A stretch of 64,000 nt of DNA from a bacterium (GTDB lineage Bacteria > Hinthialibacterota > Hinthialibacteria > OLB16), in contig JAJVIK010000010.1 in assembly GCA_022072055.1 (NCBI GenBank), positions 186,001 to 250,000 on the forward strand, given 5' to 3'. Position numbers and translations under genes: made by a program. The notes beneath the pieces are model-generated. The model ran no database searches. It was not told the DNA's origin and saw only the letters and a list, made by a program, of their open reading frames with translations. This document shows, in pieces, positions 1 to 64,000 of the stretch (position 1 is the stretch's first letter; every line of letters starts with the position of its first letter).

Positions 1-1
1 T

Positions 2-214
2 CATCCGCCTGTGCTTTGCCTCGATGAGCCGCTCAGCGCGTTGGATGAGGAAACCCGAGAGGAGATGTACGCTCTGCTGGAACAAGTTCGCGGGCGCACG
101 GGAGTGACAACATTGCATGTCACTCACAATCTCTCCGACGCGGAACGCCTCGCGGACAGGATCCTCTTGTTGAGGGATGGCGTGATCATCGAGAAGGATG
201 GAGTGGTCAAGTGA
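2..214 (+). CDS. ABC transporter ATP-binding protein, C-terminal fragment
   Basis: Only the last 70 or so residues are visible; the frame is open back to base 2, so the ORF-track start at 11 is an artefact of the window edge. The fragment shows the Walker B and D-loop (CLDEPLSALD) and the switch histidine (VTHN), followed by a short strand typical of importer ATPases. The spacing resembles ModC/WtpC-type molybdate or tungstate ATPases. That fits the MoeB-like gene that follows, because its GTG start overlaps this stop codon (GTGA), implying translational coupling. The substrate is inference; the ABC ATPase family is clear. Confidence 0.85.
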   Translation, partial: HPPVLCLDEPLSALDEETREEMYALLEQVRGRTGVTTLHVTHNLSDAERLADRILLLRDGVIIEKDGVVK

Positions 215-966
215 AAGAACTGACCGCCGAGGAGCGCGAGGTATATGGGTGGCAGATGTGGATTCCCGGGTTTGGAGAGGAGGGGCAAGTCCGACTGCGG
301 AACGCCTCGGTGCTGATCTCCCGCTGCGGGGGGCTTGGTGGGGTTGTGGCGTATGAACTCGCCGCCGCCGGAATCGGGCGGCTGGTGCTGGCGCACGCCG
401 GAAACGTTAAACCCAGCGATTTGAACCGTCAGATCCTGATGACCCACGCCGGGATTGGAACCTCGCGAGTTGAATCCGCCTCCCAAAAACTGCGGGAACT
501 GAATCCTCGCCTGGAAATCGAGGCGGTCGCGGAGAATGTGAAGCAGGAGAATGCCGCTCGACTTGTGGGGAGCGTGGACCTCGTGGTGGACTGCGCGCCG
601 CTGTTCGAGGAACGTTTTCTCCTCAACCTTGAGGCGGTCCGGCAGGGGAAGCCAATGGTCGAAGCGGCGGTCCATGAGCTGGAGGCGCACCTGACCACCT
701 TCATTCCGGGTAGAACCCCTTGCCTGCGCTGCCTTTATCCGGACTGGCCCGATTATTGGCGACGCCAATTCCCGGTCTTCGGCGCGGTTTCGGGAACCAT
801 CGGGTGCATGGCGGCCATGGAGGCCATCAAGGTTCTCGCCCGCCTTGGGGAACCGCTCGTGAGCAGAATGTTATTGATGGACTTGCGCGGGATGGGGTTC
901 CGGACCGTCAGAATTCATCGGGACCGCTCCTGTCCGGTGTGCGGCCATCTTCCGGATGGAGAATAA
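211..966 (+). CDS. MoeB/ThiF/HesA-family adenylyltransferase (E1-like)
   Basis: A 251-residue E1-like enzyme of the kind that adenylates the C-terminus of a ubiquitin-like sulfur carrier such as MoaD or ThiS. The nucleotide-binding loop reads RCGGLGG near residue 40, with Cys where Gly or Ala is usual before GGLG, followed by the conserved DLNRQ. Two Cys pairs (CLRC and the C-terminal CPVC) match the structural zinc site. It starts with GTG inside the upstream ABC gene's stop and overlaps the next ABC gene by 11 bp, so three genes form one unit. An upstream Mo/W importer would favour MoeB over ThiF, but this is not proven. Confidence 0.8.
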   Translation: MKELTAEEREVYGWQMWIPGFGEEGQVRLRNASVLISRCGGLGGVVAYELAAAGIGRLVLAHAGNVKPSDLNRQILMTHAGIGTSRVESASQKLRELNPRLEIEAVAENVKQENAARLVGSVDLVVDCAPLFEERFLLNLEAVRQGKPMVEAAVHELEAHLTTFIPGRTPCLRCLYPDWPDYWRRQFPVFGAVSGTIGCMAAMEAIKVLARLGEPLVSRMLLMDLRGMGFRTVRIHRDRSCPVCGHLPDGE

Positions 967-1657
967 GCAGCGCGGAGCAAGCCAGGAGGCCAAGGAAGTG
1001 ATTCGCTTGGAGAATGTGGGCAAAGAGTATCTCACAAAGAACGGCGCGGTTTGGGCGCTGAACGAGGTCAGCGTGGAGATTCCCGCCCATGAGTTTGTGG
1101 TGGTTCGAGGCCCGAGCGGTTGCGGCAAGACCACGCTCCTGCTGGCGGTTGGCGGGATGCTGCGTCCATCCGTGGGGAAGGTCTGGGTGGATGGCGTGGA
1201 TTTGTACGCGATGAGCATCTCCGAACGAGCGTCGTTCCGAGCGGATAAGATTGGGTTTGTGTTCCAAATGTTCCACCTGATCCCCTATCTTTCTGTGTGG
1301 GAAAATGTGGTCATGGGGCTACCTTCCAGGAAGGGGGGCGGTCTCCGCGCTCAAGCGGAGGAGTGGCTTACGCGCCTTGGCCTTTCGCATCGCGTGGGAC
1401 ACAAGCCCTCGGAGCTGAGCGCGGGGGAGCGTCAACGCACGGCGGTGGCCCGGGCGCTGATCAAGAATCCGCAGCTGGTCCTGGCCGATGAGCCGACCGG
1501 AAATCTGGATCCCGAGAACGCCCACCAGGTCTTCCAGGCACTCTCCGAGTATCATCGGCAAGGCGGGATGGTGCTCCTTGTCACGCACGGCGCCGAGGCG
1601 GAGACTTACGCCAGCCGCGTGGTGCGGCTCCAAAAGGGCAGGATAGTCGAGAGCTAA
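956..1657 (+). CDS. ABC transporter ATP-binding protein, LolD/MacB-like
   Basis: A complete 233-residue ATPase with Walker A GPSGCGKTT, signature LSAGERQR, Walker B LVLADEPT and the switch histidine VTHG. The insertion after Walker A and the sequence FVFQMFHLIPYLSVWENV are typical of the LolD/FtsE/MacB class, which powers lipoprotein release or efflux permeases. No FtsX/MacB-type permease follows; the next gene is convergent and only 3 bp away. The partner permease must lie upstream of the window or elsewhere. The start overlaps the end of the MoeB-like gene. Confidence 0.85.
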   Translation: MENKQRGASQEAKEVIRLENVGKEYLTKNGAVWALNEVSVEIPAHEFVVVRGPSGCGKTTLLLAVGGMLRPSVGKVWVDGVDLYAMSISERASFRADKIGFVFQMFHLIPYLSVWENVVMGLPSRKGGGLRAQAEEWLTRLGLSHRVGHKPSELSAGERQRTAVARALIKNPQLVLADEPTGNLDPENAHQVFQALSEYHRQGGMVLLVTHGAEAETYASRVVRLQKGRIVES

Positions 1658-1660
1658 CCG

Positions 1661-2317
1661 CTACAACGTGAACAGGTCGTCCCCCAGGCCGGTGTTCAGC
1701 TGGATATCCCACCACACGACCTCGTTGACCAGAGTGTTCCCCTCAAACTGTTTGCGGCAAAGGATCAGGTTGTTTTCCTTGTCCACATAGATCACATCGC
1801 GAGTCACCGCGGAGTGCGTGTCCTTTCCGGTCATCTCCAGGACTGTGCAAGCGACATTGTTGAAGTTCTCATCGGGAAGGACCTGGTATTTCCAGTCCTT
1901 CTTGGAGCCCTCGAAGAACTCCTTAAGGACCGAGCCCCAGTCGGCGAGATAAAACTTGCGCCCGCGCAGGTTGGTGATGCGCTCGTCATCTTCGCCAAGA
2001 GTCACGGAGACCACGCCTAAAAGGCCGCCGGTCTTTCCCTTGATCTTCCCGTTGGCGTCACGGGTGAGGGTGCTGCCCTTTTTCTCCCCCTCGGTCACCA
2101 GCATGCGGACCTGGTGCGGACGCTTGAACCAGAACTCGGTCTTCTTCTCATCCTTCTTGTCGCCCAGACGGTTCCTGGAGCGCATCATGCAGTGGTAATC
2201 CTGGACCTGGTCCCACTTGGCCTTGAGGCCCTTCAGAATCTCCTCGGCCTGCTGGGCCTGAACCGGAATCGTAACGACCATGAAAGAAACGGCCAGAACG
2301 GCGGTAATCTTGCGCAT
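1661..2317 (-). CDS. secreted LolA-fold / DUF1571-like protein
   Basis: About 218 residues with a cleavable signal peptide (MRKITAVLAVSFMVVTIPVQAQ). The ORF-track start is 29 codons too early: the ATG at 2317 is preceded by GGGGAG at good spacing. The mature part (coiled start, then alternating short strands with FWFKRPHQVRMLV) resembles the LolA-like beta-sheet fold used for outer-membrane lipoprotein sorting proteins and the related DUF1571 family common in planctomycete-like bacteria. No lipobox is seen. The family assignment is by fold pattern only and the function is unknown. It converges on the LolD-like ATPase. Confidence 0.55.
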   Translation of the reverse strand: MRKITAVLAVSFMVVTIPVQAQQAEEILKGLKAKWDQVQDYHCMMRSRNRLGDKKDEKKTEFWFKRPHQVRMLVTEGEKKGSTLTRDANGKIKGKTGGLLGVVSVTLGEDDERITNLRGRKFYLADWGSVLKEFFEGSKKDWKYQVLPDENFNNVACTVLEMTGKDTHSAVTRDVIYVDKENNLILCRKQFEGNTLVNEVVWWDIQLNTGLGDDLFTL

Positions 2318-2543
2318 CTTGCTTGTTCTCCCCGATTGAAATGGCGACTGATTGTAGAGAGCGGACATGGGGAGCGTCAAGGATGGAGGCGGGCTTGATG
2401 ACACCCTGCGATCATGGGGGACAGCCCGTTAAGGCCTGCCCCGTCGGTCGGGGGGGTCGCCTCTCACCCAAGGGCGCCCCTCAGGCCGATCCGCTTGCAC
2501 GACGCCGATTGCGCCTTCATACAAGTTCCTGAATACTCCTCAC

Positions 2544-2999
2544 TTGGTCGGCAAACCGCTTGTCCGGCTTGGCACTTCGCTTGATGACGTACGCGCCTTT
2601 AGCGCGGAGGCTCGACAGGAGACGGGATATCAGCTCCGAAGGGTTCAGAAGGGCCTGAACCCGACTGATTGGAAGCCGATGCCGGCCGTCGGTCCTGGCG
2701 TGATCGAGATACGAGTTCATTCGGACCAAGAGTATCGGATCTTTTGTGTCGCGAAGTTTCCGGAGGCGGAGAACCTGCGGATTCGGTCTGACTTAATGAT
2801 CCGTCTGAGCGAGATCATTGAGCGTCGTGGTTTGACTCAGGCGCGAGCGACCAGCCTCCTCGGAGTGACCCAACCACGAATCAGCGACCTCATGCGAGGG
2901 AAAATTCAACTCTTCAGCATGGACAGCCTGATCGAAATGCTCGGACGCGCTGGAGCGAAGGTTTCCGTCCACGTCAAGGACCGTCGGCGGGTCGCATGA
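2544..2999 (+). CDS. in-frame fusion of a Gp49/RelE-like toxin remnant and an XRE antitoxin
   Basis: A 151-residue ORF starting with TTG. Residues 1-72 match the Gp49-like (PF05973) RelE-superfamily toxin pattern, including SLDD-x2-AF, GYQL, WKPM and GPGVIEIRVH up to the strand YRIFCVAKF. The usual toxin C-terminus (YVLH-x-F-x-KKTQ and the last helix) is absent. From about residue 73 (EAENLRIRSDL) the sequence becomes the HTH of the partner HigA-like antitoxin: GLTQARATSLLGVTQPRISD, RGKI, then a C-terminal strand. The simplest reading is a deletion that joined toxin and antitoxin genes in frame. The start codon is weak and there is no obvious Shine-Dalgarno sequence. It may be a remnant or a stand-alone DNA-binding protein. 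Confidence 0.65.
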   Translation: MVGKPLVRLGTSLDDVRAFSAEARQETGYQLRRVQKGLNPTDWKPMPAVGPGVIEIRVHSDQEYRIFCVAKFPEAENLRIRSDLMIRLSEIIERRGLTQARATSLLGVTQPRISDLMRGKIQLFSMDSLIEMLGRAGAKVSVHVKDRRRVA

Positions 3000-5763
3000 C
3001 CACGCGCACCGGGCCCAGTAGGCCGGATGGGAGCGGATTCCACTGCGCCGCGTCGAAAGGCTTGTAAGCGTAATTCACAAATAGGTGGCGGTCGGCGATG
3101 TGGACCCCCGAACGCTCCAAGCCAATGATGCGATTCGCCAGAAGGTTGATCACCTCAAGGCGCAACACGTTCCCTCCCTCCTTGAGGTGACCGGTCACCT
3201 CCACCTGGAAGGGAGTGGTCCAAAGGCAGGCCACCTGTTCCTCGTTCAAGAACACATCCGCCGAATGACGCACCTGGCCCAGATCGAGGAAATAGCGCTC
3301 CCCCTCCTGGGGAGCTTGAGGGACCTCAAATCCGGATTCGTAGGCCACTGTCCCGCTGAACAGCGTGAGCTCCGGAATCTCAGTCCACGAGAGGAGCGAG
3401 TCCAGCGTCTTGGTCTGGACCCCGTCCTTCTCGGAGTCCCGCCAGGAGATGCGCCAAGGTCCGGTTATGTCGAGCGACCGCCGCCCATCCAAGGCCACTG
3501 TGGGATCCGCCCACGGAGCAGCGCTTCCACCCCCGGTCATCAGCAACCGAGTCTCGGTGGGGAGAAGGCGGACGCGCGCTTCCAAGCCACCCTCACAAGG
3601 ACGAGTTTCCGTTCTGCCCCAGCGGCCCTGAACCGGATCCCCAACCAGAACCGCGGAACCCTCCTTTCCCAACGGCAGAAAGCCATCGAAGGTCTTATCG
3701 CCGGCATTCTTGATGAAGTAAGCGGTCTGGTCCCCGAACCTCCGGCGGATGCTCAGGATTCCGGAGTCCGCCATGCGCTCGCGCCGACACCCGGCGCGAG
3801 CGAGCGGGTCCGCCAGGGTCTCGATTGAGTCGAGATAGATGACCTGCCCTGATCCTTGACCCGAAGCGCTGAGGGTGAGTCGTGCGCGGCGCTCCTCGGG
3901 AGAATCGTTCGGGAGGGCATCCGAAGGGGGTCCCGTGGGGACCGCTTGGGGGGCCTCGCCGACGACGAGCACAGTGGCCCCATTCTCCGCCAGGCGCCGG
4001 ATCGAATCCGGGGTCTTCTCCCCGAGCCAACCGCACTCGGGAATGATCAGCGCGCGGTAACGTCCATCCCCACAGACAATCTGGCCGTCTTCCATCCTCA
4101 TTTGATCGCGGATTGTCCGGTCCGAACACCAATCGAACTTCCACCCCTTTTCCCAAAGCCACACCGCGGCCTGGTGTGTGGGTTTGGCCACCTCGGTCAT
4201 CCAGTTCGTGAAGTTGTGAACCTGGCAGTATTGGAGGAAATCCTTGGATCCTCGGTCATCCAACCACAGATCATGGATCGGGTAGAGAAGCAGTACATCT
4301 TCACCCGGCGCGCCATGTTGCAGGACAGTTTGGACGCGCGCAATGTAATCGGTGAACTGGGGAACATGCCTCCACCAGGGCTGGCAGGGGTCCATGTGAA
4401 CCGAGGCGTAGTAGAGCCACCCGGGAAACGGGACATCCGCGGGGGAATAAGTGCAGGTGTGGAAATAGATGTGATTGATCCCCGCGAGGAAGTAGTAGTC
4501 GAGGTCATTGCGCATGCGGTCGAGCGAGGATTGGAAATGATCTTCCAGCCAGGTAAAAGTCTCGGAGGAAACCAGCTTGCGGCCATTGAGATGCGCGCCC
4601 GAGGAGGCAAACTTCGAGCACAGGTATCCCCCGTTCCGACGATCCAGCCCATCCGAGGCCATTCCTTCCCTGCCGAACGCCTCGGGGTCGGGTTGGTCCG
4701 CGAGTCCATAGAGGTCCACCAGGTGACCGGGGCACCCCTGGGCTTGGAGGCTGGTCCGCATCCCCCATCCGCGCGCCCATTCCATCCAGGGCTTGATATG
4801 AACCTCAACCAGGAGTTCCTCAACGGTCTGTCGATAGTCATGCCGGATCCGCCGCGCCAGATCGCTTGTCGAGGATGAAATCATGAGTGGAAGATAAGGC
4901 GCGATGTCATAGCCTCTCCGCTCCCGGAAAAAACTGGGGAGGTCGCCGGTCCAGTTGGCGCCGTACACCTCGTAGGAGTCTTCATGGGTCACCTCAAACC
5001 CGCCACGCCCCACAACCTCCATCAATCGGTTGTATGGCTTCAGGTAGTCCTCAAGAGCATTAAGAGAGAAATGGTCCAAGACCGGCCCCTCGCCTCCGGT
5101 CGTCGCGCGTTTGACCTGCATGCGGGTGTAGCCGTTGCGGAAGATGAACACATCCCATTGGCCAGGGGGTATCTCCCAAACGGGCGCGCCATCCGGACCG
5201 ACTTCCTGCCGGATGACTTTGGCGGTTTCCGGCCTCCCCGGCTCTGAAAACGAAACGGAGAAGATCGGATAGCCGTTGTCCTGGGTGAGGGTCTTGGTCT
5301 CCGACAACACAACCGCCGCCCAACCGTTGTCCCATTCCAGGCGCCGGGAGGCGTGCTCCGGTTGAATCCACGGCCCGCCGAAGGGCCAGCCGTTCCCCCA
5401 CAGGTCCAGGACTGCTCCGTGGCTACGCGCGATTTCGATCGCCTCCTTGGCCGTCCGGTTCCACTCCTCGGACAGGAACTGAATCGGCGAGACATCCGAA
5501 CCCTTGGCCGGATAGAGCGCTTCCATCCGGAGGGTCCGTATTCCAGCCTCTGATAGAGCACTGATGTTGCGCTCCAGCTCCTCGGAATTCACCGCGGAGC
5601 CCATCAACATCCAGAACGCACCGGGATAGGCGGAGCGCGGAATGTCGTTCCAACCAAAGGGGTCCTCAAGCGTGAACGCGGAGGGTGTTTGCGCAATCAT
5701 CAGGAGAGAGAGGATCAACCCCATCGGGATAGGAGATGCTTGGTTGTTTCGGTTCCGATCCAT
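2974..5763 (-). CDS. secreted GH106-like glycoside hydrolase (alpha-L-rhamnosidase family)
   Basis: About 929 residues with an N-terminal export segment (MGLILSLLMIAQTPSAF). The start at 5763 is chosen because GGAGGA lies 6 nt upstream; the ATG two codons earlier abuts the Shine-Dalgarno sequence. The TIM-barrel-like part has the GH106 pattern: early WMLMGS strand, SEEW near residue 100, GNGWPFGGPWI, and the DSYEVYGANWT stretch bearing acidic residues. A C-terminal beta-sandwich (LDLGQVRHSADVFLNEEQV) is the carbohydrate-binding-like domain seen in GH106 and GH2 enzymes. It lies divergent to the sugar ABC importer genes and probably feeds them rhamnose-containing oligosaccharides. Its 3' end overlaps the toxin-antitoxin fusion by 26 bp. 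Confidence 0.75.
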   Translation of the reverse strand: MDRNRNNQASPIPMGLILSLLMIAQTPSAFTLEDPFGWNDIPRSAYPGAFWMLMGSAVNSEELERNISALSEAGIRTLRMEALYPAKGSDVSPIQFLSEEWNRTAKEAIEIARSHGAVLDLWGNGWPFGGPWIQPEHASRRLEWDNGWAAVVLSETKTLTQDNGYPIFSVSFSEPGRPETAKVIRQEVGPDGAPVWEIPPGQWDVFIFRNGYTRMQVKRATTGGEGPVLDHFSLNALEDYLKPYNRLMEVVGRGGFEVTHEDSYEVYGANWTGDLPSFFRERRGYDIAPYLPLMISSSTSDLARRIRHDYRQTVEELLVEVHIKPWMEWARGWGMRTSLQAQGCPGHLVDLYGLADQPDPEAFGREGMASDGLDRRNGGYLCSKFASSGAHLNGRKLVSSETFTWLEDHFQSSLDRMRNDLDYYFLAGINHIYFHTCTYSPADVPFPGWLYYASVHMDPCQPWWRHVPQFTDYIARVQTVLQHGAPGEDVLLLYPIHDLWLDDRGSKDFLQYCQVHNFTNWMTEVAKPTHQAAVWLWEKGWKFDWCSDRTIRDQMRMEDGQIVCGDGRYRALIIPECGWLGEKTPDSIRRLAENGATVLVVGEAPQAVPTGPPSDALPNDSPEERRARLTLSASGQGSGQVIYLDSIETLADPLARAGCRRERMADSGILSIRRRFGDQTAYFIKNAGDKTFDGFLPLGKEGSAVLVGDPVQGRWGRTETRPCEGGLEARVRLLPTETRLLMTGGGSAAPWADPTVALDGRRSLDITGPWRISWRDSEKDGVQTKTLDSLLSWTEIPELTLFSGTVAYESGFEVPQAPQEGERYFLDLGQVRHSADVFLNEEQVACLWTTPFQVEVTGHLKEGGNVLRLEVINLLANRIIGLERSGVHIADRHLFVNYAYKPFDAAQWNPLPSGLLGPVRVVMRPADGP

Positions 5764-5924
5764 GATCATTCCTCCGAACTTGGAAGAGAGCATATACGGG
5801 ACGAATGGTAGCAGGGAAAACAGCAGTGGCAATCATATCCGGAATCAAGTATACTCAATTCGTCTAAGCGGCGTGTAAGGCGTTCGCGGACGCGGGCCAT
5901 CCGGTCCCTCTTCTCGGAAGAACC

Positions 5925-7298
5925 ATGAGAAGCCCCATCCGCTGGATCATTCTGCTCCTCGTTGTTCCCACCTCCCTCGGTTGTGGCGACAGGATTCCTG
6001 AAGGCAAACAAGTGCTCCGTTACTCGTTCTGGGGCGGGTATTTGGAGATGAATCTGTGGCGGGAAATGAAGCGGACCTTCGAGGAACAGAACGGTGACGC
6101 GGTGATCAAGCTGGAGTACGCCGCGGGATCGGACAACCCCTCGAACCTGGTGTCTCGGATGCTCGCGGGGCGAGCCGCGGATGTGATGATGGTGGATGAT
6201 GATGGCTTGCCGTGGCTCGCGAGCAAGGGATACCTTGAACCGCTGGATGAGCTCATTACGCGGGATGCCGAGGAGCTCGGCATCGATGATTTCTTCCCGA
6301 ACGCCCTGGAGTCGGCGGAATACCAGGGGGTCCACTGGGCAATGCCCTGGGATGGCTTTTGCGAGATGGTCTACGCCAACCTGGAGTTGTTTGACGCCGC
6401 CGGGATCCCGGAACCTTCCCCCGAGTGGACTTGGAAGGAATTCGCGGAAATCGCCGGACGGCTGACCATTGACAGGAACGGCGATGGAGTTCCCGAACAG
6501 TACGGAACCTTCATGCTCCCGATCACCATGCAGAGCATGAAGGTCTTCTGGGCTCATGGAGCCGAGTGGATGGACCCGGAGAGGACCCGCATCACTATCG
6601 ACACGCCGGAGGCGGCGGAGGCCCTTGATCTGCTTGCCGACCTGTATTTCCGCAAGCGTTGTGTGGCGATCATGGGCGAGCTCGGATACACGGTGGAGGA
6701 GGTCATGCTGTTCACCGACCGCGTGGCGATGGTGGCTTGTCCGGCCTATGTGATGCTCAATCTCCGGCAACTCGCCAATGAGCGGTGGGATGTGTTCCAC
6801 ATGCCGCGCGGCCCCCATGGAAGAGCGGCCAGGCAGAGCTACGATTGCGTGGGGATTTACAGCAAGGCCCCGCCGGAAAAGAAGGATCTCGCCTGGAGAT
6901 GGATCAAGCACATCCTTTCTCCCGAGTCTCAACGACTGATCGGACGGAGCGGGCGCGCCCTGCCCGTGCGCGCAACGGACGCTCGCGAATCGTTTGTGCG
7001 CCCGGACACCCCGCAGCACGAGGAGCGTCTCGTGGAGGCCATGCTGGAGTACGGCCGGATCGTGCCGCACATGGTTGCGACCAAGGCCTGGAGGATCGAG
7101 GCCGATGCGATCCTCAACCGCTACGCCTCGTATCTCACCAACGATTGGGGCAAGGCGGTCATGCAAGGCAGGAACGCCCCTCAAGCGGTTCCCCTCGGTG
7201 TCTCTCCGGACCGATGGCTCTCCCCGGAGCGGACTGTCGCCCTCTGCCAGGTCAAGTGTCAGGAAAAGATCGGACACTTTGAGAGGCGAGGTTACTAA
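5925..7298 (+). CDS. sugar ABC transporter substrate-binding lipoprotein (family 1)
   Basis: A 457-residue extracellular solute-binding protein. The N-terminus is a lipoprotein signal ending at Cys20 (SLGCG). The mature protein has the family-1 sugar-binding features: FWGGYLE near the start, the ADVMMVDDDGLPWLASKGYLEPLD region, WAMPWDG, and WTWKEFAEIAGRLT. It is the first gene of a three-gene importer operon with permeases at 7302 and 8225. The divergent GH106-like hydrolase shares its 161-bp upstream region. No ATPase is encoded in the cluster, as is common where one MsiK-like ATPase serves several importers. Confidence 0.88.
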   Translation: MRSPIRWIILLLVVPTSLGCGDRIPEGKQVLRYSFWGGYLEMNLWREMKRTFEEQNGDAVIKLEYAAGSDNPSNLVSRMLAGRAADVMMVDDDGLPWLASKGYLEPLDELITRDAEELGIDDFFPNALESAEYQGVHWAMPWDGFCEMVYANLELFDAAGIPEPSPEWTWKEFAEIAGRLTIDRNGDGVPEQYGTFMLPITMQSMKVFWAHGAEWMDPERTRITIDTPEAAEALDLLADLYFRKRCVAIMGELGYTVEEVMLFTDRVAMVACPAYVMLNLRQLANERWDVFHMPRGPHGRAARQSYDCVGIYSKAPPEKKDLAWRWIKHILSPESQRLIGRSGRALPVRATDARESFVRPDTPQHEERLVEAMLEYGRIVPHMVATKAWRIEADAILNRYASYLTNDWGKAVMQGRNAPQAVPLGVSPDRWLSPERTVALCQVKCQEKIGHFERRGY

Positions 7299-7301
7299 GC
7301 C

Positions 7302-8228
7302 ATGCGACGCCTGGTCGAGCACTACAACCGCCGGGATGTCTTGGATGCTTTCCTGTTCATTTCACCCTGGCTGCTTTCGTTCCTCCTGCTCACCCTCGGT
7401 CCGCTGTTGTTCTCGCTGTACCTGTCCTTCTGCCATTGGGATGGAGGCTCGCTGGACCGTTTGAATTGGGTGGGACTCGCCAATTACAAGCGCCTGTTAT
7501 TCGAGGATCACCGGGTTCGGGTCAGCCTCTACAACACGGCCTATTACTCGCTCATCTCGGTTCCCGTGGGCGTGGTTCTCGCTCTGCTCCTGGCAATGGC
7601 GCTCAACCAGAATGTGAAAGGGATCATCTTCTTCCGGACGATCTTCTACCTCCCCAAGGTGGTGGGCGGTCCGGCCACGGTGGTCCTGTGGGCCTGGCTG
7701 TTCAATCCGGCCTTCGGGCCGCTGAACACCTTTCTGGGGATGATCGGAGTCCCCGCCGAGTGGCGTCCCGGCTGGCTGAACAGCGAGGTGTGGAGCAAAC
7801 CTGCGCTGATCATCATGTCGCTGTGGAGCATCGGCGGGAGCATGTTGATCTATCTCGCGGGACTTCAGAATGTTCCGCGACAGCTCTATGAGGCGGCGGA
7901 AATCGACGGCGCGGGTGAGGTGGGGAAGTTTTTCTCGGTGACCGTTCCGATGATGACCCCCACGATCTTCTTCAATCTGGTGATCAGCATTATTGGGAGC
8001 ATGCAGGTTTTCGCCCAAGCCTACCTGATGACCAACCGCACGTTGGGGGACCCGAACGAGTCCACCCTCTTTTACATGATCTACCTCTTCCGCAAGGCGT
8101 TTGAAGATTGGGAGATGGGTTACGCCTGCGCGATGGCGTGGCTGCTCTTCGGAATCATCCTGGGCCTCACCCTCTTGGTGCTGGAAAGCACCCCCTTCTG
8201 GGTCCATTACGAGGGGGAGAAGAAATGA
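7302..8228 (+). CDS. sugar ABC transporter permease 1 (MalF/UgpA type)
   Basis: A 308-residue inner-membrane permease with six predicted membrane spans; the first is FLFISPWLLSFLLLTLGPLL. The cytoplasmic EAA loop reads YEAAEIDGAGEVGKFFSVTVP, the docking site for the ATPase. It starts 3 bp after the binding-protein gene, and its stop overlaps the start of the second permease (ATGA). It pairs with the next gene to form the heterodimeric channel. Family certain, substrate inferred from neighbours. Confidence 0.9.
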   Translation: MRRLVEHYNRRDVLDAFLFISPWLLSFLLLTLGPLLFSLYLSFCHWDGGSLDRLNWVGLANYKRLLFEDHRVRVSLYNTAYYSLISVPVGVVLALLLAMALNQNVKGIIFFRTIFYLPKVVGGPATVVLWAWLFNPAFGPLNTFLGMIGVPAEWRPGWLNSEVWSKPALIIMSLWSIGGSMLIYLAGLQNVPRQLYEAAEIDGAGEVGKFFSVTVPMMTPTIFFNLVISIIGSMQVFAQAYLMTNRTLGDPNESTLFYMIYLFRKAFEDWEMGYACAMAWLLFGIILGLTLLVLESTPFWVHYEGEKK

Positions 8229-9088
8229 GGGCGAAACACGGGCTTTTGCCGCCGGTGGGACGAAAGGCTCGCAGGCGAGTCCTCGCGTATGTCATCCTGG
8301 TCACTCTCTCGATCCCATTTGCGTTCCCGCTTATTTGGGCGCTGGCAACCTCGCTTCAGACTGTCGATGAGGTCTTTTCGGGTTCGCTGATTCAAGCGCC
8401 TGGAGACCCGCAATGGGAGAACTATCGCGAGATTTTCGAGTACTTGCCGTTGGGCCGGTTTCTGTTCAACACGGTCTGCATTGTTTCCCTGGTGATCGCG
8501 GGAGAGGTCCTCACCGCGCCGCTGGTGGCCTATGCCTTCGCGCGCCTCAGGTTTCCGTTCCGGAACACGCTCTTCGTGGTGATGCTCTCGACCCTCATGC
8601 TTCCGCCGATCATTACCACCATCCCCGCTTACATCTTCTATAGCAAGCTCGGCTGGGTGGACACCTGGATTCCGCTGATTTTGCCGGGATGGCTGGGGGG
8701 CGGGGCTTTCAACATCTTCATCCTGCGCCAGTTCTTCCTCACCGTTCCTAGGGATCTGGAGGACGCCGCCAAGATGGACGGCTGCTCGAACTTCGGGACA
8801 TATTTCCGAATCTTCCTGCCGCTCGCGTTCCCGGCCATCGCCACGATCGGGGTGCTTTCCTTCGTGAACCACTGGAACAATTTTGAGGGGCCGCTGATCT
8901 ATCTGTCGACCCTCGACACCTTTCCCATTGCGCTGGGGATCAACATGTTTAAGGACGCTTATTCGGCCATCGCGCCGCACTACCTGATGGCGGCCTCGGT
9001 GGTCTCGCTCGCCCCGTTGCTCCTGCTGTTCCTTGCCATACAGCGGGTGTTCGTCGAGGGGATTATTCTCTCGGGAATCAAGGGGTGA
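8225..9088 (+). CDS. sugar ABC transporter permease 2 (MalG type)
   Basis: A 287-residue permease starting at the ATG that overlaps the previous stop (ATGA); the ORF-track start at 8108 is an upstream extension in the wrong context. It has six spans and the MalG-type EAA loop (LEDAAKMDGCSNFGTYFRIFLP). The last codons, EGIILSGIKG-stop, lie within a 36-bp sequence that is repeated 849 bp downstream on the far side of a HEPN-MNT gene pair. This suggests that a cassette inserted exactly at the end of this gene. Confidence 0.9.
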   Translation: MRAKHGLLPPVGRKARRRVLAYVILVTLSIPFAFPLIWALATSLQTVDEVFSGSLIQAPGDPQWENYREIFEYLPLGRFLFNTVCIVSLVIAGEVLTAPLVAYAFARLRFPFRNTLFVVMLSTLMLPPIITTIPAYIFYSKLGWVDTWIPLILPGWLGGGAFNIFILRQFFLTVPRDLEDAAKMDGCSNFGTYFRIFLPLAFPAIATIGVLSFVNHWNNFEGPLIYLSTLDTFPIALGINMFKDAYSAIAPHYLMAASVVSLAPLLLLFLAIQRVFVEGIILSGIKG

Positions 9089-9091
9089 TCA
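9056..9091 (+). repeat. left copy of 36-bp direct repeat flanking the HEPN-MNT cassette
   Basis: The sequence GAGGGGATTATTCTCTCGGG and the following 16 bases through TGATCA recur at 9905-9940 with one mismatch (G versus A at the sixth base). This copy supplies the last ten codons and stop of the permease; its final TCA is the stop codon of the MNT gene on the other strand. The single mismatch is at a synonymous third position of a glycine codon. Confidence 0.95.
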
Positions 9092-9457
9092 AAGCGCCTT
9101 GCCGGGCGCCGTCTCCTCATCCGAACCGCCACGTTGGTGGGGGATGACAATCCCTTCACGCCGCGCGATTTCGACAATCGTGCTGGCATCATCCTCTTCC
9201 CATTGCCTCACACCACATGGGATCGGCTCGATACGGTCATCCACTCGCGCCGCAACATGCCACAGGGAATAAACCTCCTTTCGGTCACGAGCGCCGTCAA
9301 ACCTAGGAGAGACGACCAGCAAATCAATGTCACTCCACCTATCCGCCCTGCCGCTTACTTGAGAACCAAACAGGACTCCAAAGGAAACTGGTATCCCCTT
9401 CCGATCCACAACTTCGAGGAACTTCCGAACGGAGTTCACAACTGATTCTTCAACCAC
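9089..9457 (-). CDS. MNT-type minimal nucleotidyltransferase (putative antitoxin)
   Basis: 122 residues with the nucleotidyltransferase signature GS-x9-SDIDLLVV (Gly31-Ser32, Asp43, Asp45). It starts with GTG, preceded by GGAGG at 7 nt. It overlaps the end of the HEPN gene by 22 bp, the standard order for HEPN-MNT pairs in which the nucleotidyltransferase neutralises the HEPN protein, in studied cases by AMPylation. Its stop codon lies in the left direct repeat, so the gene reaches exactly to the cassette border. Confidence 0.82.
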   Translation of the reverse strand: MVEESVVNSVRKFLEVVDRKGIPVSFGVLFGSQVSGRADRWSDIDLLVVSPRFDGARDRKEVYSLWHVAARVDDRIEPIPCGVRQWEEDDASTIVEIARREGIVIPHQRGGSDEETAPGKAL

Positions 9458-9816
9458 AGGAAAACCTCCTCACACCTGGCGACCAAATCACGAGCTTCTC
9501 CGGAGTCAGGAGCCTCTTGGTCAATTTCAGGATACCTTCCCCCAACCTGGAAACTGTTCATTTGCGCCAGAAGGTCAAACCAGGGCTCTTGAACCTCCAG
9601 GGATGCCATCTCCAAGAGGCGGGTCAAGCGGTGAATTCTTGGGGCCAGATCTTGAGTCGTTCGGCAAACATGCGCCTTGAGCATTTTCTCCAATGCCAAG
9701 TGAATGAAGAACAAACCCTCTAGCGTGTCTCCCCATTCAATAATGCGAACGCCCAGGGACCAGCTCTTCTCTGCTCCTTCGCGCCAATGATCCACCTGTT
9801 TCCGTATATCGACCAC
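9436..9816 (-). CDS. HEPN-domain protein (putative toxin partner of MNT)
   Basis: 126 residues, all-helical, with the HEPN core FIHLALEKMLKAHV and the conserved P-x-IHRL turn. Starts with GTG; a TACAAT hexamer lies only a few bases upstream, so a leaderless transcript is possible. The canonical Rx4-6H RNase motif of well-studied HEPN toxins is not evident, which leaves its enzymatic activity uncertain. It may belong to the short HEPN class (PF05168) whose role with MNT is less clear. It forms a two-gene operon with the nucleotidyltransferase inside the repeat-flanked cassette. Confidence 0.78.
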   Translation of the reverse strand: MVDIRKQVDHWREGAEKSWSLGVRIIEWGDTLEGLFFIHLALEKMLKAHVCRTTQDLAPRIHRLTRLLEMASLEVQEPWFDLLAQMNSFQVGGRYPEIDQEAPDSGEARDLVARCEEVFLWLKNQL

Positions 9817-9904
9817 ATACGCATTGTACTTTGAGGGGAATCATGGGGAAAGGCGGACGTTACCGGCTTGATTGTCAACCGGAAATCACGTCACCAGGGG
9901 TTGA

Positions 9905-9940
9905 GAGGGAATTATTCTCTCGGGAATCAAGGGGTGATCA
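9905..9940 (+). repeat. right copy of 36-bp direct repeat flanking the HEPN-MNT cassette
   Basis: Matches 9056-9091 at 35 of 36 bases. It still spells the permease C-terminus (EGIILSGIKG-stop) although it is no longer attached to the gene, and its terminal TCA forms the stop codon of the Gfo/Idh gene on the minus strand. Removing one repeat unit (849 bp) would restore two convergent genes that meet at TGATCA. Confidence 0.95.
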
Positions 9941-11272
9941 GCCTAAACTCCACCCCTCCCGTCGCGGCGGATTCACATACACGTTGGCCTCGGGAACATT
10001 GGTGATCTTCATATTCTCACTGTCCCAAACAAGCTTCTGGCCGGTCCGGATCGCGATGTTGCCGAGCAGGACCGCTTCGGTGAGGGGTCCGGCGAAATCG
10101 AAATTGGAGCCCGCCGGGTCGCCCCCCTTGCAGGCGTCGATCCACTCCTGGTAATGCCCCGGGGACCGGGGCAGCTTCTGGGGAGGAGTCCCGTATTCTT
10201 TGTGTCGCGCTTCGGGGATGAGCTCATGATTCAGAATCTTGCCCTTGTCGCCGATGTAGAGCATGCCATCGCCGCCACCCATCTTCCGGTCGGGTTCAAG
10301 CTCCTCCGGACGGCGCGGCATGAGGCCGCCGTCGTACCAGGTCAGCGTGACCGCGGGCCGGTCCCCCACCGCGGGGAACTCGTAGTGCACGATCGAGGCC
10401 ACGGGCGCGCTTTCGTTGTTGACCTCGGGAGGACACTGCGCGGCGGTCGAGGTCGCCTCCACCGTCGAGGGCGGACCGAGCTTGAGGGCCTTGAAGATCG
10501 CCGAGAAGTTGTGGCACCCGATGTCTCCCAGCACTCCGGTCCCAAAGTCCCACCAACCGCGCCATACGAAAGGATGATAGACCCTTTCCACATAGGGTCT
10601 GAACCGCGCGGGCCCAAGCCACAGATCCCAATCCAGCGTGCCCGGGACAGGCGATTCTCCTTCGGGACGCGGCATGCCCCGTTGGCAGATCGGGGGATTG
10701 CGGTTACACCAACCGTGAATCTCCCGCACCGTTCCGATGGCGCCATCCCAGATCAGCTCGCAGAGCAGGCGCGCCTCCTCCTTGGCCTGCCCCTGGTTGC
10801 CCATCTGAGTCGCCACCTTGGCGTTGCGGGCCGCCTCCGCCACGATGCGGGCCTCCTGGATCGAGTGTGTCAGCGGCTTTTCACAATAAACATGCTTCCC
10901 CATCTGAATCGCCGCCAAGGTGATCGCCGCGTGGGTGTGGTCGGGGGTGGCCACAAGCACGGCGTCAATGTCCTTTTGCTTTTCCAGCATGACCCGAAAG
11001 TCACGGTACCTCTTGGCCTGGGGATACCGGTCAAAGGCCTTTGCGGCATAGGCATCGTCCACATCACACAGCGCCACGATGTTTTCGGTGCTGACTTTGT
11101 CGAGGTCGCCGAACCCCTGCCCCCCAACTCCGATCCCGGCGATATTGAGCTTTTCGTTGGGCGAAACCCGCCGCCCTTGCGCCCTGGCAATCCTCGCGCC
11201 CGCCGCAAGGCCGCCCACCGCAGCCGTGGCTCCCATCAAGAAATGACGCCGTGAGACCTTCGATCCTCGCAT
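9938..11272 (-). CDS. Tat-exported Gfo/Idh/MocA-family oxidoreductase
   Basis: 444 residues. A twin-arginine signal (SRRHFLMGATAAVGGLAAG) precedes a Rossmann domain (IAGIGVGGQGFGD) and the family motif YCEKPLTH with the catalytic-region lysine. The start at 11272 is set by GGAGG 8 nt upstream; the longer track start is a TTG. It probably oxidises or isomerises sugar derivatives outside the cytoplasm with a tightly bound NAD(P), as proposed for many planctomycete-like Tat-Gfo proteins. It is convergent with the sugar importer. The substrate is unknown. Confidence 0.88.
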   Translation of the reverse strand: MRGSKVSRRHFLMGATAAVGGLAAGARIARAQGRRVSPNEKLNIAGIGVGGQGFGDLDKVSTENIVALCDVDDAYAAKAFDRYPQAKRYRDFRVMLEKQKDIDAVLVATPDHTHAAITLAAIQMGKHVYCEKPLTHSIQEARIVAEAARNAKVATQMGNQGQAKEEARLLCELIWDGAIGTVREIHGWCNRNPPICQRGMPRPEGESPVPGTLDWDLWLGPARFRPYVERVYHPFVWRGWWDFGTGVLGDIGCHNFSAIFKALKLGPPSTVEATSTAAQCPPEVNNESAPVASIVHYEFPAVGDRPAVTLTWYDGGLMPRRPEELEPDRKMGGGDGMLYIGDKGKILNHELIPEARHKEYGTPPQKLPRSPGHYQEWIDACKGGDPAGSNFDFAGPLTEAVLLGNIAIRTGQKLVWDSENMKITNVPEANVYVNPPRREGWSLG

Positions 11273-11329
11273 GTTCGCGACCTCCGTCGTGGGTGCTGAC
11301 AAGTGGCAACTGGGTGCCCCAGATTGGAC

Positions 11330-11950
11330 CTACATCACAAGCACAAAATCAAATTCCCCTTTGAGGACTAAGTCCTCCTCTTTCATCCTCATCAGCAGCT
11401 TCGGATTGAAGATCCGGTCGGTTTCGTTCCGGGGTTCGTTGGGGAAATAGAGCTGGGTGGTCAATATCTTACCGTGTGGGGCTTGGACCTTGACGTGCAC
11501 ATGTGGGGTGCGACCGGGGTACATGCCCGGGCGGATGGTCTTCAAACGGAAGCGGCCTTCCTCATCGGCGAACAGATGCCCGCGACAGCGAAACCCCTCG
11601 TTGTCATAGTTCCCATCGGCGTCGGCATGCCAGAAATCCAGGAGCGCTTTCGGAACCGGGGCGCCCTCGGTCGAAAAGACCCGACCTTCCACCCACAGCG
11701 GGTCGCCTTTCATGCCTTCTTCAACAAAGTCGGCGCGCTCCGGGGACTTGGGAGTAAAGAAGGGACCTTCGGTCTGGCTGGGCGTGGGGGCGTGGTCTTC
11801 GCCGCAAGCGGGGGTGGGAGAAAGCGCAAGCAGACCCCCGAGCGCGATCACCTCGGCGGCGAGTGGGGTGGCCAGCAGGGCTGAGCCGAAGTGTCGACGG
11901 GAGAGAGAGCGTCCCACGATCGGCGTGCTTCCATCAATTCGTTCGGGCAT
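11330..11950 (-). CDS. Tat-exported intradiol ring-cleavage dioxygenase
   Basis: 206 residues with a Tat-like leader (SRRHFGSALLATPLAAEV). Core motifs match protocatechuate/catechol intradiol dioxygenases: QTEGPFF, DFWHADADGNYD, and YPGRTPHVHVKV. The four expected Fe(III) ligands are present as Tyr115, Tyr144, His150 and His152. It is shorter than catechol dioxygenases and lacks their N-terminal dimerisation helices, so it belongs to the secreted small intradiol family. Start supported by GGAGGG 8 nt upstream. No other aromatic-degradation genes are nearby, so the physiological substrate is open. Confidence 0.87.
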   Translation of the reverse strand: MPERIDGSTPIVGRSLSRRHFGSALLATPLAAEVIALGGLLALSPTPACGEDHAPTPSQTEGPFFTPKSPERADFVEEGMKGDPLWVEGRVFSTEGAPVPKALLDFWHADADGNYDNEGFRCRGHLFADEEGRFRLKTIRPGMYPGRTPHVHVKVQAPHGKILTTQLYFPNEPRNETDRIFNPKLLMRMKEEDLVLKGEFDFVLVM

Positions 11951-12037
11951 TGGACATTCCCTCCACTTTCCACTTCAGGCAGAAGACGCGAAGTTGGCTC
12001 TCATCCAGCGGGATCGTCACCGGCATTTCCCAAATCC

Positions 12038-14632
12038 TCAGAGTTGGATTTCCTCAACGCTGAATAGCATATCACCGGAGCCGCCCTCCGCAATCTCCAA
12101 ATTTGCGATGGAGAGCATCCGGCGGACATCCTCCATGCAGGCCCGGGTCAGCTCCGAGGTCTCGGCTTTGGCGACCACGCGCGCCTTCGCGACCTCGGCC
12201 TTCATGCTCAACTGCTTGTCCGATTTCTCCTTCCGGACCGCCTCGATCACCGCGAGCGTGGACTCGAAGATCGCGGGATGGCTCGGCGCGGACACCCCCT
12301 CAAACTCAGCCAGGGTGGGCCAAGGGCTACGGTGGACGGAGTCATGCATGCCCATGTCTCCCGAATAGCACCAGTGCCAGACCTCCTCGCAGAGGAATGG
12401 GAGGAACGGGGCAAAGAGCCTCACGATCGTCCGGTGGACCAGGCGCAGGGTCGCGGCGGCCGAGAGCCGACCCACGGTCAGGCCTTCGTCGTAGGTTCTT
12501 GGTTTCACCAACTCAAGGAAGTTGTCGCAGAAGGTCCGCCAGAAAAAGTCCTCGGTGAGGGAGAGCGCCTGGGCATAGTCAAACTCCTCGAATGCGGTCG
12601 TGGCGCGCTCGATCACCGGGCGCAGCTCCGCGATCATCGCGCGGTCGATCTCCGTGACAATCTTCTCCGGACCCAGCAGGGTCGAATCGATCCCCTCGAA
12701 CCGTCCAAGCACGAACTTGCCGGCATTGAAGATCTTGGTGCAAAGCTTCTTCCCGACCTTGAAGACCTGTTCGTCGTAGGCCGTATCAACTCCCAGCCGC
12801 GCGCGCCCGGCCCAGTAGCGCACGCTATCCGCGCCGAACTGGTCGAGCAGCGGTTCGGGAGTGACCACATTCCCCTGGCTCTTGGACATCTTCTTGCGGT
12901 CGGGATCCAGGATCCATCCGCTGATGACCACATTCCGCCAGGGGATTTCGCCCTCATGGGCGTATGCCTTGAGGATCGTGTAAAAGGCCCAGGTGCGGAT
13001 GATCTCGTGGCTCTGGGGGCGAATGTCCATCGGAAAGAGCTTGGCGTGGCGATCTTTCTCAAAGACCCAGTGGGTGGCGATCTGGGGAGAGAGCGAGCTC
13101 GTGGCCCAGGTGTCGAGCACATCGGGATCGCCGGTGAATCCCCCGGGCTGATCGCGCTGCTCTTCCTTGAAACCGCTCGGAACATCATCCAAGGGGTCCA
13201 CGGGGAGCTCGTCGGGGTCGGGCAGGAGCCGCTGATCGTACTGGACCTGGCCATCCTCCCCGATTCGATACCAAACCGGGATCGGGACCCCGAAATAGCG
13301 CTGACGCGAGAGGCACCAGTCCTGGTTCAGCCCTTCGACCCAGTGCTCGTAGCGAGTCCCCATGTGCGCGGGATGCCACCGGATCTTCCGCCCCTGCTCA
13401 ATCAATTCCGCCTTCTTATCCAGAATCTTCCCGAACCATTGACGGGTGGGGATCAGCTCCAGGGGACGGTCCCCTTTCTCAAAGATTTTCACCGAGTGGG
13501 TGATTTCGAGCTTGGGGCGGTCAATCGCGTCCGGAAGGTTCTCCGCCACCTCGATGATCTTCTTCTGCGCCTGTTGAACCGAAAGGCCCTGAAGCTCGGA
13601 ATAGGCCTCGTTGGCGAAATCCGGATCGAGGCTCTCCCAACCGGTTTGCCCAAACCGAACCGGCAGCAGACGTCCATCCCGTCCCACAATCTGTCGAAGG
13701 GGGAGGTTGAATTTTCGCCACCACTCGACATCGGTCTGATCGCCGAAGGTGCAGACCATGACAATTCCGGTCCCCTTTTCCGGATCGGCGAGGGGATCCG
13801 CTTCGATGGGCACGGGGACATTGAACATCGGGGTGATCGCGCGTTTGCCGAAGAGGCGCTTGTAACGCTCGTCCTCCGGGTGCGCCAGCACCGCCACACA
13901 GGCGGCGAGGAGCTCCGGTCGAGTGGTCGCGATGACCACATGTCCCGGATCGCCGCCCCCTTCGATGCGGAAGCGCAGGTAGTGAAAGGCGCTCTTCTTT
14001 TCCTTGTCGGCCACCTCGGCCTGAGCGATGGCGGTTTGGAAATCCACATCCCACATCACCGGCCGCTCGGCCTGGTAGATTTCCCCCTTGGCGAGCAGCT
14101 CGAGAAAGCTGCGCTGTGAGACGCCGCGGCAGTGACGGTCGATGGTGGCGTATTCCTGATCCCAGTCATAAGAAAGCCCCAGCCGTGTCCAAAGTCGTCG
14201 AAAAGCTTCCTCGTCCTCCTTGGTCACCCGATCGCAGAGCTCGATGAAGTTCTTGCGGCTGACTGGGACGGGATTCCCTTTCCCCCCTCGCTCGCCCTTG
14301 AAACCGGGATCGTAATGCAGGCGCGCGTCGCACTTCACATTGTACAAGTTCTGAACGCGCCGCTCGGTGGGGAGACCGTTGTCGTCCCAGCCGATGGGAA
14401 AGAAGATATTCTTCCCGCGCATGCGCTGAAAGCGGACAATGAAGTCCTGGTGCGAGTAGCTGAACAGGTGCCCCATGTGCAGCGAACCGCTGACCGTGGG
14501 GGGCGGCGTGTCCACCGCGAAGGTCTCCTCGCGCCCACGCGAGGGGTCCCATGCGTACAGGGAACAGGATTTCCAACTTTCGCGCCATTTCGCCTCGGTG
14601 GCGTCGGTCTCGTAGTTTTTCGGCAGTTCCAT
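12038..14632 (-). CDS. valS: valyl-tRNA synthetase, archaeal-like type
   Basis: 864 residues. Class I motifs are HMGH (within TVSGSLHMGHLFSY) and KMSKS, separated by the CP1 editing domain (ATTRPELLAACVAVLAHPED). The segment after HMGH reads GWDDNGLPTERRVQNLYNV instead of the bacterial TDHAGIAT form. This places it with the archaeal-like ValS found in some bacteria. It ends soon after the anticodon-binding domain and lacks the C-terminal coiled coil of E. coli-type ValS. Start at 14632 has GGAG 8 nt upstream; the ORF-track start adds 30 unsupported codons. Confidence 0.93.
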   Translation of the reverse strand: MELPKNYETDATEAKWRESWKSCSLYAWDPSRGREETFAVDTPPPTVSGSLHMGHLFSYSHQDFIVRFQRMRGKNIFFPIGWDDNGLPTERRVQNLYNVKCDARLHYDPGFKGERGGKGNPVPVSRKNFIELCDRVTKEDEEAFRRLWTRLGLSYDWDQEYATIDRHCRGVSQRSFLELLAKGEIYQAERPVMWDVDFQTAIAQAEVADKEKKSAFHYLRFRIEGGGDPGHVVIATTRPELLAACVAVLAHPEDERYKRLFGKRAITPMFNVPVPIEADPLADPEKGTGIVMVCTFGDQTDVEWWRKFNLPLRQIVGRDGRLLPVRFGQTGWESLDPDFANEAYSELQGLSVQQAQKKIIEVAENLPDAIDRPKLEITHSVKIFEKGDRPLELIPTRQWFGKILDKKAELIEQGRKIRWHPAHMGTRYEHWVEGLNQDWCLSRQRYFGVPIPVWYRIGEDGQVQYDQRLLPDPDELPVDPLDDVPSGFKEEQRDQPGGFTGDPDVLDTWATSSLSPQIATHWVFEKDRHAKLFPMDIRPQSHEIIRTWAFYTILKAYAHEGEIPWRNVVISGWILDPDRKKMSKSQGNVVTPEPLLDQFGADSVRYWAGRARLGVDTAYDEQVFKVGKKLCTKIFNAGKFVLGRFEGIDSTLLGPEKIVTEIDRAMIAELRPVIERATTAFEEFDYAQALSLTEDFFWRTFCDNFLELVKPRTYDEGLTVGRLSAAATLRLVHRTIVRLFAPFLPFLCEEVWHWCYSGDMGMHDSVHRSPWPTLAEFEGVSAPSHPAIFESTLAVIEAVRKEKSDKQLSMKAEVAKARVVAKAETSELTRACMEDVRRMLSIANLEIAEGGSGDMLFSVEEIQL

Positions 14633-14752
14633 TGACAGCTCCAAGGAGTTCCCGCGCGAGGGATGATCCACTCCCATCGCTTGCGGGGTGAAAGAAAGCA
14701 CTCTACCAAAGGGCCCCATCAATCGAAAGAAGCCCTCGAATCCCCCAGCCTC

Positions 14753-17143
14753 TCAGACCTCCTCATAAACCCGCACTTCGTAGATCCGGGCGGATGGGGC
14801 GCCGTTGGTGGCTTCCACCCGAATCCGCAGGGCATCCGAGCGGACCTTGTCGATTCGGTGAAGGCGGCGGCGGGAGTAATTGTCGCGAACTTCCGCGAGG
14901 GATTGCCAGCTCCCGCCGATTCGGGCCTCGAGCGTGTAGTCCTTGACACAATCCGGGTAGCGGAAAAGCGGGGCGGTCTCGCGCCGAAGGGGATTGGTGT
15001 CGAAGGTCAGTTGCACGAGGTTGAAACTCTGGGGGGAGTCCCAGCCAAGCTCGATCCACGCGGGGAGAGGAGCGGCCGGGTCCGAAACCCAGATATTGGT
15101 CCAAGTGTCCGGACGGTTGGTCCCGGCGATGACATTCCGCGGCGAATACGGCTGACTCTCCGGGAAGACTTGAAGACAGAGGGCGTTCCCCTGATTGATC
15201 GGTCGCCAGCGCCGTTCGCCCGGAAGGTCCGCCGGGGTGCTTCCGACCGGAATTCGAGAAGGCTCAGTCGGGGCGTGCGAATAGGCTTTCCAAAAAACCC
15301 CGGGGTGAGCGCCGGTGTACACATAGTAGAGGCGACTCGGCTCCACGCGCGCGTTCAAGGCGAAACGGACCCACTCCTCCCGCCCGGCCGGGACCCTGGC
15401 GCGGGCCTCCGCCAGGTCCGGGTTGGACCGGAAGTCCCACACGCTCTCGGCGGCGCGAAGGCCCAAGCGGATTTCAGCATCCTCCCTGAGGTTGGATCGG
15501 AGCAGGAGTTGGACCGCCTCGATATGGTCGCCGGAAATGGGGAAGAGCTGGGCGTGGGGGAAGATCAGCTCCCGTTCGCGGTCCGGGTCGGGGAACTCCA
15601 GCTTGGCTTGGCTGCTCGCGGTCACACGGCTCGCTTGGCGCGCGAGGTCGAGTGGGTCCTCGTTGGCCACTCCCGGGATATGACCATCCTGACGGAGGAT
15701 CATTTGTTGGAGCTCCTTGACGTGCGCTTCGGCGATGCCGCGCGGACCGGTGGAGTGCTTTTTGCACAAGGCGGCGGCGGTCCCCACCGCCTGGCCGACA
15801 ATGCTCCCGGTGGAGAGGACCCGCGAGGAGGAGAAGGCCACATACGACCCGCTGATCGGACGTCCCGCCATCATCAGGTTGGGGATGTTCCGGGAGTAGA
15901 GCGCCCGCAGGGGAATCCCATACACCGAAGTCCCCCGGCTTTCCCAGTTCGCGTTGGTGTGCGGGGAGGGATAGGGCTCTTCCTTCCGATTCAGGATCCC
16001 CCCCTGGACATGGATATCAATCCCCCAACAACCATAGGCGACCGCGTCGGGGAGCGTCTTCGGGTCCTGAAGGTGCTGCTGGGTGAGCACATAGTCCCCC
16101 ACGATTCGGCGACATTCCCGCTTGTAGGGCCAGAAACCCACGAACTCCAGCCCATAGTTCTCCGCGCCGTGGTCGCCGTGGTTCTTGATGTGGTCCCAGA
16201 CCCCGAGCAGTTGACGCAGGGCTTCGTGACGGATCTCTTCATTATCGGTGATGGGGTGGTGCGGGGCGCCGACCTCGATCCACCAATACCCCCCCTCAAT
16301 GTACTGGTGATTGCGCGCGGGAAGGTCCGCCTCGGACTCGAAGAGAGCGGCCCATTCGGGTCGCTTGAACGGAACCGGCTTGCCGGTGTCCACGGCGCGG
16401 AAGAAGAGGGTGTTTCCCATCACCTTTTCGTCCGCTTCCGGAGGCGCGAGCGGTTCGTTGTATTCCGAGCGCGCTTCCCTGCCCCAGCGGTATTCAGCCC
16501 CCGCCAGATGTCCCAGGAATCCATCGCCGCTTGAGTCGATAAAGAGCGGGGCCGACAGCTCGAACGACTTTTCTGTTCCGATTTGAAGGGCGAGGACCGA
16601 ACCGATCCGGTTCTCGCCCTTCATCAAGACCCCGTGCGCGTGAGTGTTCAGAAAGAGACGCAGGTTCGGCTCAAGGAGGACTTTTTCGTAGAGGACCAGG
16701 TCCCAGTGGCAGTTCATGATCCCCTCACGGTACTCAAAGTGGTTGCGGACTCGCTCCTCGGTGTGGAACTCATCGTGGATGCCGCCCTCTTTGATCCAAG
16801 GCTGGTGGCCGGAGTTGTTCTCGGGGAAGAGCTTGACCTCGCTGGAGGAGTTGCCGCCAAGCATCGAGCGGTTGTGGACCAGGGCGACTCGAAGCCCGTT
16901 GCGGGCGGCGGCGATGGCGGCGGTGGTCCCGGCGATTCCCCCGCCGACCACCACCAAATCGAATTCCTCCCGGATCGGATCATTCCCCGAAATTCCCTGG
17001 GTAGAGCGGTGATTGGCCGGTCCGGATCCCGGCCCCTGGAACGGCTGGGCGGAGGCCACCGCGCTCGGAGCGAGCCATTTCTCAAGGAGACCCCCCGAAA
17101 GAATCGCGCTGATTGTTCGGAAAAAACCGCGCCTTCCAGCCAT
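14753..17143 (-). CDS. secreted FAD-dependent oxidoreductase with C-terminal beta-sandwich
   Basis: About 796 residues. A Tat-like leader (GRRGFFRTISAIL) is followed by a GxGxxG FAD site (VVVGGGIAGTTAAIAAARNG) and a second FAD contact (MMAGRPISGSYVAF), the pattern of the FAD-dependent family once annotated as xanthan-lyase-like. The last 250 or so residues resemble a discoidin/galactose-binding sandwich (ELGWDSPQSFNLVQLTFDT). Start chosen at 17143, where the signal begins; its Shine-Dalgarno sequence is modest. Likely acts on sugars or polysaccharides in the periplasm, by analogy with neighbours. Confidence 0.78.
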   Translation of the reverse strand: MAGRRGFFRTISAILSGGLLEKWLAPSAVASAQPFQGPGSGPANHRSTQGISGNDPIREEFDLVVVGGGIAGTTAAIAAARNGLRVALVHNRSMLGGNSSSEVKLFPENNSGHQPWIKEGGIHDEFHTEERVRNHFEYREGIMNCHWDLVLYEKVLLEPNLRLFLNTHAHGVLMKGENRIGSVLALQIGTEKSFELSAPLFIDSSGDGFLGHLAGAEYRWGREARSEYNEPLAPPEADEKVMGNTLFFRAVDTGKPVPFKRPEWAALFESEADLPARNHQYIEGGYWWIEVGAPHHPITDNEEIRHEALRQLLGVWDHIKNHGDHGAENYGLEFVGFWPYKRECRRIVGDYVLTQQHLQDPKTLPDAVAYGCWGIDIHVQGGILNRKEEPYPSPHTNANWESRGTSVYGIPLRALYSRNIPNLMMAGRPISGSYVAFSSSRVLSTGSIVGQAVGTAAALCKKHSTGPRGIAEAHVKELQQMILRQDGHIPGVANEDPLDLARQASRVTASSQAKLEFPDPDRERELIFPHAQLFPISGDHIEAVQLLLRSNLREDAEIRLGLRAAESVWDFRSNPDLAEARARVPAGREEWVRFALNARVEPSRLYYVYTGAHPGVFWKAYSHAPTEPSRIPVGSTPADLPGERRWRPINQGNALCLQVFPESQPYSPRNVIAGTNRPDTWTNIWVSDPAAPLPAWIELGWDSPQSFNLVQLTFDTNPLRRETAPLFRYPDCVKDYTLEARIGGSWQSLAEVRDNYSRRRLHRIDKVRSDALRIRVEATNGAPSARIYEVRVYEEV

Positions 17144-17264
17144 GGGAATCACCCTTTCCGAGACCAAGATACATACCACACTACACCGTCCAGCCATGAT
17201 TCAACGCTCGGCCGACGGCGCTGTCCGGATGCTAACAAATTCAGACTCCATTCAAAAGTTGAGG

Positions 17265-17292
17265 TTGATTTTCTCGTTCAGAGGCGTAGAAT
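17265..17292 (+). promoter_or_regulatory. candidate sigma-70 promoter for the pseudopilin gene
   Basis: TTGATT, a 16-bp spacer and TAGAAT. This would start transcription near 17299 and give a leader of about 170 nt containing the hairpin at 17400. Consensus match only. Confidence 0.4.
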
Positions 17293-17399
17293 TCCCCCTG
17301 TCTCCATGTGGATGCCTCGGATTCCCGCGGGGAACTGAGGAGTCGGTGTGTGAGGTGGAATTTCAGAAAGGAAGGAGGGTGCTCAGCTTGTCGGAAGGA

Positions 17400-17421
17400 C
17401 TGCTTCCGATAGAGGAAGCAG
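17400..17421 (+). promoter_or_regulatory. leader hairpin upstream of the pseudopilin gene
   Basis: CTGCTTCC, a GATAGA loop, then GGAAGCAG: a perfect 8-bp stem 45 bp before the start codon. There is no immediate U-run, so it is more likely an mRNA stability or translation element than a terminator. Confidence 0.4.
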
Positions 17422-17466
17422 CATGGATTGCGCTTTTTCAGACCATTGAATGAAGGAGTTTGTCCC

Positions 17467-18222
17467 ATGCCTTTTTCCAGCATCATCACTCTTCGGCGGA
17501 GAGTGGAATTCCGTGATGAATCCACAAACGGGGTCGCCCGCCGGAGAGGCTTTACTCTCATCGAACTTCTGATCGTTATTGCCATCATCCTGATCCTGAT
17601 TGCGATTGCTCTGCCCAACTTCCTGGAGGCCCAGATACGCGCGCGGGCCACGAAAGCCAAGGGCGAATTGCGTTCGCTCGGCATCGCCATGGAGGCCTAC
17701 AACCTGGACTTCAAGACTTACCCGCCCGAAACAGAGGGGGATTGCTACAGTCGCCCGCGCAGCTCTGTCGGGCATTTCTGGCTCTCCAGCCCGATCAAGT
17801 ACATCGCCGCGATTCCCGAGGATCCGTTCCCCGGACCCCGCGGCGGCTCTGAGCTGGGATTCGTGTGTTATGAGTCCGGCGGAATTGAGAAGGGCGGCGG
17901 CTTGGGTTCGTGCACTTTCTGCATGGTCACATGGGTGATTTATACCCGAGGCCCCAGCGAGGTCTCCGAGCCGGCCATTCGTTCAGCCGACCCGCATTCC
18001 AACTGGTCGGGAGACTCGATTGTGACTTACAGCCCGACCAACGGAACGCGGAGCTACGGGACGATCCACATTTGGGGGGGCGATGGCTGGTGGATCGGAG
18101 TTCCTGCGGGGCAGGCGATTGCCGCAGCCCGAAACACGCCGCCGGTCACATCCGCATATGGTCCGGGACTGCCCGTGGATTATTCCGCTTATTTGCATCG
18201 TCTCCCGCCCAGCCTGAGATAG
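17467..18222 (+). CDS. type II/IV pseudopilin-like protein
   Basis: 251 residues. The prepilin peptidase site is RRRG-FTLIELL, with cleavage after Gly28 and Glu at mature position 5, followed by a hydrophobic helix (LIVIAIILILIAIALPNFLEA). The post-helix region RARATKAKGELRSLGIAMEAYNLD is the typical alpha-1C segment of these abundant pseudopilins. The start at 17467 has AAGGAG 8 nt upstream. The 27-residue leader is long. The C-terminal domain, with WGGDGWWIG, is not a standard GspG calcium domain. It precedes a secreted protein that may share its expression or export route. Confidence 0.88.
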   Translation: MPFSSIITLRRRVEFRDESTNGVARRRGFTLIELLIVIAIILILIAIALPNFLEAQIRARATKAKGELRSLGIAMEAYNLDFKTYPPETEGDCYSRPRSSVGHFWLSSPIKYIAAIPEDPFPGPRGGSELGFVCYESGGIEKGGGLGSCTFCMVTWVIYTRGPSEVSEPAIRSADPHSNWSGDSIVTYSPTNGTRSYGTIHIWGGDGWWIGVPAGQAIAAARNTPPVTSAYGPGLPVDYSAYLHRLPPSLR

Positions 18223-18306
18223 CGCCAGGCTGAGGGAATTCGTCGAATCGGGTCCGCGCGCGGACCCAAGGAAAGGAGGAAAACCAGAAAGAGACATGAA
18301 TGAGCA

Positions 18307-18353
18307 CCCCCTCTTGACCGCCCTCCTTACACGAGGATCAAGAGCGGGGGGGG
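18307..18353 (+). promoter_or_regulatory. structured leader hairpin before the secreted unknown protein
   Basis: CCCCCTCTTGA (18307-18317) pairs with TCAAGAG-C-GGGGG (from 18338) with one bulged C, and an inner CCTC/GAGG helix extends it. It lies 63 bp before the start codon. No U-tract follows, arguing against termination; it may protect the 5' end of an abundant mRNA. Confidence 0.45.
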
Positions 18354-18415
18354 ATGATCATGCTTTGCATGGTCGATCCGCGTTAAAAACAAAATTTGAA
18401 AGGCAGGAATGCATG

Positions 18416-19987
18416 ATGAAACGCATTGCAATTGGATTGAGTGTGTTGATGGCGCTGGGTATTGCGCCCGTCTTGGCGCAGGCCCCGCATGGCAACCCAC
18501 TCTCCGCCGGTGTGGCGGTGGATATCCCGGATATCGAGGTCTTCCTGGTGCCCACGATTCCGAACGCCAACAACTGGGAGGCTTACACAACGGCCTTCGG
18601 TGATGGCACTTTGGCGTTGGCGACCAACACCCGCGCGGATGGCGACTTGGCCGGTGTGACCGAGCGCGGCGTGGCGGCGTTTTTCAACACCAACAACAGC
18701 GTGGATGAGGTCGCCGGGTTTCTGTCGGATGCCGGAGCCCCGTGGGTGACCAACAATGACGGCGCCCGCGTGGACGGCAACCCGCCCCGTATCGGCGCCG
18801 ACAAGCGTCCGGGCGGAACCAAGTATGTGTTCGGGAACGAGTGTACGCCGTGGGATCCTTCAGCCGTCGCCCTGTTCCCGAGTTTCAACGCGGACAACAC
18901 CTTTGTGTACAGCGCGCAGATGGCCGCCTGCCAGTTGTTGAACAAGACCGCCGGCGGACCGGTCAAGATCGGCAACGTGATCGACCCGGTCATCCAGTTC
19001 CTGCCCAACGCGCTGGTGGACACTCGGGCGCAGACCTCGCAGGTTCGCTACGGCGGTGAGATCCGCGGACTGTCGAACGGCGATTTCGCGACCATCATCG
19101 ACAACCGTGACCACAGCTTCGCGTTCCACCTGAACGGAACCACGGGCTTCAACACGGTGCCGGTTTCGATCATCGACCAGAACACCGGTCTTGTGAGCAT
19201 TGGGCCGTTTAACCCCAATCCCAATGACCCCACCGCGACCTTGGGGAACTCCGGAACCTGGTCGAACATGGCGGCCTTCAACGGCGGCTTCGCGGTTCGC
19301 ATTGAGAACCCGAGCGGCGGCGGCGGCGGCAACATTCAGTTCTTCAACAACGCCGGCGTGTTCCAGGGAACCTGGTCGAAGACACCGGTGCGCACGGTCC
19401 TTACCGACCCGCTAGCTCCCGCGCTTGGGAACGCGACGTCCATTACGGACAATGGAGGTGGCGGCGGGCGTATCGACTCGCACATCAACAGCAATTTCGT
19501 GTACATCGCCGGGAAGGGCGTTGCCAACGAGGGCGCTTCGCGAGGGGTGTACTTGACCAAGGTGGATGCCACCACGCGCATGACAGTCGGTGAGGTTTGG
19601 GTTTCCGACACCTTTATCGCCACCCCGGACCGTGTGAACGTGTGCGTGGACTCGGATGACACCGTGTTTGTGTGCTGGTCGGACACCACGAACACCGGAA
19701 AGCGCCAGATCATCGGGAGGGCGTATGACTCGAACCTGGTTCCGCTGACCGATGCCTTCCTGTGCTTCAGCAACAGCGATTTGGACGGCACCGATCCGGA
19801 TGGCTTCGCGATCAAGCACCCGTCGTGCTCGATCTCCAACAAGCGCATCCTGGTCACCGGGCGCGTGGACAACGACACGGGCGGCGTGCCGAACCTGGGC
19901 CTGCTGTCGAATGCCCACCTCGCCACCGTCATTCGTTTGGTGGAGCTGCCGACGCTGGATGTCAAGAACTGGAACATAAACCAGTAA
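18416..19987 (+). CDS. secreted protein of unknown function
   Basis: About 523 residues beginning MKRIAIGLSVLMALGIAPVLAQ, a clear Sec signal peptide. The start at 18416 (or 18413) follows AGGCAGGA; the ORF-track start would put 40 hydrophilic residues before the signal. The mature protein is rich in Asn, Asp, Gly and Thr with many short strands and Gly runs (PSGGGGGN, NGGGGGRI). This suggests a beta-propeller or beta-solenoid surface protein, but I recognise no domain. It has a structured leader and a strong terminator, consistent with high expression. The preceding pseudopilin gene suggests, without proof, a surface role. Confidence 0.75.
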   Translation: MKRIAIGLSVLMALGIAPVLAQAPHGNPLSAGVAVDIPDIEVFLVPTIPNANNWEAYTTAFGDGTLALATNTRADGDLAGVTERGVAAFFNTNNSVDEVAGFLSDAGAPWVTNNDGARVDGNPPRIGADKRPGGTKYVFGNECTPWDPSAVALFPSFNADNTFVYSAQMAACQLLNKTAGGPVKIGNVIDPVIQFLPNALVDTRAQTSQVRYGGEIRGLSNGDFATIIDNRDHSFAFHLNGTTGFNTVPVSIIDQNTGLVSIGPFNPNPNDPTATLGNSGTWSNMAAFNGGFAVRIENPSGGGGGNIQFFNNAGVFQGTWSKTPVRTVLTDPLAPALGNATSITDNGGGGGRIDSHINSNFVYIAGKGVANEGASRGVYLTKVDATTRMTVGEVWVSDTFIATPDRVNVCVDSDDTVFVCWSDTTNTGKRQIIGRAYDSNLVPLTDAFLCFSNSDLDGTDPDGFAIKHPSCSISNKRILVTGRVDNDTGGVPNLGLLSNAHLATVIRLVELPTLDVKNWNINQ

Positions 19988-20020
19988 TGCATTCCTCGGC
20001 GATCCATCGCTGAGAATCGA

Positions 20021-20053
20021 AAGGGCCGGTGGAAACACCGGCCCTTTTCTTTT
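20021..20053 (+). terminator. rho-independent terminator
   Basis: AAGGGCCGGTG, a GAAA tetraloop, then CACCGGCCCTT followed by TTCTTTT: an 11-bp perfect stem with a U-rich tail, 33 bp after the secreted-protein stop codon. It is the strongest terminator in the window. Confidence 0.93.
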
Positions 20054-20064
20054 CGTTGTCCGGG

Positions 20065-20084
20065 GGCGCGAGAAGGGATTCTCG
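20065..20084. repeat. 20-bp repeat with internal palindrome, copy 1
   Basis: GGCGCGAGAAGGGATTCTCG, identical to 20900-20919. The core CGAGAA-GGGA-TTCTCG is a hairpin. This copy lies between the terminator and the end of uxaE. A third, partial inverted match (CCGAGAAGGGATTCAC on the minus strand) sits near 20970 inside uxaE. Confidence 0.7.
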
Positions 20085-20112
20085 GACCCTGTCGAACTCT
20101 TGGCGCCAACAC

Positions 20113-21486
20113 TCAAGCTCCGAACACCCCCAAGTGCCTCGCCAGGTGCCCGGAAAGCACTTCGGCATATTCCTCGCCGTGGTCCGAGACAATCGCCTTG
20201 ATCTGTCCCGCGAGTCCCGCCTGCTCGGAGAGAATCACCCCAAAGCAGACATGCAGGATTTGCCGAGCCGCATCCGACTCCGGCGATGCGAGAAATCGAG
20301 ACTCCAGTTCGCTGTCCGGGACTTGTCCGGTGTCGGGGAGGTCCGCCAGGGTCGCGTCGATGTGGTACGAGGCGCGCTGCTCCTCGAACACCTCGCCGCA
20401 CTTTCGCGCGATCTTTCGGAACAGGTCCGGGGCCTTTCGCGCCACCACCCGCAGCGCCTCCAAGTAGCTGGTCCCGGAGGTCTTGAGGTGGATCGGCCCC
20501 AGGGACTCGCGCGCTATCACTGGATAGAGCGAGAATTTATCCGAGCCGGAGTGGACGGAGACCTTGTAGGGACCCTCCTCGCGCGCGATCTCGGAGTGAA
20601 TCCGGAATTGCTCCGCGAAAACCTGAAGATCGCCGATGTAGTCCACCGCCTTCTGGAACTCCCCAACAAAACGGGGCGCCAGCGAGGTGATCCGAACCCC
20701 CAAACGCGCGAGCTCGCGGGCGATGACCCGGTGGGCGAGAGGAGTGGTGGGGGTGGAGGTTTCATCCACCGAAACCTCGAGGTCGAAGGGAACCGGGTCT
20801 GTCCATCGGGACATGAGAAAGTTGTATAGCTCCGCCACTCGATGAACTGCCGCGCCATAGACCAAGGCAATGCGCATGAGGGTGGTTTGAACCTCTTCAG
20901 GCGCGAGAAGGGATTCTCGCGCCAGCGCTTGGGGTGTTTCACGCGCCAGTCCCACTGGGCCGTGAATCCCTTCTCGGTCCAGGGCGGAATGCCGCTCCAC
21001 AAACCCCTGATACCGCGAGGACTCGCTCCGGACCAGCTCCACATAGGCGCTCCGGACTCGCTCCTCGCTCCAACCCTCCGCCTCCTCGCGGATGAGCGCC
21101 GAGGGATCGAGGGTGAAGAAGGTGAACCCGGCTTCCAGGCACGCGGCAATCTGCTCCTCGGATTTCATGTGGTCGGCATCCGCGCCCCAAGGGTGGCGGT
21201 AGTCGGCTTCCTCAACCGCCCGCGCGGCATCCAACATGACCGCGGCCGGGCTTCGACCGATGCGTTCCATTTCGCGCCCGGACTGCTGCGCGAACAGCGG
21301 GGTGACTCGCGCCTCGAGGCCCACGCAACAATGCGCGCGGATGTGCCCGGGAGTGGCCAATCCCAGACGGTCCCCATAGCCCATCGAGGGGGAAAGTTCG
21401 CACGGCCGGGGGCGTGTCCAAGGCTTTGCCTCCCAGAGGGCATGAAGTTGCTGGAGCAGTTTGGGGTCATTCGGCGGGATCGGCAT
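20113..21486 (-). CDS. uxaE: tagaturonate epimerase family protein
   Basis: 457 residues. Family features are MGYGDRLGLATPGHIRA near the N-terminus, PLFAQQSGREMERIGRSP, and GADADHMKS, which carries likely metal ligands, followed by FTFFTLDPSALI. UxaE interconverts D-tagaturonate and D-fructuronate, a bypass in galacturonate catabolism. The start at 21486 has AGGAGAA upstream; the 77 extra codons of the ORF-track version lack support. It is divergent to a GNAT gene and no other uronate genes are near. A 20-bp palindromic repeat lies within the coding region. Confidence 0.82.
   Translation of the reverse strand: MPIPPNDPKLLQQLHALWEAKPWTRPRPCELSPSMGYGDRLGLATPGHIRAHCCVGLEARVTPLFAQQSGREMERIGRSPAAVMLDAARAVEEADYRHPWGADADHMKSEEQIAACLEAGFTFFTLDPSALIREEAEGWSEERVRSAYVELVRSESSRYQGFVERHSALDREGIHGPVGLARETPQALARESLLAPEEVQTTLMRIALVYGAAVHRVAELYNFLMSRWTDPVPFDLEVSVDETSTPTTPLAHRVIARELARLGVRITSLAPRFVGEFQKAVDYIGDLQVFAEQFRIHSEIAREEGPYKVSVHSGSDKFSLYPVIARESLGPIHLKTSGTSYLEALRVVARKAPDLFRKIARKCGEVFEEQRASYHIDATLADLPDTGQVPDSELESRFLASPESDAARQILHVCFGVILSEQAGLAGQIKAIVSDHGEEYAEVLSGHLARHLGVFGA
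20900..20919. repeat. 20-bp repeat with internal palindrome, copy 2 (inside uxaE)
   Basis: Identical to 20065-20084; here it encodes ARESLL on the minus strand. The palindrome extends slightly further in this copy (GCGAGAA-GGGA-TTCTCGC). Confidence 0.7.
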
Positions 21487-21610
21487 GCAAGTTCTCCTAT
21501 GCGGGATCATGTCACCGAGCACGTGTCCGTGGCAACGTGGCTTTACAGGCGCGACTGATCCGGGTACAGAGACCCAAGTGGGGTCTCGAGGTCCGGAGGT
21601 TGGTGAACCG

Positions 21611-22585
21611 ATGCGGGAACGAGTGGCGCTGCGTGATGGACGAGAGCTGAAGATTGAGGTTCTGAGGACAGTTCCCGAGGGGCGGGCGACCGATATCCTC
21701 GAGTTTCTCGGCCACAAGGGGCGCCCATACCTGCGCCACTTCCAGGACTACTTCGACCATGGATCGCGCGGGGCCATCGAGGGGCTGGAGTGGCGGTTTT
21801 ACCTCGGGAGCCACGAGGGGAAGCTGATCGGGAACATCTGCACGTGGGAATACCGCGGCTTGGGAATCCTGGGGCATGTGTTCACTCATCCCGCCTGGAG
21901 ACGTCGGGGAGTGGCAAACCATCTGCTCGAATTCCAGGACTCCGATTTCCGAATGCGCGGCGGGAGAGTGATGGTGCTCGGCTTCGGAAAGGATCCGAGG
22001 CCGCGGCGCCTGTACCAATTGCATGGCTTTGAGGATGTCCCGGATTGCCCCGGGGCGATGGTGAGGGCGAGGACCGAAAGCCTGGTGGACCGGCTCTTCC
22101 GGGGCAAATCGGTCCGTCTGTCGGCGCTCAGTTGGCGTCACTGGCCAAGCGCGTGCCTGCTCTTCCTGATGGCGCATCCCGCCTATGTCCGCTGCGCGGG
22201 GCTGGATGTGTATGGCCCGCGGCTGGTGGAAGGGCCGATTGTCCACCACTTCCCCGCCCTGTGGAGCCTGCCCCCAAGATACCGCGACCGAGTGGAGGTC
22301 TTGGAGACCCGCGCGGGAACCTGCGTGGCTTGGGCCAGCCAGATGCGCGACCCCAATTGGGGTGGAACCTCGAAGCGCCGAGTGTTCGACCTTTTCTTCC
22401 ATCCTCGGTTTCGCAAGCAAGCCGAGCGCTTGGTGGAGCGGTTCGTGCTGCCGAGGGGAACGGTGGCCTATTCCACCCCGGAGGACCCCAAGAACGAGAT
22501 TCTCGAGGAGGCGGGCTTCCGGGAGCTGGCCTCGCTCAAGAATTGCTTGAGCGGGGGAGAGACCCTGCTCATCCTCGAGCGCTGA
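21611..22585 (+). CDS. GNAT-family acetyltransferase with extra C-terminal domain
   Basis: 324 residues. The first 150 or so form a GNAT domain with acetyl-CoA motif A (VFTHPAWRRRGVANHLLE) and the usual LYQLHGFE strand-helix. The remaining 170 residues, including LFLMAHPAYVRCAGLDVYGPR, are not a standard GNAT module; they may be a second, diverged GNAT fold. The ATG at 21611 is the first plausible start and GGAGG lies 11 nt upstream. A 124-bp gap separates it from divergent uxaE. Substrate unknown. Confidence 0.7.
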   Translation: MRERVALRDGRELKIEVLRTVPEGRATDILEFLGHKGRPYLRHFQDYFDHGSRGAIEGLEWRFYLGSHEGKLIGNICTWEYRGLGILGHVFTHPAWRRRGVANHLLEFQDSDFRMRGGRVMVLGFGKDPRPRRLYQLHGFEDVPDCPGAMVRARTESLVDRLFRGKSVRLSALSWRHWPSACLLFLMAHPAYVRCAGLDVYGPRLVEGPIVHHFPALWSLPPRYRDRVEVLETRAGTCVAWASQMRDPNWGGTSKRRVFDLFFHPRFRKQAERLVERFVLPRGTVAYSTPEDPKNEILEEAGFRELASLKNCLSGGETLLILER

Positions 22586-22629
22586 GCGATCGATGGTTGT
22601 GACTCAATCTCCCAGGAATGGAGACCCAG

Positions 22630-23505
22630 ATGAAATCCCTGCTTCTGCTGTTTCCGCTGATCGGCGCGCCCTCGGAGGATTCGCTTGGAACCCATGGCTT
22701 CGCCGACTCAAACGGAGTCAAGATTCACTATGTCACTCGCGGGGAGGGACCGCTGGTCATTCTGATCCATGGATTCCCGGATTACTGGTACACCTGGAGG
22801 AATCAGATGCCCGCCCTCTCGGAGCGATTTCAGGCCGTGGCGGTGGATCTGCGAGGTTATAACGAAAGCGACAAGCCCGAGGGGATCGAGAATTACACCA
22901 CCGAGAAGCTGGTTGGAGACATGCGCGCGGTGATTCGCCATGTCGGGCGCGAGAAGGCCATTGTGGTCGGGCACGATTGGGGCGGGATGATCGCCTGGAA
23001 TCTGGCGATGAGTCATCCGGAGACGGTGGAGCGCCTGGTGATCCTCAACCTCCCCCATCCGAAGGGGTTTTTGCGGGAGCTCGCCGGCAACCCGGAGCAG
23101 CGGAAGAACAGCCAGTACGCGCGTGACTTCCAAAAGCCGGAAGCCGCCGCGCTGCTTTCCCCGGAGATACTGGCGCGCTGGGTGGAGGACCGCGAGGCGC
23201 GCGCGAGGTATGTGGAGGCGTTCAAACGCTCCAGCATGGAGGGGATGCTGAACTATTACAAGGCGAATTATCCGCGCGAGCCTTACGATTACGATGAAAG
23301 CCGGGAGTTTCCTCGGGTCGATTGCCCGGTGTTGATGTTTCACGGTCTCAAGGACAAGTATCTGCTGTCGGACGCCCTATCAGGGACATGGGACTGGCTC
23401 GCGCGGGACCTGACGCTGGTGACCATCCCGGAGGCCGGGCATTTCGTTCAGCACGACGCGGCGGAGCTGGTGACTAAGAGAATGATGGGGTGGCTGGGTG
23501 AGTGA
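22630..23505 (+). CDS. alpha/beta hydrolase, epoxide-hydrolase-like
   Basis: About 291 residues. The oxyanion motif [11 protein letters not shown] and the nucleophile elbow GHDWGG (Asp116) are those of epoxide hydrolases and haloalkane dehalogenases. The catalytic acid and histidine are probably in HGLKDKYL and AGHFVQ, and the cap contains LNYYKANY with candidate ring-opening tyrosines. The N-terminus [15 protein letters not shown] may be a short export signal. The ATG at 22630 has GGAG 6 nt upstream, better than the ATG at 22618. Confidence 0.83.
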
Positions 23506-23524
23506 GTTGGATTGAGAGGATTCC

Positions 23525-24514
23525 ATGAAAATCATCATCATCGGAGGGGGGCCGGCGGGCCTGTCGAGCGCGGATCACCTCGCGCGCGGAGGGCACGAGG
23601 TCGTGGTGTTTGAGAAGGGGCCGGTGGGCGGGAACATCTCGCGTTACCCGACCTACATGACCTGGTTTTCCACTCGCGAGCTCCTGGAGCTGGGAGGGCT
23701 TCCCCTGACCATTCCCCAGGACAAACCGACCCGCCGGGACTACATGATCTACCTCCTGCGCTTTGTCGAGCACGCGCGCTTGGATGTCCGCACGTACCAC
23801 GAGGTTCTATCTGTCACTGGCGGTCGCGGGGGGTTTCGCGTTCAGGGAAGAGCTCTGAACGGGCGTGAGTTCGAGGAGCAAGGCGAGATCGTGGTCTTGG
23901 CCACCGGCGCCTACGACCACCCCCAAAGGCTGGGCGTCCCAGGCGAGGACCTCCCCAAGGTCTCCCACTACTACACCGAGCCGCTGCCTTATCACGGGAG
24001 AAAGGTCTTGGTGGTTGGGGGACGAGGCTCGGCGGTGGAGGCGGCGCTGGAGCTTTGGAGGAACGGCGCGCGAGTCTCTCTCTCCTACCGTCGGGAGATT
24101 TTCCCCGATTCCCTCAAATACTGGCTCCGTCCGGACATCGAGAACCGGATCAGGGCGGGCGAGATTCAGGCCTACATGCCGAGTCATGTGGTCTCGATTG
24201 AACCGGAGACCGTGACCCTGGAGCATCGCGGCAAGGAAGTGTCGTTGTCGAATGATTTTGTGTTGGCCCTTACCGGCTACGAACCCGACACCAGCTTCCT
24301 GGAGAAGCTCGGCGTCCGCTTTGATCCGGAATCCAAGAAGCCGGAGATCGATCCGGAAACCTATGAGTCGAATGTTCCGGGGATCTACATTGTCGGGGTG
24401 ATGCAGGCGGGAAACATCTCCAGCGAGATTTTTATCGAGAACTCGCGCCGGCACGGGGAGGTTTTGGCGCGGGCGCTGGCCAAACCAAACGGGACAAGTG
24501 GGGAGACGGGCTGA
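23525..24514 (+). CDS. ypdA: YpdA/Bdr-like NAD(P)-binding flavoprotein
   Basis: 329 residues of the two-dinucleotide-binding flavoprotein fold: FAD site IIIGGGPAGLSSADHL at the N-terminus, then a NAD(P) site VVGGRGSAVEAALELW near residue 170. WFSTRELLELGGLP and the lack of a CxxC redox pair match YpdA, which reduces bacillithiol disulfide in Firmicutes and some other phyla. The C-terminal GVMQAGNISSEIFIENSR also fits. No bacillithiol biosynthesis genes are visible here, so a related low-molecular-weight thiol or another role is possible. Confidence 0.78.
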   Translation: MKIIIIGGGPAGLSSADHLARGGHEVVVFEKGPVGGNISRYPTYMTWFSTRELLELGGLPLTIPQDKPTRRDYMIYLLRFVEHARLDVRTYHEVLSVTGGRGGFRVQGRALNGREFEEQGEIVVLATGAYDHPQRLGVPGEDLPKVSHYYTEPLPYHGRKVLVVGGRGSAVEAALELWRNGARVSLSYRREIFPDSLKYWLRPDIENRIRAGEIQAYMPSHVVSIEPETVTLEHRGKEVSLSNDFVLALTGYEPDTSFLEKLGVRFDPESKKPEIDPETYESNVPGIYIVGVMQAGNISSEIFIENSRRHGEVLARALAKPNGTSGETG

Positions 24515-24530
24515 GCCTCCGCCTCCGCGC

Positions 24531-26279
24531 TCACCACACTCGAACATCCGGCATGCGGACCAGGACCTCCGCGCGCAAGTTTTCCTCGGCCCAATCCCGA
24601 AGCGCGGCTTGGGATGGAAGCGCCGGAGCCTTCACCGTCAGGTCCCCCTCAAGCAGCCGCTGGATGAAGGACTTGGGTTTGGGGTAGACCCTGAGGGGAT
24701 AGTCCTTGTCCGGATCGAGACCCGCCTTTTCCTTGGCCAGTACGAGCGCCTCATCGAATCCCCCGATTCGATCAACCAAGCCCCGGTCCAAGGCATCCCG
24801 ACCGCTCCAGATGCGCCCGCGCGCCACGGTCTCGATCTCCTCCGGTGTTCGACCACGACCATCGGCGACCTTGGTCTTGAAGGAATCATAGAGCGTTCCC
24901 ATCACCCCCTCGACCAATTTCCTCCGTTCCGGATCAAGAGGCGCGGTCCCAAAAAGGTCCGCCAAGGGCGCGGTTGTGATTTTGTCCACATTCATCCCGA
25001 TCCAATCCATGAATCCGTTCATGTTGAACTTGGTGAAAACCACTCCGATTGAGCCGGTGATCGTGGTGGTCGCGGCCACAATCGCGTCGGCGTCCATGGA
25101 AATCCAGTAGCCCCCCGATCCCGCCACGGAGGACATGGAAACCACCACGGGCTTTCCCTTGTCCCGCGCGCGACGGATTTCACGCCGGATAACATCGGAC
25201 CCGACCGCGGACCCCCCCGGGCTGTTCACCCGGAAGATAATCGCCTTGACCTTCTTGTCCTCCGCGGCCTTGCGAATGTGGCCGGCCAGTTCCGGACCGA
25301 CGATCATCTGACCCATCCCGAAGAACTCGCCTTCCCCAAGGGACAGGATCGGGCCCTCTCCAAACACGACCGCGATGGTTTCGCTCGCGCCGCGCGGGCC
25401 TTTCTTGAGGGACCTCAGGTATTTCGACAGCGTGATCCCTTCGTACTCCTTGGCACCTGAAACCTCACGGAGCGCCTCGTTCACCTCATCCACATATCCG
25501 AGCCGATCAACCAAGCCCGCGTCCTTGAATTCCCTGGCCGAGGCCATGCCGCGCGCGAGGAAGGCGGCAAGGCTTTCCGGCGTGACTCCGGCCCGCCGCT
25601 CGGAGACCCGTCCCTTGAAGCGCAGGTCGATGTCCTCCAGCACCGCCGTGAGCGCCTCGCGCATGTGCGGGCTCATCTCCCGGTTGGCGAAGGGCTCCCC
25701 CGCGCTCTTGTATTCCTTGAACATGATGACTTCCGGCTCGATGCCCAGCTTTTCAAGGCTGCCGCGCCAGAAGCTCACCTCGGCCGCGAGGCCGTTGACC
25801 AGGGTGAATGCATCCGGGGTGATCCAGAGCGGGTCTCCGCCGGTTCCCACAAAGTAGTCCAGGTCCTCGACCATATCCGCTGGAAAGAGGGTATGGACCG
25901 GTTTGCCGGAGGAGCGAAAACGGTCGAACTCGGCCAAGATCTCCTCGGCGGCGCCCCAGCCGGTAGCAAGCGGCTCCACTGTCAGTCGAATCCCGGAGAT
26001 GTTCCGGTCCTCCGCCGCCGCGCGAAGTCCGCGACGCAAATCCCAGAGTGAAGTCCGAGAGTCCCCGGAAAGCTCCGAAAGAAGATCATCCTTGGGGCCC
26101 TCCGAAAGACCTCCAGATAGCCTGACCTCCAGAATCGAACCTGGCTTCACCTCCACTCCTCCGCCAAAGAGTGACAGCAGGGCGAATAGGCTGCCCCCGA
26201 ATACGAGGGCGACGATGACAAGAAGCACAATCAGGTTTCGGAGCCGGCGCCGCTTGGGTCGTGGTTTATCTTCAGACAT
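24531..26279 (-). CDS. sppA: signal peptide peptidase SppA, 67K type
   Basis: 582 residues with one N-terminal membrane span (LIVLLVIVALVFGGSLFALLSLF) and two tandem S49 domains, the long form. The catalytic dyad appears intact: Lys191 in FKEYKSAGEPF and Ser388 in AGSGGYW. It degrades cleaved signal peptides at the periplasmic face. Start supported by GGGAGG 9 nt upstream. It is divergent from the AI-2E-type permease and convergent with ypdA. Confidence 0.92.
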   Translation of the reverse strand: MSEDKPRPKRRRLRNLIVLLVIVALVFGGSLFALLSLFGGGVEVKPGSILEVRLSGGLSEGPKDDLLSELSGDSRTSLWDLRRGLRAAAEDRNISGIRLTVEPLATGWGAAEEILAEFDRFRSSGKPVHTLFPADMVEDLDYFVGTGGDPLWITPDAFTLVNGLAAEVSFWRGSLEKLGIEPEVIMFKEYKSAGEPFANREMSPHMREALTAVLEDIDLRFKGRVSERRAGVTPESLAAFLARGMASAREFKDAGLVDRLGYVDEVNEALREVSGAKEYEGITLSKYLRSLKKGPRGASETIAVVFGEGPILSLGEGEFFGMGQMIVGPELAGHIRKAAEDKKVKAIIFRVNSPGGSAVGSDVIRREIRRARDKGKPVVVSMSSVAGSGGYWISMDADAIVAATTTITGSIGVVFTKFNMNGFMDWIGMNVDKITTAPLADLFGTAPLDPERRKLVEGVMGTLYDSFKTKVADGRGRTPEEIETVARGRIWSGRDALDRGLVDRIGGFDEALVLAKEKAGLDPDKDYPLRVYPKPKSFIQRLLEGDLTVKAPALPSQAALRDWAEENLRAEVLVRMPDVRVW

Positions 26280-26416
26280 GGTGGAAATCCTCCCAGGCCA
26301 TAGCGAGACAACGTCTATTCCTATATTCTACTCCTCCGCAAGAGGCGAAGATAATCCCATTCCAGGCCCACCGAGGGCCGCGGAGAGCTCGACTGTGAAC
26401 GAGGGGAGGATGGCGG

Positions 26417-28054
26417 ATGCGAATTGAGATTGATTTCGGCTCCTCCAGCGGGAATCTCCGCCGCGCGGTTTTGGTCACGCTCCCGGTGGTTGCGATCGCC
26501 GCGTGCTTGTGGTTCTTCGGGGGCCCGATCCTGGAAACCTGCTCCCCGTTCGCGTTGGCGTTTGTTCTCGCTTACCTCCTGAGTCCGGTGGTGGACTGGA
26601 TCGCCGGGGAGAGGCGCGGGCGGCTTCGAATCCATCGCGCCCTGGCGATTCTACTCCTCTACCTGGGCGTGGGACTCTCCATCCCCATGGTGCTCGCGGC
26701 GATTCTTCCGAGAATCTTCGCCGAGGGCGCCGAATTCGGAAGAAAGGTCTCCCGTGATTATCTCCCCGCGTTAGGCGCTGAGTTGCGCCCACGTCTCGAG
26801 TACTGGTTCTCCGCAAAATCGCTTCTGGAAAACGGAGACTTCACCGAGTGGAACGAGGGCCTTCCCATCGATTGGGAGGCCTCTGAGGACGCGAGATGTT
26901 TCCCCCTGGATGAGGATCCCCCCTCGGGACTTCGAGTTTCCCCCGCGGTCGAGGAGCAGGCTTGGGTGCTGAGTCAGAACCTCGCGGAGCTCCCCTCGGA
27001 TTCCACTTTCACGCTCGCCGTGGTGGTCCGCGAGGCCACGTCCGAGGTGCATGGCTGGACAGTCGCGCTCACCAGTGATCAATCCGCGGCGACGTCCTTT
27101 GCGTGGCGGTCTCCGATTCCCCCGGCGGGAGGGCTTCGCGAGAGCGTGTACATCCCGGCGGAAGTGGAGCGCGCGTTGTTCTCCCTGGAGGCGGAGCCTG
27201 GAGCGGGCGAGATTCGGCTCGAATCGGTGGCGCTGCTTCAGCCCCCACCGCTCCCCTTTTTCCAGCCCGGGTACTGGACTGGCGTGTACGAAGAGTACCG
27301 CCACCTCCTGACATGGTCGAACTTGTCCACGGTGTTCACTTACGGCGCCAAAGGCGCGGGGATGGTGGCGGGGGGCGCGGGCGGGGCCTGGGCATGGCTT
27401 TCCGCGCGCGTGGGCGGCTTGGTTTCGCTCGCCGTGTATGTGGCGCTTCTCTGCGTAATCCTGTTTTACATGCTTCTTGATTTCACGGCCTTCAAGCAGG
27501 GATGTTTGGAGGTCATTCCCGAAAAGTGGAGACCTCGGGCGGTCGGTTTCGCAAGCGAACTGGATCGTCAGCTGGGGGGCTTCATTCGTGGGCAGGCGAT
27601 GGTGTGCCTCTCGGTGGGGCTGATGGTGACTTTCTTCCTGCTCATCCTGCGCGTGCCGTTCGCGATCCCAATCGGGATCGCCGCAGGGTGCTTCAACTTC
27701 ATCCCGTACCTCGGCCCGGCGATGGGGATGATTCCCGCAGTCACGCTCACTCTGCTTGAGTTCTTCGATCCCGAGACAACGGCCAACTGGGTGTTGGTCA
27801 AACTTCTCCTGGTGCTGGGGAGTTTCATGGTGGTGCAAGCCGCCGACGGGCTTCTTATCAGCCCCAAGGTCATGGCCAAAACCGTTGATGTTTCCCCGCT
27901 GGTGGTGATGGCGGCGCTGATGCTCGGGGGAGGGATCGCGGGAGTAACCGGGATGGTGCTGGCGATTCCGATGTACTGTTTGTTGCGGGTGCTGGTGGGG
28001 GAGTATCGCAGGGAGATCCGGGATGAAGCCGGTAGCGCGGGGCCTGAATCGTAG
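26417..28054 (+). CDS. AI-2E/PerM-family transporter with inserted galactose-binding-like domain
   Basis: 545 residues, about 190 longer than typical members. Residues 1-125 carry the first membrane helices (CSPFALAFVLAYLLSPVVDW). The C-terminal part from about 320 has the conserved PerM core, including PFAIPIGIAAGCFNFIPYLG and QAADGLLISPKVM. Between them, residues 133-278 begin SLLENGDFTEWNEGLPIDWE, the hallmark opening of CBM4/9-like jelly-roll modules, and continue as short strands. The insert falls in the first large extracytoplasmic region. The family exports small molecules (AI-2 in one case, Na+/H+ exchange in others); the insert suggests glycan or ligand binding outside. Confidence 0.8.
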   Translation: MRIEIDFGSSSGNLRRAVLVTLPVVAIAACLWFFGGPILETCSPFALAFVLAYLLSPVVDWIAGERRGRLRIHRALAILLLYLGVGLSIPMVLAAILPRIFAEGAEFGRKVSRDYLPALGAELRPRLEYWFSAKSLLENGDFTEWNEGLPIDWEASEDARCFPLDEDPPSGLRVSPAVEEQAWVLSQNLAELPSDSTFTLAVVVREATSEVHGWTVALTSDQSAATSFAWRSPIPPAGGLRESVYIPAEVERALFSLEAEPGAGEIRLESVALLQPPPLPFFQPGYWTGVYEEYRHLLTWSNLSTVFTYGAKGAGMVAGGAGGAWAWLSARVGGLVSLAVYVALLCVILFYMLLDFTAFKQGCLEVIPEKWRPRAVGFASELDRQLGGFIRGQAMVCLSVGLMVTFFLLILRVPFAIPIGIAAGCFNFIPYLGPAMGMIPAVTLTLLEFFDPETTANWVLVKLLLVLGSFMVVQAADGLLISPKVMAKTVDVSPLVVMAALMLGGGIAGVTGMVLAIPMYCLLRVLVGEYRREIRDEAGSAGPES

Positions 28055-28071
28055 CCGCGGCAACCGACCAA

Positions 28072-28130
28072 GCAAAACACAAACAGGGCGGACTCGCGGG
28101 CCGAGCTTCCGGCCAGGCGAAACCGCCCTG
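28072..28130 (-). terminator. terminator downstream of rpmB
   Basis: On the minus strand CAGGGCGG pairs with CCGCCCTG across a loop that itself holds a GGCC/GGCC helix, followed by TTTGTGTTTT. It lies 28 bp after the rpmB stop codon and may also act against readthrough from the convergent permease gene. Confidence 0.75.
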
Positions 28131-28157
28131 TCCCCCTAAATCCGTTTCAGAGAAACG

Positions 28158-28367
28158 TCAAACGTCGAGATTCAGATTCTTGGTCTTGCCCCGAGTGAGC
28201 GAACGCAGAGCCCGCGTGCTGACGAGCACGCGCACCTTCTTGCCGTTGATCATCACTCGCTTCTTCTGAAGGTTCGGCTTAAACCGCCGACTTGTCACAT
28301 TGTGAGCGTGACTGACATCCCGTCCCGCCACGACTTTCTTTCCGGTCAGAGCGCAAACTCTCGGCAT
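28158..28367 (-). CDS. rpmB: 50S ribosomal protein L28
   Basis: 69 residues beginning MPRVCALTGKKVVAGRDVSHAHN, the standard L28 N-terminus, and ending with TRALRSLTRGKTKNLNL. Only one Cys is present, so this is the zinc-free form. The start at 28367 has GAGGAG 4 nt upstream; the longer track ORF has no support. It is monocistronic, with its own terminator, and divergent from nrdR. Confidence 0.95.
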   Translation of the reverse strand: MPRVCALTGKKVVAGRDVSHAHNVTSRRFKPNLQKKRVMINGKKVRVLVSTRALRSLTRGKTKNLNLDV

Positions 28368-28452
28368 GATACTCCTCAAACTCCTCAAAGTCGCTAGAAT
28401 CCATGAGACTATACCGAGGGAAGGCCCCCTGTTCAAGGCCTGTTGACCATCC

Positions 28453-28959
28453 ATGCGCTGTCCTTACTGCTCCGCCGACAATGACCACGTGATCGATTCC
28501 CGCTCGATGCCGGATGGTTCCGCGATTCGACGCCGCCGGGAATGCCTGGCCTGCCACCGTCGCTTCACCACCTATGAGCATGTCGATGAGATCGCGTTGA
28601 TGATCATCAAGAAGGACGGACGGCGCGAGCCTTACAATCGAGAGAAGATCGCGGCCGGAATCCGCACCGCGTGCCAGAAACGACCTATCAGCGAGGACAA
28701 GATCCAGGAGGTGACCGGGTCCATTGAGCAGTGGGTTTTCAGCCAGCCGGAGAAGGAGGTGGAGAGCCACAAGGTCGGGGAGCTGGTGATGGAGACCTTG
28801 CGACACCTCGACCAAGTGGCCTATGTCCGCTTCGCCTCGGTTTACCGTTCGTTCAAGGATGTGAACGAGTTCATGTCCGAGCTCTCACGCCTCTTGGAGC
28901 ATCCCCAACGGATCCGGAAAGAGGTCAAGGGGCGAAGGGGGACACGGGGCCGGAAGTGA
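28453..28959 (+). CDS. nrdR: transcriptional repressor NrdR
   Basis: 168 residues. The N-terminal zinc ribbon has Cys3, Cys6, Cys31 and Cys34, followed by an ATP-cone (VIKKDGRREPYNREK-like stretch) that senses ATP/dATP. NrdR binds NrdR boxes to repress ribonucleotide reductase genes, none of which are in this window. The usual family length is about 150-170 residues. It is separated by 85 bp from divergent rpmB. Confidence 0.95.
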   Translation: MRCPYCSADNDHVIDSRSMPDGSAIRRRRECLACHRRFTTYEHVDEIALMIIKKDGRREPYNREKIAAGIRTACQKRPISEDKIQEVTGSIEQWVFSQPEKEVESHKVGELVMETLRHLDQVAYVRFASVYRSFKDVNEFMSELSRLLEHPQRIRKEVKGRRGTRGRK

Positions 28960-29040
28960 TTCCGCGGGGCGCTCATTCGGGTTCACCGTCCGATGCCGCA
29001 TGGGCTGCGGCGCGCAGCGCCCCACGATGGGACAGCCACG

Positions 29041-30666
29041 ATGGAGCATCTCTGGATCAAGGACCTTCTGGTCATTCTACTCGCGGGCTTCGCGGCCGGG
29101 GCGATCTGCAAACGGCTCGGCGTGTCGCTGCTTGTAGGATATCTGGTGGTCGGGGCGCTGATCGGACCGGGCGCGCTCGGTTGGGTCCACGATGATTCCA
29201 ATCAGATCGAATCCTTCGCGACCGTGGGGGTCCTGCTGCTGCTCTTTTCGGTGGGACTTGAGTTCACGCTTGAGGACTTCGGTAAAATCCTGCGCCCACT
29301 CCTTGTGGGCGGAAGTGTTTTCACGGTCGGGTGCGCGATTCCGGCTTACGCGACCCTGAGGTGGCTTGGGCTTCCCTCAAGCGCGGCGCTGCTTCTCGCG
29401 GTGGCGTTTTCGTTCAGTTCCACCGTCCTGGTCTACAAAGCGCTCGCGGAGTGGGGACAGGTGGCGACTCCGCATGGCACCCGCGCGATGGGAATTGTGG
29501 TTTTTCAGGACATCGCCATGGTCCCCTTCCTGCTCTTCATCCCCCTGCTCGCCGGCGCCGGGGATGCTCCCGCCGCGATGGCGCTTCTCAAACTGCTCGT
29601 CACCTCGGCGGTCCTCGTGCTCTCCGTGTTCGGGCTGCGCTGGACAGTCGGGCGATGGCTGGTGGGAATGCTTGTGGACTTCAAGAGCCCTGAGTTGGTG
29701 GTCCTTTTCACCCTGGTCGTGATCGCCGGGACCGCGTTTGTATCCCACCTCTTGGGGCTGCCGCCCCCATTGGGGGCTTTCCTCGCCGGGATGGTGCTGA
29801 GCGGCAACCGGCTCACGAGCCAGATTGACGCCCTCGCGCTTCCCTTTCGGGAGTCCTTTTCGGCGGTGTTCTTCATCAGCCTTGGATTGCTGCTCGACCC
29901 GGGAATCTACATCAGGGAATGGAGGGGGCTGCTGCCGTTGCTCATCGCCACGCTGGCGCTCAAAACCCTTGTCGGGGCGGCCTCGATGCGAGTCACCGGG
30001 GTTTCTTGGAAGGCCGGATTGGGAATGGGTCTCGGGATATCTCAGCTTGGCGAGTTCTCCTTTGTCCTGGCGCTGGAGGGTGTCCGTTCGGGGATTCTGT
30101 CCGCCGACGCCTATGGGTGGTTCCTGGCCGTGGCCATCGGCAGCCTGGTGGTCACCCCTCAACTCCTCAAGGTGGGATTGGGTTGGACCGCCCTGTCGAA
30201 GGAGAAGGACCGTGAGGGACATGTCCCGGTCCGAACGCTGCCTCCGGACATCCATGACGCGGTGGTGATCGGGGTCGGTCCGATTGGCCGCAAGGTCTTC
30301 TCGAAGCTCGAGGTGGATGGGTTCGACATGGCCCTGATCGACATGAGCCCGGTTAACCTTCACCCCTTCGCGCAACAGGGATTCCGGACCATCGCGGGCG
30401 ACGCTCGCAATGAGGAAATTCTCCGTCGCGCGGAGGTGAATGAATGCGAGCTGATCGTGGTTTGCGTGCCGGATGACCCAATCGCGATTCAGGTGATCAA
30501 GGCGGTTCGGTTGCTCAACCCCAAGGCCCCGATTCTCGCGCGCTGCCGCTACATGGGAAACGCCAATCTCCTGCGCGCCGCGGGCGCGACCGAGGTGGTG
30601 GTGGACGAACGCGAGACCACCACCGCGATAATCCGCGCGCTCTCTCGGGTGGAGGAGCCGGATTAG
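29041..30666 (+). CDS. monovalent cation:proton antiporter-2 (Kef/YbaL type) with TrkA-N domain
   Basis: About 541 residues. Around twelve hydrophobic segments form the CPA2 antiporter domain (residues 1-390), including LFSVGLEFTLEDF and FLAGMVLSGNRLT. A cytoplasmic TrkA-N/RCK domain follows, with nucleotide-binding GVGPIGRKVFSKLE near residue 410. No TrkA-C domain is visible. Probably a K+ or Na+/H+ antiporter gated by nucleotides. The start at 29041 is the first Met adjoining the membrane domain; its Shine-Dalgarno sequence is weak, and an upstream in-frame ATG at 28993 cannot be excluded. Confidence 0.88.
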   Translation: MEHLWIKDLLVILLAGFAAGAICKRLGVSLLVGYLVVGALIGPGALGWVHDDSNQIESFATVGVLLLLFSVGLEFTLEDFGKILRPLLVGGSVFTVGCAIPAYATLRWLGLPSSAALLLAVAFSFSSTVLVYKALAEWGQVATPHGTRAMGIVVFQDIAMVPFLLFIPLLAGAGDAPAAMALLKLLVTSAVLVLSVFGLRWTVGRWLVGMLVDFKSPELVVLFTLVVIAGTAFVSHLLGLPPPLGAFLAGMVLSGNRLTSQIDALALPFRESFSAVFFISLGLLLDPGIYIREWRGLLPLLIATLALKTLVGAASMRVTGVSWKAGLGMGLGISQLGEFSFVLALEGVRSGILSADAYGWFLAVAIGSLVVTPQLLKVGLGWTALSKEKDREGHVPVRTLPPDIHDAVVIGVGPIGRKVFSKLEVDGFDMALIDMSPVNLHPFAQQGFRTIAGDARNEEILRRAEVNECELIVVCVPDDPIAIQVIKAVRLLNPKAPILARCRYMGNANLLRAAGATEVVVDERETTTAIIRALSRVEEPD

Positions 30667-30689
30667 GGGAAACTCGGTTGTGTGATAAC

Positions 30690-33269
30690 ATGCGATCCAT
30701 GAAAAACCTCTTGCCCGCATATGGGCGTTTGTTGGCCCTCTGCCTCGCGGTCACTGCCGCTTTGGGCCAGGAAGCCCCGCGTCTGCTCCCCGACCGAGGA
30801 CTGGCCGGAATCCGGCAGCAGCTGCTCGAGATTGGGACGGACTTGCGCCTGATGTGCGTGGCTGCCCACCCGGATGACGAGGACAGCGAGACTTTGGCCT
30901 ACTACAACCGTGGGCGCGGGGTCCGAACCTCCATTGTGTTGGCGAATTGGGGGGAAGGGGGACAGAACGAGATAGGGTCGGAGCTCTACGAGGAGCTCGG
31001 GGCAATTCGCGCGAGGGAAACTCTAGCCGCGGCTGAACTCCTGGGCACTCGGGTCTACTGTCTGAACCAGAAGGACTTCGGATACTCCAAGACCATCGAG
31101 GAGACCTGGCGGTTCTGGCGGCGGGAGGTAGCGCTGGAGAGGCTGGTTCGTGTCCTCCGCACGGAGCGCCCCCATGTGGTCATCACCAATCACCGGGTGG
31201 GATCGGGGCATGGCAACCACCAAGCGATGGCGGAGCTCATCGCCGAGGCGATTCCACTTGCGGCCTCTCCCGAGGCCTACACCGCCCAGCTTGTGGAGGA
31301 GGGGCTTGTCCCCTGGCGAGTGGAGCGTTTTTTCCAGCAGGCGCGCCACCATGAGGGCCTGCCTGGGGAGGATTACGATGTTGCCATCCGGGTCGCGGAT
31401 CCGGACCCGATTCGCGGACTCACTTTCCAGGAAATTGCCGCCGAGGCGCTTAACCGGCACCGCTCACAAGGCATCAAAGGGGTCTGGGGCCGGGTCAACG
31501 CCGCGCGCGAACAATCCCCGGTGAATGCTTTCCGATTGGTCGTGGGAGATCGGCCTGAGGGGAAGCTGCGGGACCTTTTTGAGGGGATGGCTGGGGCTTG
31601 GTGGCTGGATGGAAGCGCTACACCCTTCAAGGACTTAGGGCCTGCTGAGGCTGCAACGGCGTCTGAGCGGCAATTCAACGCGGCTCTCCGGCGCGCGCTG
31701 TCAAACCTGCTCGTGGACCGCTTGAAGGTGGAAGCGAGTGTCTCCGAGGCCATCGCCTCGCTCTCCGCGCGGGCCGTTGAAGTGGATTCCGCCACCGAGT
31801 GGGAACGGTTCCCTCCGGAAGCGGTCCTCGGTGAGAAAGAGTTCTGGTCGGCGGAAGACATGGAGCGATACCAGCGCCAGGTCTTGGAGACCCTGGAATC
31901 GATCGGCGACAAGCAACGTCGATTGGAGCGAATCCTTGGTGACCTGTGGGTCATTCGCTTGGAGATTCGGAACGAGGGGAAGTCCCCCACGCCGGGTGAG
32001 GTGTCCGAGGTCATTCTGGAGGTTTCGAATCGAGGGGAGATCGATGTTGAGATTGAATCCCTACGCCTTGAAGCCCCGGTGGGGTGGACCGTGGAAGGGA
32101 TCCGAGAAGAAGGGGCGGCGGACGCGCGGGCGACCCTCGCGCCGGGCGAGAAACACACTCGGCGCTTCCATGTCGGGGTGGCGCCCGAAGAGCCGCCCAC
32201 TCTTCCAGCCGCCGAGTCGCTTTACCGGGCGCTCCGACCTTGGCCATCCAACCTCAGAGGCTTGGTCTTGCTCAAGCGAGCAGACCGATACGGCCGAGTC
32301 GAGGGCGAATATCGTTTGGAGATCGAGCCGGCCTGGGAGCTTCGTTTCCATCCGGCCGCGCCGCTCTTGCGCGCGGACCGAGTCGCGGAGACCTCACTCT
32401 CCCTGGAGGTGGTGAGACATGCTCGGGAGCCGAAAGACGCCACGGTTGCCGTGACTTTTCCGGATGGCCAAAGGCAAACCCTTCGTCTTTCCGGGAGTGA
32501 GATGCTTCAGGAGGCAGTCCCACTTGAATGGAAGCCCTCATCCTCCCTTGGGGTGGGAAAGCATTCGCTTGTGGCCACCCTGCTCGCGCCGGACGCGAGG
32601 ATTGAATCCCGCGAAACCCTCGCGTTCGTCGATGTGGCTGTTCCTCCAGATTTGGTGGTGGGGATTATCCGGTCCTATGACACCACTCTCCCGGATGCCC
32701 TCTCGAAACTCGGGATCCCTCACGCCCTGATATCGGACGAAGATCTGGAAAGCGGAGACCTCACACGGTTCGGGACCATCCTGGTGGACATCCGAGGGTA
32801 CTTGGAGCGACCCGCGCTGGCCAAGGCCAACAAGCGCCTGCTGGCCTTCGCGGAACAAGGGGGGCATCTGGTGGTCTTCTATCACAAGACCTTCGAATGG
32901 AATGACGCGGACCCGCCGTACGCTCCCTATCCGCTCCTGCTCTCAGGAGGACGAGTCACCGAGGAGGACGCTCCGGTCACGGTCCTCGCCCCGGGACACA
33001 GGTTCTTCCATTTCCCCAACGAGATCCGCGCGGATGACTGGGATGGATGGATTCAGGAGCGCGGACTCTATTTCCCCGACCGCTACTCTTCCGAATACAC
33101 GGAGCTCGTGGCCCTTGGGGACAGCGGCTCGGAGCCGCTCAAGGGGGGAATTCTTTGGGCGAAGGCCGGCAAGGGGAGCTATGTTTACACTTCTCTGGCG
33201 TGGTATCGCCAGCTTCGCGGCCTGGTCCCTGGGGCTTATCGGCTCTTTGCCAACCTGATCACGCCCTAG
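30690..33269 (+). CDS. secreted PIG-L family deacetylase with C-terminal amidotransferase-like domain
   Basis: About 859 residues with a signal peptide (MKNLLPAYGRLLALCLAVTAALGQ). The N-terminal third is a PIG-L/LmbE zinc deacetylase domain with AHPDDED and the distal HGNHQAM metal motif. The middle, around residues 400-650, holds beta-sandwich segments typical of NPCBM/CARDB-like modules. The last 200 residues (VVGIIRSYDTTLPDALSKLGI and GGHLVVFYHKTFEW) look like a GATase1-like fold without an obvious catalytic Cys. It probably deacetylates N-acetyl sugars outside the cytoplasm. The start could be 30690 or 30699. Confidence 0.82.
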   Translation: MRSMKNLLPAYGRLLALCLAVTAALGQEAPRLLPDRGLAGIRQQLLEIGTDLRLMCVAAHPDDEDSETLAYYNRGRGVRTSIVLANWGEGGQNEIGSELYEELGAIRARETLAAAELLGTRVYCLNQKDFGYSKTIEETWRFWRREVALERLVRVLRTERPHVVITNHRVGSGHGNHQAMAELIAEAIPLAASPEAYTAQLVEEGLVPWRVERFFQQARHHEGLPGEDYDVAIRVADPDPIRGLTFQEIAAEALNRHRSQGIKGVWGRVNAAREQSPVNAFRLVVGDRPEGKLRDLFEGMAGAWWLDGSATPFKDLGPAEAATASERQFNAALRRALSNLLVDRLKVEASVSEAIASLSARAVEVDSATEWERFPPEAVLGEKEFWSAEDMERYQRQVLETLESIGDKQRRLERILGDLWVIRLEIRNEGKSPTPGEVSEVILEVSNRGEIDVEIESLRLEAPVGWTVEGIREEGAADARATLAPGEKHTRRFHVGVAPEEPPTLPAAESLYRALRPWPSNLRGLVLLKRADRYGRVEGEYRLEIEPAWELRFHPAAPLLRADRVAETSLSLEVVRHAREPKDATVAVTFPDGQRQTLRLSGSEMLQEAVPLEWKPSSSLGVGKHSLVATLLAPDARIESRETLAFVDVAVPPDLVVGIIRSYDTTLPDALSKLGIPHALISDEDLESGDLTRFGTILVDIRGYLERPALAKANKRLLAFAEQGGHLVVFYHKTFEWNDADPPYAPYPLLLSGGRVTEEDAPVTVLAPGHRFFHFPNEIRADDWDGWIQERGLYFPDRYSSEYTELVALGDSGSEPLKGGILWAKAGKGSYVYTSLAWYRQLRGLVPGAYRLFANLITP

Positions 33270-33281
33270 TTCACGGCTCGT

Positions 33282-33932
33282 TCAGTCCTCCGCCCCGCCC
33301 TCCTCATCCTCCACGCGCTGGGGGATGTACCCCTTGGGTCGGAAGTACTTTCGTTCAGGGAAGATGTCGCTGCTCTTGTAGGGTCCGAACAGTCCGAGGA
33401 GTGTGGAGGTCTTGAAATACGAATCCCCATGCACCGGACCAATCCTCCAAAGCAGCTTTTCGGTCTTGGGGTGATAGCCGAAGAGCTGCATGCGGCAATA
33501 CCCTTGCTGGTGGTTGGAGTTGAAGAGGGAGATTCCTCCCACGGGCGCGGGAACCTCCGGGTGAGTGGTGGCGATCAGGGGGATCCCGAAGTTTCCAATC
33601 CAAATGTCGCTCCCGACCGATTCCACGAGCGCCTTGACCACCACATCAGAACCCGTGACGCTCTCGACCAGCTTGGCCCCCTCGGCGGCGAGGTGACGTC
33701 GGATGCATTCCTGCACAAAGTCCTTTTCAAGCTCCTGGACAGCGCTCACTTTGAGCTTGACTCGTTTCCCGGCCAAGCGGTCCCAGCGAACATCCTCAAG
33801 CGCGCGCTCCACCGCCGCGGTCACCAGATACTGCTCCGTGGCGGTGCGCCCGTGCAGGCGACTCTCGATCGAGGTGCATCCGGAAAAGAACAGAACGGAT
33901 AGGGCCAAAGCCTGAAAACGAAGGGAGCGCAT
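33282..33932 (-). CDS. lipoprotein of unknown function
   Basis: 216 residues with a lipoprotein signal ending at Cys19 (LFFSGCT). The mature part begins with RTATEQYLVTAAVERAL and contains a predicted alpha/beta core, seen in uncharacterised lipoproteins of planctomycete-like bacteria. No catalytic motif is apparent. It sits between the convergent PIG-L gene (12 bp gap) and the long non-coding region before dnaA. Confidence 0.7.
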   Translation of the reverse strand: MRSLRFQALALSVLFFSGCTSIESRLHGRTATEQYLVTAAVERALEDVRWDRLAGKRVKLKVSAVQELEKDFVQECIRRHLAAEGAKLVESVTGSDVVVKALVESVGSDIWIGNFGIPLIATTHPEVPAPVGGISLFNSNHQQGYCRMQLFGYHPKTEKLLWRIGPVHGDSYFKTSTLLGLFGPYKSSDIFPERKYFRPKGYIPQRVEDEEGGAED

Positions 33933-34128
33933 GTCCCCTCAACCTAGCACAACCGCAAGCCGGTGGGGAACCGCGCGGCCCTCGGAGCGCGCGCCCGGAG
34001 CATGCTCGGAAGCGGCAACCGACTGTTAAGATTGGGCTTGCTAAAGGACTTGCCTTCAAGGACGAAAAAGGGTTGCCCGACGCGGTTCGGTGTGTTAACT
34101 TCCCCTAAGTTCAAAGAAACAAGCGGCT

Positions 34129-34137
34129 TGTGGATAA
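34129..34137 (-). promoter_or_regulatory. DnaA box
   Basis: TGTGGATAA on the plus strand is the exact reverse complement of the consensus TTATCCACA. It lies about 590 bp before the dnaA start. Confidence 0.65.
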
Positions 34138-34292
34138 CCTGTGCAAGGATCCCATTTTTAGGAAACCCAAGCCGACGGGTGGGGACAGGCCAAGGTCCCC
34201 GGGTTGTTGTGATTACGTTGGATTGACTGTAGTCGCGTACTTGAGGAGAAACGGTCGGACTTGGTTTGCGGCAAGCCCGACCCGCAGAGGGG

Positions 34293-34338
34293 TGCTGTCG
34301 GTTTAAGTCGCTCAAATTCTTCAACTTAAGCGACAGCA
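34293..34338. repeat. imperfect inverted repeat in the dnaA upstream region
   Basis: TGCTGTCG-GT-TTAAG and CTTAAG-CGACAGCA are inverted copies separated by about 17 bases. This could form a cruciform or bind a dimeric protein. Confidence 0.6.
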
Positions 34339-34346
34339 GCAACGGG

Positions 34347-34371
34347 TTGTACGGGTGATACTTGTACGGGT
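34347..34371. repeat. tandem direct repeat in the dnaA upstream region
   Basis: TTGTACGGGT occurs twice with a 15-bp period (34347-34356 and 34362-34371), iteron-like, immediately after the inverted repeat. Confidence 0.6.
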
Positions 34372-34721
34372 TTGTGTAGGAATTGCGGGTGAAGGCGACC
34401 CTTTTTGCCCGTGATTTCATCCCCATTTAGGGGCCCTGGCCCGAAGGATTTCCACCCATTCTCCCACCCGATGCCTCTGGTGGAGCCATCCACCCTCCCA
34501 AGGCCGCGCCTGTCTGTTGAAAAACTGTGAGTGAATGCGCCCGAAGACGGGTGATTTCTGAGGATTGGGAGGCGAGGCGGGCTGTTCCGAGTAAACCCAT
34601 CAAGACGCCGACATCAGAGACCGCCTCGCGGAGGGGAGTGGGCGCCGTAGGGCCCGATGGCTCGCGAGGAACCCAGTGCGGGTTGGGATGGGACAGGAAT
34701 CAAGCCGGGCTTTCTCTTTTC

Positions 34722-36077
34722 ATGAAGCCGTCACACTCTGAGATTTGGCGGAACGTGGACCAGCTCCTGCGGGACAAACTCGATCCCGAGGACTATGAAT
34801 CCTGGTTCAACAATCTCACGCTGGAATCGCTGGAGGGAAATCAGGCGGTTCTGCGCGTTCCCTCCATTTATCGACTCGACTGGATCGACCGCCACTATAA
34901 GATGTTCCTGTCCGACCTGTTTCGGAACGTGGTGGGGCAGGATGTGCGGATCGAGCTGCGAGTCAGTGAAGCGGGTTCGGAACCGACCCCGCAACCACCC
35001 GAGCCGGGGGAGTTTGTCACCGGAAGAACCCCGCCGCGGGCCTTCGGCCTTCCGCTCAATCCCAAGTATCGCTTCGACACCTTCGTGGTCGGGGATGGCA
35101 ACCGGATGACGCACGCTTATGCGCGCGCGGTAGCCGAGAACCCTCCGGGCGAGGTTTACAACCCGCTTTACATCCACGGTGGAGTGGGGTTGGGGAAGAC
35201 CCACCTGATGCAGGCCATCGGTCATGCCATCCTGGCTGCCGGCAAGGGGCTGCGTGTGGCTTACCTTGACGCCGAGGGGTTCGTGAACGAGTTCATTGTC
35301 GCGATCCAGAAGAAGAGCCGGAATGATTTCCAGGAGCGTTACCGCAACGTGGATGTCCTGCTGGTGGATGACATTCACTTCCTTGCCGGAAAGGACGCCA
35401 CCCAGGAGGAGTTTTTCCACACCTTCAACTCGCTGTACAACAGCCGCAAGCAGATCGTGGTTTCCAGCGATTGTCCCCCCAAGGACCTTCCGCTAATCAC
35501 CGAGCGGTTGCGGTCCCGTTTCGCGGGCGGGCTGATCACCGAGATTCAGTCCCCGGACCTGGAGACCCGTGAGGCGATTCTCCTTCTCAAATGCGAACAG
35601 GAGGGGATCGAGCTCCCGGGTGAGGTGATCCGCCTGATCGCCCAGCGGGTTCAGAGCAGCATCCGCGAGCTGGAGGGGGCGCTGGTGAAGCTCGCGGCGC
35701 ACGCCCGCTACACCGGCAAGCCGGTTTCCCTGGAACAGACCCAATTCATCCTGCGAGATCTGGTCCAGGAGGACCCGACCGGAATCTCCATTGAGAAGAT
35801 CCAGAAGCATGTCGCCGAGCATTTCCGGGTCAAAACCAGCGATATCCTCGGCTCGAAGCGCACCCGGTCCATCGCGGTTCCCCGTCGGATCGCGATGTAT
35901 CTGAGCCGCGAGCTCACCAACCATTCGTATCCGGAGATCGGGGTGTTCTTCGGGAACAAGGACCACAGCACGGTGATTCACGCGGTGAAGAAGGTGGAGG
36001 CGGAAAAGAAAGAATCCGAGGAGTTCGCCAAGTTCATTGACCGCCTCAAACAGGAAATCCGCGGAATCGGGACATAG
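34722..36077 (+). CDS. dnaA: chromosomal replication initiator protein DnaA
   Basis: 451 residues. Domain I is [21 protein letters not shown], and a short linker follows. The AAA+ domain has Walker [10 protein letters not shown] near residue 153 and Walker B LLVDDIHF near 217. The C-terminal DnaA signature is [16 protein letters not shown]. The start at 34722 (MKPSHSEIW) begins domain I; the 65 upstream residues of the ORF track are low-complexity and not DnaA-like. No strong Shine-Dalgarno sequence is seen. Downstream genes (TPR, PhyH, GH20) are not the usual dnaN-recF neighbours. Confidence 0.96.
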
Positions 36078-36111
36078 GCGCGCGTTTCCCCACACACCGC
36101 CGGGGGGAGAC

Positions 36112-36140
36112 GTGTCATCCCGCCCCAGGTCCGCTATACT
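36112..36140 (+). promoter_or_regulatory. candidate promoter for the TPR gene
   Basis: GTGTCA, a 17-bp spacer and TATACT, about 37 bp before the TPR start. The -35 match is weak. Confidence 0.3.
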
Positions 36141-36176
36141 CCAATCGGCGCCGAGGAGGCGCCCTCCCGAGGTTTC

Positions 36177-37688
36177 ATGAGCGAACGACAACCCAAACTC
36201 CAATCGTATTTTGAAAAAGGGGTCAAGGCGATGGGCGCCCAGGACTATGAGGGCGCCGCCGCGTGGTTCGCCGCCGTGGTTGAGATCGACCCCACGGACC
36301 GTGAAAGCCTGACACTCTACGAAAAGGCGCGGATGCTGGAGGCCCAAAAGGGCCTGAACTTATTCAAGCGCCTCCTCTACCAGATTGTGGGGGGCTTTCT
36401 TTACAGCCTGCAGATGAACAAGGCCGCCTCCCACTACCTTGGGGTCCTTTCCATGGACCGTCCGCACGATGCTCGTCTGGCCGGGATGTACGGAAAGACC
36501 CTGATGGCGATGGGGCAACCGGCGCTCGCCTCCCTGGCCTATCGCCGGGCGCTCAAGTTCCTGCCCAACAACAAGGGAATTCTCAAGGGGGCGGGTCCGG
36601 CCTTCGAGGCGATTGATGACCGCCCCAGCGCAATTGAGGTGTACCACCAGCTCTCGCGTCTTGAGCCGACCAAGGGGGAGTGGGGCCTCAAGGTGAAGAA
36701 CTTGAGCGCGACCCACTATGGCGAGACCGGGGGAATCACCAACCTCAAACATGCTCGGGCCGAGGAGGAAAAGCGCGCGGCGGTTCAACAAACCATCGAG
36801 GGCAAGGAGGATCGCATCAAGGAGCTCTTGTCCGAATACAAATCATCGCCGGAGGAGAAGAAAACGCTGCTGCCGGAGATCGGGAGACTGCTGATGCAGA
36901 TCGAGCGATACGACCAAGCCCTCGCGATCTGGACCCGAGTGCTCGAAACCGCGAAGGCGGATGCCGAGGCCGAGGCGGATGAGGGGGAGGAAGCGCTCGC
37001 GGATGAGGCCGACTCCTCCCATCGCCCAGCTCTCGCGGGGCGACTTTCCGAGGAGGCCAAACACTCCATCGCTGCGTGTCATGAGCGGAAAGGGCAGCTT
37101 GACAAGGCCGAGGAAGGGTATCTCTCCCTGTTCGAGGAGTACCCAACGGACGCTCGGTATTGCGACTGTGTCTACCAGGTCCGTCTGAAGCGCGTCGATA
37201 TGGAGATCGCAGAGAACCCCACCGACACCGCGCTTGTGCAGAGGCGCGCGGAGCTCGAACGCGAACATCTTGAACGGAAAGTGGACATCTATCGTGAGCT
37301 GGTCGAAAAGCGACCGGGAGACCCGGACATCCTGATGACCTATGGCTCCGCCCTCCATCAGAAGGGGGACATCGACGAGGCCATTCCGGTGTACCAGAAG
37401 GCCTCGCAGAACCCCGCGCGAGCTTATCCGGCGCTGCGCCATCTGGGATGGCTCTTCATTCAGAAGGGGCAGATTCCCCTTGCCGTCGACACCTTCAAGC
37501 GCGCGCTCGAAAAGGCCCCCCCGGCGCGGACTCCGACCAGCGACATGAAGGATATTTGGTATGGGCTTGGGGAATGTTATTTCCGCCAGGGGGACCGAGC
37601 CAACGCGCGCGAATGGTGGAAGAACATCTACGAAAGCGACATCGAGTTCCGCGATATCAAGGAGCGCTATGAGAGCCTGATGGTCTAG
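36177..37688 (+). CDS. tetratricopeptide-repeat protein
   Basis: 503 residues without signal peptide or membrane span, so cytoplasmic. TPR-like helix pairs are spread over the length, for example YEGAAAWFAAVVEIDPTDRES near residue 25, the ALASLAYRRALKFLPNN unit, ERYDQALAIWTRVLE, and two C-terminal units ending YGLGECYFRQGDRANAREWW. A charged stretch (ADAEAEADEGEEALADEADSS) splits the repeats. Probably a scaffold for protein interactions. Function not predictable from context; it starts 99 bp after dnaA. Confidence 0.8.
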   Translation: MSERQPKLQSYFEKGVKAMGAQDYEGAAAWFAAVVEIDPTDRESLTLYEKARMLEAQKGLNLFKRLLYQIVGGFLYSLQMNKAASHYLGVLSMDRPHDARLAGMYGKTLMAMGQPALASLAYRRALKFLPNNKGILKGAGPAFEAIDDRPSAIEVYHQLSRLEPTKGEWGLKVKNLSATHYGETGGITNLKHARAEEEKRAAVQQTIEGKEDRIKELLSEYKSSPEEKKTLLPEIGRLLMQIERYDQALAIWTRVLETAKADAEAEADEGEEALADEADSSHRPALAGRLSEEAKHSIAACHERKGQLDKAEEGYLSLFEEYPTDARYCDCVYQVRLKRVDMEIAENPTDTALVQRRAELEREHLERKVDIYRELVEKRPGDPDILMTYGSALHQKGDIDEAIPVYQKASQNPARAYPALRHLGWLFIQKGQIPLAVDTFKRALEKAPPARTPTSDMKDIWYGLGECYFRQGDRANAREWWKNIYESDIEFRDIKERYESLMV

Positions 37689-37730
37689 CGGCCCTCACCC
37701 GCCCGGTCGAGCGCGGGGAGCGTGAACCCC

Positions 37731-38624
37731 ATGAAATCCCCTCCCCCCCAGCCTCCAGACTCCATCACCGATCAGGAGGCTCAGGCGTTTCTCCGAGATG
37801 GCTTCCTGGTGCTGCGCGGGGTGATTCGGGACTCCGAACTCGCGGTTCTTCGCCGGGCGATGGATGGGCTTCTCGCCTACGGTCTTGAGCAGGTTCGCGA
37901 CCATCCCGACTACGCCTACGGCCGGGGGCATCTCACCGGGCGTCCGATTCTCCACCGGGTCGAGTATGTGATCGACAAGACCGAGGAGGCGAAAGTCCTG
38001 CTCGGGCATCCTTACATCTTGCGATCGGTCGAGAAGCTCCAGGGCAAGGATTTCATCCCCACCTGGGATTCGCTGGTCATCAAGCTTCCGGGCGAGGGGA
38101 TGCAGGTTCCGTGGCACCGTGACGCCGGAATGGAGTGCGTCGGAGACGCCCCAATCTTCAATGTCGATTTCTATCTCGACGAGGCCGACCTGGACACCTG
38201 TGTCTGGGTCTTTCCGGGAAGCCAGGGATGGACCGAAGAGCGGGTCTCCGAGATCACCAGCCGCGAGGGGTTCTCCACCGAGGGGGCAACCCCCGTCCCG
38301 ATGCACCCTGGGGATGTCCTCCTCCACAACATCCTGCTTGTCCATGGCTCCCCCCCGAACACCTCGCACAAGCTGCGCCGGGTGATCTACTACGAGTTCC
38401 GCCCGGCGCATGTGGAGTTGGCCCTCGGCCCCCACACGCCCGCATACATCCCGCTCAAGCAAAAGGTCCTGCAAAGCTGTATCGAACGCCGTCTGGCATC
38501 CTCCCTCGCATCGGCGGAGAACCCGTATCATTACTCTCCGCCTCCCCCCTTCGAGGTTCATCGGACCCAAGGCGAGGAGCTCGTCACATACCGTTACCCC
38601 CACGAGGAATTCTGGCGCCGGTAA
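37731..38624 (+). CDS. phytanoyl-CoA dioxygenase (PhyH) family protein
   Basis: 297 residues of the Fe(II)/2-oxoglutarate oxygenase family. The iron-binding triad is H129-x-D131 (PWHRDAG) and His205 (VHGSPPNTS). The N-terminus AFLRDGFLVLRGVI is the usual PhyH opening (FxxxGFxxL). The ATG at 37731 is 10 nt from GGGGAG; the GTG at 37722 is too close to it. Substrates vary in this family, so none is assigned. It is flanked by the TPR and GH20 genes on the same strand. Confidence 0.85.
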   Translation: MKSPPPQPPDSITDQEAQAFLRDGFLVLRGVIRDSELAVLRRAMDGLLAYGLEQVRDHPDYAYGRGHLTGRPILHRVEYVIDKTEEAKVLLGHPYILRSVEKLQGKDFIPTWDSLVIKLPGEGMQVPWHRDAGMECVGDAPIFNVDFYLDEADLDTCVWVFPGSQGWTEERVSEITSREGFSTEGATPVPMHPGDVLLHNILLVHGSPPNTSHKLRRVIYYEFRPAHVELALGPHTPAYIPLKQKVLQSCIERRLASSLASAENPYHYSPPPPFEVHRTQGEELVTYRYPHEEFWRR

Positions 38625-38902
38625 GGCGCATCACACGACCTCGCGCGATTCATGACGGAACGTCCCAAGCCGCATGGAACATTCAACAGATGCTTGTAGC
38701 GCCCCAAGAACCCGATAGGGATAGGAAAGGCGCAATCAGGCGCGCTCACCCTCTTCCCGTTCGATGTCTTCGGGTATGAGTCGTTTCCTGCGGGATAGGG
38801 ATGAGGCTTCCCTCCTTTACCGGGGAACCCCTCTTGCCCGACAATTCCCTTCGCTTTTCGCGAGTTCTGTCGCTTCTGGCTCCGGCGAAGGAGGCACATG
38901 GC

Positions 38903-40786
38903 ATGAAACGTTTCATGGTATTGTTTGGGGAGGTTCTTTTGCTACTCACGACAGTTTCTTCCCGCGGTGATTCAGCCGATTCCACTCAACTGATCCTCTT
39001 ACCCGGCCCCCGTTCCGTTGTCGTCTCCGGCGGGGAGTATGTCATTCCAGCTGATGGAGTCTTCTCATTTCGAAATGTCCGGGAGGATATGGCGCACACG
39101 CTTGCGGACCATCTGCGCGCGTTCCTGCCGCGCAACGCCTCACCGCCGACAATTTTCCATGCGGATCCCAAGGCCATTCCGCGCGCTCAGGGTTATTCCC
39201 TGTCAGTCGCAGCTGACGGCATACGCATCAGCGCGCATGATGAGGCGGGTCTGTTCTATGGCCTCATGACTCTGCGGCAGATCGCGCGTCAATCGCCGCA
39301 AGGGAAACTCCCTTTCGTTCAAATCGAGGATTGGCCCGAGTTCCCCAATCGCGGAGTGCTTTTGGATGTAAGCCGCGACAAGGTTCCGGAGATGGAAACC
39401 CTGTACGCCCTGGTGGATCGTCTGTCGGAATGGAAGTGTAACCAGTTGCAGCTTTACACCGAGCACACTTTCGCATATCGCGATCATCCCATTGTCTGGC
39501 GGGATGCCTCGCCGATGACACCGGCGCAGGTGCGCGCGCTGGATGATTATTGCCGCGAACGCTTTGTGGAGTTTGTGCCCAATCAGAACTCCTTCGGCCA
39601 CATGGATCGCTGGCTCAAGCACGAGCAGTACAAGCGCCTCGCGGAGATGCCCGAGGGCGGGTCCGATCTGTGCGGCGTCGATCCCGAGTGCGAGAATTTC
39701 ATCGCGGGGCTCTACGCCGACCTGCTGCCGAACTTCTCCAGCCGTCATTTCAATGTCTGCTGCGATGAGACCTGGAGCCTGGGCAAAGGACGCAGCAAGG
39801 AAGCGGCGGATCAGAAGGGGGTGGGACGGGTCTATCTCGACTTCCTCCTCAAGATCCATGACCTCGTCGCGTCCCATGGACGCACCATGATGTTCTGGGG
39901 CGACATCATCATGCAACATCCCGAACTGATCCCGGAACTCCCCAAGGATGTCATCGCAATGGAATGGGGTTATGAGGCCGAGCACCCTTTCGCGGAGCAT
40001 GGCAAGAAGTTTGCCGAGTCCGGGATCCCCTTCTATGTCTGCCCCGGAACATCCGCCTGGAACTCACTTGTCGGGCGCACCGACAATGCCATTCAGAACC
40101 TTCGCAATGCGGCCCAAAACGGGCTTGCCAACGGCGCGGTCGGATACCTGGTCACCGATTGGGGGGATGGCGGGCATTGGCAGCCGCTCCCGGTTTCGTA
40201 CCTGGGCTATGCCTGCGGCGCCGCTTTCAGCTGGTCGTATGAGGCCAACCAGAAACTCGACATCCGGCGGGCGCTCGATGTCCATGCCTTCCAGGATTCG
40301 GCCGGAATCATGGGGCGACTGGCCTATGACTTGGGGAATGCCTATCAGAAAACGGGCGTTACGATCCCCAACAGCACCCTCTATTACATGCTCCTCCAGC
40401 ATCGCACTGAAGGCCCCATCGCGGGCGCCGCGTTGGAACACTCCAGCACCGAGAGTCTGACCGTAACCATCCGACTCATCGATGACATCATGGGCAGCTT
40501 GCCGAACGCAAAGATGTCCGGCCCGGATGCCGAGACTGTCGAGCGCGAGTTCCGGATCGCGGCGGACCTGGCGCGCTTTGCCTGCCGACTCGGCATCAGT
40601 CGCATCGAGGCGGGCGGAGTGGGGACATCGGAGTTGCCCGCGGAAAAGAAGAAGGCTCTGGCCGCGGAGCTTGAGCCTCTCATTCCCGCGTTCCGTCAGG
40701 TGTGGCTGGAGCGCAATCGTTCGGGCGGGCTCAAGGACAGCGCGGGGCGCTTGGAAAACCTCTTGGCTGCATTGAAAAAGAGTTGA
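38903..40786 (+). CDS. secreted GH20 beta-N-acetylhexosaminidase
   Basis: 627 residues with a signal peptide (MKRFMVLFGEVLLLLTTVSSRG). Start supported by GGAGG 8 nt upstream. After an N-terminal GH20b-like domain, the barrel begins with FPNRGVLLDVSRDK. It contains the catalytic Asp288-Glu289 pair (CCDETW), the GH20 substrate-assisted dyad. It cleaves terminal GlcNAc or GalNAc, with Asp positioning the 2-acetamido group. The C-terminal 150 residues are helical. The 278 bp before it hold no recognisable gene. Confidence 0.88.
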   Translation: MKRFMVLFGEVLLLLTTVSSRGDSADSTQLILLPGPRSVVVSGGEYVIPADGVFSFRNVREDMAHTLADHLRAFLPRNASPPTIFHADPKAIPRAQGYSLSVAADGIRISAHDEAGLFYGLMTLRQIARQSPQGKLPFVQIEDWPEFPNRGVLLDVSRDKVPEMETLYALVDRLSEWKCNQLQLYTEHTFAYRDHPIVWRDASPMTPAQVRALDDYCRERFVEFVPNQNSFGHMDRWLKHEQYKRLAEMPEGGSDLCGVDPECENFIAGLYADLLPNFSSRHFNVCCDETWSLGKGRSKEAADQKGVGRVYLDFLLKIHDLVASHGRTMMFWGDIIMQHPELIPELPKDVIAMEWGYEAEHPFAEHGKKFAESGIPFYVCPGTSAWNSLVGRTDNAIQNLRNAAQNGLANGAVGYLVTDWGDGGHWQPLPVSYLGYACGAAFSWSYEANQKLDIRRALDVHAFQDSAGIMGRLAYDLGNAYQKTGVTIPNSTLYYMLLQHRTEGPIAGAALEHSSTESLTVTIRLIDDIMGSLPNAKMSGPDAETVEREFRIAADLARFACRLGISRIEAGGVGTSELPAEKKKALAAELEPLIPAFRQVWLERNRSGGLKDSAGRLENLLAALKKS

Positions 40787-40927
40787 ATGGATCCGTGAAG
40801 CAAACCGCCGTCACGACACCGCGGGTCGAGTTTCTCGGCCGGCTTCCCGGCGACACGGTTGCATTCGATTACAGGCTGGAGAGCGCATGCCTGAGGTGGG
40901 TCTCCACCACTCCGCCGGCAGCGGAAC

Positions 40928-42076
40928 TCAGCCTTCCAGCGCGGCGAGAATCCCCTGGATGCACACTTTCCAGTTACGCTCGCGGCGGACCCAATCGAGC
41001 CCCGCGCGCCCCATTTCGACACGCCGATCCGGGTCCTCAAGGAGAGCGCCGATGGCTTGGATGAGGGCCTCCAGGTTATCGGGAGGAACCATCAGGCCGG
41101 TCTTTCCAGGGAGCATCGCCTCGGGAACCCCTCCGGATTCGGCGCCGATTGTGGGTTTGCCGCAAGCCGCCGCCTCCTGGAGCACCAAGCCCAGGCCTTC
41201 CACGCTGGGGCCATCCTGAATTGCGGGGAGGAGAAAGACATCACAGGCCTGATAGAAGAGGTGGAGCGCCTCCTCATCGGTTTTTCCCCAGAATCGAATA
41301 TGGTCCTCAAGGTTCTCGCGTTTGGTCAGCTTCCGAAGCGCCTCCTCTTCGGGGCCTCGACCGACAATCCAGTACTCGATCCCCGGCCACCGGTCCCTCA
41401 GCGATTTCACCGCCTGAATGACCAGACGGTGCCGTTTCCGGGAAACCAGCCTCCCTACAGTGAGCAATATGGGACCTCCATCGAGAACCCCGAGCCTCTC
41501 GCCGGCCAGCCCTTCGGTCCGATCGGGCTGGAACCGGTCCAGGTCCACTCCCAGCGGACACAAGCGGACCTTTTCGGTCGGGACCCCGAATTCAATCACC
41601 TGGTCCCGAGTGAATCGGCTGATCGCAAGGATGGCGTGGGCCTCGCGATAAATCTCAAGGAGAACCCTCTTCCCCACGGACGAGGGTTTGGGGAGCTCGA
41701 ACTTGAGAAACTCATACCCATAGGCAAACACTGAAAAGGGGGTCTCAATCCCTTGTTTGTGAACAAGCAGACCATAGGCGCCGCCAAAAGAGGGGTTGAT
41801 GGCGAGCAGGTGATCCGACCGGCTGAGGACTTGGCGGCGGAAACCTCCGGTGGCGAGGAAGCCCGGAAGGAGCCGCGCCGGCCCGGCGTTGTAGCCGGGA
41901 AAACGGAAGACCGGGTAGTCCAGCGTCCGGTCATGGGTATCGGCATCGGGAAGTTTTGGGGCAAGGACGCCTGAGAGGCGCCCCGCGCGGTGGAGTTCCC
42001 GCGCGAGGTCCGTTGAGAGTCGCGATAGGCCGCCCTCGATGGGCGGGAAATCCGCCGTGGCGAGAGCGATTTTCAA
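40928..42076 (-). CDS. glycosyltransferase family 4
   Basis: 382 residues of GT-B fold. Motifs are PIEGGLSRLSTDLARELHRAG at the N-terminus and the donor-binding region GPSVEGLGLVLQEAAACGKP, with the E-x7-E arrangement common in GT4. It starts with TTG, overlapping the PilZ gene stop (TTGA), so expression depends on translational coupling. It probably adds a sugar to an envelope glycan or glycolipid. The nucleotide-sugar donor is not evident. Confidence 0.85.
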   Translation of the reverse strand: MKIALATADFPPIEGGLSRLSTDLARELHRAGRLSGVLAPKLPDADTHDRTLDYPVFRFPGYNAGPARLLPGFLATGGFRRQVLSRSDHLLAINPSFGGAYGLLVHKQGIETPFSVFAYGYEFLKFELPKPSSVGKRVLLEIYREAHAILAISRFTRDQVIEFGVPTEKVRLCPLGVDLDRFQPDRTEGLAGERLGVLDGGPILLTVGRLVSRKRHRLVIQAVKSLRDRWPGIEYWIVGRGPEEEALRKLTKRENLEDHIRFWGKTDEEALHLFYQACDVFLLPAIQDGPSVEGLGLVLQEAAACGKPTIGAESGGVPEAMLPGKTGLMVPPDNLEALIQAIGALLEDPDRRVEMGRAGLDWVRRERNWKVCIQGILAALEG

Positions 42077-42474
42077 ATCTTGCTGAGAACGTACTGGTCG
42101 ATGGCCTGCCGGTCGGCCTGGTCGATCTCGGTAAAGGAAATCGCGATGCCGTGCCGGTATTCACGTCCGGGAACTTCCTTCTCGATCCAGACCGCCTTGC
42201 CGATGGCGTGGATCGGTTTGTCCCGGACAGGGAGCGAGATCTGCATGTCGATCTGGCTCTTGAACAGAAGGAAGTCATCCACGACGCTCTCGCGCTGCTG
42301 GGTGAGGTGGGTGTCGAGCAGTTCGATAAAGACCCCGCCGGCGCTGATGTCTCGGGTGAACGCCTCGCGGTAGTTCATCCCCTTGATGGCGGCCGAGGAT
42401 CCCACGAGCTTAAACTCGATGCGAACTCGGGCCTGGAGGCGGACATGTTGTCGAAGATTCTCGGGATTCGTCAT
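42073..42474 (-). CDS. PilZ-domain protein (putative c-di-GMP receptor)
   Basis: 133 residues. RQHVRLQARVRIEF supplies the arginine region and TRDISAGGVFIE the D/NxSxxG motif of PilZ, both expected for cyclic di-GMP binding. A single-domain protein. Its stop overlaps the start of the GT4 gene, so c-di-GMP may influence glycan synthesis or surface attachment; that link is inference. Confidence 0.83.
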   Translation of the reverse strand: MTNPENLRQHVRLQARVRIEFKLVGSSAAIKGMNYREAFTRDISAGGVFIELLDTHLTQQRESVVDDFLLFKSQIDMQISLPVRDKPIHAIGKAVWIEKEVPGREYRHGIAISFTEIDQADRQAIDQYVLSKI

Positions 42475-42698
42475 CGGCCTGCTGACTTTCCTTGGAAATT
42501 ACACCCCCCCCGGCCCCCGCCGTCCCAACAGCATGGCGACACGGTGGGCTTAAGCACGCTAGACTTAAGCCAGGAAGCCTAGCATGGGGAGCTTTCCCTG
42601 GACAAGGGAGAACCCCGGCCCGGGAACCCCGCGCACTTGCGATGGGCGGGTGGACGGAGGATACTGCGCGCTACGTCTGTCAGCGACCCAAACCAGTG

Positions 42699-43838
42699 AT
42701 GAAACGAAAGAAATTCGCCTGCGTCGTGGGCGCTCGTCCGAACTTCATGAAGATGGCGCCCCTGATGGAGGCGTTGCGCCCATTTTCCGAGGAAGTCTCC
42801 GTCCAGCTGATCCACACAGGCCAGCACTACGATGAACGCCTATCCGGGCTGCTGTTCCGTCAGCTGGCCCTGCCTCAGCCGAACCTCTACCTGGGTGTGG
42901 GTTCGGGGAGTCATGCCCAGCAGACCGCGCGTGTCATGATGGCCTTTGAGGAGTACTGCCTGGAGGAGAAACCCGATCTAGTCCTGTTGGTCGGGGATGT
43001 GAACTCCACCCTGGCCTGCTGCCTGGTGGCCGCCAAGCTCCTGATTCCGGTTGCCCATGTGGAGGCGGGCCTGCGTAGCCGCGACCGCACCATGCCGGAG
43101 GAGATCAACCGAATCGTGGTGGATGCCCTGGCGGATATCTTGTTCACCACCTGCCGCGAGGCGGATGAGAACCTGATCCGCGAGGGAATTCCCAAGGAGA
43201 AGATTCACTTTGTGGGGAATGTGATGATCGATTCCCTCCGCAAATTCCTGCCTCAGGCCACCCCGCCCTCGGTCCTTTCAAGGCTTGAGGATCCGGGGCA
43301 ATTCGGAGTGGTTACCCTCCATCGCCCGGCGAATGTGGACGATCCGACAACCTTGCGAGCGTTGGTGGGGAGCTTCATGGAGGTGTCCGCGAATCTCCCC
43401 CTGATTTTCCCTTGTCATCCTCGCACCCATCAGCGACTTCGGGAATTCGGATTCGAGGTGGATGATTCCCTGAGCGAGGATGGCTCGCGCTTGGGGGAGT
43501 CTCGGGTGTGGATGGTTCCGAGCTTGGGCTACCTGGAGTTCATCTATCTACTCGATAAGGCCAAGGTCGTGCTGACCGATTCCGGGGGTATTCAGGAGGA
43601 GGTGACCGTGCTGGGAACCCCCTGCCTCACCCTCCGTGAGAATACCGAACGACCGATCACCCTCGATGGCGGAATCAACACGTTGGTGGGACGTGATCCG
43701 GCGGTGATTCGCGAGGCCATGGAGCGTGTTCTCTCCAATGGCCCGGTCCAACCTCGCGTGCCCGAGAAATGGGATGGGGGATCCTCGACCGAAATCGCCC
43801 AGATCCTTGTCAATTGGGTGAGAAACGGACCAAACTGA
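42699..43838 (+). CDS. wecB: UDP-N-acetylglucosamine 2-epimerase (non-hydrolysing)
   Basis: 379 residues. Family motifs are VVGARPNFMKMAPLMEAL, LIHTGQHYDE, VGDVNSTLACCLVAAK, HVEAGLRSRDRTMPEEINR and TDSGGIQEEVTVLGTPCLTLR. The enzyme converts UDP-GlcNAc to UDP-ManNAc for surface polysaccharide or lipid-linked glycan synthesis. The ORF-track start at 42492 adds 69 low-complexity residues. The ATG at 42699 begins the conserved fold, though its Shine-Dalgarno sequence is weak; a GTG one codon earlier is possible. It is followed 20 bp later by the phosphatidyltransferase gene. Confidence 0.93.
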   Translation: MKRKKFACVVGARPNFMKMAPLMEALRPFSEEVSVQLIHTGQHYDERLSGLLFRQLALPQPNLYLGVGSGSHAQQTARVMMAFEEYCLEEKPDLVLLVGDVNSTLACCLVAAKLLIPVAHVEAGLRSRDRTMPEEINRIVVDALADILFTTCREADENLIREGIPKEKIHFVGNVMIDSLRKFLPQATPPSVLSRLEDPGQFGVVTLHRPANVDDPTTLRALVGSFMEVSANLPLIFPCHPRTHQRLREFGFEVDDSLSEDGSRLGESRVWMVPSLGYLEFIYLLDKAKVVLTDSGGIQEEVTVLGTPCLTLRENTERPITLDGGINTLVGRDPAVIREAMERVLSNGPVQPRVPEKWDGGSSTEIAQILVNWVRNGPN

Positions 43839-43858
43839 AAGGCGACAGGAGGGACGCG

Positions 43859-44578
43859 ATGGCCGGACCGCTCAAGCTGAAAAGCCCGCCGTACCTGAAC
43901 ATCGCCAACTTGGTGTCCCTCCTGCGGCTGGTGCTCCTGCCGGTCTTCTTCTATTTCCTTTTCTACTACATCAAGTGGCGCGGGAGCGGCGATGGGGATG
44001 GGGTCCTGGCCCATGTCTTCTATTTGCTGGCCCTCGTCACGGTTCCCGTCATCCTTTTTACGGACTATCTGGACGGCTGGCTGGCGCGTCGCTTTAAGCT
44101 GGTCAATCCCCTCGGCGCGTTCCTCGATCCGCTGGCGGACAAATTCTTCGCGTTCTTCGCCATCGCGCTTCTGGCCTGGGCGGAGGAACTGCCGGTCTGG
44201 CTCGCCATGGTGGTGTTCTTCAAGGAGCTCTTCATCCTGGTCGGTTGGGTGTTGCTCTTCATCCTGGGATACGACACGGAAATTTCACCCTGCGGAACAG
44301 GCAAGGCGGCGGCGGTCTGCCAAGGGGCGGTGGTCCTGGCCGCTTTACTCACCCTGCCGGGGCAGGAGGTCTTTTCCATCCCCGGAGTCCCGCTCCATGC
44401 ACTGGCGCAGCTTATCAACCAGATGTGGTTCCACATCGTCACGGCGGCGCTGACCACTCTGGCCGGGGCCTTCTATGTGCTGGAGGGCCTGCAGCGCTCG
44501 CAGCGCATCCTTCCGGTGGAAGACGAAAAGGTGACAGTCCTTCAAGTGGGGGAAAGCGGTCAGGCCAAGGACCACTGA
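43859..44578 (+). CDS. CDP-alcohol phosphatidyltransferase (PgsA-like)
   Basis: 239 residues of membrane protein with the complete signature D-x2-DG-x2-AR-x8-G-x3-D-x3-D: Asp69, Asp72-Gly73, Ala76-Arg77, Gly86, Asp90 and Asp94. Such enzymes transfer a phosphatidyl group from CDP-diacylglycerol, most often to glycerol 3-phosphate (PgsA). AGGAGG lies 6 nt before the start. The alcohol acceptor cannot be told from sequence. It lies next to the acyltransferase fusion on the opposite strand, suggesting a lipid-related neighbourhood. Confidence 0.88.
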   Translation: MAGPLKLKSPPYLNIANLVSLLRLVLLPVFFYFLFYYIKWRGSGDGDGVLAHVFYLLALVTVPVILFTDYLDGWLARRFKLVNPLGAFLDPLADKFFAFFAIALLAWAEELPVWLAMVVFFKELFILVGWVLLFILGYDTEISPCGTGKAAAVCQGAVVLAALLTLPGQEVFSIPGVPLHALAQLINQMWFHIVTAALTTLAGAFYVLEGLQRSQRILPVEDEKVTVLQVGESGQAKDH

Positions 44579-44597
44579 GCCCGCTCGGAGTCAGGCA

Positions 44598-46787
44598 TCA
44601 AGCATCGCCGGATGACCGCCGCGCCCCCAAGGCTCGCAGGAAAGAGAGCACCCGCGCAAAGATCTCCTCCGATTCGGGACCATTGATGATGCCATGAGTT
44701 GTCCTGGCGAAAAACGCCGCTTCTCTGTGAGAGGAGCCCACGCCTCGCACAATTCGATAGGCGCTTTCGGGGTCCACGATCGGATCCTCGGTCCCTTGGA
44801 CCACAAGGATCGGAACACGGATGTCCGGGAGGGACCGCTCAAGCATTTCCATGGCCTTTCCCAGTTCGGCCACACCGGAGACCGGGATGCGATCATAGTT
44901 GACCCGTGGGTTTTCAGGGGTATGGGAGATGAAGTCCCATCCCAAGCCGCCGCCGCCAAAGCGCTCCAGGAGCCAGTTGAAGGTGGCCACCGGCGAGGCG
45001 AACCGAGAGGCCGCGCTCTTCAGGTGCAGCGGTGTGTTGATGGCGAAGGCCGCTTGGACCTTGTTCCCCTTGCGCGCTGACGCGAGCAGCGCCAGACCGC
45101 CGCCGGTGGAAAAGCCCCCCACAATGATCCGGTCGGTGAGCGACTTAATGACCGCGTATCCCCGATTCAGCGACTCGTACCATTCCTCCCAGGGAGTCCT
45201 CGCCAAGTCTTCCGGAGAAGTCCCATGCCCGCGCAGTCGAACCCCATAGACCGCATAGCCGCCGCGAAACAGATACTCGGCGAGCGCGCGGACCTCCTGG
45301 GGCGCCGAGAGATACCCATGCACAAGGACCACCCCCGCGCGGGGACGCTTGGGAGAGAGCAGGAACGGCCGGCCCACCTTCGGCGGGGGGCTTTGAAGGG
45401 TGCGGTGGCGCGCGTAGTCCTCCTCGAAGAGGCGACAGTCCTCTTCCAGGAAGATCTCACGGATTTGCTCCGACAGGGATCGGGGATGAATTCGCGCAAC
45501 CTCCGCGATGGTTCCGACAACGCGGGGTAGCGGTTCGATCTCGTTGGCGATCACTTCGGTGAGCTCGGTCATGCGCACTGCGTGAAAATCCGCTTTCCCC
45601 CGCACCAGGCCGAAGTTCTTCGTATACCCCTTGTGGTCACGCCTGAGCAGTCCCTCGCGAACACACAGATCGACAAAACTATGGAACTTGGGGCTGTAAT
45701 CCTCGTACAGAATGTCCCGGTAGGTCCGCGCGAGCAGGGAGTGCACCCGCGGCGGGTTCATCGCCAGGATGCGGTGGGTGGAAAGGAAGATCCGATTGCG
45801 ATACTGGCGCTCGGTGAAGCGGCGCGCGCGTTGGTGGCGGATCAGGGTGGCGAAGATGTGATCGTAGTTGAGGGTGGTGAGCCGATAGATTTCGCTCATG
45901 TGGTGGAGCATCAGTTGCCGCGCGGCGTCATTGAACGCGGATCTCGGGTTCTCCTCGAGCGCGGCGAGATCGCCTGGTCCACACGCCATGAGCTCGGCGT
46001 ACTCGGGGGTCTCCAGGTACTTCCTCGCATCAATCGGCTCCCCCAAGGTGATGTCGATGTCGGTGTCCGCGGAGAGCAGGGTCCCCTCCAGAGAGAGTTC
46101 CTCCAAGGCTCTCGGTCCGAGGCCGGAGCTCCACGCCCGCGCGAGTCGAACAAACGGGTTTTCGCCCGCGCGCATGGGGAAGTAGGTGACATTCACCGGA
46201 ACGATCACGGTCCGTTTGGACAACGCCTGCTCGAAGGAGGAAAGGTCGAAACGCTTGAGGACCTCTTCAAGACCCGCCTGAGAGGGAGCGTGCGCCAGGC
46301 AGCCGAGCTTGTGGCGGTAGAACTCGGCGCGCAGAGCCAGCGAGGCAGCCCCGGTGTGCGGAGGTCGTCGGATCCCCCGATGGAAGATCCGAAAAGCGCC
46401 GGCGGGATCCACCACCTTCTTGTCCTTCACCATCAGCCCCTCGGGAAAGATGATCCAGGGGTGGTCCCCACGCAGGAGCGATCGAACGATGATCTTGTCG
46501 CGGTCGGGGTCCTTGGTCGACACAGTCCCCATCGCCCGCATGTAGGCTCCAACCTTGCCCACAAACAGCCCTTCATCGGCCAATGACCAGACCTCCAGCC
46601 CGGTCGCCTTGTGGAGTTCATAGGGCAGGAAGATGGTCTCGAGGCGGGTGAAATGGTTTACCACGAAGAGGATCGACATCTCCGGAGTGAGGTCCGCAAG
46701 GCGATGGAGGCGGATATCGGCCTTGATCAGGCGAGTGGCCAGATCAAGGGCCCATTTGGTGGACTTGAACGCCAGCGCGGAGGACAT
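44598..46787 (-). CDS. bifunctional acyltransferase / alpha/beta hydrolase fusion
   Basis: 729 residues. The N-terminal half is a PlsC/GPAT-type acyltransferase with the H-x4-acid motif NHFTRLE (His45, Glu50) and FPEG (114-117). A helical linker spans about 290-470. The C-terminal quarter is an alpha/beta hydrolase of the monoacylglycerol-lipase/S33 type: VHGYLSAP, nucleophile Ser560 in GFSTGGG, Asp668 in GTEDPIVD, and His698 in RTTHGI. Both active sites look complete, so one protein could acylate and deacylate a lipid, for instance in lysophospholipid remodelling. The start is at the ATG 46787. Confidence 0.82.
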   Translation of the reverse strand: MSSALAFKSTKWALDLATRLIKADIRLHRLADLTPEMSILFVVNHFTRLETIFLPYELHKATGLEVWSLADEGLFVGKVGAYMRAMGTVSTKDPDRDKIIVRSLLRGDHPWIIFPEGLMVKDKKVVDPAGAFRIFHRGIRRPPHTGAASLALRAEFYRHKLGCLAHAPSQAGLEEVLKRFDLSSFEQALSKRTVIVPVNVTYFPMRAGENPFVRLARAWSSGLGPRALEELSLEGTLLSADTDIDITLGEPIDARKYLETPEYAELMACGPGDLAALEENPRSAFNDAARQLMLHHMSEIYRLTTLNYDHIFATLIRHQRARRFTERQYRNRIFLSTHRILAMNPPRVHSLLARTYRDILYEDYSPKFHSFVDLCVREGLLRRDHKGYTKNFGLVRGKADFHAVRMTELTEVIANEIEPLPRVVGTIAEVARIHPRSLSEQIREIFLEEDCRLFEEDYARHRTLQSPPPKVGRPFLLSPKRPRAGVVLVHGYLSAPQEVRALAEYLFRGGYAVYGVRLRGHGTSPEDLARTPWEEWYESLNRGYAVIKSLTDRIIVGGFSTGGGLALLASARKGNKVQAAFAINTPLHLKSAASRFASPVATFNWLLERFGGGGLGWDFISHTPENPRVNYDRIPVSGVAELGKAMEMLERSLPDIRVPILVVQGTEDPIVDPESAYRIVRGVGSSHREAAFFARTTHGIINGPESEEIFARVLSFLRALGARRSSGDA

Positions 46788-46943
46788 GGGCGAGTAATCT
46801 ACCCTTGGGGGCTACCCCTGCTCAACCCACTCAAGTGAAGCGCCCCACCTTGCGCCCCGCGGAGGCGGGAAATCGACAGCCGCTTGCTTACACGCGGGGG
46901 ATGGCGGGCGCGAGTCTTAGGGCTTTTCTCACTTGAATGTAGC

Positions 46944-46976
46944 GCAGGAGGGACGCGCTTCGTCACGTCCCGCTGC
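46944..46976. repeat. hairpin in the 46.8-47.0 kb intergenic region
   Basis: GGGACG and CGTCCC pair across a CGCTTCGTCA loop, extended by GCAG/CTGC with a small internal loop. It lies about 60 bp after the isomerase-like gene's stop codon on the minus strand but lacks a U-tract. Could be a dispersed palindromic element or a weak terminator. Confidence 0.4.
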
Positions 46977-47039
46977 CCCGTAAAACCAGCCACGACTGAG
47001 CATGACCCTCCGAGGCGGTCCACGCCAACATGAACCGCT

Positions 47040-48575
47040 CTAGACCTCGGGCAAAGTCTCCCAGGTGAGTCCGAGTTTCCTGGCGGCGTAACCGGCCTGA
47101 TCCAGGCAATCGCCATACACCATGAGCCAGTGCGAATCCCGGACCTCGCGGAGCAGCTTTTTCCAGTTCCCCTCGACCTCCACATCCTGCTGCGAGCGGC
47201 AGATCTCATAAAAGGGGTTGCTCTCGATGGTCCCACGAAAACCGACCCACCGTCCGGTGGCGTATTCCGGGTCGATGAAGGTGACCACCGTGCCCTTGGG
47301 CATCTCCACCTTGGGCGCGGCCCCGAAATCGGACTCATAATGGGTGACGACCCGGACCGGTTCGTAGGTGGTCCCATCCAGTCGGCGCGGGCTGGTGCAG
47401 TGCGCGCAGGTGACCATCTTCTGGTGCGGAAAGGTGGAGTTGTGGAGAAACACCGGCCTTCCGGTGAGATGCCGCAGCAGAATGCCGGCCGGAATCACCA
47501 CGAAGTCCGACTCGCAGAACGCCAGCAAACCTTCATCGTTGAGCAGGCTGAGGGTCAGGCAAGCGGTCGTTTGGGACATCGGGATGATGGTCCCCATGCA
47601 GCTCTTGATGGTGAACGCCTCGCACTCGCGCTCCTTCATCAGCTCCTTGAACAGGACATACAGCACAAAGGCGTTGACCACAAACCCGCGTTTGGTCTCC
47701 AAGCTGGTGTTCGGCAACGCGAGGTAGCGCTCGGTCCATTCCTCGGCGCGCGCCAGAAGTTCCTTGTCCTCGAGCATGGACTTCAGGCGAGGCTCAATCT
47801 CCTCGTAGGAGACATCCAGGATCTCGATCCCAAATCTCTCGCGCGCGATCTCAGGAGCTTTGGGGGCGTACTTCCCCCAAGCCCCACCCAGGGCCACGAC
47901 CTTTTCTCCGAGCAGGTTCCGGACCGCATAAAGGGCCCGGAGCCTCCAGGCGAGCTCTCCCGGATCATCCACCACCACATCCTCAACGCTCGCCCTTCGA
48001 GTCTCCTCCGAGAGATCGGCGACTCCGGGATCGGGGTTGAGGTACTGAATGCTGAGCGCCTCGTACCAGTAGTACACCGGGCCCGAACGGTGGCGGACGA
48101 AGATCAGCGGGGTTCCCTTCCCCGCCAGACAGGCCTTGAGCAACGAACCCGAGCCGGTGGCCGGATAGACAATCACGGAGTCATGGTCTCCCGCGTGAAT
48201 CTCGTCAACCTCCTCCACCGCTTTGACCTTGCGGACCGGCAGCGGCTCCAACGGGAAGTCGACGGTTGCCGCGAGCGCGCGTAACTCCTCGCTGATGCGC
48301 CGGGTCTCTTGCTCGGCTGCCTCCTCGGTTTGAACCCCACCCCAGGACTTCCACGAGGTCTCCGGTTTTGGGGTGGGAGTGGAATACATCAGGATCGGCT
48401 GCACTCGGAGGGGCCTTCCCACCACGCGAAAGGGAAGCTTGGGGTCCCACGCGAGCCCCTCGGGAAAAACGGTGGCGGAGGGGAAGAGCGCGCGCGGAAG
48501 TCCAACCACAGCCCCCGCGAACGCACCTCCGGCGATTCCGATGAAACCTCGACGACTCACTGGTGGATGATGCAT
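47040..48575 (-). CDS. Tat-exported L-fucose-isomerase-like protein
   Basis: 511 residues with a twin-arginine signal (SRRGFIGIAGGAFAGAVVGLP). The C-terminal half resembles the L-fucose/L-arabinose isomerase fold (HNSTFPHQKMVTCAHCTSP, GTVVTFIDPEY, WLMVYGDCLD). The expected acidic metal ligands cannot be placed with certainty. Sugar isomerases are normally cytoplasmic, so export is unusual and suggests an unknown role on extracytoplasmic sugars. Start supported by GGGAGG 6 nt upstream. Its promoter carries the palindrome shared with the POR-hox operon. Confidence 0.65.
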   Translation of the reverse strand: MHHPPVSRRGFIGIAGGAFAGAVVGLPRALFPSATVFPEGLAWDPKLPFRVVGRPLRVQPILMYSTPTPKPETSWKSWGGVQTEEAAEQETRRISEELRALAATVDFPLEPLPVRKVKAVEEVDEIHAGDHDSVIVYPATGSGSLLKACLAGKGTPLIFVRHRSGPVYYWYEALSIQYLNPDPGVADLSEETRRASVEDVVVDDPGELAWRLRALYAVRNLLGEKVVALGGAWGKYAPKAPEIARERFGIEILDVSYEEIEPRLKSMLEDKELLARAEEWTERYLALPNTSLETKRGFVVNAFVLYVLFKELMKERECEAFTIKSCMGTIIPMSQTTACLTLSLLNDEGLLAFCESDFVVIPAGILLRHLTGRPVFLHNSTFPHQKMVTCAHCTSPRRLDGTTYEPVRVVTHYESDFGAAPKVEMPKGTVVTFIDPEYATGRWVGFRGTIESNPFYEICRSQQDVEVEGNWKKLLREVRDSHWLMVYGDCLDQAGYAARKLGLTWETLPEV

Positions 48576-48648
48576 GGCGCGCCTCCCGAGGAAATCTTGG
48601 AGGGTATTTGACGCGGCCTCTCCAGGCGGAGATGGCTCCGAAATCTCA

Positions 48649-48681
48649 ACACAATAATGGTATCACAGTACCCTATTGTGT
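48649..48681. promoter_or_regulatory. palindromic operator site A
   Basis: ACACAATA and TATTGTGT form the outer arms, and TGGTA-TCACAG-TACC(C) the inner pair. Aligns with site C (AATAATRGTAT, then GT[A/T]CC and CTATT) and with the site before the porin gene. Confidence 0.55.
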
Positions 48682-48684
48682 CAA
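48657..48684 (-). promoter_or_regulatory. candidate promoter for the isomerase-like gene
   Basis: On the minus strand TTGACA, a 16-bp spacer and TACCAT preceded by TGA (extended -10). Palindrome A covers the spacer and -10. Confidence 0.55.
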
Positions 48685-48794
48685 TTTCACGGCGGGTGAA
48701 AATCGAGGGATTGAGAAGCCTTCTTGAAAGAGTCAAGCTACAAAAGAACCGACTCAGCCGCGGCCCATGGAGGGTTGAGCAAAGCCCTCACGGC

Positions 48795-48823
48795 TTGACT
48801 GAGACGAATAATAGTATTATAGT
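48795..48823 (+). promoter_or_regulatory. candidate promoter for the POR-hox operon
   Basis: TTGACT, a 17-bp spacer and TATAGT. Predicted start near 48830, leader of about 55 nt. Confidence 0.6.
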
Positions 48824-48833
48824 TCCACTATTA
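48809..48833. promoter_or_regulatory. palindromic operator site C over the POR -10 element
   Basis: TAATAGT and ACTATTA arms; inner TAGTA-TTATAG-TTCCA is a degenerate form of TGGTA-N6-TACCA. Overlap with the -10 suggests repression when bound. Confidence 0.5.
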
Positions 48834-48885
48834 GCATCCACGCTCCGAGGCTCGACCCGCCCCTAGCGAGATTGGAGGATTGTTC

Positions 48886-51800
48886 ATGTCCCGCCCATTT
48901 GTGACACTCGATGGGACGGAGGCTGCGGCGTATGTGGCCTACCGCGCAAGTGAAGTCATTGCCATCTATCCCATCACCCCCTCTTCCCCGATGGGAGAGT
49001 TCTCCGACCAGTGGGCTTCGGAGAACAGACCCAACCTGTGGGGCACTGTTCCGCATGTGATGGAAATGCAGAGTGAAGCGGGCGCGGCGGGAGCCATTCA
49101 CGGCGCCCTCCAAGCCGGGGCGCTGACCACAACCTTCACCTCCTCGCAGGGTCTCCTGTTGATGATCCCCAATCTGTACAAAATCGCTGGGGAGCTGACC
49201 CCGGCGGTCATACATGTCGCGGCGCGCTCGCTTGCGGCGCAGGCGCTTTCCATCTTTGGAGACCATTCGGATGTGATGTCGGTGCGGGGAACGGGGTTCG
49301 CGCTCCTTTCCTCGGGTTCGGTCCAGGAGGTGATGGATCTCGCGCTCGTGGCCCACGGAACCACGCTGGAGGCGCGTGTCCCCTTCATCCATTTCTTCGA
49401 TGGCTTCCGGACTTCCCACGAGGTGGCCAAGGTTGAGACCCTCGCGGACGACGATCTCCGGGCTTTGATTGATGAGGGCTGCATCAGCGCCCATCGCGCC
49501 CGCGCGCTTTCACCGGACCATCCGGTGATCCGCGGCACCGCGCAGAACCCGGATGTGTATTTCCAGGCGCGCGAGTCGGTCAACCGCTTTTATCTCGCGA
49601 TTCCGGAACTGGTGCAGAAGAAGATGGATCAATTCGCCGCGCGGGTGGGGCGTCAATATCATTTGTTTGATTACGCCGGACACCCACAAGCGGAGCGCGT
49701 GATCGTGATCCTCGGATCGGGTGGCGAAACGGTCGAGGAGACCGCGCGCTTCCTGGTGGAGAAAGGGGAGAAGGTGGGGTGTGTGCGAGTCCGCCTCTAT
49801 CGGCCCTTCTCCATCGAACATTTCATGGAGGCGCTGCCCAAGACGGTGAAGGCCATCGCGGCGCTTGACAGAACCAAGGAGCCGGGAAGCCTGGGCGAGC
49901 CGCTGTATCAGGATGTGGTCACGGCGTTCGCGGAGTCCCTATCGAACGGCGCCTCCAAATTCGCGAGTCCGCCCAAGGTGATTGGGGGTCGCTACGGCCT
50001 CTCCTCCAAAGAGTTCACCCCGGCAATGGTCAATCGAGTTTTCGAGGAGCTCGCGCGAGAGAGGCCCAAGAACCACTTCACCGTTGGGATTGAGGATGAT
50101 GTGACCCACACCAGTCTCGAATATGACCAGGATTTCTCGATCGAGGAGGCGGATGTGGTCCGGGCATTGTTTCACGGTCTCGGCTCGGACGGCACGGTGG
50201 GCGCGAACAAGAACTCGGTGAAGATCATCGGGGAGGAAACGCCCAACTACGCTCAAGGGTATTTCGTGTATGACTCCAAGAAATCCGGCGCGGTGACCGT
50301 GTCTCACCTGCGCTTCGGGCCGCGCGCGATCCGCGCTCCGTATTTGATCCGTGAGGCGAACTTCATCGCCTGTCACCAGTTCAACTTCCTGGAGCGCTAT
50401 AACGTGTTGGAGGAGGCGGTCGAGGGGGCCGTGCTGCTGCTCAATAGCCCCTATAGCCCGGAGGAACTCTGGGATCACCTGCCGCGCCCGATTCAAGAGG
50501 AGATTCTCGCCAAAAAGGCGCGGGTTTTCACGATCGACGCTTACGATGTGGCGCGGCAGACGGGAATGGGCGGGCGCATCAACACCATCATGCAGACCTG
50601 CTTCTTCGCGATCAGCGGAGTGCTCCCGCGCGAGGAGGCCATCGCGGCGATCAAGCACTCGATTGAGAAGACCTACGGCAAAAAAGGGGAGAACATTGTT
50701 AAGAAGAATTTTGAGGCGGTCGACACCACGCTCGCGAACCTGCACGAGGCGCGAATTCCCGACCAGGTGAGCAGCCGCCGGGAGCGACCGCCGGTGGTTC
50801 CGGACGAGGCCCCCGATTTTGTGAAGCTCCTCACCGCGCCGCTACTCGCCGGGCACGGTGACCGCTTGCCGGTCAGCGCGCTCCCGGTGGATGGCACTTA
50901 TCCAACCGGCACCACTCAGTGGGAGAAGCGGAACATCGCTCAGGAGATCCCGATCTGGGATCCGGAATGGTGTATCCAATGCGCGAAGTGCGCGCTGGTC
51001 TGCCCACACGCGGCGATACGGATGAAGGTCTACAACGCGGAGGCGTTGAGCGGCGCGCCCGAATCGTTCCGCTCGATGGACTGGCGGGGACCCGATTTCA
51101 AGGGCCTCAAGATGACCATCCAGACCGCTCCGGAAGATTGCACCGGGTGCGGGCTGTGCGTGGAGATCTGCCCGGCCAAGAACAAACGCGCCACCCAGTT
51201 CAAGGCCATCAACATGAAACCGCAGCTCCCGCTCCGCGAGCATGAGCGCGAGTCCTATCGCTTCTTCCTTTCGATTCCCGAGCTGGACCGCCGGGAGATC
51301 AAGGTGGAAACCATCAAAGGCTCGCAGATGTTGGAGCCGCTCTTCGAGTATTCCGGGGCCTGCGCGGGGTGTGGGGAAACGCCGTATCTCAAGCTACTCA
51401 GCCAGCTCTTCGGAGATCGCGCATTGATTGCCAACGCAACGGGATGTTCGTCCATCTACGGAGGGAACCTCCCGACCACTCCATGGGCCAAGAATGGCGA
51501 TGGGCGCGGGCCGGCATGGTCCAACTCGCTGTTCGAGGATAACGCCGAATTCGGCCTGGGGTTTCGTCTGTGCATCGACAAGCTCGCGGAGCACGCCACG
51601 GAACTGGCGGACCGCCTGCGGGACCAGCTGGGGGAAGAGCTGGCGAGCGCCCTCATCGCGGCGGATCAGTCGGATGAATCCGGGATTCACGATCAACGCG
51701 AACGGGTAGCCGTTCTTAAGGAGCGTTTGGCGAAGATGGACGCTCCGGAGGCTAAGCGGCTCCTGGATATCGCGGATTACCTGGTGAAGAAGAGCGTGTG

Positions 51801-52464
51801 GATCGTGGGCGGCGACGGTTGGGCCTACGACATCGGCTATGGCGGATTGGATCAAGTCGTTTCGTCCAGTCGAAATGTCAACATCCTGGTTCTGGACACG
51901 GAGGTCTATTCCAACACGGGCGGTCAGGCCTCCAAGGCCACCCCGCGCGGCGCGGTCGCCAAGTTCGCGGCGGGCGGGAAATCCACCGCCAAGAAAGACT
52001 TGGGACTGATGGCGATGACCTATGGGACCGCGTATGTGGCCCAGATCGCGATGGGCGCGAACGACACCCAGGCCATTCGCGCCTTCATCGAGGCCGAGCG
52101 TTACAACGGCCCCTCGCTGATCATCGCCTACAGCCACTGTATCGCGCACGGGATCGACATGAGCAAGGGCATGGATTCCCAAAAGAAGGCGGTGCTTTGC
52201 GGACACTGGCCGCTCTATCGCTTCAACCCGGATCTCAAGTCCCAGGGTGAAAACCCGCTGACGCTGGATTACCATGAACCCAAGCTTCCGGTCGCGGAGT
52301 ACGCGTATCAGGAAACGCGCTACAAGATGTTGACCAAGAGCAACCCGGACGCCGCCGCCCGGCTGATGGCGCTCGCCCAGGAGGACGCGCTCGAGACCTG
52401 GAGGCGTTACTCCACCCTGGCCGCGTCCTTCTCCCCCTCCGGCGGGAACGGAAAACCAAATTAG
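48886..52464 (+). CDS. nifJ: pyruvate:ferredoxin (flavodoxin) oxidoreductase
   Basis: 1192 residues, the single-chain form. Domain order: N-terminal pyrimidine-binding domain (FVTLDGTEAAAYVAYRASEV), transketolase-C-like, gamma and EKR domains, two 4Fe-4S clusters (CIQCAKCALVCPH and CTGCGLCVEICPAK) and the C-terminal TPP domain with GGDGWAYDIGYGGLDQV, YSNTGGQASKATP and CAGCGE ligands for the proximal cluster. It converts pyruvate and CoA to acetyl-CoA, CO2 and reduced ferredoxin. The ATG at 48886 has GGAGG 7 nt upstream. First gene of the nine-gene hydrogenase operon. Confidence 0.96.
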   Translation: MSRPFVTLDGTEAAAYVAYRASEVIAIYPITPSSPMGEFSDQWASENRPNLWGTVPHVMEMQSEAGAAGAIHGALQAGALTTTFTSSQGLLLMIPNLYKIAGELTPAVIHVAARSLAAQALSIFGDHSDVMSVRGTGFALLSSGSVQEVMDLALVAHGTTLEARVPFIHFFDGFRTSHEVAKVETLADDDLRALIDEGCISAHRARALSPDHPVIRGTAQNPDVYFQARESVNRFYLAIPELVQKKMDQFAARVGRQYHLFDYAGHPQAERVIVILGSGGETVEETARFLVEKGEKVGCVRVRLYRPFSIEHFMEALPKTVKAIAALDRTKEPGSLGEPLYQDVVTAFAESLSNGASKFASPPKVIGGRYGLSSKEFTPAMVNRVFEELARERPKNHFTVGIEDDVTHTSLEYDQDFSIEEADVVRALFHGLGSDGTVGANKNSVKIIGEETPNYAQGYFVYDSKKSGAVTVSHLRFGPRAIRAPYLIREANFIACHQFNFLERYNVLEEAVEGAVLLLNSPYSPEELWDHLPRPIQEEILAKKARVFTIDAYDVARQTGMGGRINTIMQTCFFAISGVLPREEAIAAIKHSIEKTYGKKGENIVKKNFEAVDTTLANLHEARIPDQVSSRRERPPVVPDEAPDFVKLLTAPLLAGHGDRLPVSALPVDGTYPTGTTQWEKRNIAQEIPIWDPEWCIQCAKCALVCPHAAIRMKVYNAEALSGAPESFRSMDWRGPDFKGLKMTIQTAPEDCTGCGLCVEICPAKNKRATQFKAINMKPQLPLREHERESYRFFLSIPELDRREIKVETIKGSQMLEPLFEYSGACAGCGETPYLKLLSQLFGDRALIANATGCSSIYGGNLPTTPWAKNGDGRGPAWSNSLFEDNAEFGLGFRLCIDKLAEHATELADRLRDQLGEELASALIAADQSDESGIHDQRERVAVLKERLAKMDAPEAKRLLDIADYLVKKSVWIVGGDGWAYDIGYGGLDQVVSSSRNVNILVLDTEVYSNTGGQASKATPRGAVAKFAAGGKSTAKKDLGLMAMTYGTAYVAQIAMGANDTQAIRAFIEAERYNGPSLIIAYSHCIAHGIDMSKGMDSQKKAVLCGHWPLYRFNPDLKSQGENPLTLDYHEPKLPVAEYAYQETRYKMLTKSNPDAAARLMALAQEDALETWRRYSTLAASFSPSGGNGKPN

Positions 52465-52494
52465 ATCGGATCGCGCTTGCGAGGAGAAATCGAG

Positions 52495-53502
52495 ATGGAC
52501 CTTTCCACAACCTACATGGGCATCCCACTCAAGAGTCCGTTTGTCCCCTCGGCCTGCGGGCCGCTCTCGCGGGATGTGGGGATGGTTCGGGCGCTCGAGG
52601 ACGCGGGCGCCTCCGCGATTGTGATGTATTCCCTTTTCGAGGAGCAGATCCAGCACGAGGCTCAGGAGCTTGATCATTTCCTCACGCGCTCCACGCATGC
52701 CTACGCCGAGGCGTTGACCTATTTCCCCGATCTCGACAACTACAACGCCGGTCCGGAGGAATACCTCGACCACCTCTGCCGGGTGAAACAGGCGGTGGAT
52801 ATCCCGGTGTTCGGCAGTCTGAACGGGATCTCGCCGGGAGGGTGGACCGCTTACGCCAAGAAGATGGAGCAAGCCGGGGCCGATGGAATCGAGCTGAACC
52901 TCTACTTCATCCCGGCGGACGCAAACCTCACCGGACGCGAAGTGGAACAGGCCTATGTGGACGTGCTCGCGGAGGTGAAGCGATCGGTCACGATCCCGGT
53001 CGCCATGAAGATCGGCCCGTTCTTCAGCTCCACCTTCGAGATGGCGAAACGGTTCGAAGCGGCCGGCGCGGACGCCCTGGTGTTGTTCAACCGCTTCTAT
53101 CAGCCCGATATCGATCTTGAGGAGCTGGAGGTCAAGCCGAGTCTGATCCTCTCCTCCCCCTTCGAGATGCGTCTGCCGATGCGCTGGATCGCGATCCTGT
53201 ACGGCAAAGTGAAGATGAGCCTGGGGGCCACTCGCGGCATTCATGACGCCCTGGCGGCGCTTAAGCTCCTGATGGTCGGCGCGGATGTCACCATGCTTTG
53301 CTCGGAACTTCTCCGGCACGGCCCCAGGCGCCTCACCGAGATCGAAATGGATATGCGCCGCTGGATGGAGGACCACGAATATGATTCGGTGGGGATGCTC
53401 AAGGGAAGCATGAGCCAGATCAATTGCGCCGAACCGGCCGCCTTTGAGCGCGCCAATTACATGAAGACCCTGCAAAGCTACGAACGCTACCGGGTGGCTT
53501 GA
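52495..53502 (+). CDS. dihydroorotate dehydrogenase-like FMN protein
   Basis: 335 residues of class 1 DHOD-like TIM barrel: MDLSTTYMGIPLKSPFVPSACGPL at the N-terminus and conserved FMN-contact strands GADGIELNLYF and PVAMKIGPFFSS. The start at 52495 has GAGGAG 8 nt upstream. Proteins of this kind are commonly found beside nifJ-type POR genes, which suggests an accessory redox role rather than pyrimidine synthesis. It sits 30 bp after POR and 11 bp before hoxE. Confidence 0.8.
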   Translation: MDLSTTYMGIPLKSPFVPSACGPLSRDVGMVRALEDAGASAIVMYSLFEEQIQHEAQELDHFLTRSTHAYAEALTYFPDLDNYNAGPEEYLDHLCRVKQAVDIPVFGSLNGISPGGWTAYAKKMEQAGADGIELNLYFIPADANLTGREVEQAYVDVLAEVKRSVTIPVAMKIGPFFSSTFEMAKRFEAAGADALVLFNRFYQPDIDLEELEVKPSLILSSPFEMRLPMRWIAILYGKVKMSLGATRGIHDALAALKLLMVGADVTMLCSELLRHGPRRLTEIEMDMRRWMEDHEYDSVGMLKGSMSQINCAEPAAFERANYMKTLQSYERYRVA

Positions 53503-53513
53503 AGGAGGCCGCG

Positions 53514-54014
53514 ATGATACTCCCGCCCGAAAAACAACCGATGCCCTCCGACGATAAGCGCTGGCGTCTGGTGGCCACCGCGATGCGCCGTCACGGCTAC
53601 AAGTCCCATGGCCTGATCGAGTCCCTGCACTCGATCCAAGAGACTTTCGGGTATGTGAGCGAGGACGCCCTCAAGTTCACGGCCAAGATGTTGCGGGTCC
53701 CGCTTTCTCAGGCCTATGGGGTGGCCTCGTTCTATCACTATTTCAATCTCAAGCCACTGGGGCGCCACTCGTGCGTGGTGTGCCGCGGGACCGCTTGCCA
53801 CATCAAAGGCTCGGCCCAAATCCTCTCCGATCTTGAACAGTTGTTCGCCGTGCGAGTGGGTGAAACCACCGAGGATGGGAGCCTCTCACTGCTTTCCGCG
53901 CAGTGCCTCGGCGCGTGTGGGATCGCGCCCGCGGTGGTGCTGGACGGAGTGGTTATGGGAAGGGCGGAGGCCGAATCGATAGTCCATCGGGTCGAGGAGG
54001 TGGTGGCCGCATGA
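53514..54014 (+). CDS. hoxE: bidirectional hydrogenase diaphorase subunit HoxE
   Basis: 166 residues, NuoE-like. A single thioredoxin-like [2Fe-2S] cluster is bound by CRGTAC and CLGAC; the phrase TACHIKGS and YGVASFYHYF are characteristic. AAGGAGG precedes the ATG at 53514. It carries electrons within the diaphorase module with HoxF and HoxU. The stop overlaps the hoxF start (ATGA). Confidence 0.9.
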   Translation: MILPPEKQPMPSDDKRWRLVATAMRRHGYKSHGLIESLHSIQETFGYVSEDALKFTAKMLRVPLSQAYGVASFYHYFNLKPLGRHSCVVCRGTACHIKGSAQILSDLEQLFAVRVGETTEDGSLSLLSAQCLGACGIAPAVVLDGVVMGRAEAESIVHRVEEVVAA

Positions 54015-55612
54015 TCTTCGAGGAACTGGGCCACATCGAAGAGGCGGAGCTGGAAGCTCAGAGCCGGTTTGAGCGCCGCATCCATGTGTGCGCGGCGGCG
54101 GGTTGCCTGGCTTCCGGCGCGGACGCGGTCAAGGAGGCGCTTTCGGGGGAGCTGCAATCGACCGGGCTTGAAGAGCGTTGCCAGATGGTGGGAGTGGGCT
54201 GCATGGGGCTATGCTCGCGCGGTCCGCTGGTTTCGATCCAACCCGACAATGTGCTTCTGGCCCAGGTGAGGGCGAAGGACGCCAAGGAGGTTGTGGGGAC
54301 GCTCGGAAAGAAGCCGCCCAAGCGCTTGGCCTGCCCCAGCGACCTTCCGTTCTTCAAGCGGCAACTCAAGGTCGTCCTTGAAAACATGGGGCGGATCGAT
54401 CCGGAGCGGATCGAGGAGTATATCGCGGTGGGAGGATATTCCGCGCTTCACAAGGGCTTGACGGAAATGACTTCCCAAGAGGTCATCGACGAGGTGGTGA
54501 AGAGCGGTCTGCGGGGACGTGGGGGCGCGGGTTATCCCACCGGTCTCAAGTGGAGCCAACTCTCCAAGGAGAGCTCTCCGATCAAGTATGTGGTCTGCAA
54601 CGCGGACGAGGGTGACCCCGGCGCCTTTATGGATCGGAGCGTGCTGGAGGGGGATCCGCACCGGGTTCTCGAGGGGATGATCCTGGCCGGGTACGCCACA
54701 GGCGCGACACAGGGGTTCATCTATGTCCGAGCCGAGTACCCGCTCGCGATCAAGCGCCTCAATCTCGCGATCAAACAGGCCAGTCGCCTGGGGCTCCTGG
54801 GCCACAACATCTGCGGGACTCCCGTCAGCTTCGGGGTCGAGGTGCGAGTGGGCGCGGGGGCGTTCGTGTGCGGGGAGGAAACCGCGCTGATGGCTTCGAT
54901 CGAGGGCGGTCGCGGGACCCCCAGGCCGCGTCCTCCCTTCCCCACCCAATCGGGCATTTGGGGTCGTCCCACGATGATCAACAACGTGGAGACCTTCGCG
55001 AACATCCCGCCCATCATCCGCAACGGCGGCAAGTGGCTGGCGGAGATCGGAACGGAGAAGAGCAAGGGCACCAAGGTCTTTTCGCTCTCCGGCAAGGTGG
55101 TCAACACCGGCCTGATCGAGGTCCCGATGGGGATCACGCTCCGTGAAATCATCTTCGAGATCGGGGGTGGAATCCCCTTTGGAGGGAAGTTCAAGGCGGT
55201 CCAGACAGGGGGGCCATCCGGAGGGTGCGTGCCGGACAGCGGACTGGATGTTCCCGTCGATTACGAATCCCTCTCGCACCTCGGAACCATCATGGGTTCC
55301 GGCGGCATGGTGGTGATGGATGATTCGGCGAGCATGGTGGACGTGGCCAGGTTCTTCCTCGATTTCAGTCGTCATGAGTCCTGCGGTAAGTGCATTCCGT
55401 GCCGTGTGGGCACGGTGCAGATGCATGGCCTCTTGGACAAGATCGCCGCGAACCGGGCCACGAGCGAGGATTTGGCGATGCTGGAGGAACTCTGCGATCT
55501 GGTGCGCAAGACCAGCCTATGCGGTCTCGGCCAGACCGCGCCGACCCCGGTGGTCAGCACCTTGCGGCATTTCCGCGAGGAGTATTTGAGTCATTTGTCC
55601 GGCAAGGCTTGA
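54011..55612 (+). CDS. hoxF: bidirectional hydrogenase diaphorase subunit HoxF (NAD-binding)
   Basis: 533 residues. It has an N-terminal [2Fe-2S] thioredoxin-like module ([15 protein letters not shown]), then the NuoF core with the FMN/NADH site [16 protein letters not shown] and [11 protein letters not shown], and a C-terminal 4Fe-4S site [13 protein letters not shown]. It oxidises NADH or reduces NAD+ for the hydrogenase. The start at 54011 overlaps the hoxE stop; the track ORF begins 36 codons earlier in the wrong frame context. Confidence 0.93.
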
Positions 55613-55640
55613 GCTGGGCGCCGCGACAGGAGAAGGCTTC

Positions 55641-56363
55641 ATGCCAACAAGCGTCAAGGTAAAAACCCTCAGGATCGATGGGCGCGATGTGAGCGCGCGC
55701 GAGGACCAGACCATCCTCGAGGTCGCGCGCGAAAACGACATCTGGATCCCGACCCTTTGCCATCTGGATGGGCTCTCCCCGGTCGGCGCGTGCCGGCTTT
55801 GCCTGGTTGAAATCAAAGGCTCCACCAAGCTCCTCCCGGCCTGTGTCACCGCGGTCGAGGAGGGGATGGAGGTCAGCACGCAGACGGAGGGCTTGGAGTC
55901 CTATCGGCGGATGATTCTCGAGTTGCTCTTTTCGGAGCGCAACCATGTGTGCTCCATCTGCAAGTCGAACGGGCATTGTGAAATGCAAACCTTGGCCCAA
56001 CGCCTGGGCCTGACCCACATCCATTTCCCCTATCGCTATCCGAGCCTTCCCGTCGACCTTTCGCACGAGCTTTTCGGGATGGACCACAACCGCTGCATCC
56101 TTTGCACCCGGTGCGTCCGGGTGTGCGCGGAGATCGAGGGGGCGCATGTTTGGGATGTGATGGGACGGGGCGTGGATGCCCGCATCATTTGCGACCTGAA
56201 CCAGCCCTGGGGGACCTCCGAGACCTGCACCAGCTGTGGAAAGTGCGTGCATGTCTGCCCGACCGGGGCCTTGTTCGAGCGTGGACGCTCCGCTTCGGAA
56301 ATGGACAAGCGACCGGAGTTCCTGCCCTATCTCACTCTGATGAGGAGGGCCGGCGGTGAGTAA
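55641..56363 (+). CDS. hoxU: bidirectional hydrogenase diaphorase subunit HoxU
   Basis: 240 residues, the length of HoxU and of the N-terminal part of NuoG. Plant-type [2Fe-2S] site [16 protein letters not shown], a His/Cys cluster [15 protein letters not shown], then two 4Fe-4S motifs [11 protein letters not shown] and [12 protein letters not shown]. It passes electrons from HoxF to HoxY. AGGAG 8 nt upstream of the ATG. It overlaps hoxY by 8 bp. Confidence 0.94.
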
Positions 56364-56889
56364 ACCCACGTTCGCCACGATCTGGCTGGATGGTTGTTCG
56401 GGGTGTCACATGTCGTTTCTCGACATGGATGAACGCTTGGTGGAAATCCTTGATCAGGTGGACCTGGTCTACAGTCCGCTGGTGGATGTCAAGGAATACC
56501 CCGAAGTCGTGGACATTGCCCTAGTGGAAGGGGCGGTCAGCACCGATGAGGATCGCGCGAAGATCCGGAAGATACGCGCGCACACCAAGACTCTGATTTC
56601 CCTCGGGGATTGCGCGGTGACCTCGAATGTCCCCGCAATGAGGAATTACTTCCCGGTGGACTCGGTGATGAAGCGGGCTTATGTGGAGAACGCGGCTGGA
56701 GGCGGGGTGATTCCTGAGCGAGGATTGCCCAAACTCGACCCGCGCGTCTGCCCGGTCCATGAGGTGGTGCACGTGGACCTCTTCATTCCCGGTTGCCCCC
56801 CCTCGGCGGACACCATCCACGCGGCGCTCACGGAGCTTCTGGCGGGACGTAATCCCGACATCGCCGCCCTGACTCGCTTCGGGGCCTGA
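56356..56889 (+). CDS. hoxY: [NiFe]-hydrogenase small subunit HoxY
   Basis: 177 residues starting with GTG inside hoxU. Ligands of the proximal 4Fe-4S cluster are in GCSGCH (Cys14, Cys17), GDC and PGCPPS. The short length and lack of a Tat signal or medial/distal cluster domains mark the cytoplasmic group 3d type. It forms the hydrogenase dimer with HoxH. Confidence 0.93.
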
Positions 56890-56907
56890 ACGGAAAGAGT
56901 CGTCGCC

Positions 56908-58332
56908 ATGTCGAAAACCATCGTCATCGACCCAGTCACCCGCATCGAGGGGCACGCGCGGATCACGCTCCATCTGGATGATCACGGTCAGGTCCATGAC
57001 GCTCGGTTCCATGTCACTCAGTTCCGGGGCTTTGAGAAACTTTGCGAGGGGCGCACGTTCCGGGAGATGCCCTCGCTCATGGCCCGGATTTGTGGAATCT
57101 GTCCGGTCTCTCACTTGATCGCCTCGGCCAAGGCTTGTGACGCCCTGCTCGCGGTGCGGATTCCCGACGCCGCCGCGGACCTGCGCCGGGTGATGAATCT
57201 CGCGCAGATCGTTCAGTCCCACGCGCTCTCCTTCTTCCACCTGGCCTCGCCCGATTTGCTCCTGGGGATGGACGCCTCCCCCGCGGAGCGGAACATCGTG
57301 GGGGTCCTACGCGCGAACCCCGAGCTCGCCAAGGGCGGAATCCGTCTCCGACAGTATGGCCAGCAAGTCATCGAATGGCTCGGGGGCAAGCGGATCCACC
57401 CCTCTTGGGTGGTCGCCGGAGGGGTCAATGAACCGCTGTCAAGCGACCTTCGAGACAAGATCCTCGCGGGGATTCCGGAAGCGCTCGGCATCGCTCAATG
57501 GGCGCTCGAATGGTTCAAGCGGAAACTCGAGGATTACAATGAGGAGATCCGAACCTTCGCCAATTTCCCCAGCCTGTTCATCGGACTGGTCAACAAGCGG
57601 AATGAGCTGGCTCACTATGACGGCACCCTGCGAGTTGGGGATGCCTCAGGGAAGATTGTCGCGGAGCGTTTGGACCCCCAGGACTACTCGGAATGGATCG
57701 CCGAGCATGTGGAGGAGGACAGCTTCCTGAAGTCGCCCTACTACAAGCCCCTGGGGTATCCGGCGGGGATGTATCGTGTCGGACCGCTGGCGCGTCTCAA
57801 TGTGGTGGACCGCTGCGGCACCCCGCTCGCCGATCAGGAATGGGCCGAGTTCCGGGCGCTCGAGCGGGGAGCGGTGCTTTCCTCGTTCCATTACCACTAC
57901 GCACGCCTGATCGAGATCATCTATGCCCTGGAACGGATCCGCGAGCTGCTCGACGACCCGGCGATTCTCAGCAAGCATGTCCGCGCCCAAGCGCGCCCCA
58001 ACGCCTTCGAGGGGATCGGGGTGGCCGAGGCCCCGAGGGGAACCCTGATCCATCACTACAAGATCGATGAGGATGGGCTCATGACCTGGGCCAACCTGAT
58101 CATCGCGACCGGACACAACAACCTTGCCATGAACCGCGGCATCCTCCAGGCCGCAAAGCACTTCGTGGACGGGAACAAACTCGAGGAGGGGATGCTGAAC
58201 CGGGTCGAGGCGGTTATCCGGGCCTATGACCCGTGTCTGTCTTGTTCAACGCACGCGCTTGGACGGATGCCGCTGGTTGTCCAGCTCGTGAGTCCGGAGG
58301 GCAAGGTGGTCAACGAGGCGCGTAGAAGCTGA
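56908..58332 (+). CDS. hoxH: [NiFe]-hydrogenase large subunit HoxH
   Basis: 474 residues. Nickel-iron ligands are RICGIC (Cys62, Cys65) and [10 protein letters not shown] (Cys443, Cys446). The 25-residue tail after His449 ([13 protein letters not shown] and on) is the extension removed by the maturation protease encoded next. [14 protein letters not shown] is the standard N-terminus. It catalyses reversible H2 oxidation linked to NAD(H) through HoxEFU. The last base of its stop is the first of hoxW (TGATG). Confidence 0.96.
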
Positions 58333-58805
58333 TGAAACCGATCTTGATCATCGGATACGGAAACCGCCTGTGTGGAGACGATGGCGTGGGACCGGCGGTG
58401 GTTAAGGCCCTGGAGGCCAGGTACGCTGGGGATGTCGCCGTTTCCCTGCTGGCGCGCCATCAGCTCACCCCTGAACTGGTGGACTTTATCGTCGGAAAGG
58501 ACCTGGTGATCTTCATCGACGCCACTCTGGAGGGGGCGCCGGGCGAGATCACGGAAAGGAAAGTGGACCAAGAGGCGGAAGTCGCCACTCTTTCGCACAC
58601 GTGCACTCCGACAAACCTGCTGGTCGCCGCCCGTGTCCTGTTCGGCTCCCATGTCAGCGGAGTTGTGGTCACGGTGGCGGGGGAGAGTTTTGAGGTTGGA
58701 GAGGGCTTGTCCGCCAAGGTCCGGAACGCCCTTCCGGGGCTGGTGGAGAGGATTTTGGGGATTGTGGAGGAGAGACGAACCGGTGCACGAGTTCTCCATC
58801 GTTGA
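58332..58805 (+). CDS. hoxW: hydrogenase maturation protease HoxW
   Basis: 157 residues of the HycI/HupD peptidase family. [21 protein letters not shown] has the Ni-sensing acidic residue in GDDG, and a second acidic ligand is likely in FIDATLEG; the C-terminal ligand is His in LSHTCTP. It cleaves the HoxH tail after nickel insertion. It starts at the hoxH stop and overlaps hypA by 23 bp. Confidence 0.9.
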   Translation: MKPILIIGYGNRLCGDDGVGPAVVKALEARYAGDVAVSLLARHQLTPELVDFIVGKDLVIFIDATLEGAPGEITERKVDQEAEVATLSHTCTPTNLLVAARVLFGSHVSGVVVTVAGESFEVGEGLSAKVRNALPGLVERILGIVEERRTGARVLHR

Positions 58806-59136
58806 ATCCTTGGTTCAGGCCCTTCTCCCCGAGGTGGAGCGCGCCGGAGGCGGCAAGGTCCAATCGGTCCGGTTCCGCAGGGGTAGCGCCTTTTCCGAGG
58901 ATGCCCTGCGACAGGCCTTCGAGGCCCTGGCGCTCGGGACCCCGCTGGAGGGGGCCACAGTCGATGTGGAGACGGTCAATCGGGTTTTCAATTGCCCGAC
59001 CTGCAGACACTCTCAGGTGGTGACATCTCAGGACCTGATGGATCACCTTTTTGTATGTCCGAAATGTGGGTTTGTAGAGGAAATCGAGGAGGCGCATGAC
59101 CTGGAGTTACTCGAGGTCCAGCTGCTCCAGGATTAA
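58783..59136 (+). CDS. hypA: hydrogenase nickel-insertion protein HypA
   Basis: 117 residues beginning (M)HEFSIVESLVQALL, with the nickel-binding His2. It starts with GTG, so the ORF track missed the correct start and reports a longer ORF from 58633. The zinc site is two CxxC pairs (CPTC and CPKC). It delivers nickel to HoxH together with HypB; hypB and hypCDEF are not in the window. Last gene of the operon; no clear terminator follows before the porin promoter. Confidence 0.9.
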   Translation: MHEFSIVESLVQALLPEVERAGGGKVQSVRFRRGSAFSEDALRQAFEALALGTPLEGATVDVETVNRVFNCPTCRHSQVVTSQDLMDHLFVCPKCGFVEEIEEAHDLELLEVQLLQD

Positions 59137-59151
59137 ATAAAACGTTTATTA

Positions 59152-59167
59152 TGGTATAATCGTACCA
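59152..59167. promoter_or_regulatory. palindromic operator site B with TATAAT -10 (porin promoter)
   Basis: TGGTA-TAATCG-TACCA is a perfect inverted repeat. The -10 hexamer TATAAT (59155-59160) lies inside it. No good -35 was found, so transcription may rely on an activator or another sigma factor. Same motif as sites A and C. Confidence 0.55.
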
Positions 59168-59208
59168 CTTTCAATCTAATGGCTTTGAAGGAGGAAGGTG
59201 GTGCGATC

Positions 59209-60582
59209 ATGTGGAAGACATGGGGGTGGGGTCTCTCAGTCGTCTTGGCGGTGAGCCTATTCGGGCTTCCCATGCGGGCCGAGGCGCAGTCCCTCGAACA
59301 AGTGGTGCAAGAGATGAAGAAGGAAATGGAGGACCTGCGCGCGCGGGTCCATGACCTGGAACAGCGCAATCAGGAGCTGGCCTCGCGAGTCCAAGCCGAG
59401 GAAATCCGGGGAGCCTCCCTGTCGGCGGAGGTGGCCGCCCTGCCGGTGAGCCCTCCCCCAGGGAATTCCTCCCTTAAGGAGGAGGTCATCGCGCTGAAGA
59501 CCAAGTTCCCCGCCGAGCTGTACGGCCAGATCCGGCTCGATGCCGCCTATGACGACAGCGAGGTGAACGAGGGCAACTACGCCCGTTGGGTGGAGTCCGA
59601 GGACATTCTGGACGATGACGACCAGTTAAACCTGACCGCGCGCCAATCGCGCTTCGGGATTGATTTCAAGGGCCCAAGCGATGATTGGCTCAAGACCAGC
59701 GCGAAGATCGAAATCGACTTCTTCGAAGGCGGGGGAGAAAACAAGAATCGAATACAGATGCGCCACGCGTACCTCAAGATCGACTGGCCACAGTGCGATT
59801 TCAGCCTTCTGGCCGGTCAGACCTGGGACGTGGTCGCCCCGCTGAATCCCTCGACCCTCAATTACTCCGTGCAGTGGTGGGCGGGGAATATCGGTTACCG
59901 GATTCCCCAGCTGCGCCTGACCAAGGGGTTCACGATGCCCGCCGGGACCCGGATGGAGGTTCAGGTGGCGGCGGTGCGGGACCTGGGGCACACCGCGTTC
60001 ACCTCGGACATTGTGGATTCGGGCGAGGATTCCGGACTTCCCGGAGTGGAAGGGCGAGTGGGCATCTCAGTCCCCACCTGGTGCAAGGACAAAAAGGCGC
60101 AGTTCGGGATCTCCGGACTGTGGGAGCGACTGGAGTTGCCCATTGAAGACCATACCGACCACTGCAAGCACACCAGTTGGGTGGCGGCGCTTGACCTTTC
60201 CCTTCCCCTTACCGAACGGTTGGGGTTCCAGGCGGAGGCCTTCCGAGGTCAAGACCTGGACACCGTGTTGGGAGGCGTCGGCCAGGGGATCAACATGGAC
60301 ACCATGGAGGAAATCCGGGGCAAGGGAGGCTGGATGCAGCTGAGCTACGGGCCGGTCCGCAAAACCACCTTCAATATGGGTGTCGGCGTGGATGACCCGG
60401 AGGACCAGGACCTCCCGGCCGGAGGCAGAACCAAGAACACCGCGTACTGGGGAAATGTCCAGTACGACCTCAACGAGGCGGTCTCCATGGGGCTTGAGCT
60501 CTCCCATTGGAAGACCGAGTACCTCGACCAGCCCGATGGCGACGCCCTCCGGCTGCAGACCTCGTTCATTTACAAGTTCTAG
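59209..60582 (+). CDS. outer-membrane porin with N-terminal coiled coil
   Basis: 457 residues with a signal peptide (MWKTWGWGLSVVLAVSLFGLPMRAEA). A coiled-coil segment follows (residues 27-65, EEMKKEMEDLRARVHDLEQRN-like), then many amphipathic strands ending in Phe (SFIYKF), typical of DcaP-like trimeric porins. The start at 59209 places the signal first; the ATG at 59179 would add ten charged residues. The promoter palindrome is shared with the POR-hox operon, so the porin may import substrates of that pathway. Confidence 0.8.
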   Translation: MWKTWGWGLSVVLAVSLFGLPMRAEAQSLEQVVQEMKKEMEDLRARVHDLEQRNQELASRVQAEEIRGASLSAEVAALPVSPPPGNSSLKEEVIALKTKFPAELYGQIRLDAAYDDSEVNEGNYARWVESEDILDDDDQLNLTARQSRFGIDFKGPSDDWLKTSAKIEIDFFEGGGENKNRIQMRHAYLKIDWPQCDFSLLAGQTWDVVAPLNPSTLNYSVQWWAGNIGYRIPQLRLTKGFTMPAGTRMEVQVAAVRDLGHTAFTSDIVDSGEDSGLPGVEGRVGISVPTWCKDKKAQFGISGLWERLELPIEDHTDHCKHTSWVAALDLSLPLTERLGFQAEAFRGQDLDTVLGGVGQGINMDTMEEIRGKGGWMQLSYGPVRKTTFNMGVGVDDPEDQDLPAGGRTKNTAYWGNVQYDLNEAVSMGLELSHWKTEYLDQPDGDALRLQTSFIYKF

Positions 60583-60621
60583 GGGAGAAACCAGTAGGGG
60601 AATCCCAGCAAGACAGGAATG

Positions 60622-60634
60622 GGTTATCATAACC
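60622..60634. promoter_or_regulatory. palindrome upstream of acs
   Basis: GGTTAT-C-ATAACC, a perfect 6-bp inverted repeat 36 bp before the acs start, followed by CGTATCCA. The right part (ATAACCGTATCCA) resembles site B (ATAATCGTACCA) with one extra T. Possible regulator site. Confidence 0.4.
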
Positions 60635-60669
60635 GTATCCAAATAAACCGTGATGGAGGATCAGCAGCC

Positions 60670-62667
60670 ATGGGGAATGACACCCAGAAGAGCATCAGTT
60701 CATTCATGTCTGAAAGCCGCACTTTTCCGCCCCCTGCCGAGGTGACCGCCAAGGCCCATGTCCGTTCGCTTTCTCAGTATGAGGAGATGTATAAGCGCTC
60801 CATCAAAGATCATAACGGTTTCTGGCTGGAGCAGGCCGAGGAGCTGCACTGGTACAAGAAGCCGACACAGGGTCTGGAATACACCTGGAACACCCTCGAC
60901 CGGGTGATTCGTCACACGTGGTTCGAGGACGGGGTGTTGAATGTATCCCACAACTGCCTGGACCGTCACATGAACACGCCCATCGCCAGGAAGACCGCGA
61001 TTCTATGGCAAGGGGAGCCGGACGAGGAGGTTCGCCATATCACTTACGAGCAGCTTCATGATGAAGTTTGCCGCTTCGCCGGCGCGCTCAGGGAACTGGG
61101 GATCAAGAAAGGCGACCGGGTCTGCATCTATCTCCCGATGATCCCGGAGCTTCCCGTCGCGATGCTCGCCTGCGCCCGTCTCGGGGCAATTCACTCGGTG
61201 GTGTTTGGGGGCTTCAGCGCGGACGCCATCAGGGACCGTGTTCACGATTCCGACTGCAAGCTTCTGATCACCTCGAATGTCTCGTTGAGGGCCGGAAAAC
61301 ATATCCATCTCAAGCAGATCGCGGACAACGCGGTGGCGCAATGCCCCACGATCGAGAAGGTCATCGTGGTCGAGCGCAATGACGAGGAGTGCCCGTTCAA
61401 TCCCGACAAAGATCTCTGGTATCACGAGCTCCTGGCCAAGGCCAAGCCGGTTCTGGAGGCGGAGCCGGTGAACGCGGAGGACCCGCTCTTCATCCTTTAC
61501 ACATCAGGGTCCACCGGAAAACCCAAGGGGGTGGTGCACACCACCGCGGGGTATCTGCTCCATGTCGCGATGACTCACAAGTACATCTTCGATGTGCATG
61601 AGGATGATCTCTATTGGTGCACGGCGGATATCGGATGGGTGACCGGCCACAGCTATATTGTGTATGGCCCGCTGGCCAATGGGGCCACCGCCCTCATGTT
61701 CGAGGGGGTCCCGACCTATCCCGATCCGGGTCGGTTCTGGCAGGTTGTGGAGAAGCACAAAGTAACCATTTTCTACACCGCCCCGACGGCGATCCGCTCG
61801 CTGATTCAGCAAGGCGAGGAATGGCCCGCCAAATATAACCTGGACTCGCTGCGGATTCTCGGCACGGTGGGAGAGCCGATCAATCCCGAGGCGTGGATTT
61901 GGTACCACAAGAACATCGGCCATGAACGCTGCCCGGTGGTGGATACCTGGTGGCAAACCGAGACGGGCGGAATCCTGATCACCCCTCTTCCTGGTGCGAT
62001 GACACTCAAGCCCGGCAGCGCGAGCCGTCCCTTCTTCGGAGTGGACCCGGTGATTCTGCGCGAGGATGGAAGCGAGTGCGGGCCTAACGAGGGTGGGAAG
62101 CTTTGCATCCGGCGTCCCTGGCCGGGCATGATGCGAACCACCTGGGGTGACCACGACCGCTTCATCGACACCTATTTCACGATGTACAAGGACATGTACT
62201 TCACGGGGGATGGGGCGCGCCTCGATGAGGATGGCGATTATTGGCTCATGGGCCGCATCGATGACGTGGTGAATGTCTCCGGCCACCGAATCGGAACCGC
62301 CGAGGTCGAGAGCGCCCTGGTGAGTCACACGAAGGTGGCCGAAGCGGCGGTCGCTCCCATGCCGCACGACATCAAGGGGCAGGCGCTGTACGCCTATGTG
62401 ACCTTGGTGGATGGAGTCCAAGAGAGCGAGGAGCTGCGCGCGGAGCTCAAGCAGCATGTGCGCAAGGAAATCGGGGCCATCGCGGTGCCGGACCTGATTC
62501 AGTTCGCCCCAGCGCTGCCCAAGACTCGCTCCGGAAAGATCATGCGGCGCATCCTTCGCAAGATCGCTGAGAACGCCGTGGACCAGATCGGCGACACCAC
62601 CACGTTGGCGGACCCGTCCGTGGTGGACCACCTGGTCAAGGGGCGTCTTTCGCTCTCGAAGAAGTAA
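60670..62667 (+). CDS. acs: acetyl-CoA synthetase (AMP-forming)
   Basis: 665 residues, the usual Acs length. ANL-superfamily motifs: YTSGSTGKPKGVVHTT, DTWWQTETGG and the C-terminal PKTRSGKIMRR with Lys623, the residue acetylated by Pat-type enzymes in other bacteria. It activates acetate to acetyl-CoA through acetyl-AMP. The start at 60670 has GGAGG 10 nt upstream, a long but acceptable spacing. It lies downstream of the POR-hox operon and the porin gene, on the same strand. Confidence 0.95.
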   Translation: MGNDTQKSISSFMSESRTFPPPAEVTAKAHVRSLSQYEEMYKRSIKDHNGFWLEQAEELHWYKKPTQGLEYTWNTLDRVIRHTWFEDGVLNVSHNCLDRHMNTPIARKTAILWQGEPDEEVRHITYEQLHDEVCRFAGALRELGIKKGDRVCIYLPMIPELPVAMLACARLGAIHSVVFGGFSADAIRDRVHDSDCKLLITSNVSLRAGKHIHLKQIADNAVAQCPTIEKVIVVERNDEECPFNPDKDLWYHELLAKAKPVLEAEPVNAEDPLFILYTSGSTGKPKGVVHTTAGYLLHVAMTHKYIFDVHEDDLYWCTADIGWVTGHSYIVYGPLANGATALMFEGVPTYPDPGRFWQVVEKHKVTIFYTAPTAIRSLIQQGEEWPAKYNLDSLRILGTVGEPINPEAWIWYHKNIGHERCPVVDTWWQTETGGILITPLPGAMTLKPGSASRPFFGVDPVILREDGSECGPNEGGKLCIRRPWPGMMRTTWGDHDRFIDTYFTMYKDMYFTGDGARLDEDGDYWLMGRIDDVVNVSGHRIGTAEVESALVSHTKVAEAAVAPMPHDIKGQALYAYVTLVDGVQESEELRAELKQHVRKEIGAIAVPDLIQFAPALPKTRSGKIMRRILRKIAENAVDQIGDTTTLADPSVVDHLVKGRLSLSKK

Positions 62668-62674
62668 GACAGAC

Positions 62675-62709
62675 CTTCCGAGCGGGGGGGAATCCCCCCC
62701 GCTCGGAAG
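62675..62709. terminator. perfect 16-bp hairpin after acs
   Basis: CTTCCGAGCGGGGGGG, an AAT loop, then CCCCCCCGCTCGGAAG. Very stable and placed 8 bp after the acs stop codon, but no U-tract follows on either strand, so it is an atypical terminator or a 3'-end stabiliser. Confidence 0.6.
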
Positions 62710-62785
62710 CACGGGGTAGGTTATAGGGACAACCGGCCCCCGCCCGACCGAGGTGTCCTATTCTTTTGTAAGGAGAGGAGTCGTC

Positions 62786-64000
62786 ATGAGCGACGGCGGC
62801 GGGACGCGACGTTGGACGGTGTTGGTGGGAGCATTGTTGGTTCAGGTGGTGCTCGGAACGGTTTACGGATTCAGCGTGTTTGTGAAACCGCTGGAGTTGG
62901 AGTTTGGCTGGGAGCGGGCGACCACCCAGTGGGCTTTTTCCATCGCGCTGGCCTCCTTCGCGCTGTGGATGATCCCGGCGGGGAGGCTGCAAGACCGCAT
63001 TGGTCCGAGGAAAGTGGCGGGCATCGGGGGGGTCTTGCTCGGCGTGTCCTTCTTGCTCGGTTCGGTCCTGCTCGCCACGATCCGCGAGCCATGGGCCCTC
63101 TACGTGACCTATGGCTTGGTCGGCGGCGCGGGAATCGGATTCGCGTATGTCTGTCCGATCGCGGCGCTGGTCAAGTGGTTTCCGGATAAGAAGGGCTTGA
63201 TCACCGGGCTGGCGGTGGCGGGTTTCGGAGCGGGGGCGCTGTTTTTTGCGGGACCGGCCTCCGAGTTGATGCTCCCCCCCAACGACACGGGGGAGCGGAT
63301 GGGGATCTCACAGATCATTCTCATCGGCCTTGGGGCCGCAAAAGGTGAGGGCTTTGGAATCGGATGGAAGGCTTTCTTTGTCCTGCACGGGTTGGTTTCC
63401 TTGGTTTTGGTCCTGATCGGCGCGGCTCTTTTGAAGAACCCTCAGGAGGGTTGGCGACCCCCGGGGTGGGTCGGACCCGCGGCGGGGAAAGCCACCCGGA
63501 ACGTGACCTCCAAGGAAATGCTCGGAACGCCGCTGGCCTTCGTTCTGTGGCTCACCTTTGCCTTCGGGGCCACCTCGGGGCTGATGGCCATCGGCCAGTG
63601 GACCCCCATGATGGGAGCCAAGCTGGCCGGTGCGACCTTTGCCCCGGAGTGGATGGGGGGTTACGGACGCTTCATCGAGCCGGTTGGAATTCTGGCCTTG
63701 TTCAACGCCCTTGGGAGAATTTTCTGGGGCAAGATCAGCGACCTGATCGACCGCCCCAGGGCGATGATGTTCATGTATTTGCTTCAGGGAATGGCGTTCA
63801 TGCTCCTGGTGAGCGTCGAATCTCACGTGGCGATCTTTCTCGCCTCGGCCTGGGTGGGCCTCAATTTCGGCGGGAACTTCGCGCTCTTCCCGGCCGCCAC
63901 GGCGGATTACTTCGGGGTCAAGAGCCTGGGGATGAACTATGGGTACATCTTCACCGCTTATGGCGCGGCGGGGATCATCGGTCCGGTTGTGGGGGGAGTC
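62786..64000 (+). CDS. OFA-family MFS transporter (partial, runs off the window)
   Basis: 405 codons visible; not in the ORF track because no stop lies in the window. It begins MSDGGGTRRWTVLVGALLVQ, with GAGGAG 5 nt upstream of the ATG. The first helices contain YGFSVFVKPLELEFGWERAT and the loop 2-3 motif GRLQDRIGPRKVAG. This matches the OFA (oxalate/formate antiporter-like) MFS family, whose members carry small carboxylates. Position after acs suggests acetate, formate, pyruvate or lactate; unproven. Confidence 0.85.
   Translation, partial: MSDGGGTRRWTVLVGALLVQVVLGTVYGFSVFVKPLELEFGWERATTQWAFSIALASFALWMIPAGRLQDRIGPRKVAGIGGVLLGVSFLLGSVLLATIREPWALYVTYGLVGGAGIGFAYVCPIAALVKWFPDKKGLITGLAVAGFGAGALFFAGPASELMLPPNDTGERMGISQIILIGLGAAKGEGFGIGWKAFFVLHGLVSLVLVLIGAALLKNPQEGWRPPGWVGPAAGKATRNVTSKEMLGTPLAFVLWLTFAFGATSGLMAIGQWTPMMGAKLAGATFAPEWMGGYGRFIEPVGILALFNALGRIFWGKISDLIDRPRAMMFMYLLQGMAFMLLVSVESHVAIFLASAWVGLNFGGNFALFPAATADYFGVKSLGMNYGYIFTAYGAAGIIGPVVGGV

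Follow-up and report, generated by a model that had tools for sequence, protein, structure and literature searches.

Proteins of the AI-2E family are very widespread, and their activities are disputed among AI-2 export, Na+/H+ antiport and control of cell-wall synthesis. TqsA (YdgG), the AI-2 transport protein of E. coli (PDB 7nb6), is a pentamer of a 344-aa protein, which has a short loop between transmembrane helices 3 and 4 (TM3-TM4 loop) and no inserted domain. Studies have linked proteins of this family (PF01594, UPF0118) to AI-2 export (PMC9134010), to Na+/H+ antiport (PMC7221264) and to cell-wall synthesis, the latter for CozE (PMC7593971) and yfgO (PMC9876793). The UPF0118 Na+(Li+)/H+ antiporter of Halobacillus andaensis has 6-8 predicted TM helices, and its N-terminus was placed in the cytoplasm by PhoA fusion (PMC7221264). 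CozEa and CozEb of Streptococcus pneumoniae belong to the same Pfam family, and a large extracellular loop with alpha-helices is predicted between TM3 and TM4, which in CozEb was suggested to serve protein-protein interaction (PMC7593971). In this study, we describe a PF01594 protein that, unlike TqsA, has a large soluble domain in the middle of the TM3-TM4 loop; an inserted domain is not described for the antiporter, nor a soluble insert of ~150 residues for CozEa/CozEb.

The gene lies at 26417..28054 on the plus strand of the window, the whole 64,000-nucleotide stretch of DNA that was analysed, and encodes 545 aa. A Shine-Dalgarno-like purine stretch, gaggggagga (26401..26410, plus strand), can be read directly just 5' of the ATG at 26417. 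PF01594 is the only Pfam family in the protein (E 1.1e-49; 169.9 bits against a gathering cut-off of 34.3), which bears out the earlier note, made from the DNA alone, in calling it an AI-2E-type permease. The nearest solved structure in a PDB sequence search was E. coli TqsA (7nb6, E 8e-7), whose residues 158-325 align with core residues 349-527, and the TM1-3 region aligns weakly too. Both neighbours of the gene are on the minus strand, the divergent sppA (Peptidase S49) on one side and, convergent on the other, a gene for ribosomal protein L28 assigned from a reading of its ORF, so that the gene stands by itself and no operon partner is evident at this locus. Further along the window, 30678-33269 encodes a PIG-L deacetylase-like protein (PF02585) whose C-terminal part is long and includes, at residues 438-501, a sub-threshold stretch resembling the NPCBM-associated NEW3 domain.

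The layout of the protein has the traits of the family, that is, three hydrophobic segments before the loop, several after it, and a conserved C-terminal half. By hydropathy, the first three segments are residues 13-40 (26453..26536), about 44-64 (26546..26608) and 74-103 (26636..26725), with a basic and presumably cytoplasmic turn, GERRGRLRIHR, between the second and the third. The conserved AI-2E core covers residues 327-530 (27395..28006), with hydrophobic segments at 327-361, 389-427 and 454-528. In the genome search, the insert split the PF01594 match in two, the first piece covering profile positions 5-81 (33 bits) and the second, beyond the insert, profile positions 132-326 at residues 327-530. 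The loop itself could be resolved by alignment with an insert-free ortholog: its first part (residues 104-131, 26726..26809) and its last part (residues 280-326, 27254..27394) are present in both proteins, and residues ~132-279 (26810..27253) are the insert. The interval given in the earlier note, 26819-27251, was nearly right, the insert being slightly wider at both ends, and the motif noted at its start, LENGDFTEWNEGLPIDWE, was found at residues 137-154.

The insert is acidic, with 25 D/E against 8 K/R, and its Kyte-Doolittle mean over 19 residues peaks at 0.83; hydropathy thus shows no additional membrane helix in it, in agreement with the description of an inserted soluble domain. We infer that it forms a fold of its own, probably rich in beta structure. 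Because three hydrophobic segments precede it and the N-terminus is cytoplasmic in a family member (PMC7221264), the insert is predicted to be outside the cytoplasm. The predicted extracellular loop of CozEb (PMC7593971) supports the same side, as the earlier note had proposed, and by analogy with these relatives we hold the outer location to be strongly indicated.

The insert is shared with a sister genus. The ortholog in genome G001 (L004) is 49% identical overall and has a homologous insert in the same place; the two inserts alone match by BLASTP with E 3e-14 at 29% identity. Between the two proteins, the N part is 47% identical, the insert 27% and the C core 64%. The inserts share W17, W25, W55, W86, W102 and the motif ENG.FT.W (numbering of the insert alignment), and the positions kept are mostly structural in character. 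L005, the ortholog from G002, which represents a third genus of this family, is 46-55% identical in its two parts and passes from residue 131 directly to the counterpart of query residue 279, which makes it a clean natural empty site. In a tree of the cores, the two insert carriers are placed together (96/91), next to the G002 protein, within a clade of family f1 (100/100). Most simply, a globular domain of ~148 residues would have been gained once, in the ancestor of the two sister genera; less simply, G002 would have lost it once. In the 17 kb surrounding the G001 ortholog, none of the other window genes was found, so the neighbourhood is not conserved, and since the AI-2E gene is the only one common to the window and this 17 kb, retention of the insert is not due to a recently shared segment. 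Judged by these comparisons, the fusion has outlasted its gene neighbourhood and is an old domain gain that has been retained.

The same insert is rare. Among the 14 genomes of this phylum in our set, AI-2E proteins occur in 12 and the insert only in G000 and G001, and our literature search found no AI-2E protein with an inserted domain, in line with the view of the earlier note that this is no standard architecture. A profile built from the two inserts matched only the two source genomes among 386; four further matches were rejected as weak (E 5e-4 to 9e-3) and running through stop codons. No paralog of the insert was found in its own genome and no match to it in plasmid records, and the full-length pair had none in viral contigs. 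In the wider AI-2E sample of the 386 genomes, none of roughly the best 150 matches listed was interrupted (the profile match spans about 0.92-1.12 kb), which gives no rate of interruption, as only the best scores are included and interrupted proteins score lower. A 24,586-codon frame beside an AI-2E match in another genome (L144, G360:C1:145000-164000) proved to be an artefact of masked N. Within G005, an AI-2E frame of 581 residues (L006; L093:5093-6835, minus strand) begins with a stretch that resembles a type II secretion pilin (FITTYGRRPTSLEEM, DPWGEPY); this single open frame probably represents two genes or a fusion.

The fusion of insert and permease might arise from an error of annotation or assembly or from a frameshift, and the sequence is likely MAG-derived, but this explanation is hardly conceivable here. 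The frame is continuous, and GC3 is 0.75 in the insert against 0.76 and 0.78 in the flanks. The same DNA is present at 99.6% identity over 5.8 kb, with 22 differences, in a contig that was deposited separately (L037, JABWAU010000025.1); inside the AI-2E gene there are seven codon differences, of which only two change the amino acid, both conservatively, and one silent change falls within the insert. The homologous insert in the G001 ortholog already refutes an artefact. The separate contig matches window 25235-31051 and is titled Anaerolineales bacterium MAG_12, a title that is possibly misassigned or from a mixed bin; the phylum of the window has few genomes in the set. Alternatively, the insert might serve only to extend the loop, as a spacer that is for the most part non-specific or disordered and persists under weak constraint. 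It evolves fast, as the low identity of the insert beside that of the C core indicates, it contains 14 proline, 18 alanine and 18 glutamate among 148 residues, and both AlphaFold models, computed from the single sequence with no alignment, were of low confidence (mean pLDDT 43 for the full protein and 40 for the insert). However, low confidence from AlphaFold run in this way tells nothing, since the membrane core, which is certainly folded, also scored low, and the tryptophans and motifs conserved between genera, together with the BLASTP match of the inserts, point to a folded domain. We therefore regard a spacer as improbable.

The earlier note had proposed a CBM4/9-like jelly-roll, in which case the insert would bind carbohydrate as a galactose-binding-like domain and the protein would be a transporter tethered or gated by glycan. 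The insert is loosely similar to CBM_4_9 (PF02018) in length and motif order: compared by eye with CBM_4_9 domains fetched from related genomes, it has NGDF near the start, a W, GLRV and W..SQNL..L....TFTL, and its final GEIRLESVALLQ resembles the closing strand G.vyfDDvsL. Against a set of 22 CBM_4_9 domains, a local profile match, located in the middle part as expected, also beats ~98-99% of column shuffles. However, the profile comparisons fall short of significance. The hhalign score is very weak (probability 1.8%, E 0.027 for one comparison; equalled by 2/100 column shuffles, and by 4/300 with an extended template), whereas genuine CBM_4_9 singletons reach 45-99.8% in the same leave-one-out test; global alignment gave no signal, and hmmsearch scores were equalled by 38-87 of 1000 shuffles (4-9%). 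Searches of Pfam, NCBIfam and the PDB sequences, the domain search that the earlier note had suggested, returned no match for the insert, and in Pfam there was none for the window insert at E 1 or for the G001 insert even at E 10. The genome itself has no PF02018 match, and no binding residues can be named. The structure prediction that had also been suggested was run on the full protein and the insert, at a quality too poor to tell fold from disorder, and Foldseek on the insert model (pLDDT 40, no alignment) found no meaningful match. Neither of the outcomes that the earlier note had set against its reading was observed. The CBM4/9 identity is thus not supported; a carbohydrate-binding jelly-roll is a plausible guess and no more, and we consider it rather unlikely to be the right one.

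A second and larger insert was found in another family. In the unrelated genome G052, an AI-2E protein (L092:2265-4679) has ~350 extra residues at what is apparently the corresponding position. In the family of this genome (f44), AI-2E matches occur in 56 of 58 genomes, and nearly all of the proteins match the profile mainly in its C-terminal half, in frames mostly of 670-833 residues. Their alignment runs from hydrophobic segments through an extended hydrophilic region bearing Y.GT..G motifs to the core. The f44 proteins (L092, L124-L143) are thus like the window protein in that a PF01594 core is interrupted by a large soluble insert after the N-terminal segments, the two sites being apparently equivalent by the order of segments. 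The inserts themselves differ, that of f44 being ~350 aa long with propeller-like repeats. These Y.GT..G repeats are suggestive of propeller blades; the ~350-residue insert gave no match in Pfam or PDB sequence searches. Since a large insert of another kind is present here in nearly every f44 AI-2E protein, the site tolerates outer domains, and it seems that lineages have placed such large domains in the loop on more than one occasion.

We believe that the window protein is probably an AI-2E core whose TM3-TM4 loop carries, at its middle, a globular domain of ~148 residues outside the cytoplasm, and that this domain probably acts in recognition or tethering. The insert may dock the membrane core to an item of the envelope, such as glycan, peptidoglycan or a partner protein, a role modelled on the one proposed for CozEb, whose loop is much smaller. 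Should the window protein assemble into pentamers as TqsA does, five copies of the insert would crown the outer face. The ligand-sensing transporter suggested in the earlier note is a conjecture. Among the roles ascribed to the family, a domain holding an envelope glycan or a partner would fit cell-wall synthesis best. More tentatively, we speculate that the AI-2E TM3-TM4 loop could be a recurrent docking site, to which lineages have independently added large extracytoplasmic recognition domains, giving a ligand- or wall-sensing device; we would put this below an even chance.

For the family, close orthologs with and without the outer domain provide a clean natural handle on the function of AI-2E proteins. 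Should loops with different added domains turn up in one lineage after another, the TM3-TM4 loop would be the place to look for sensing or holding by these proteins, and the insert may point to the partner or ligand on which the AI-2E family acts.
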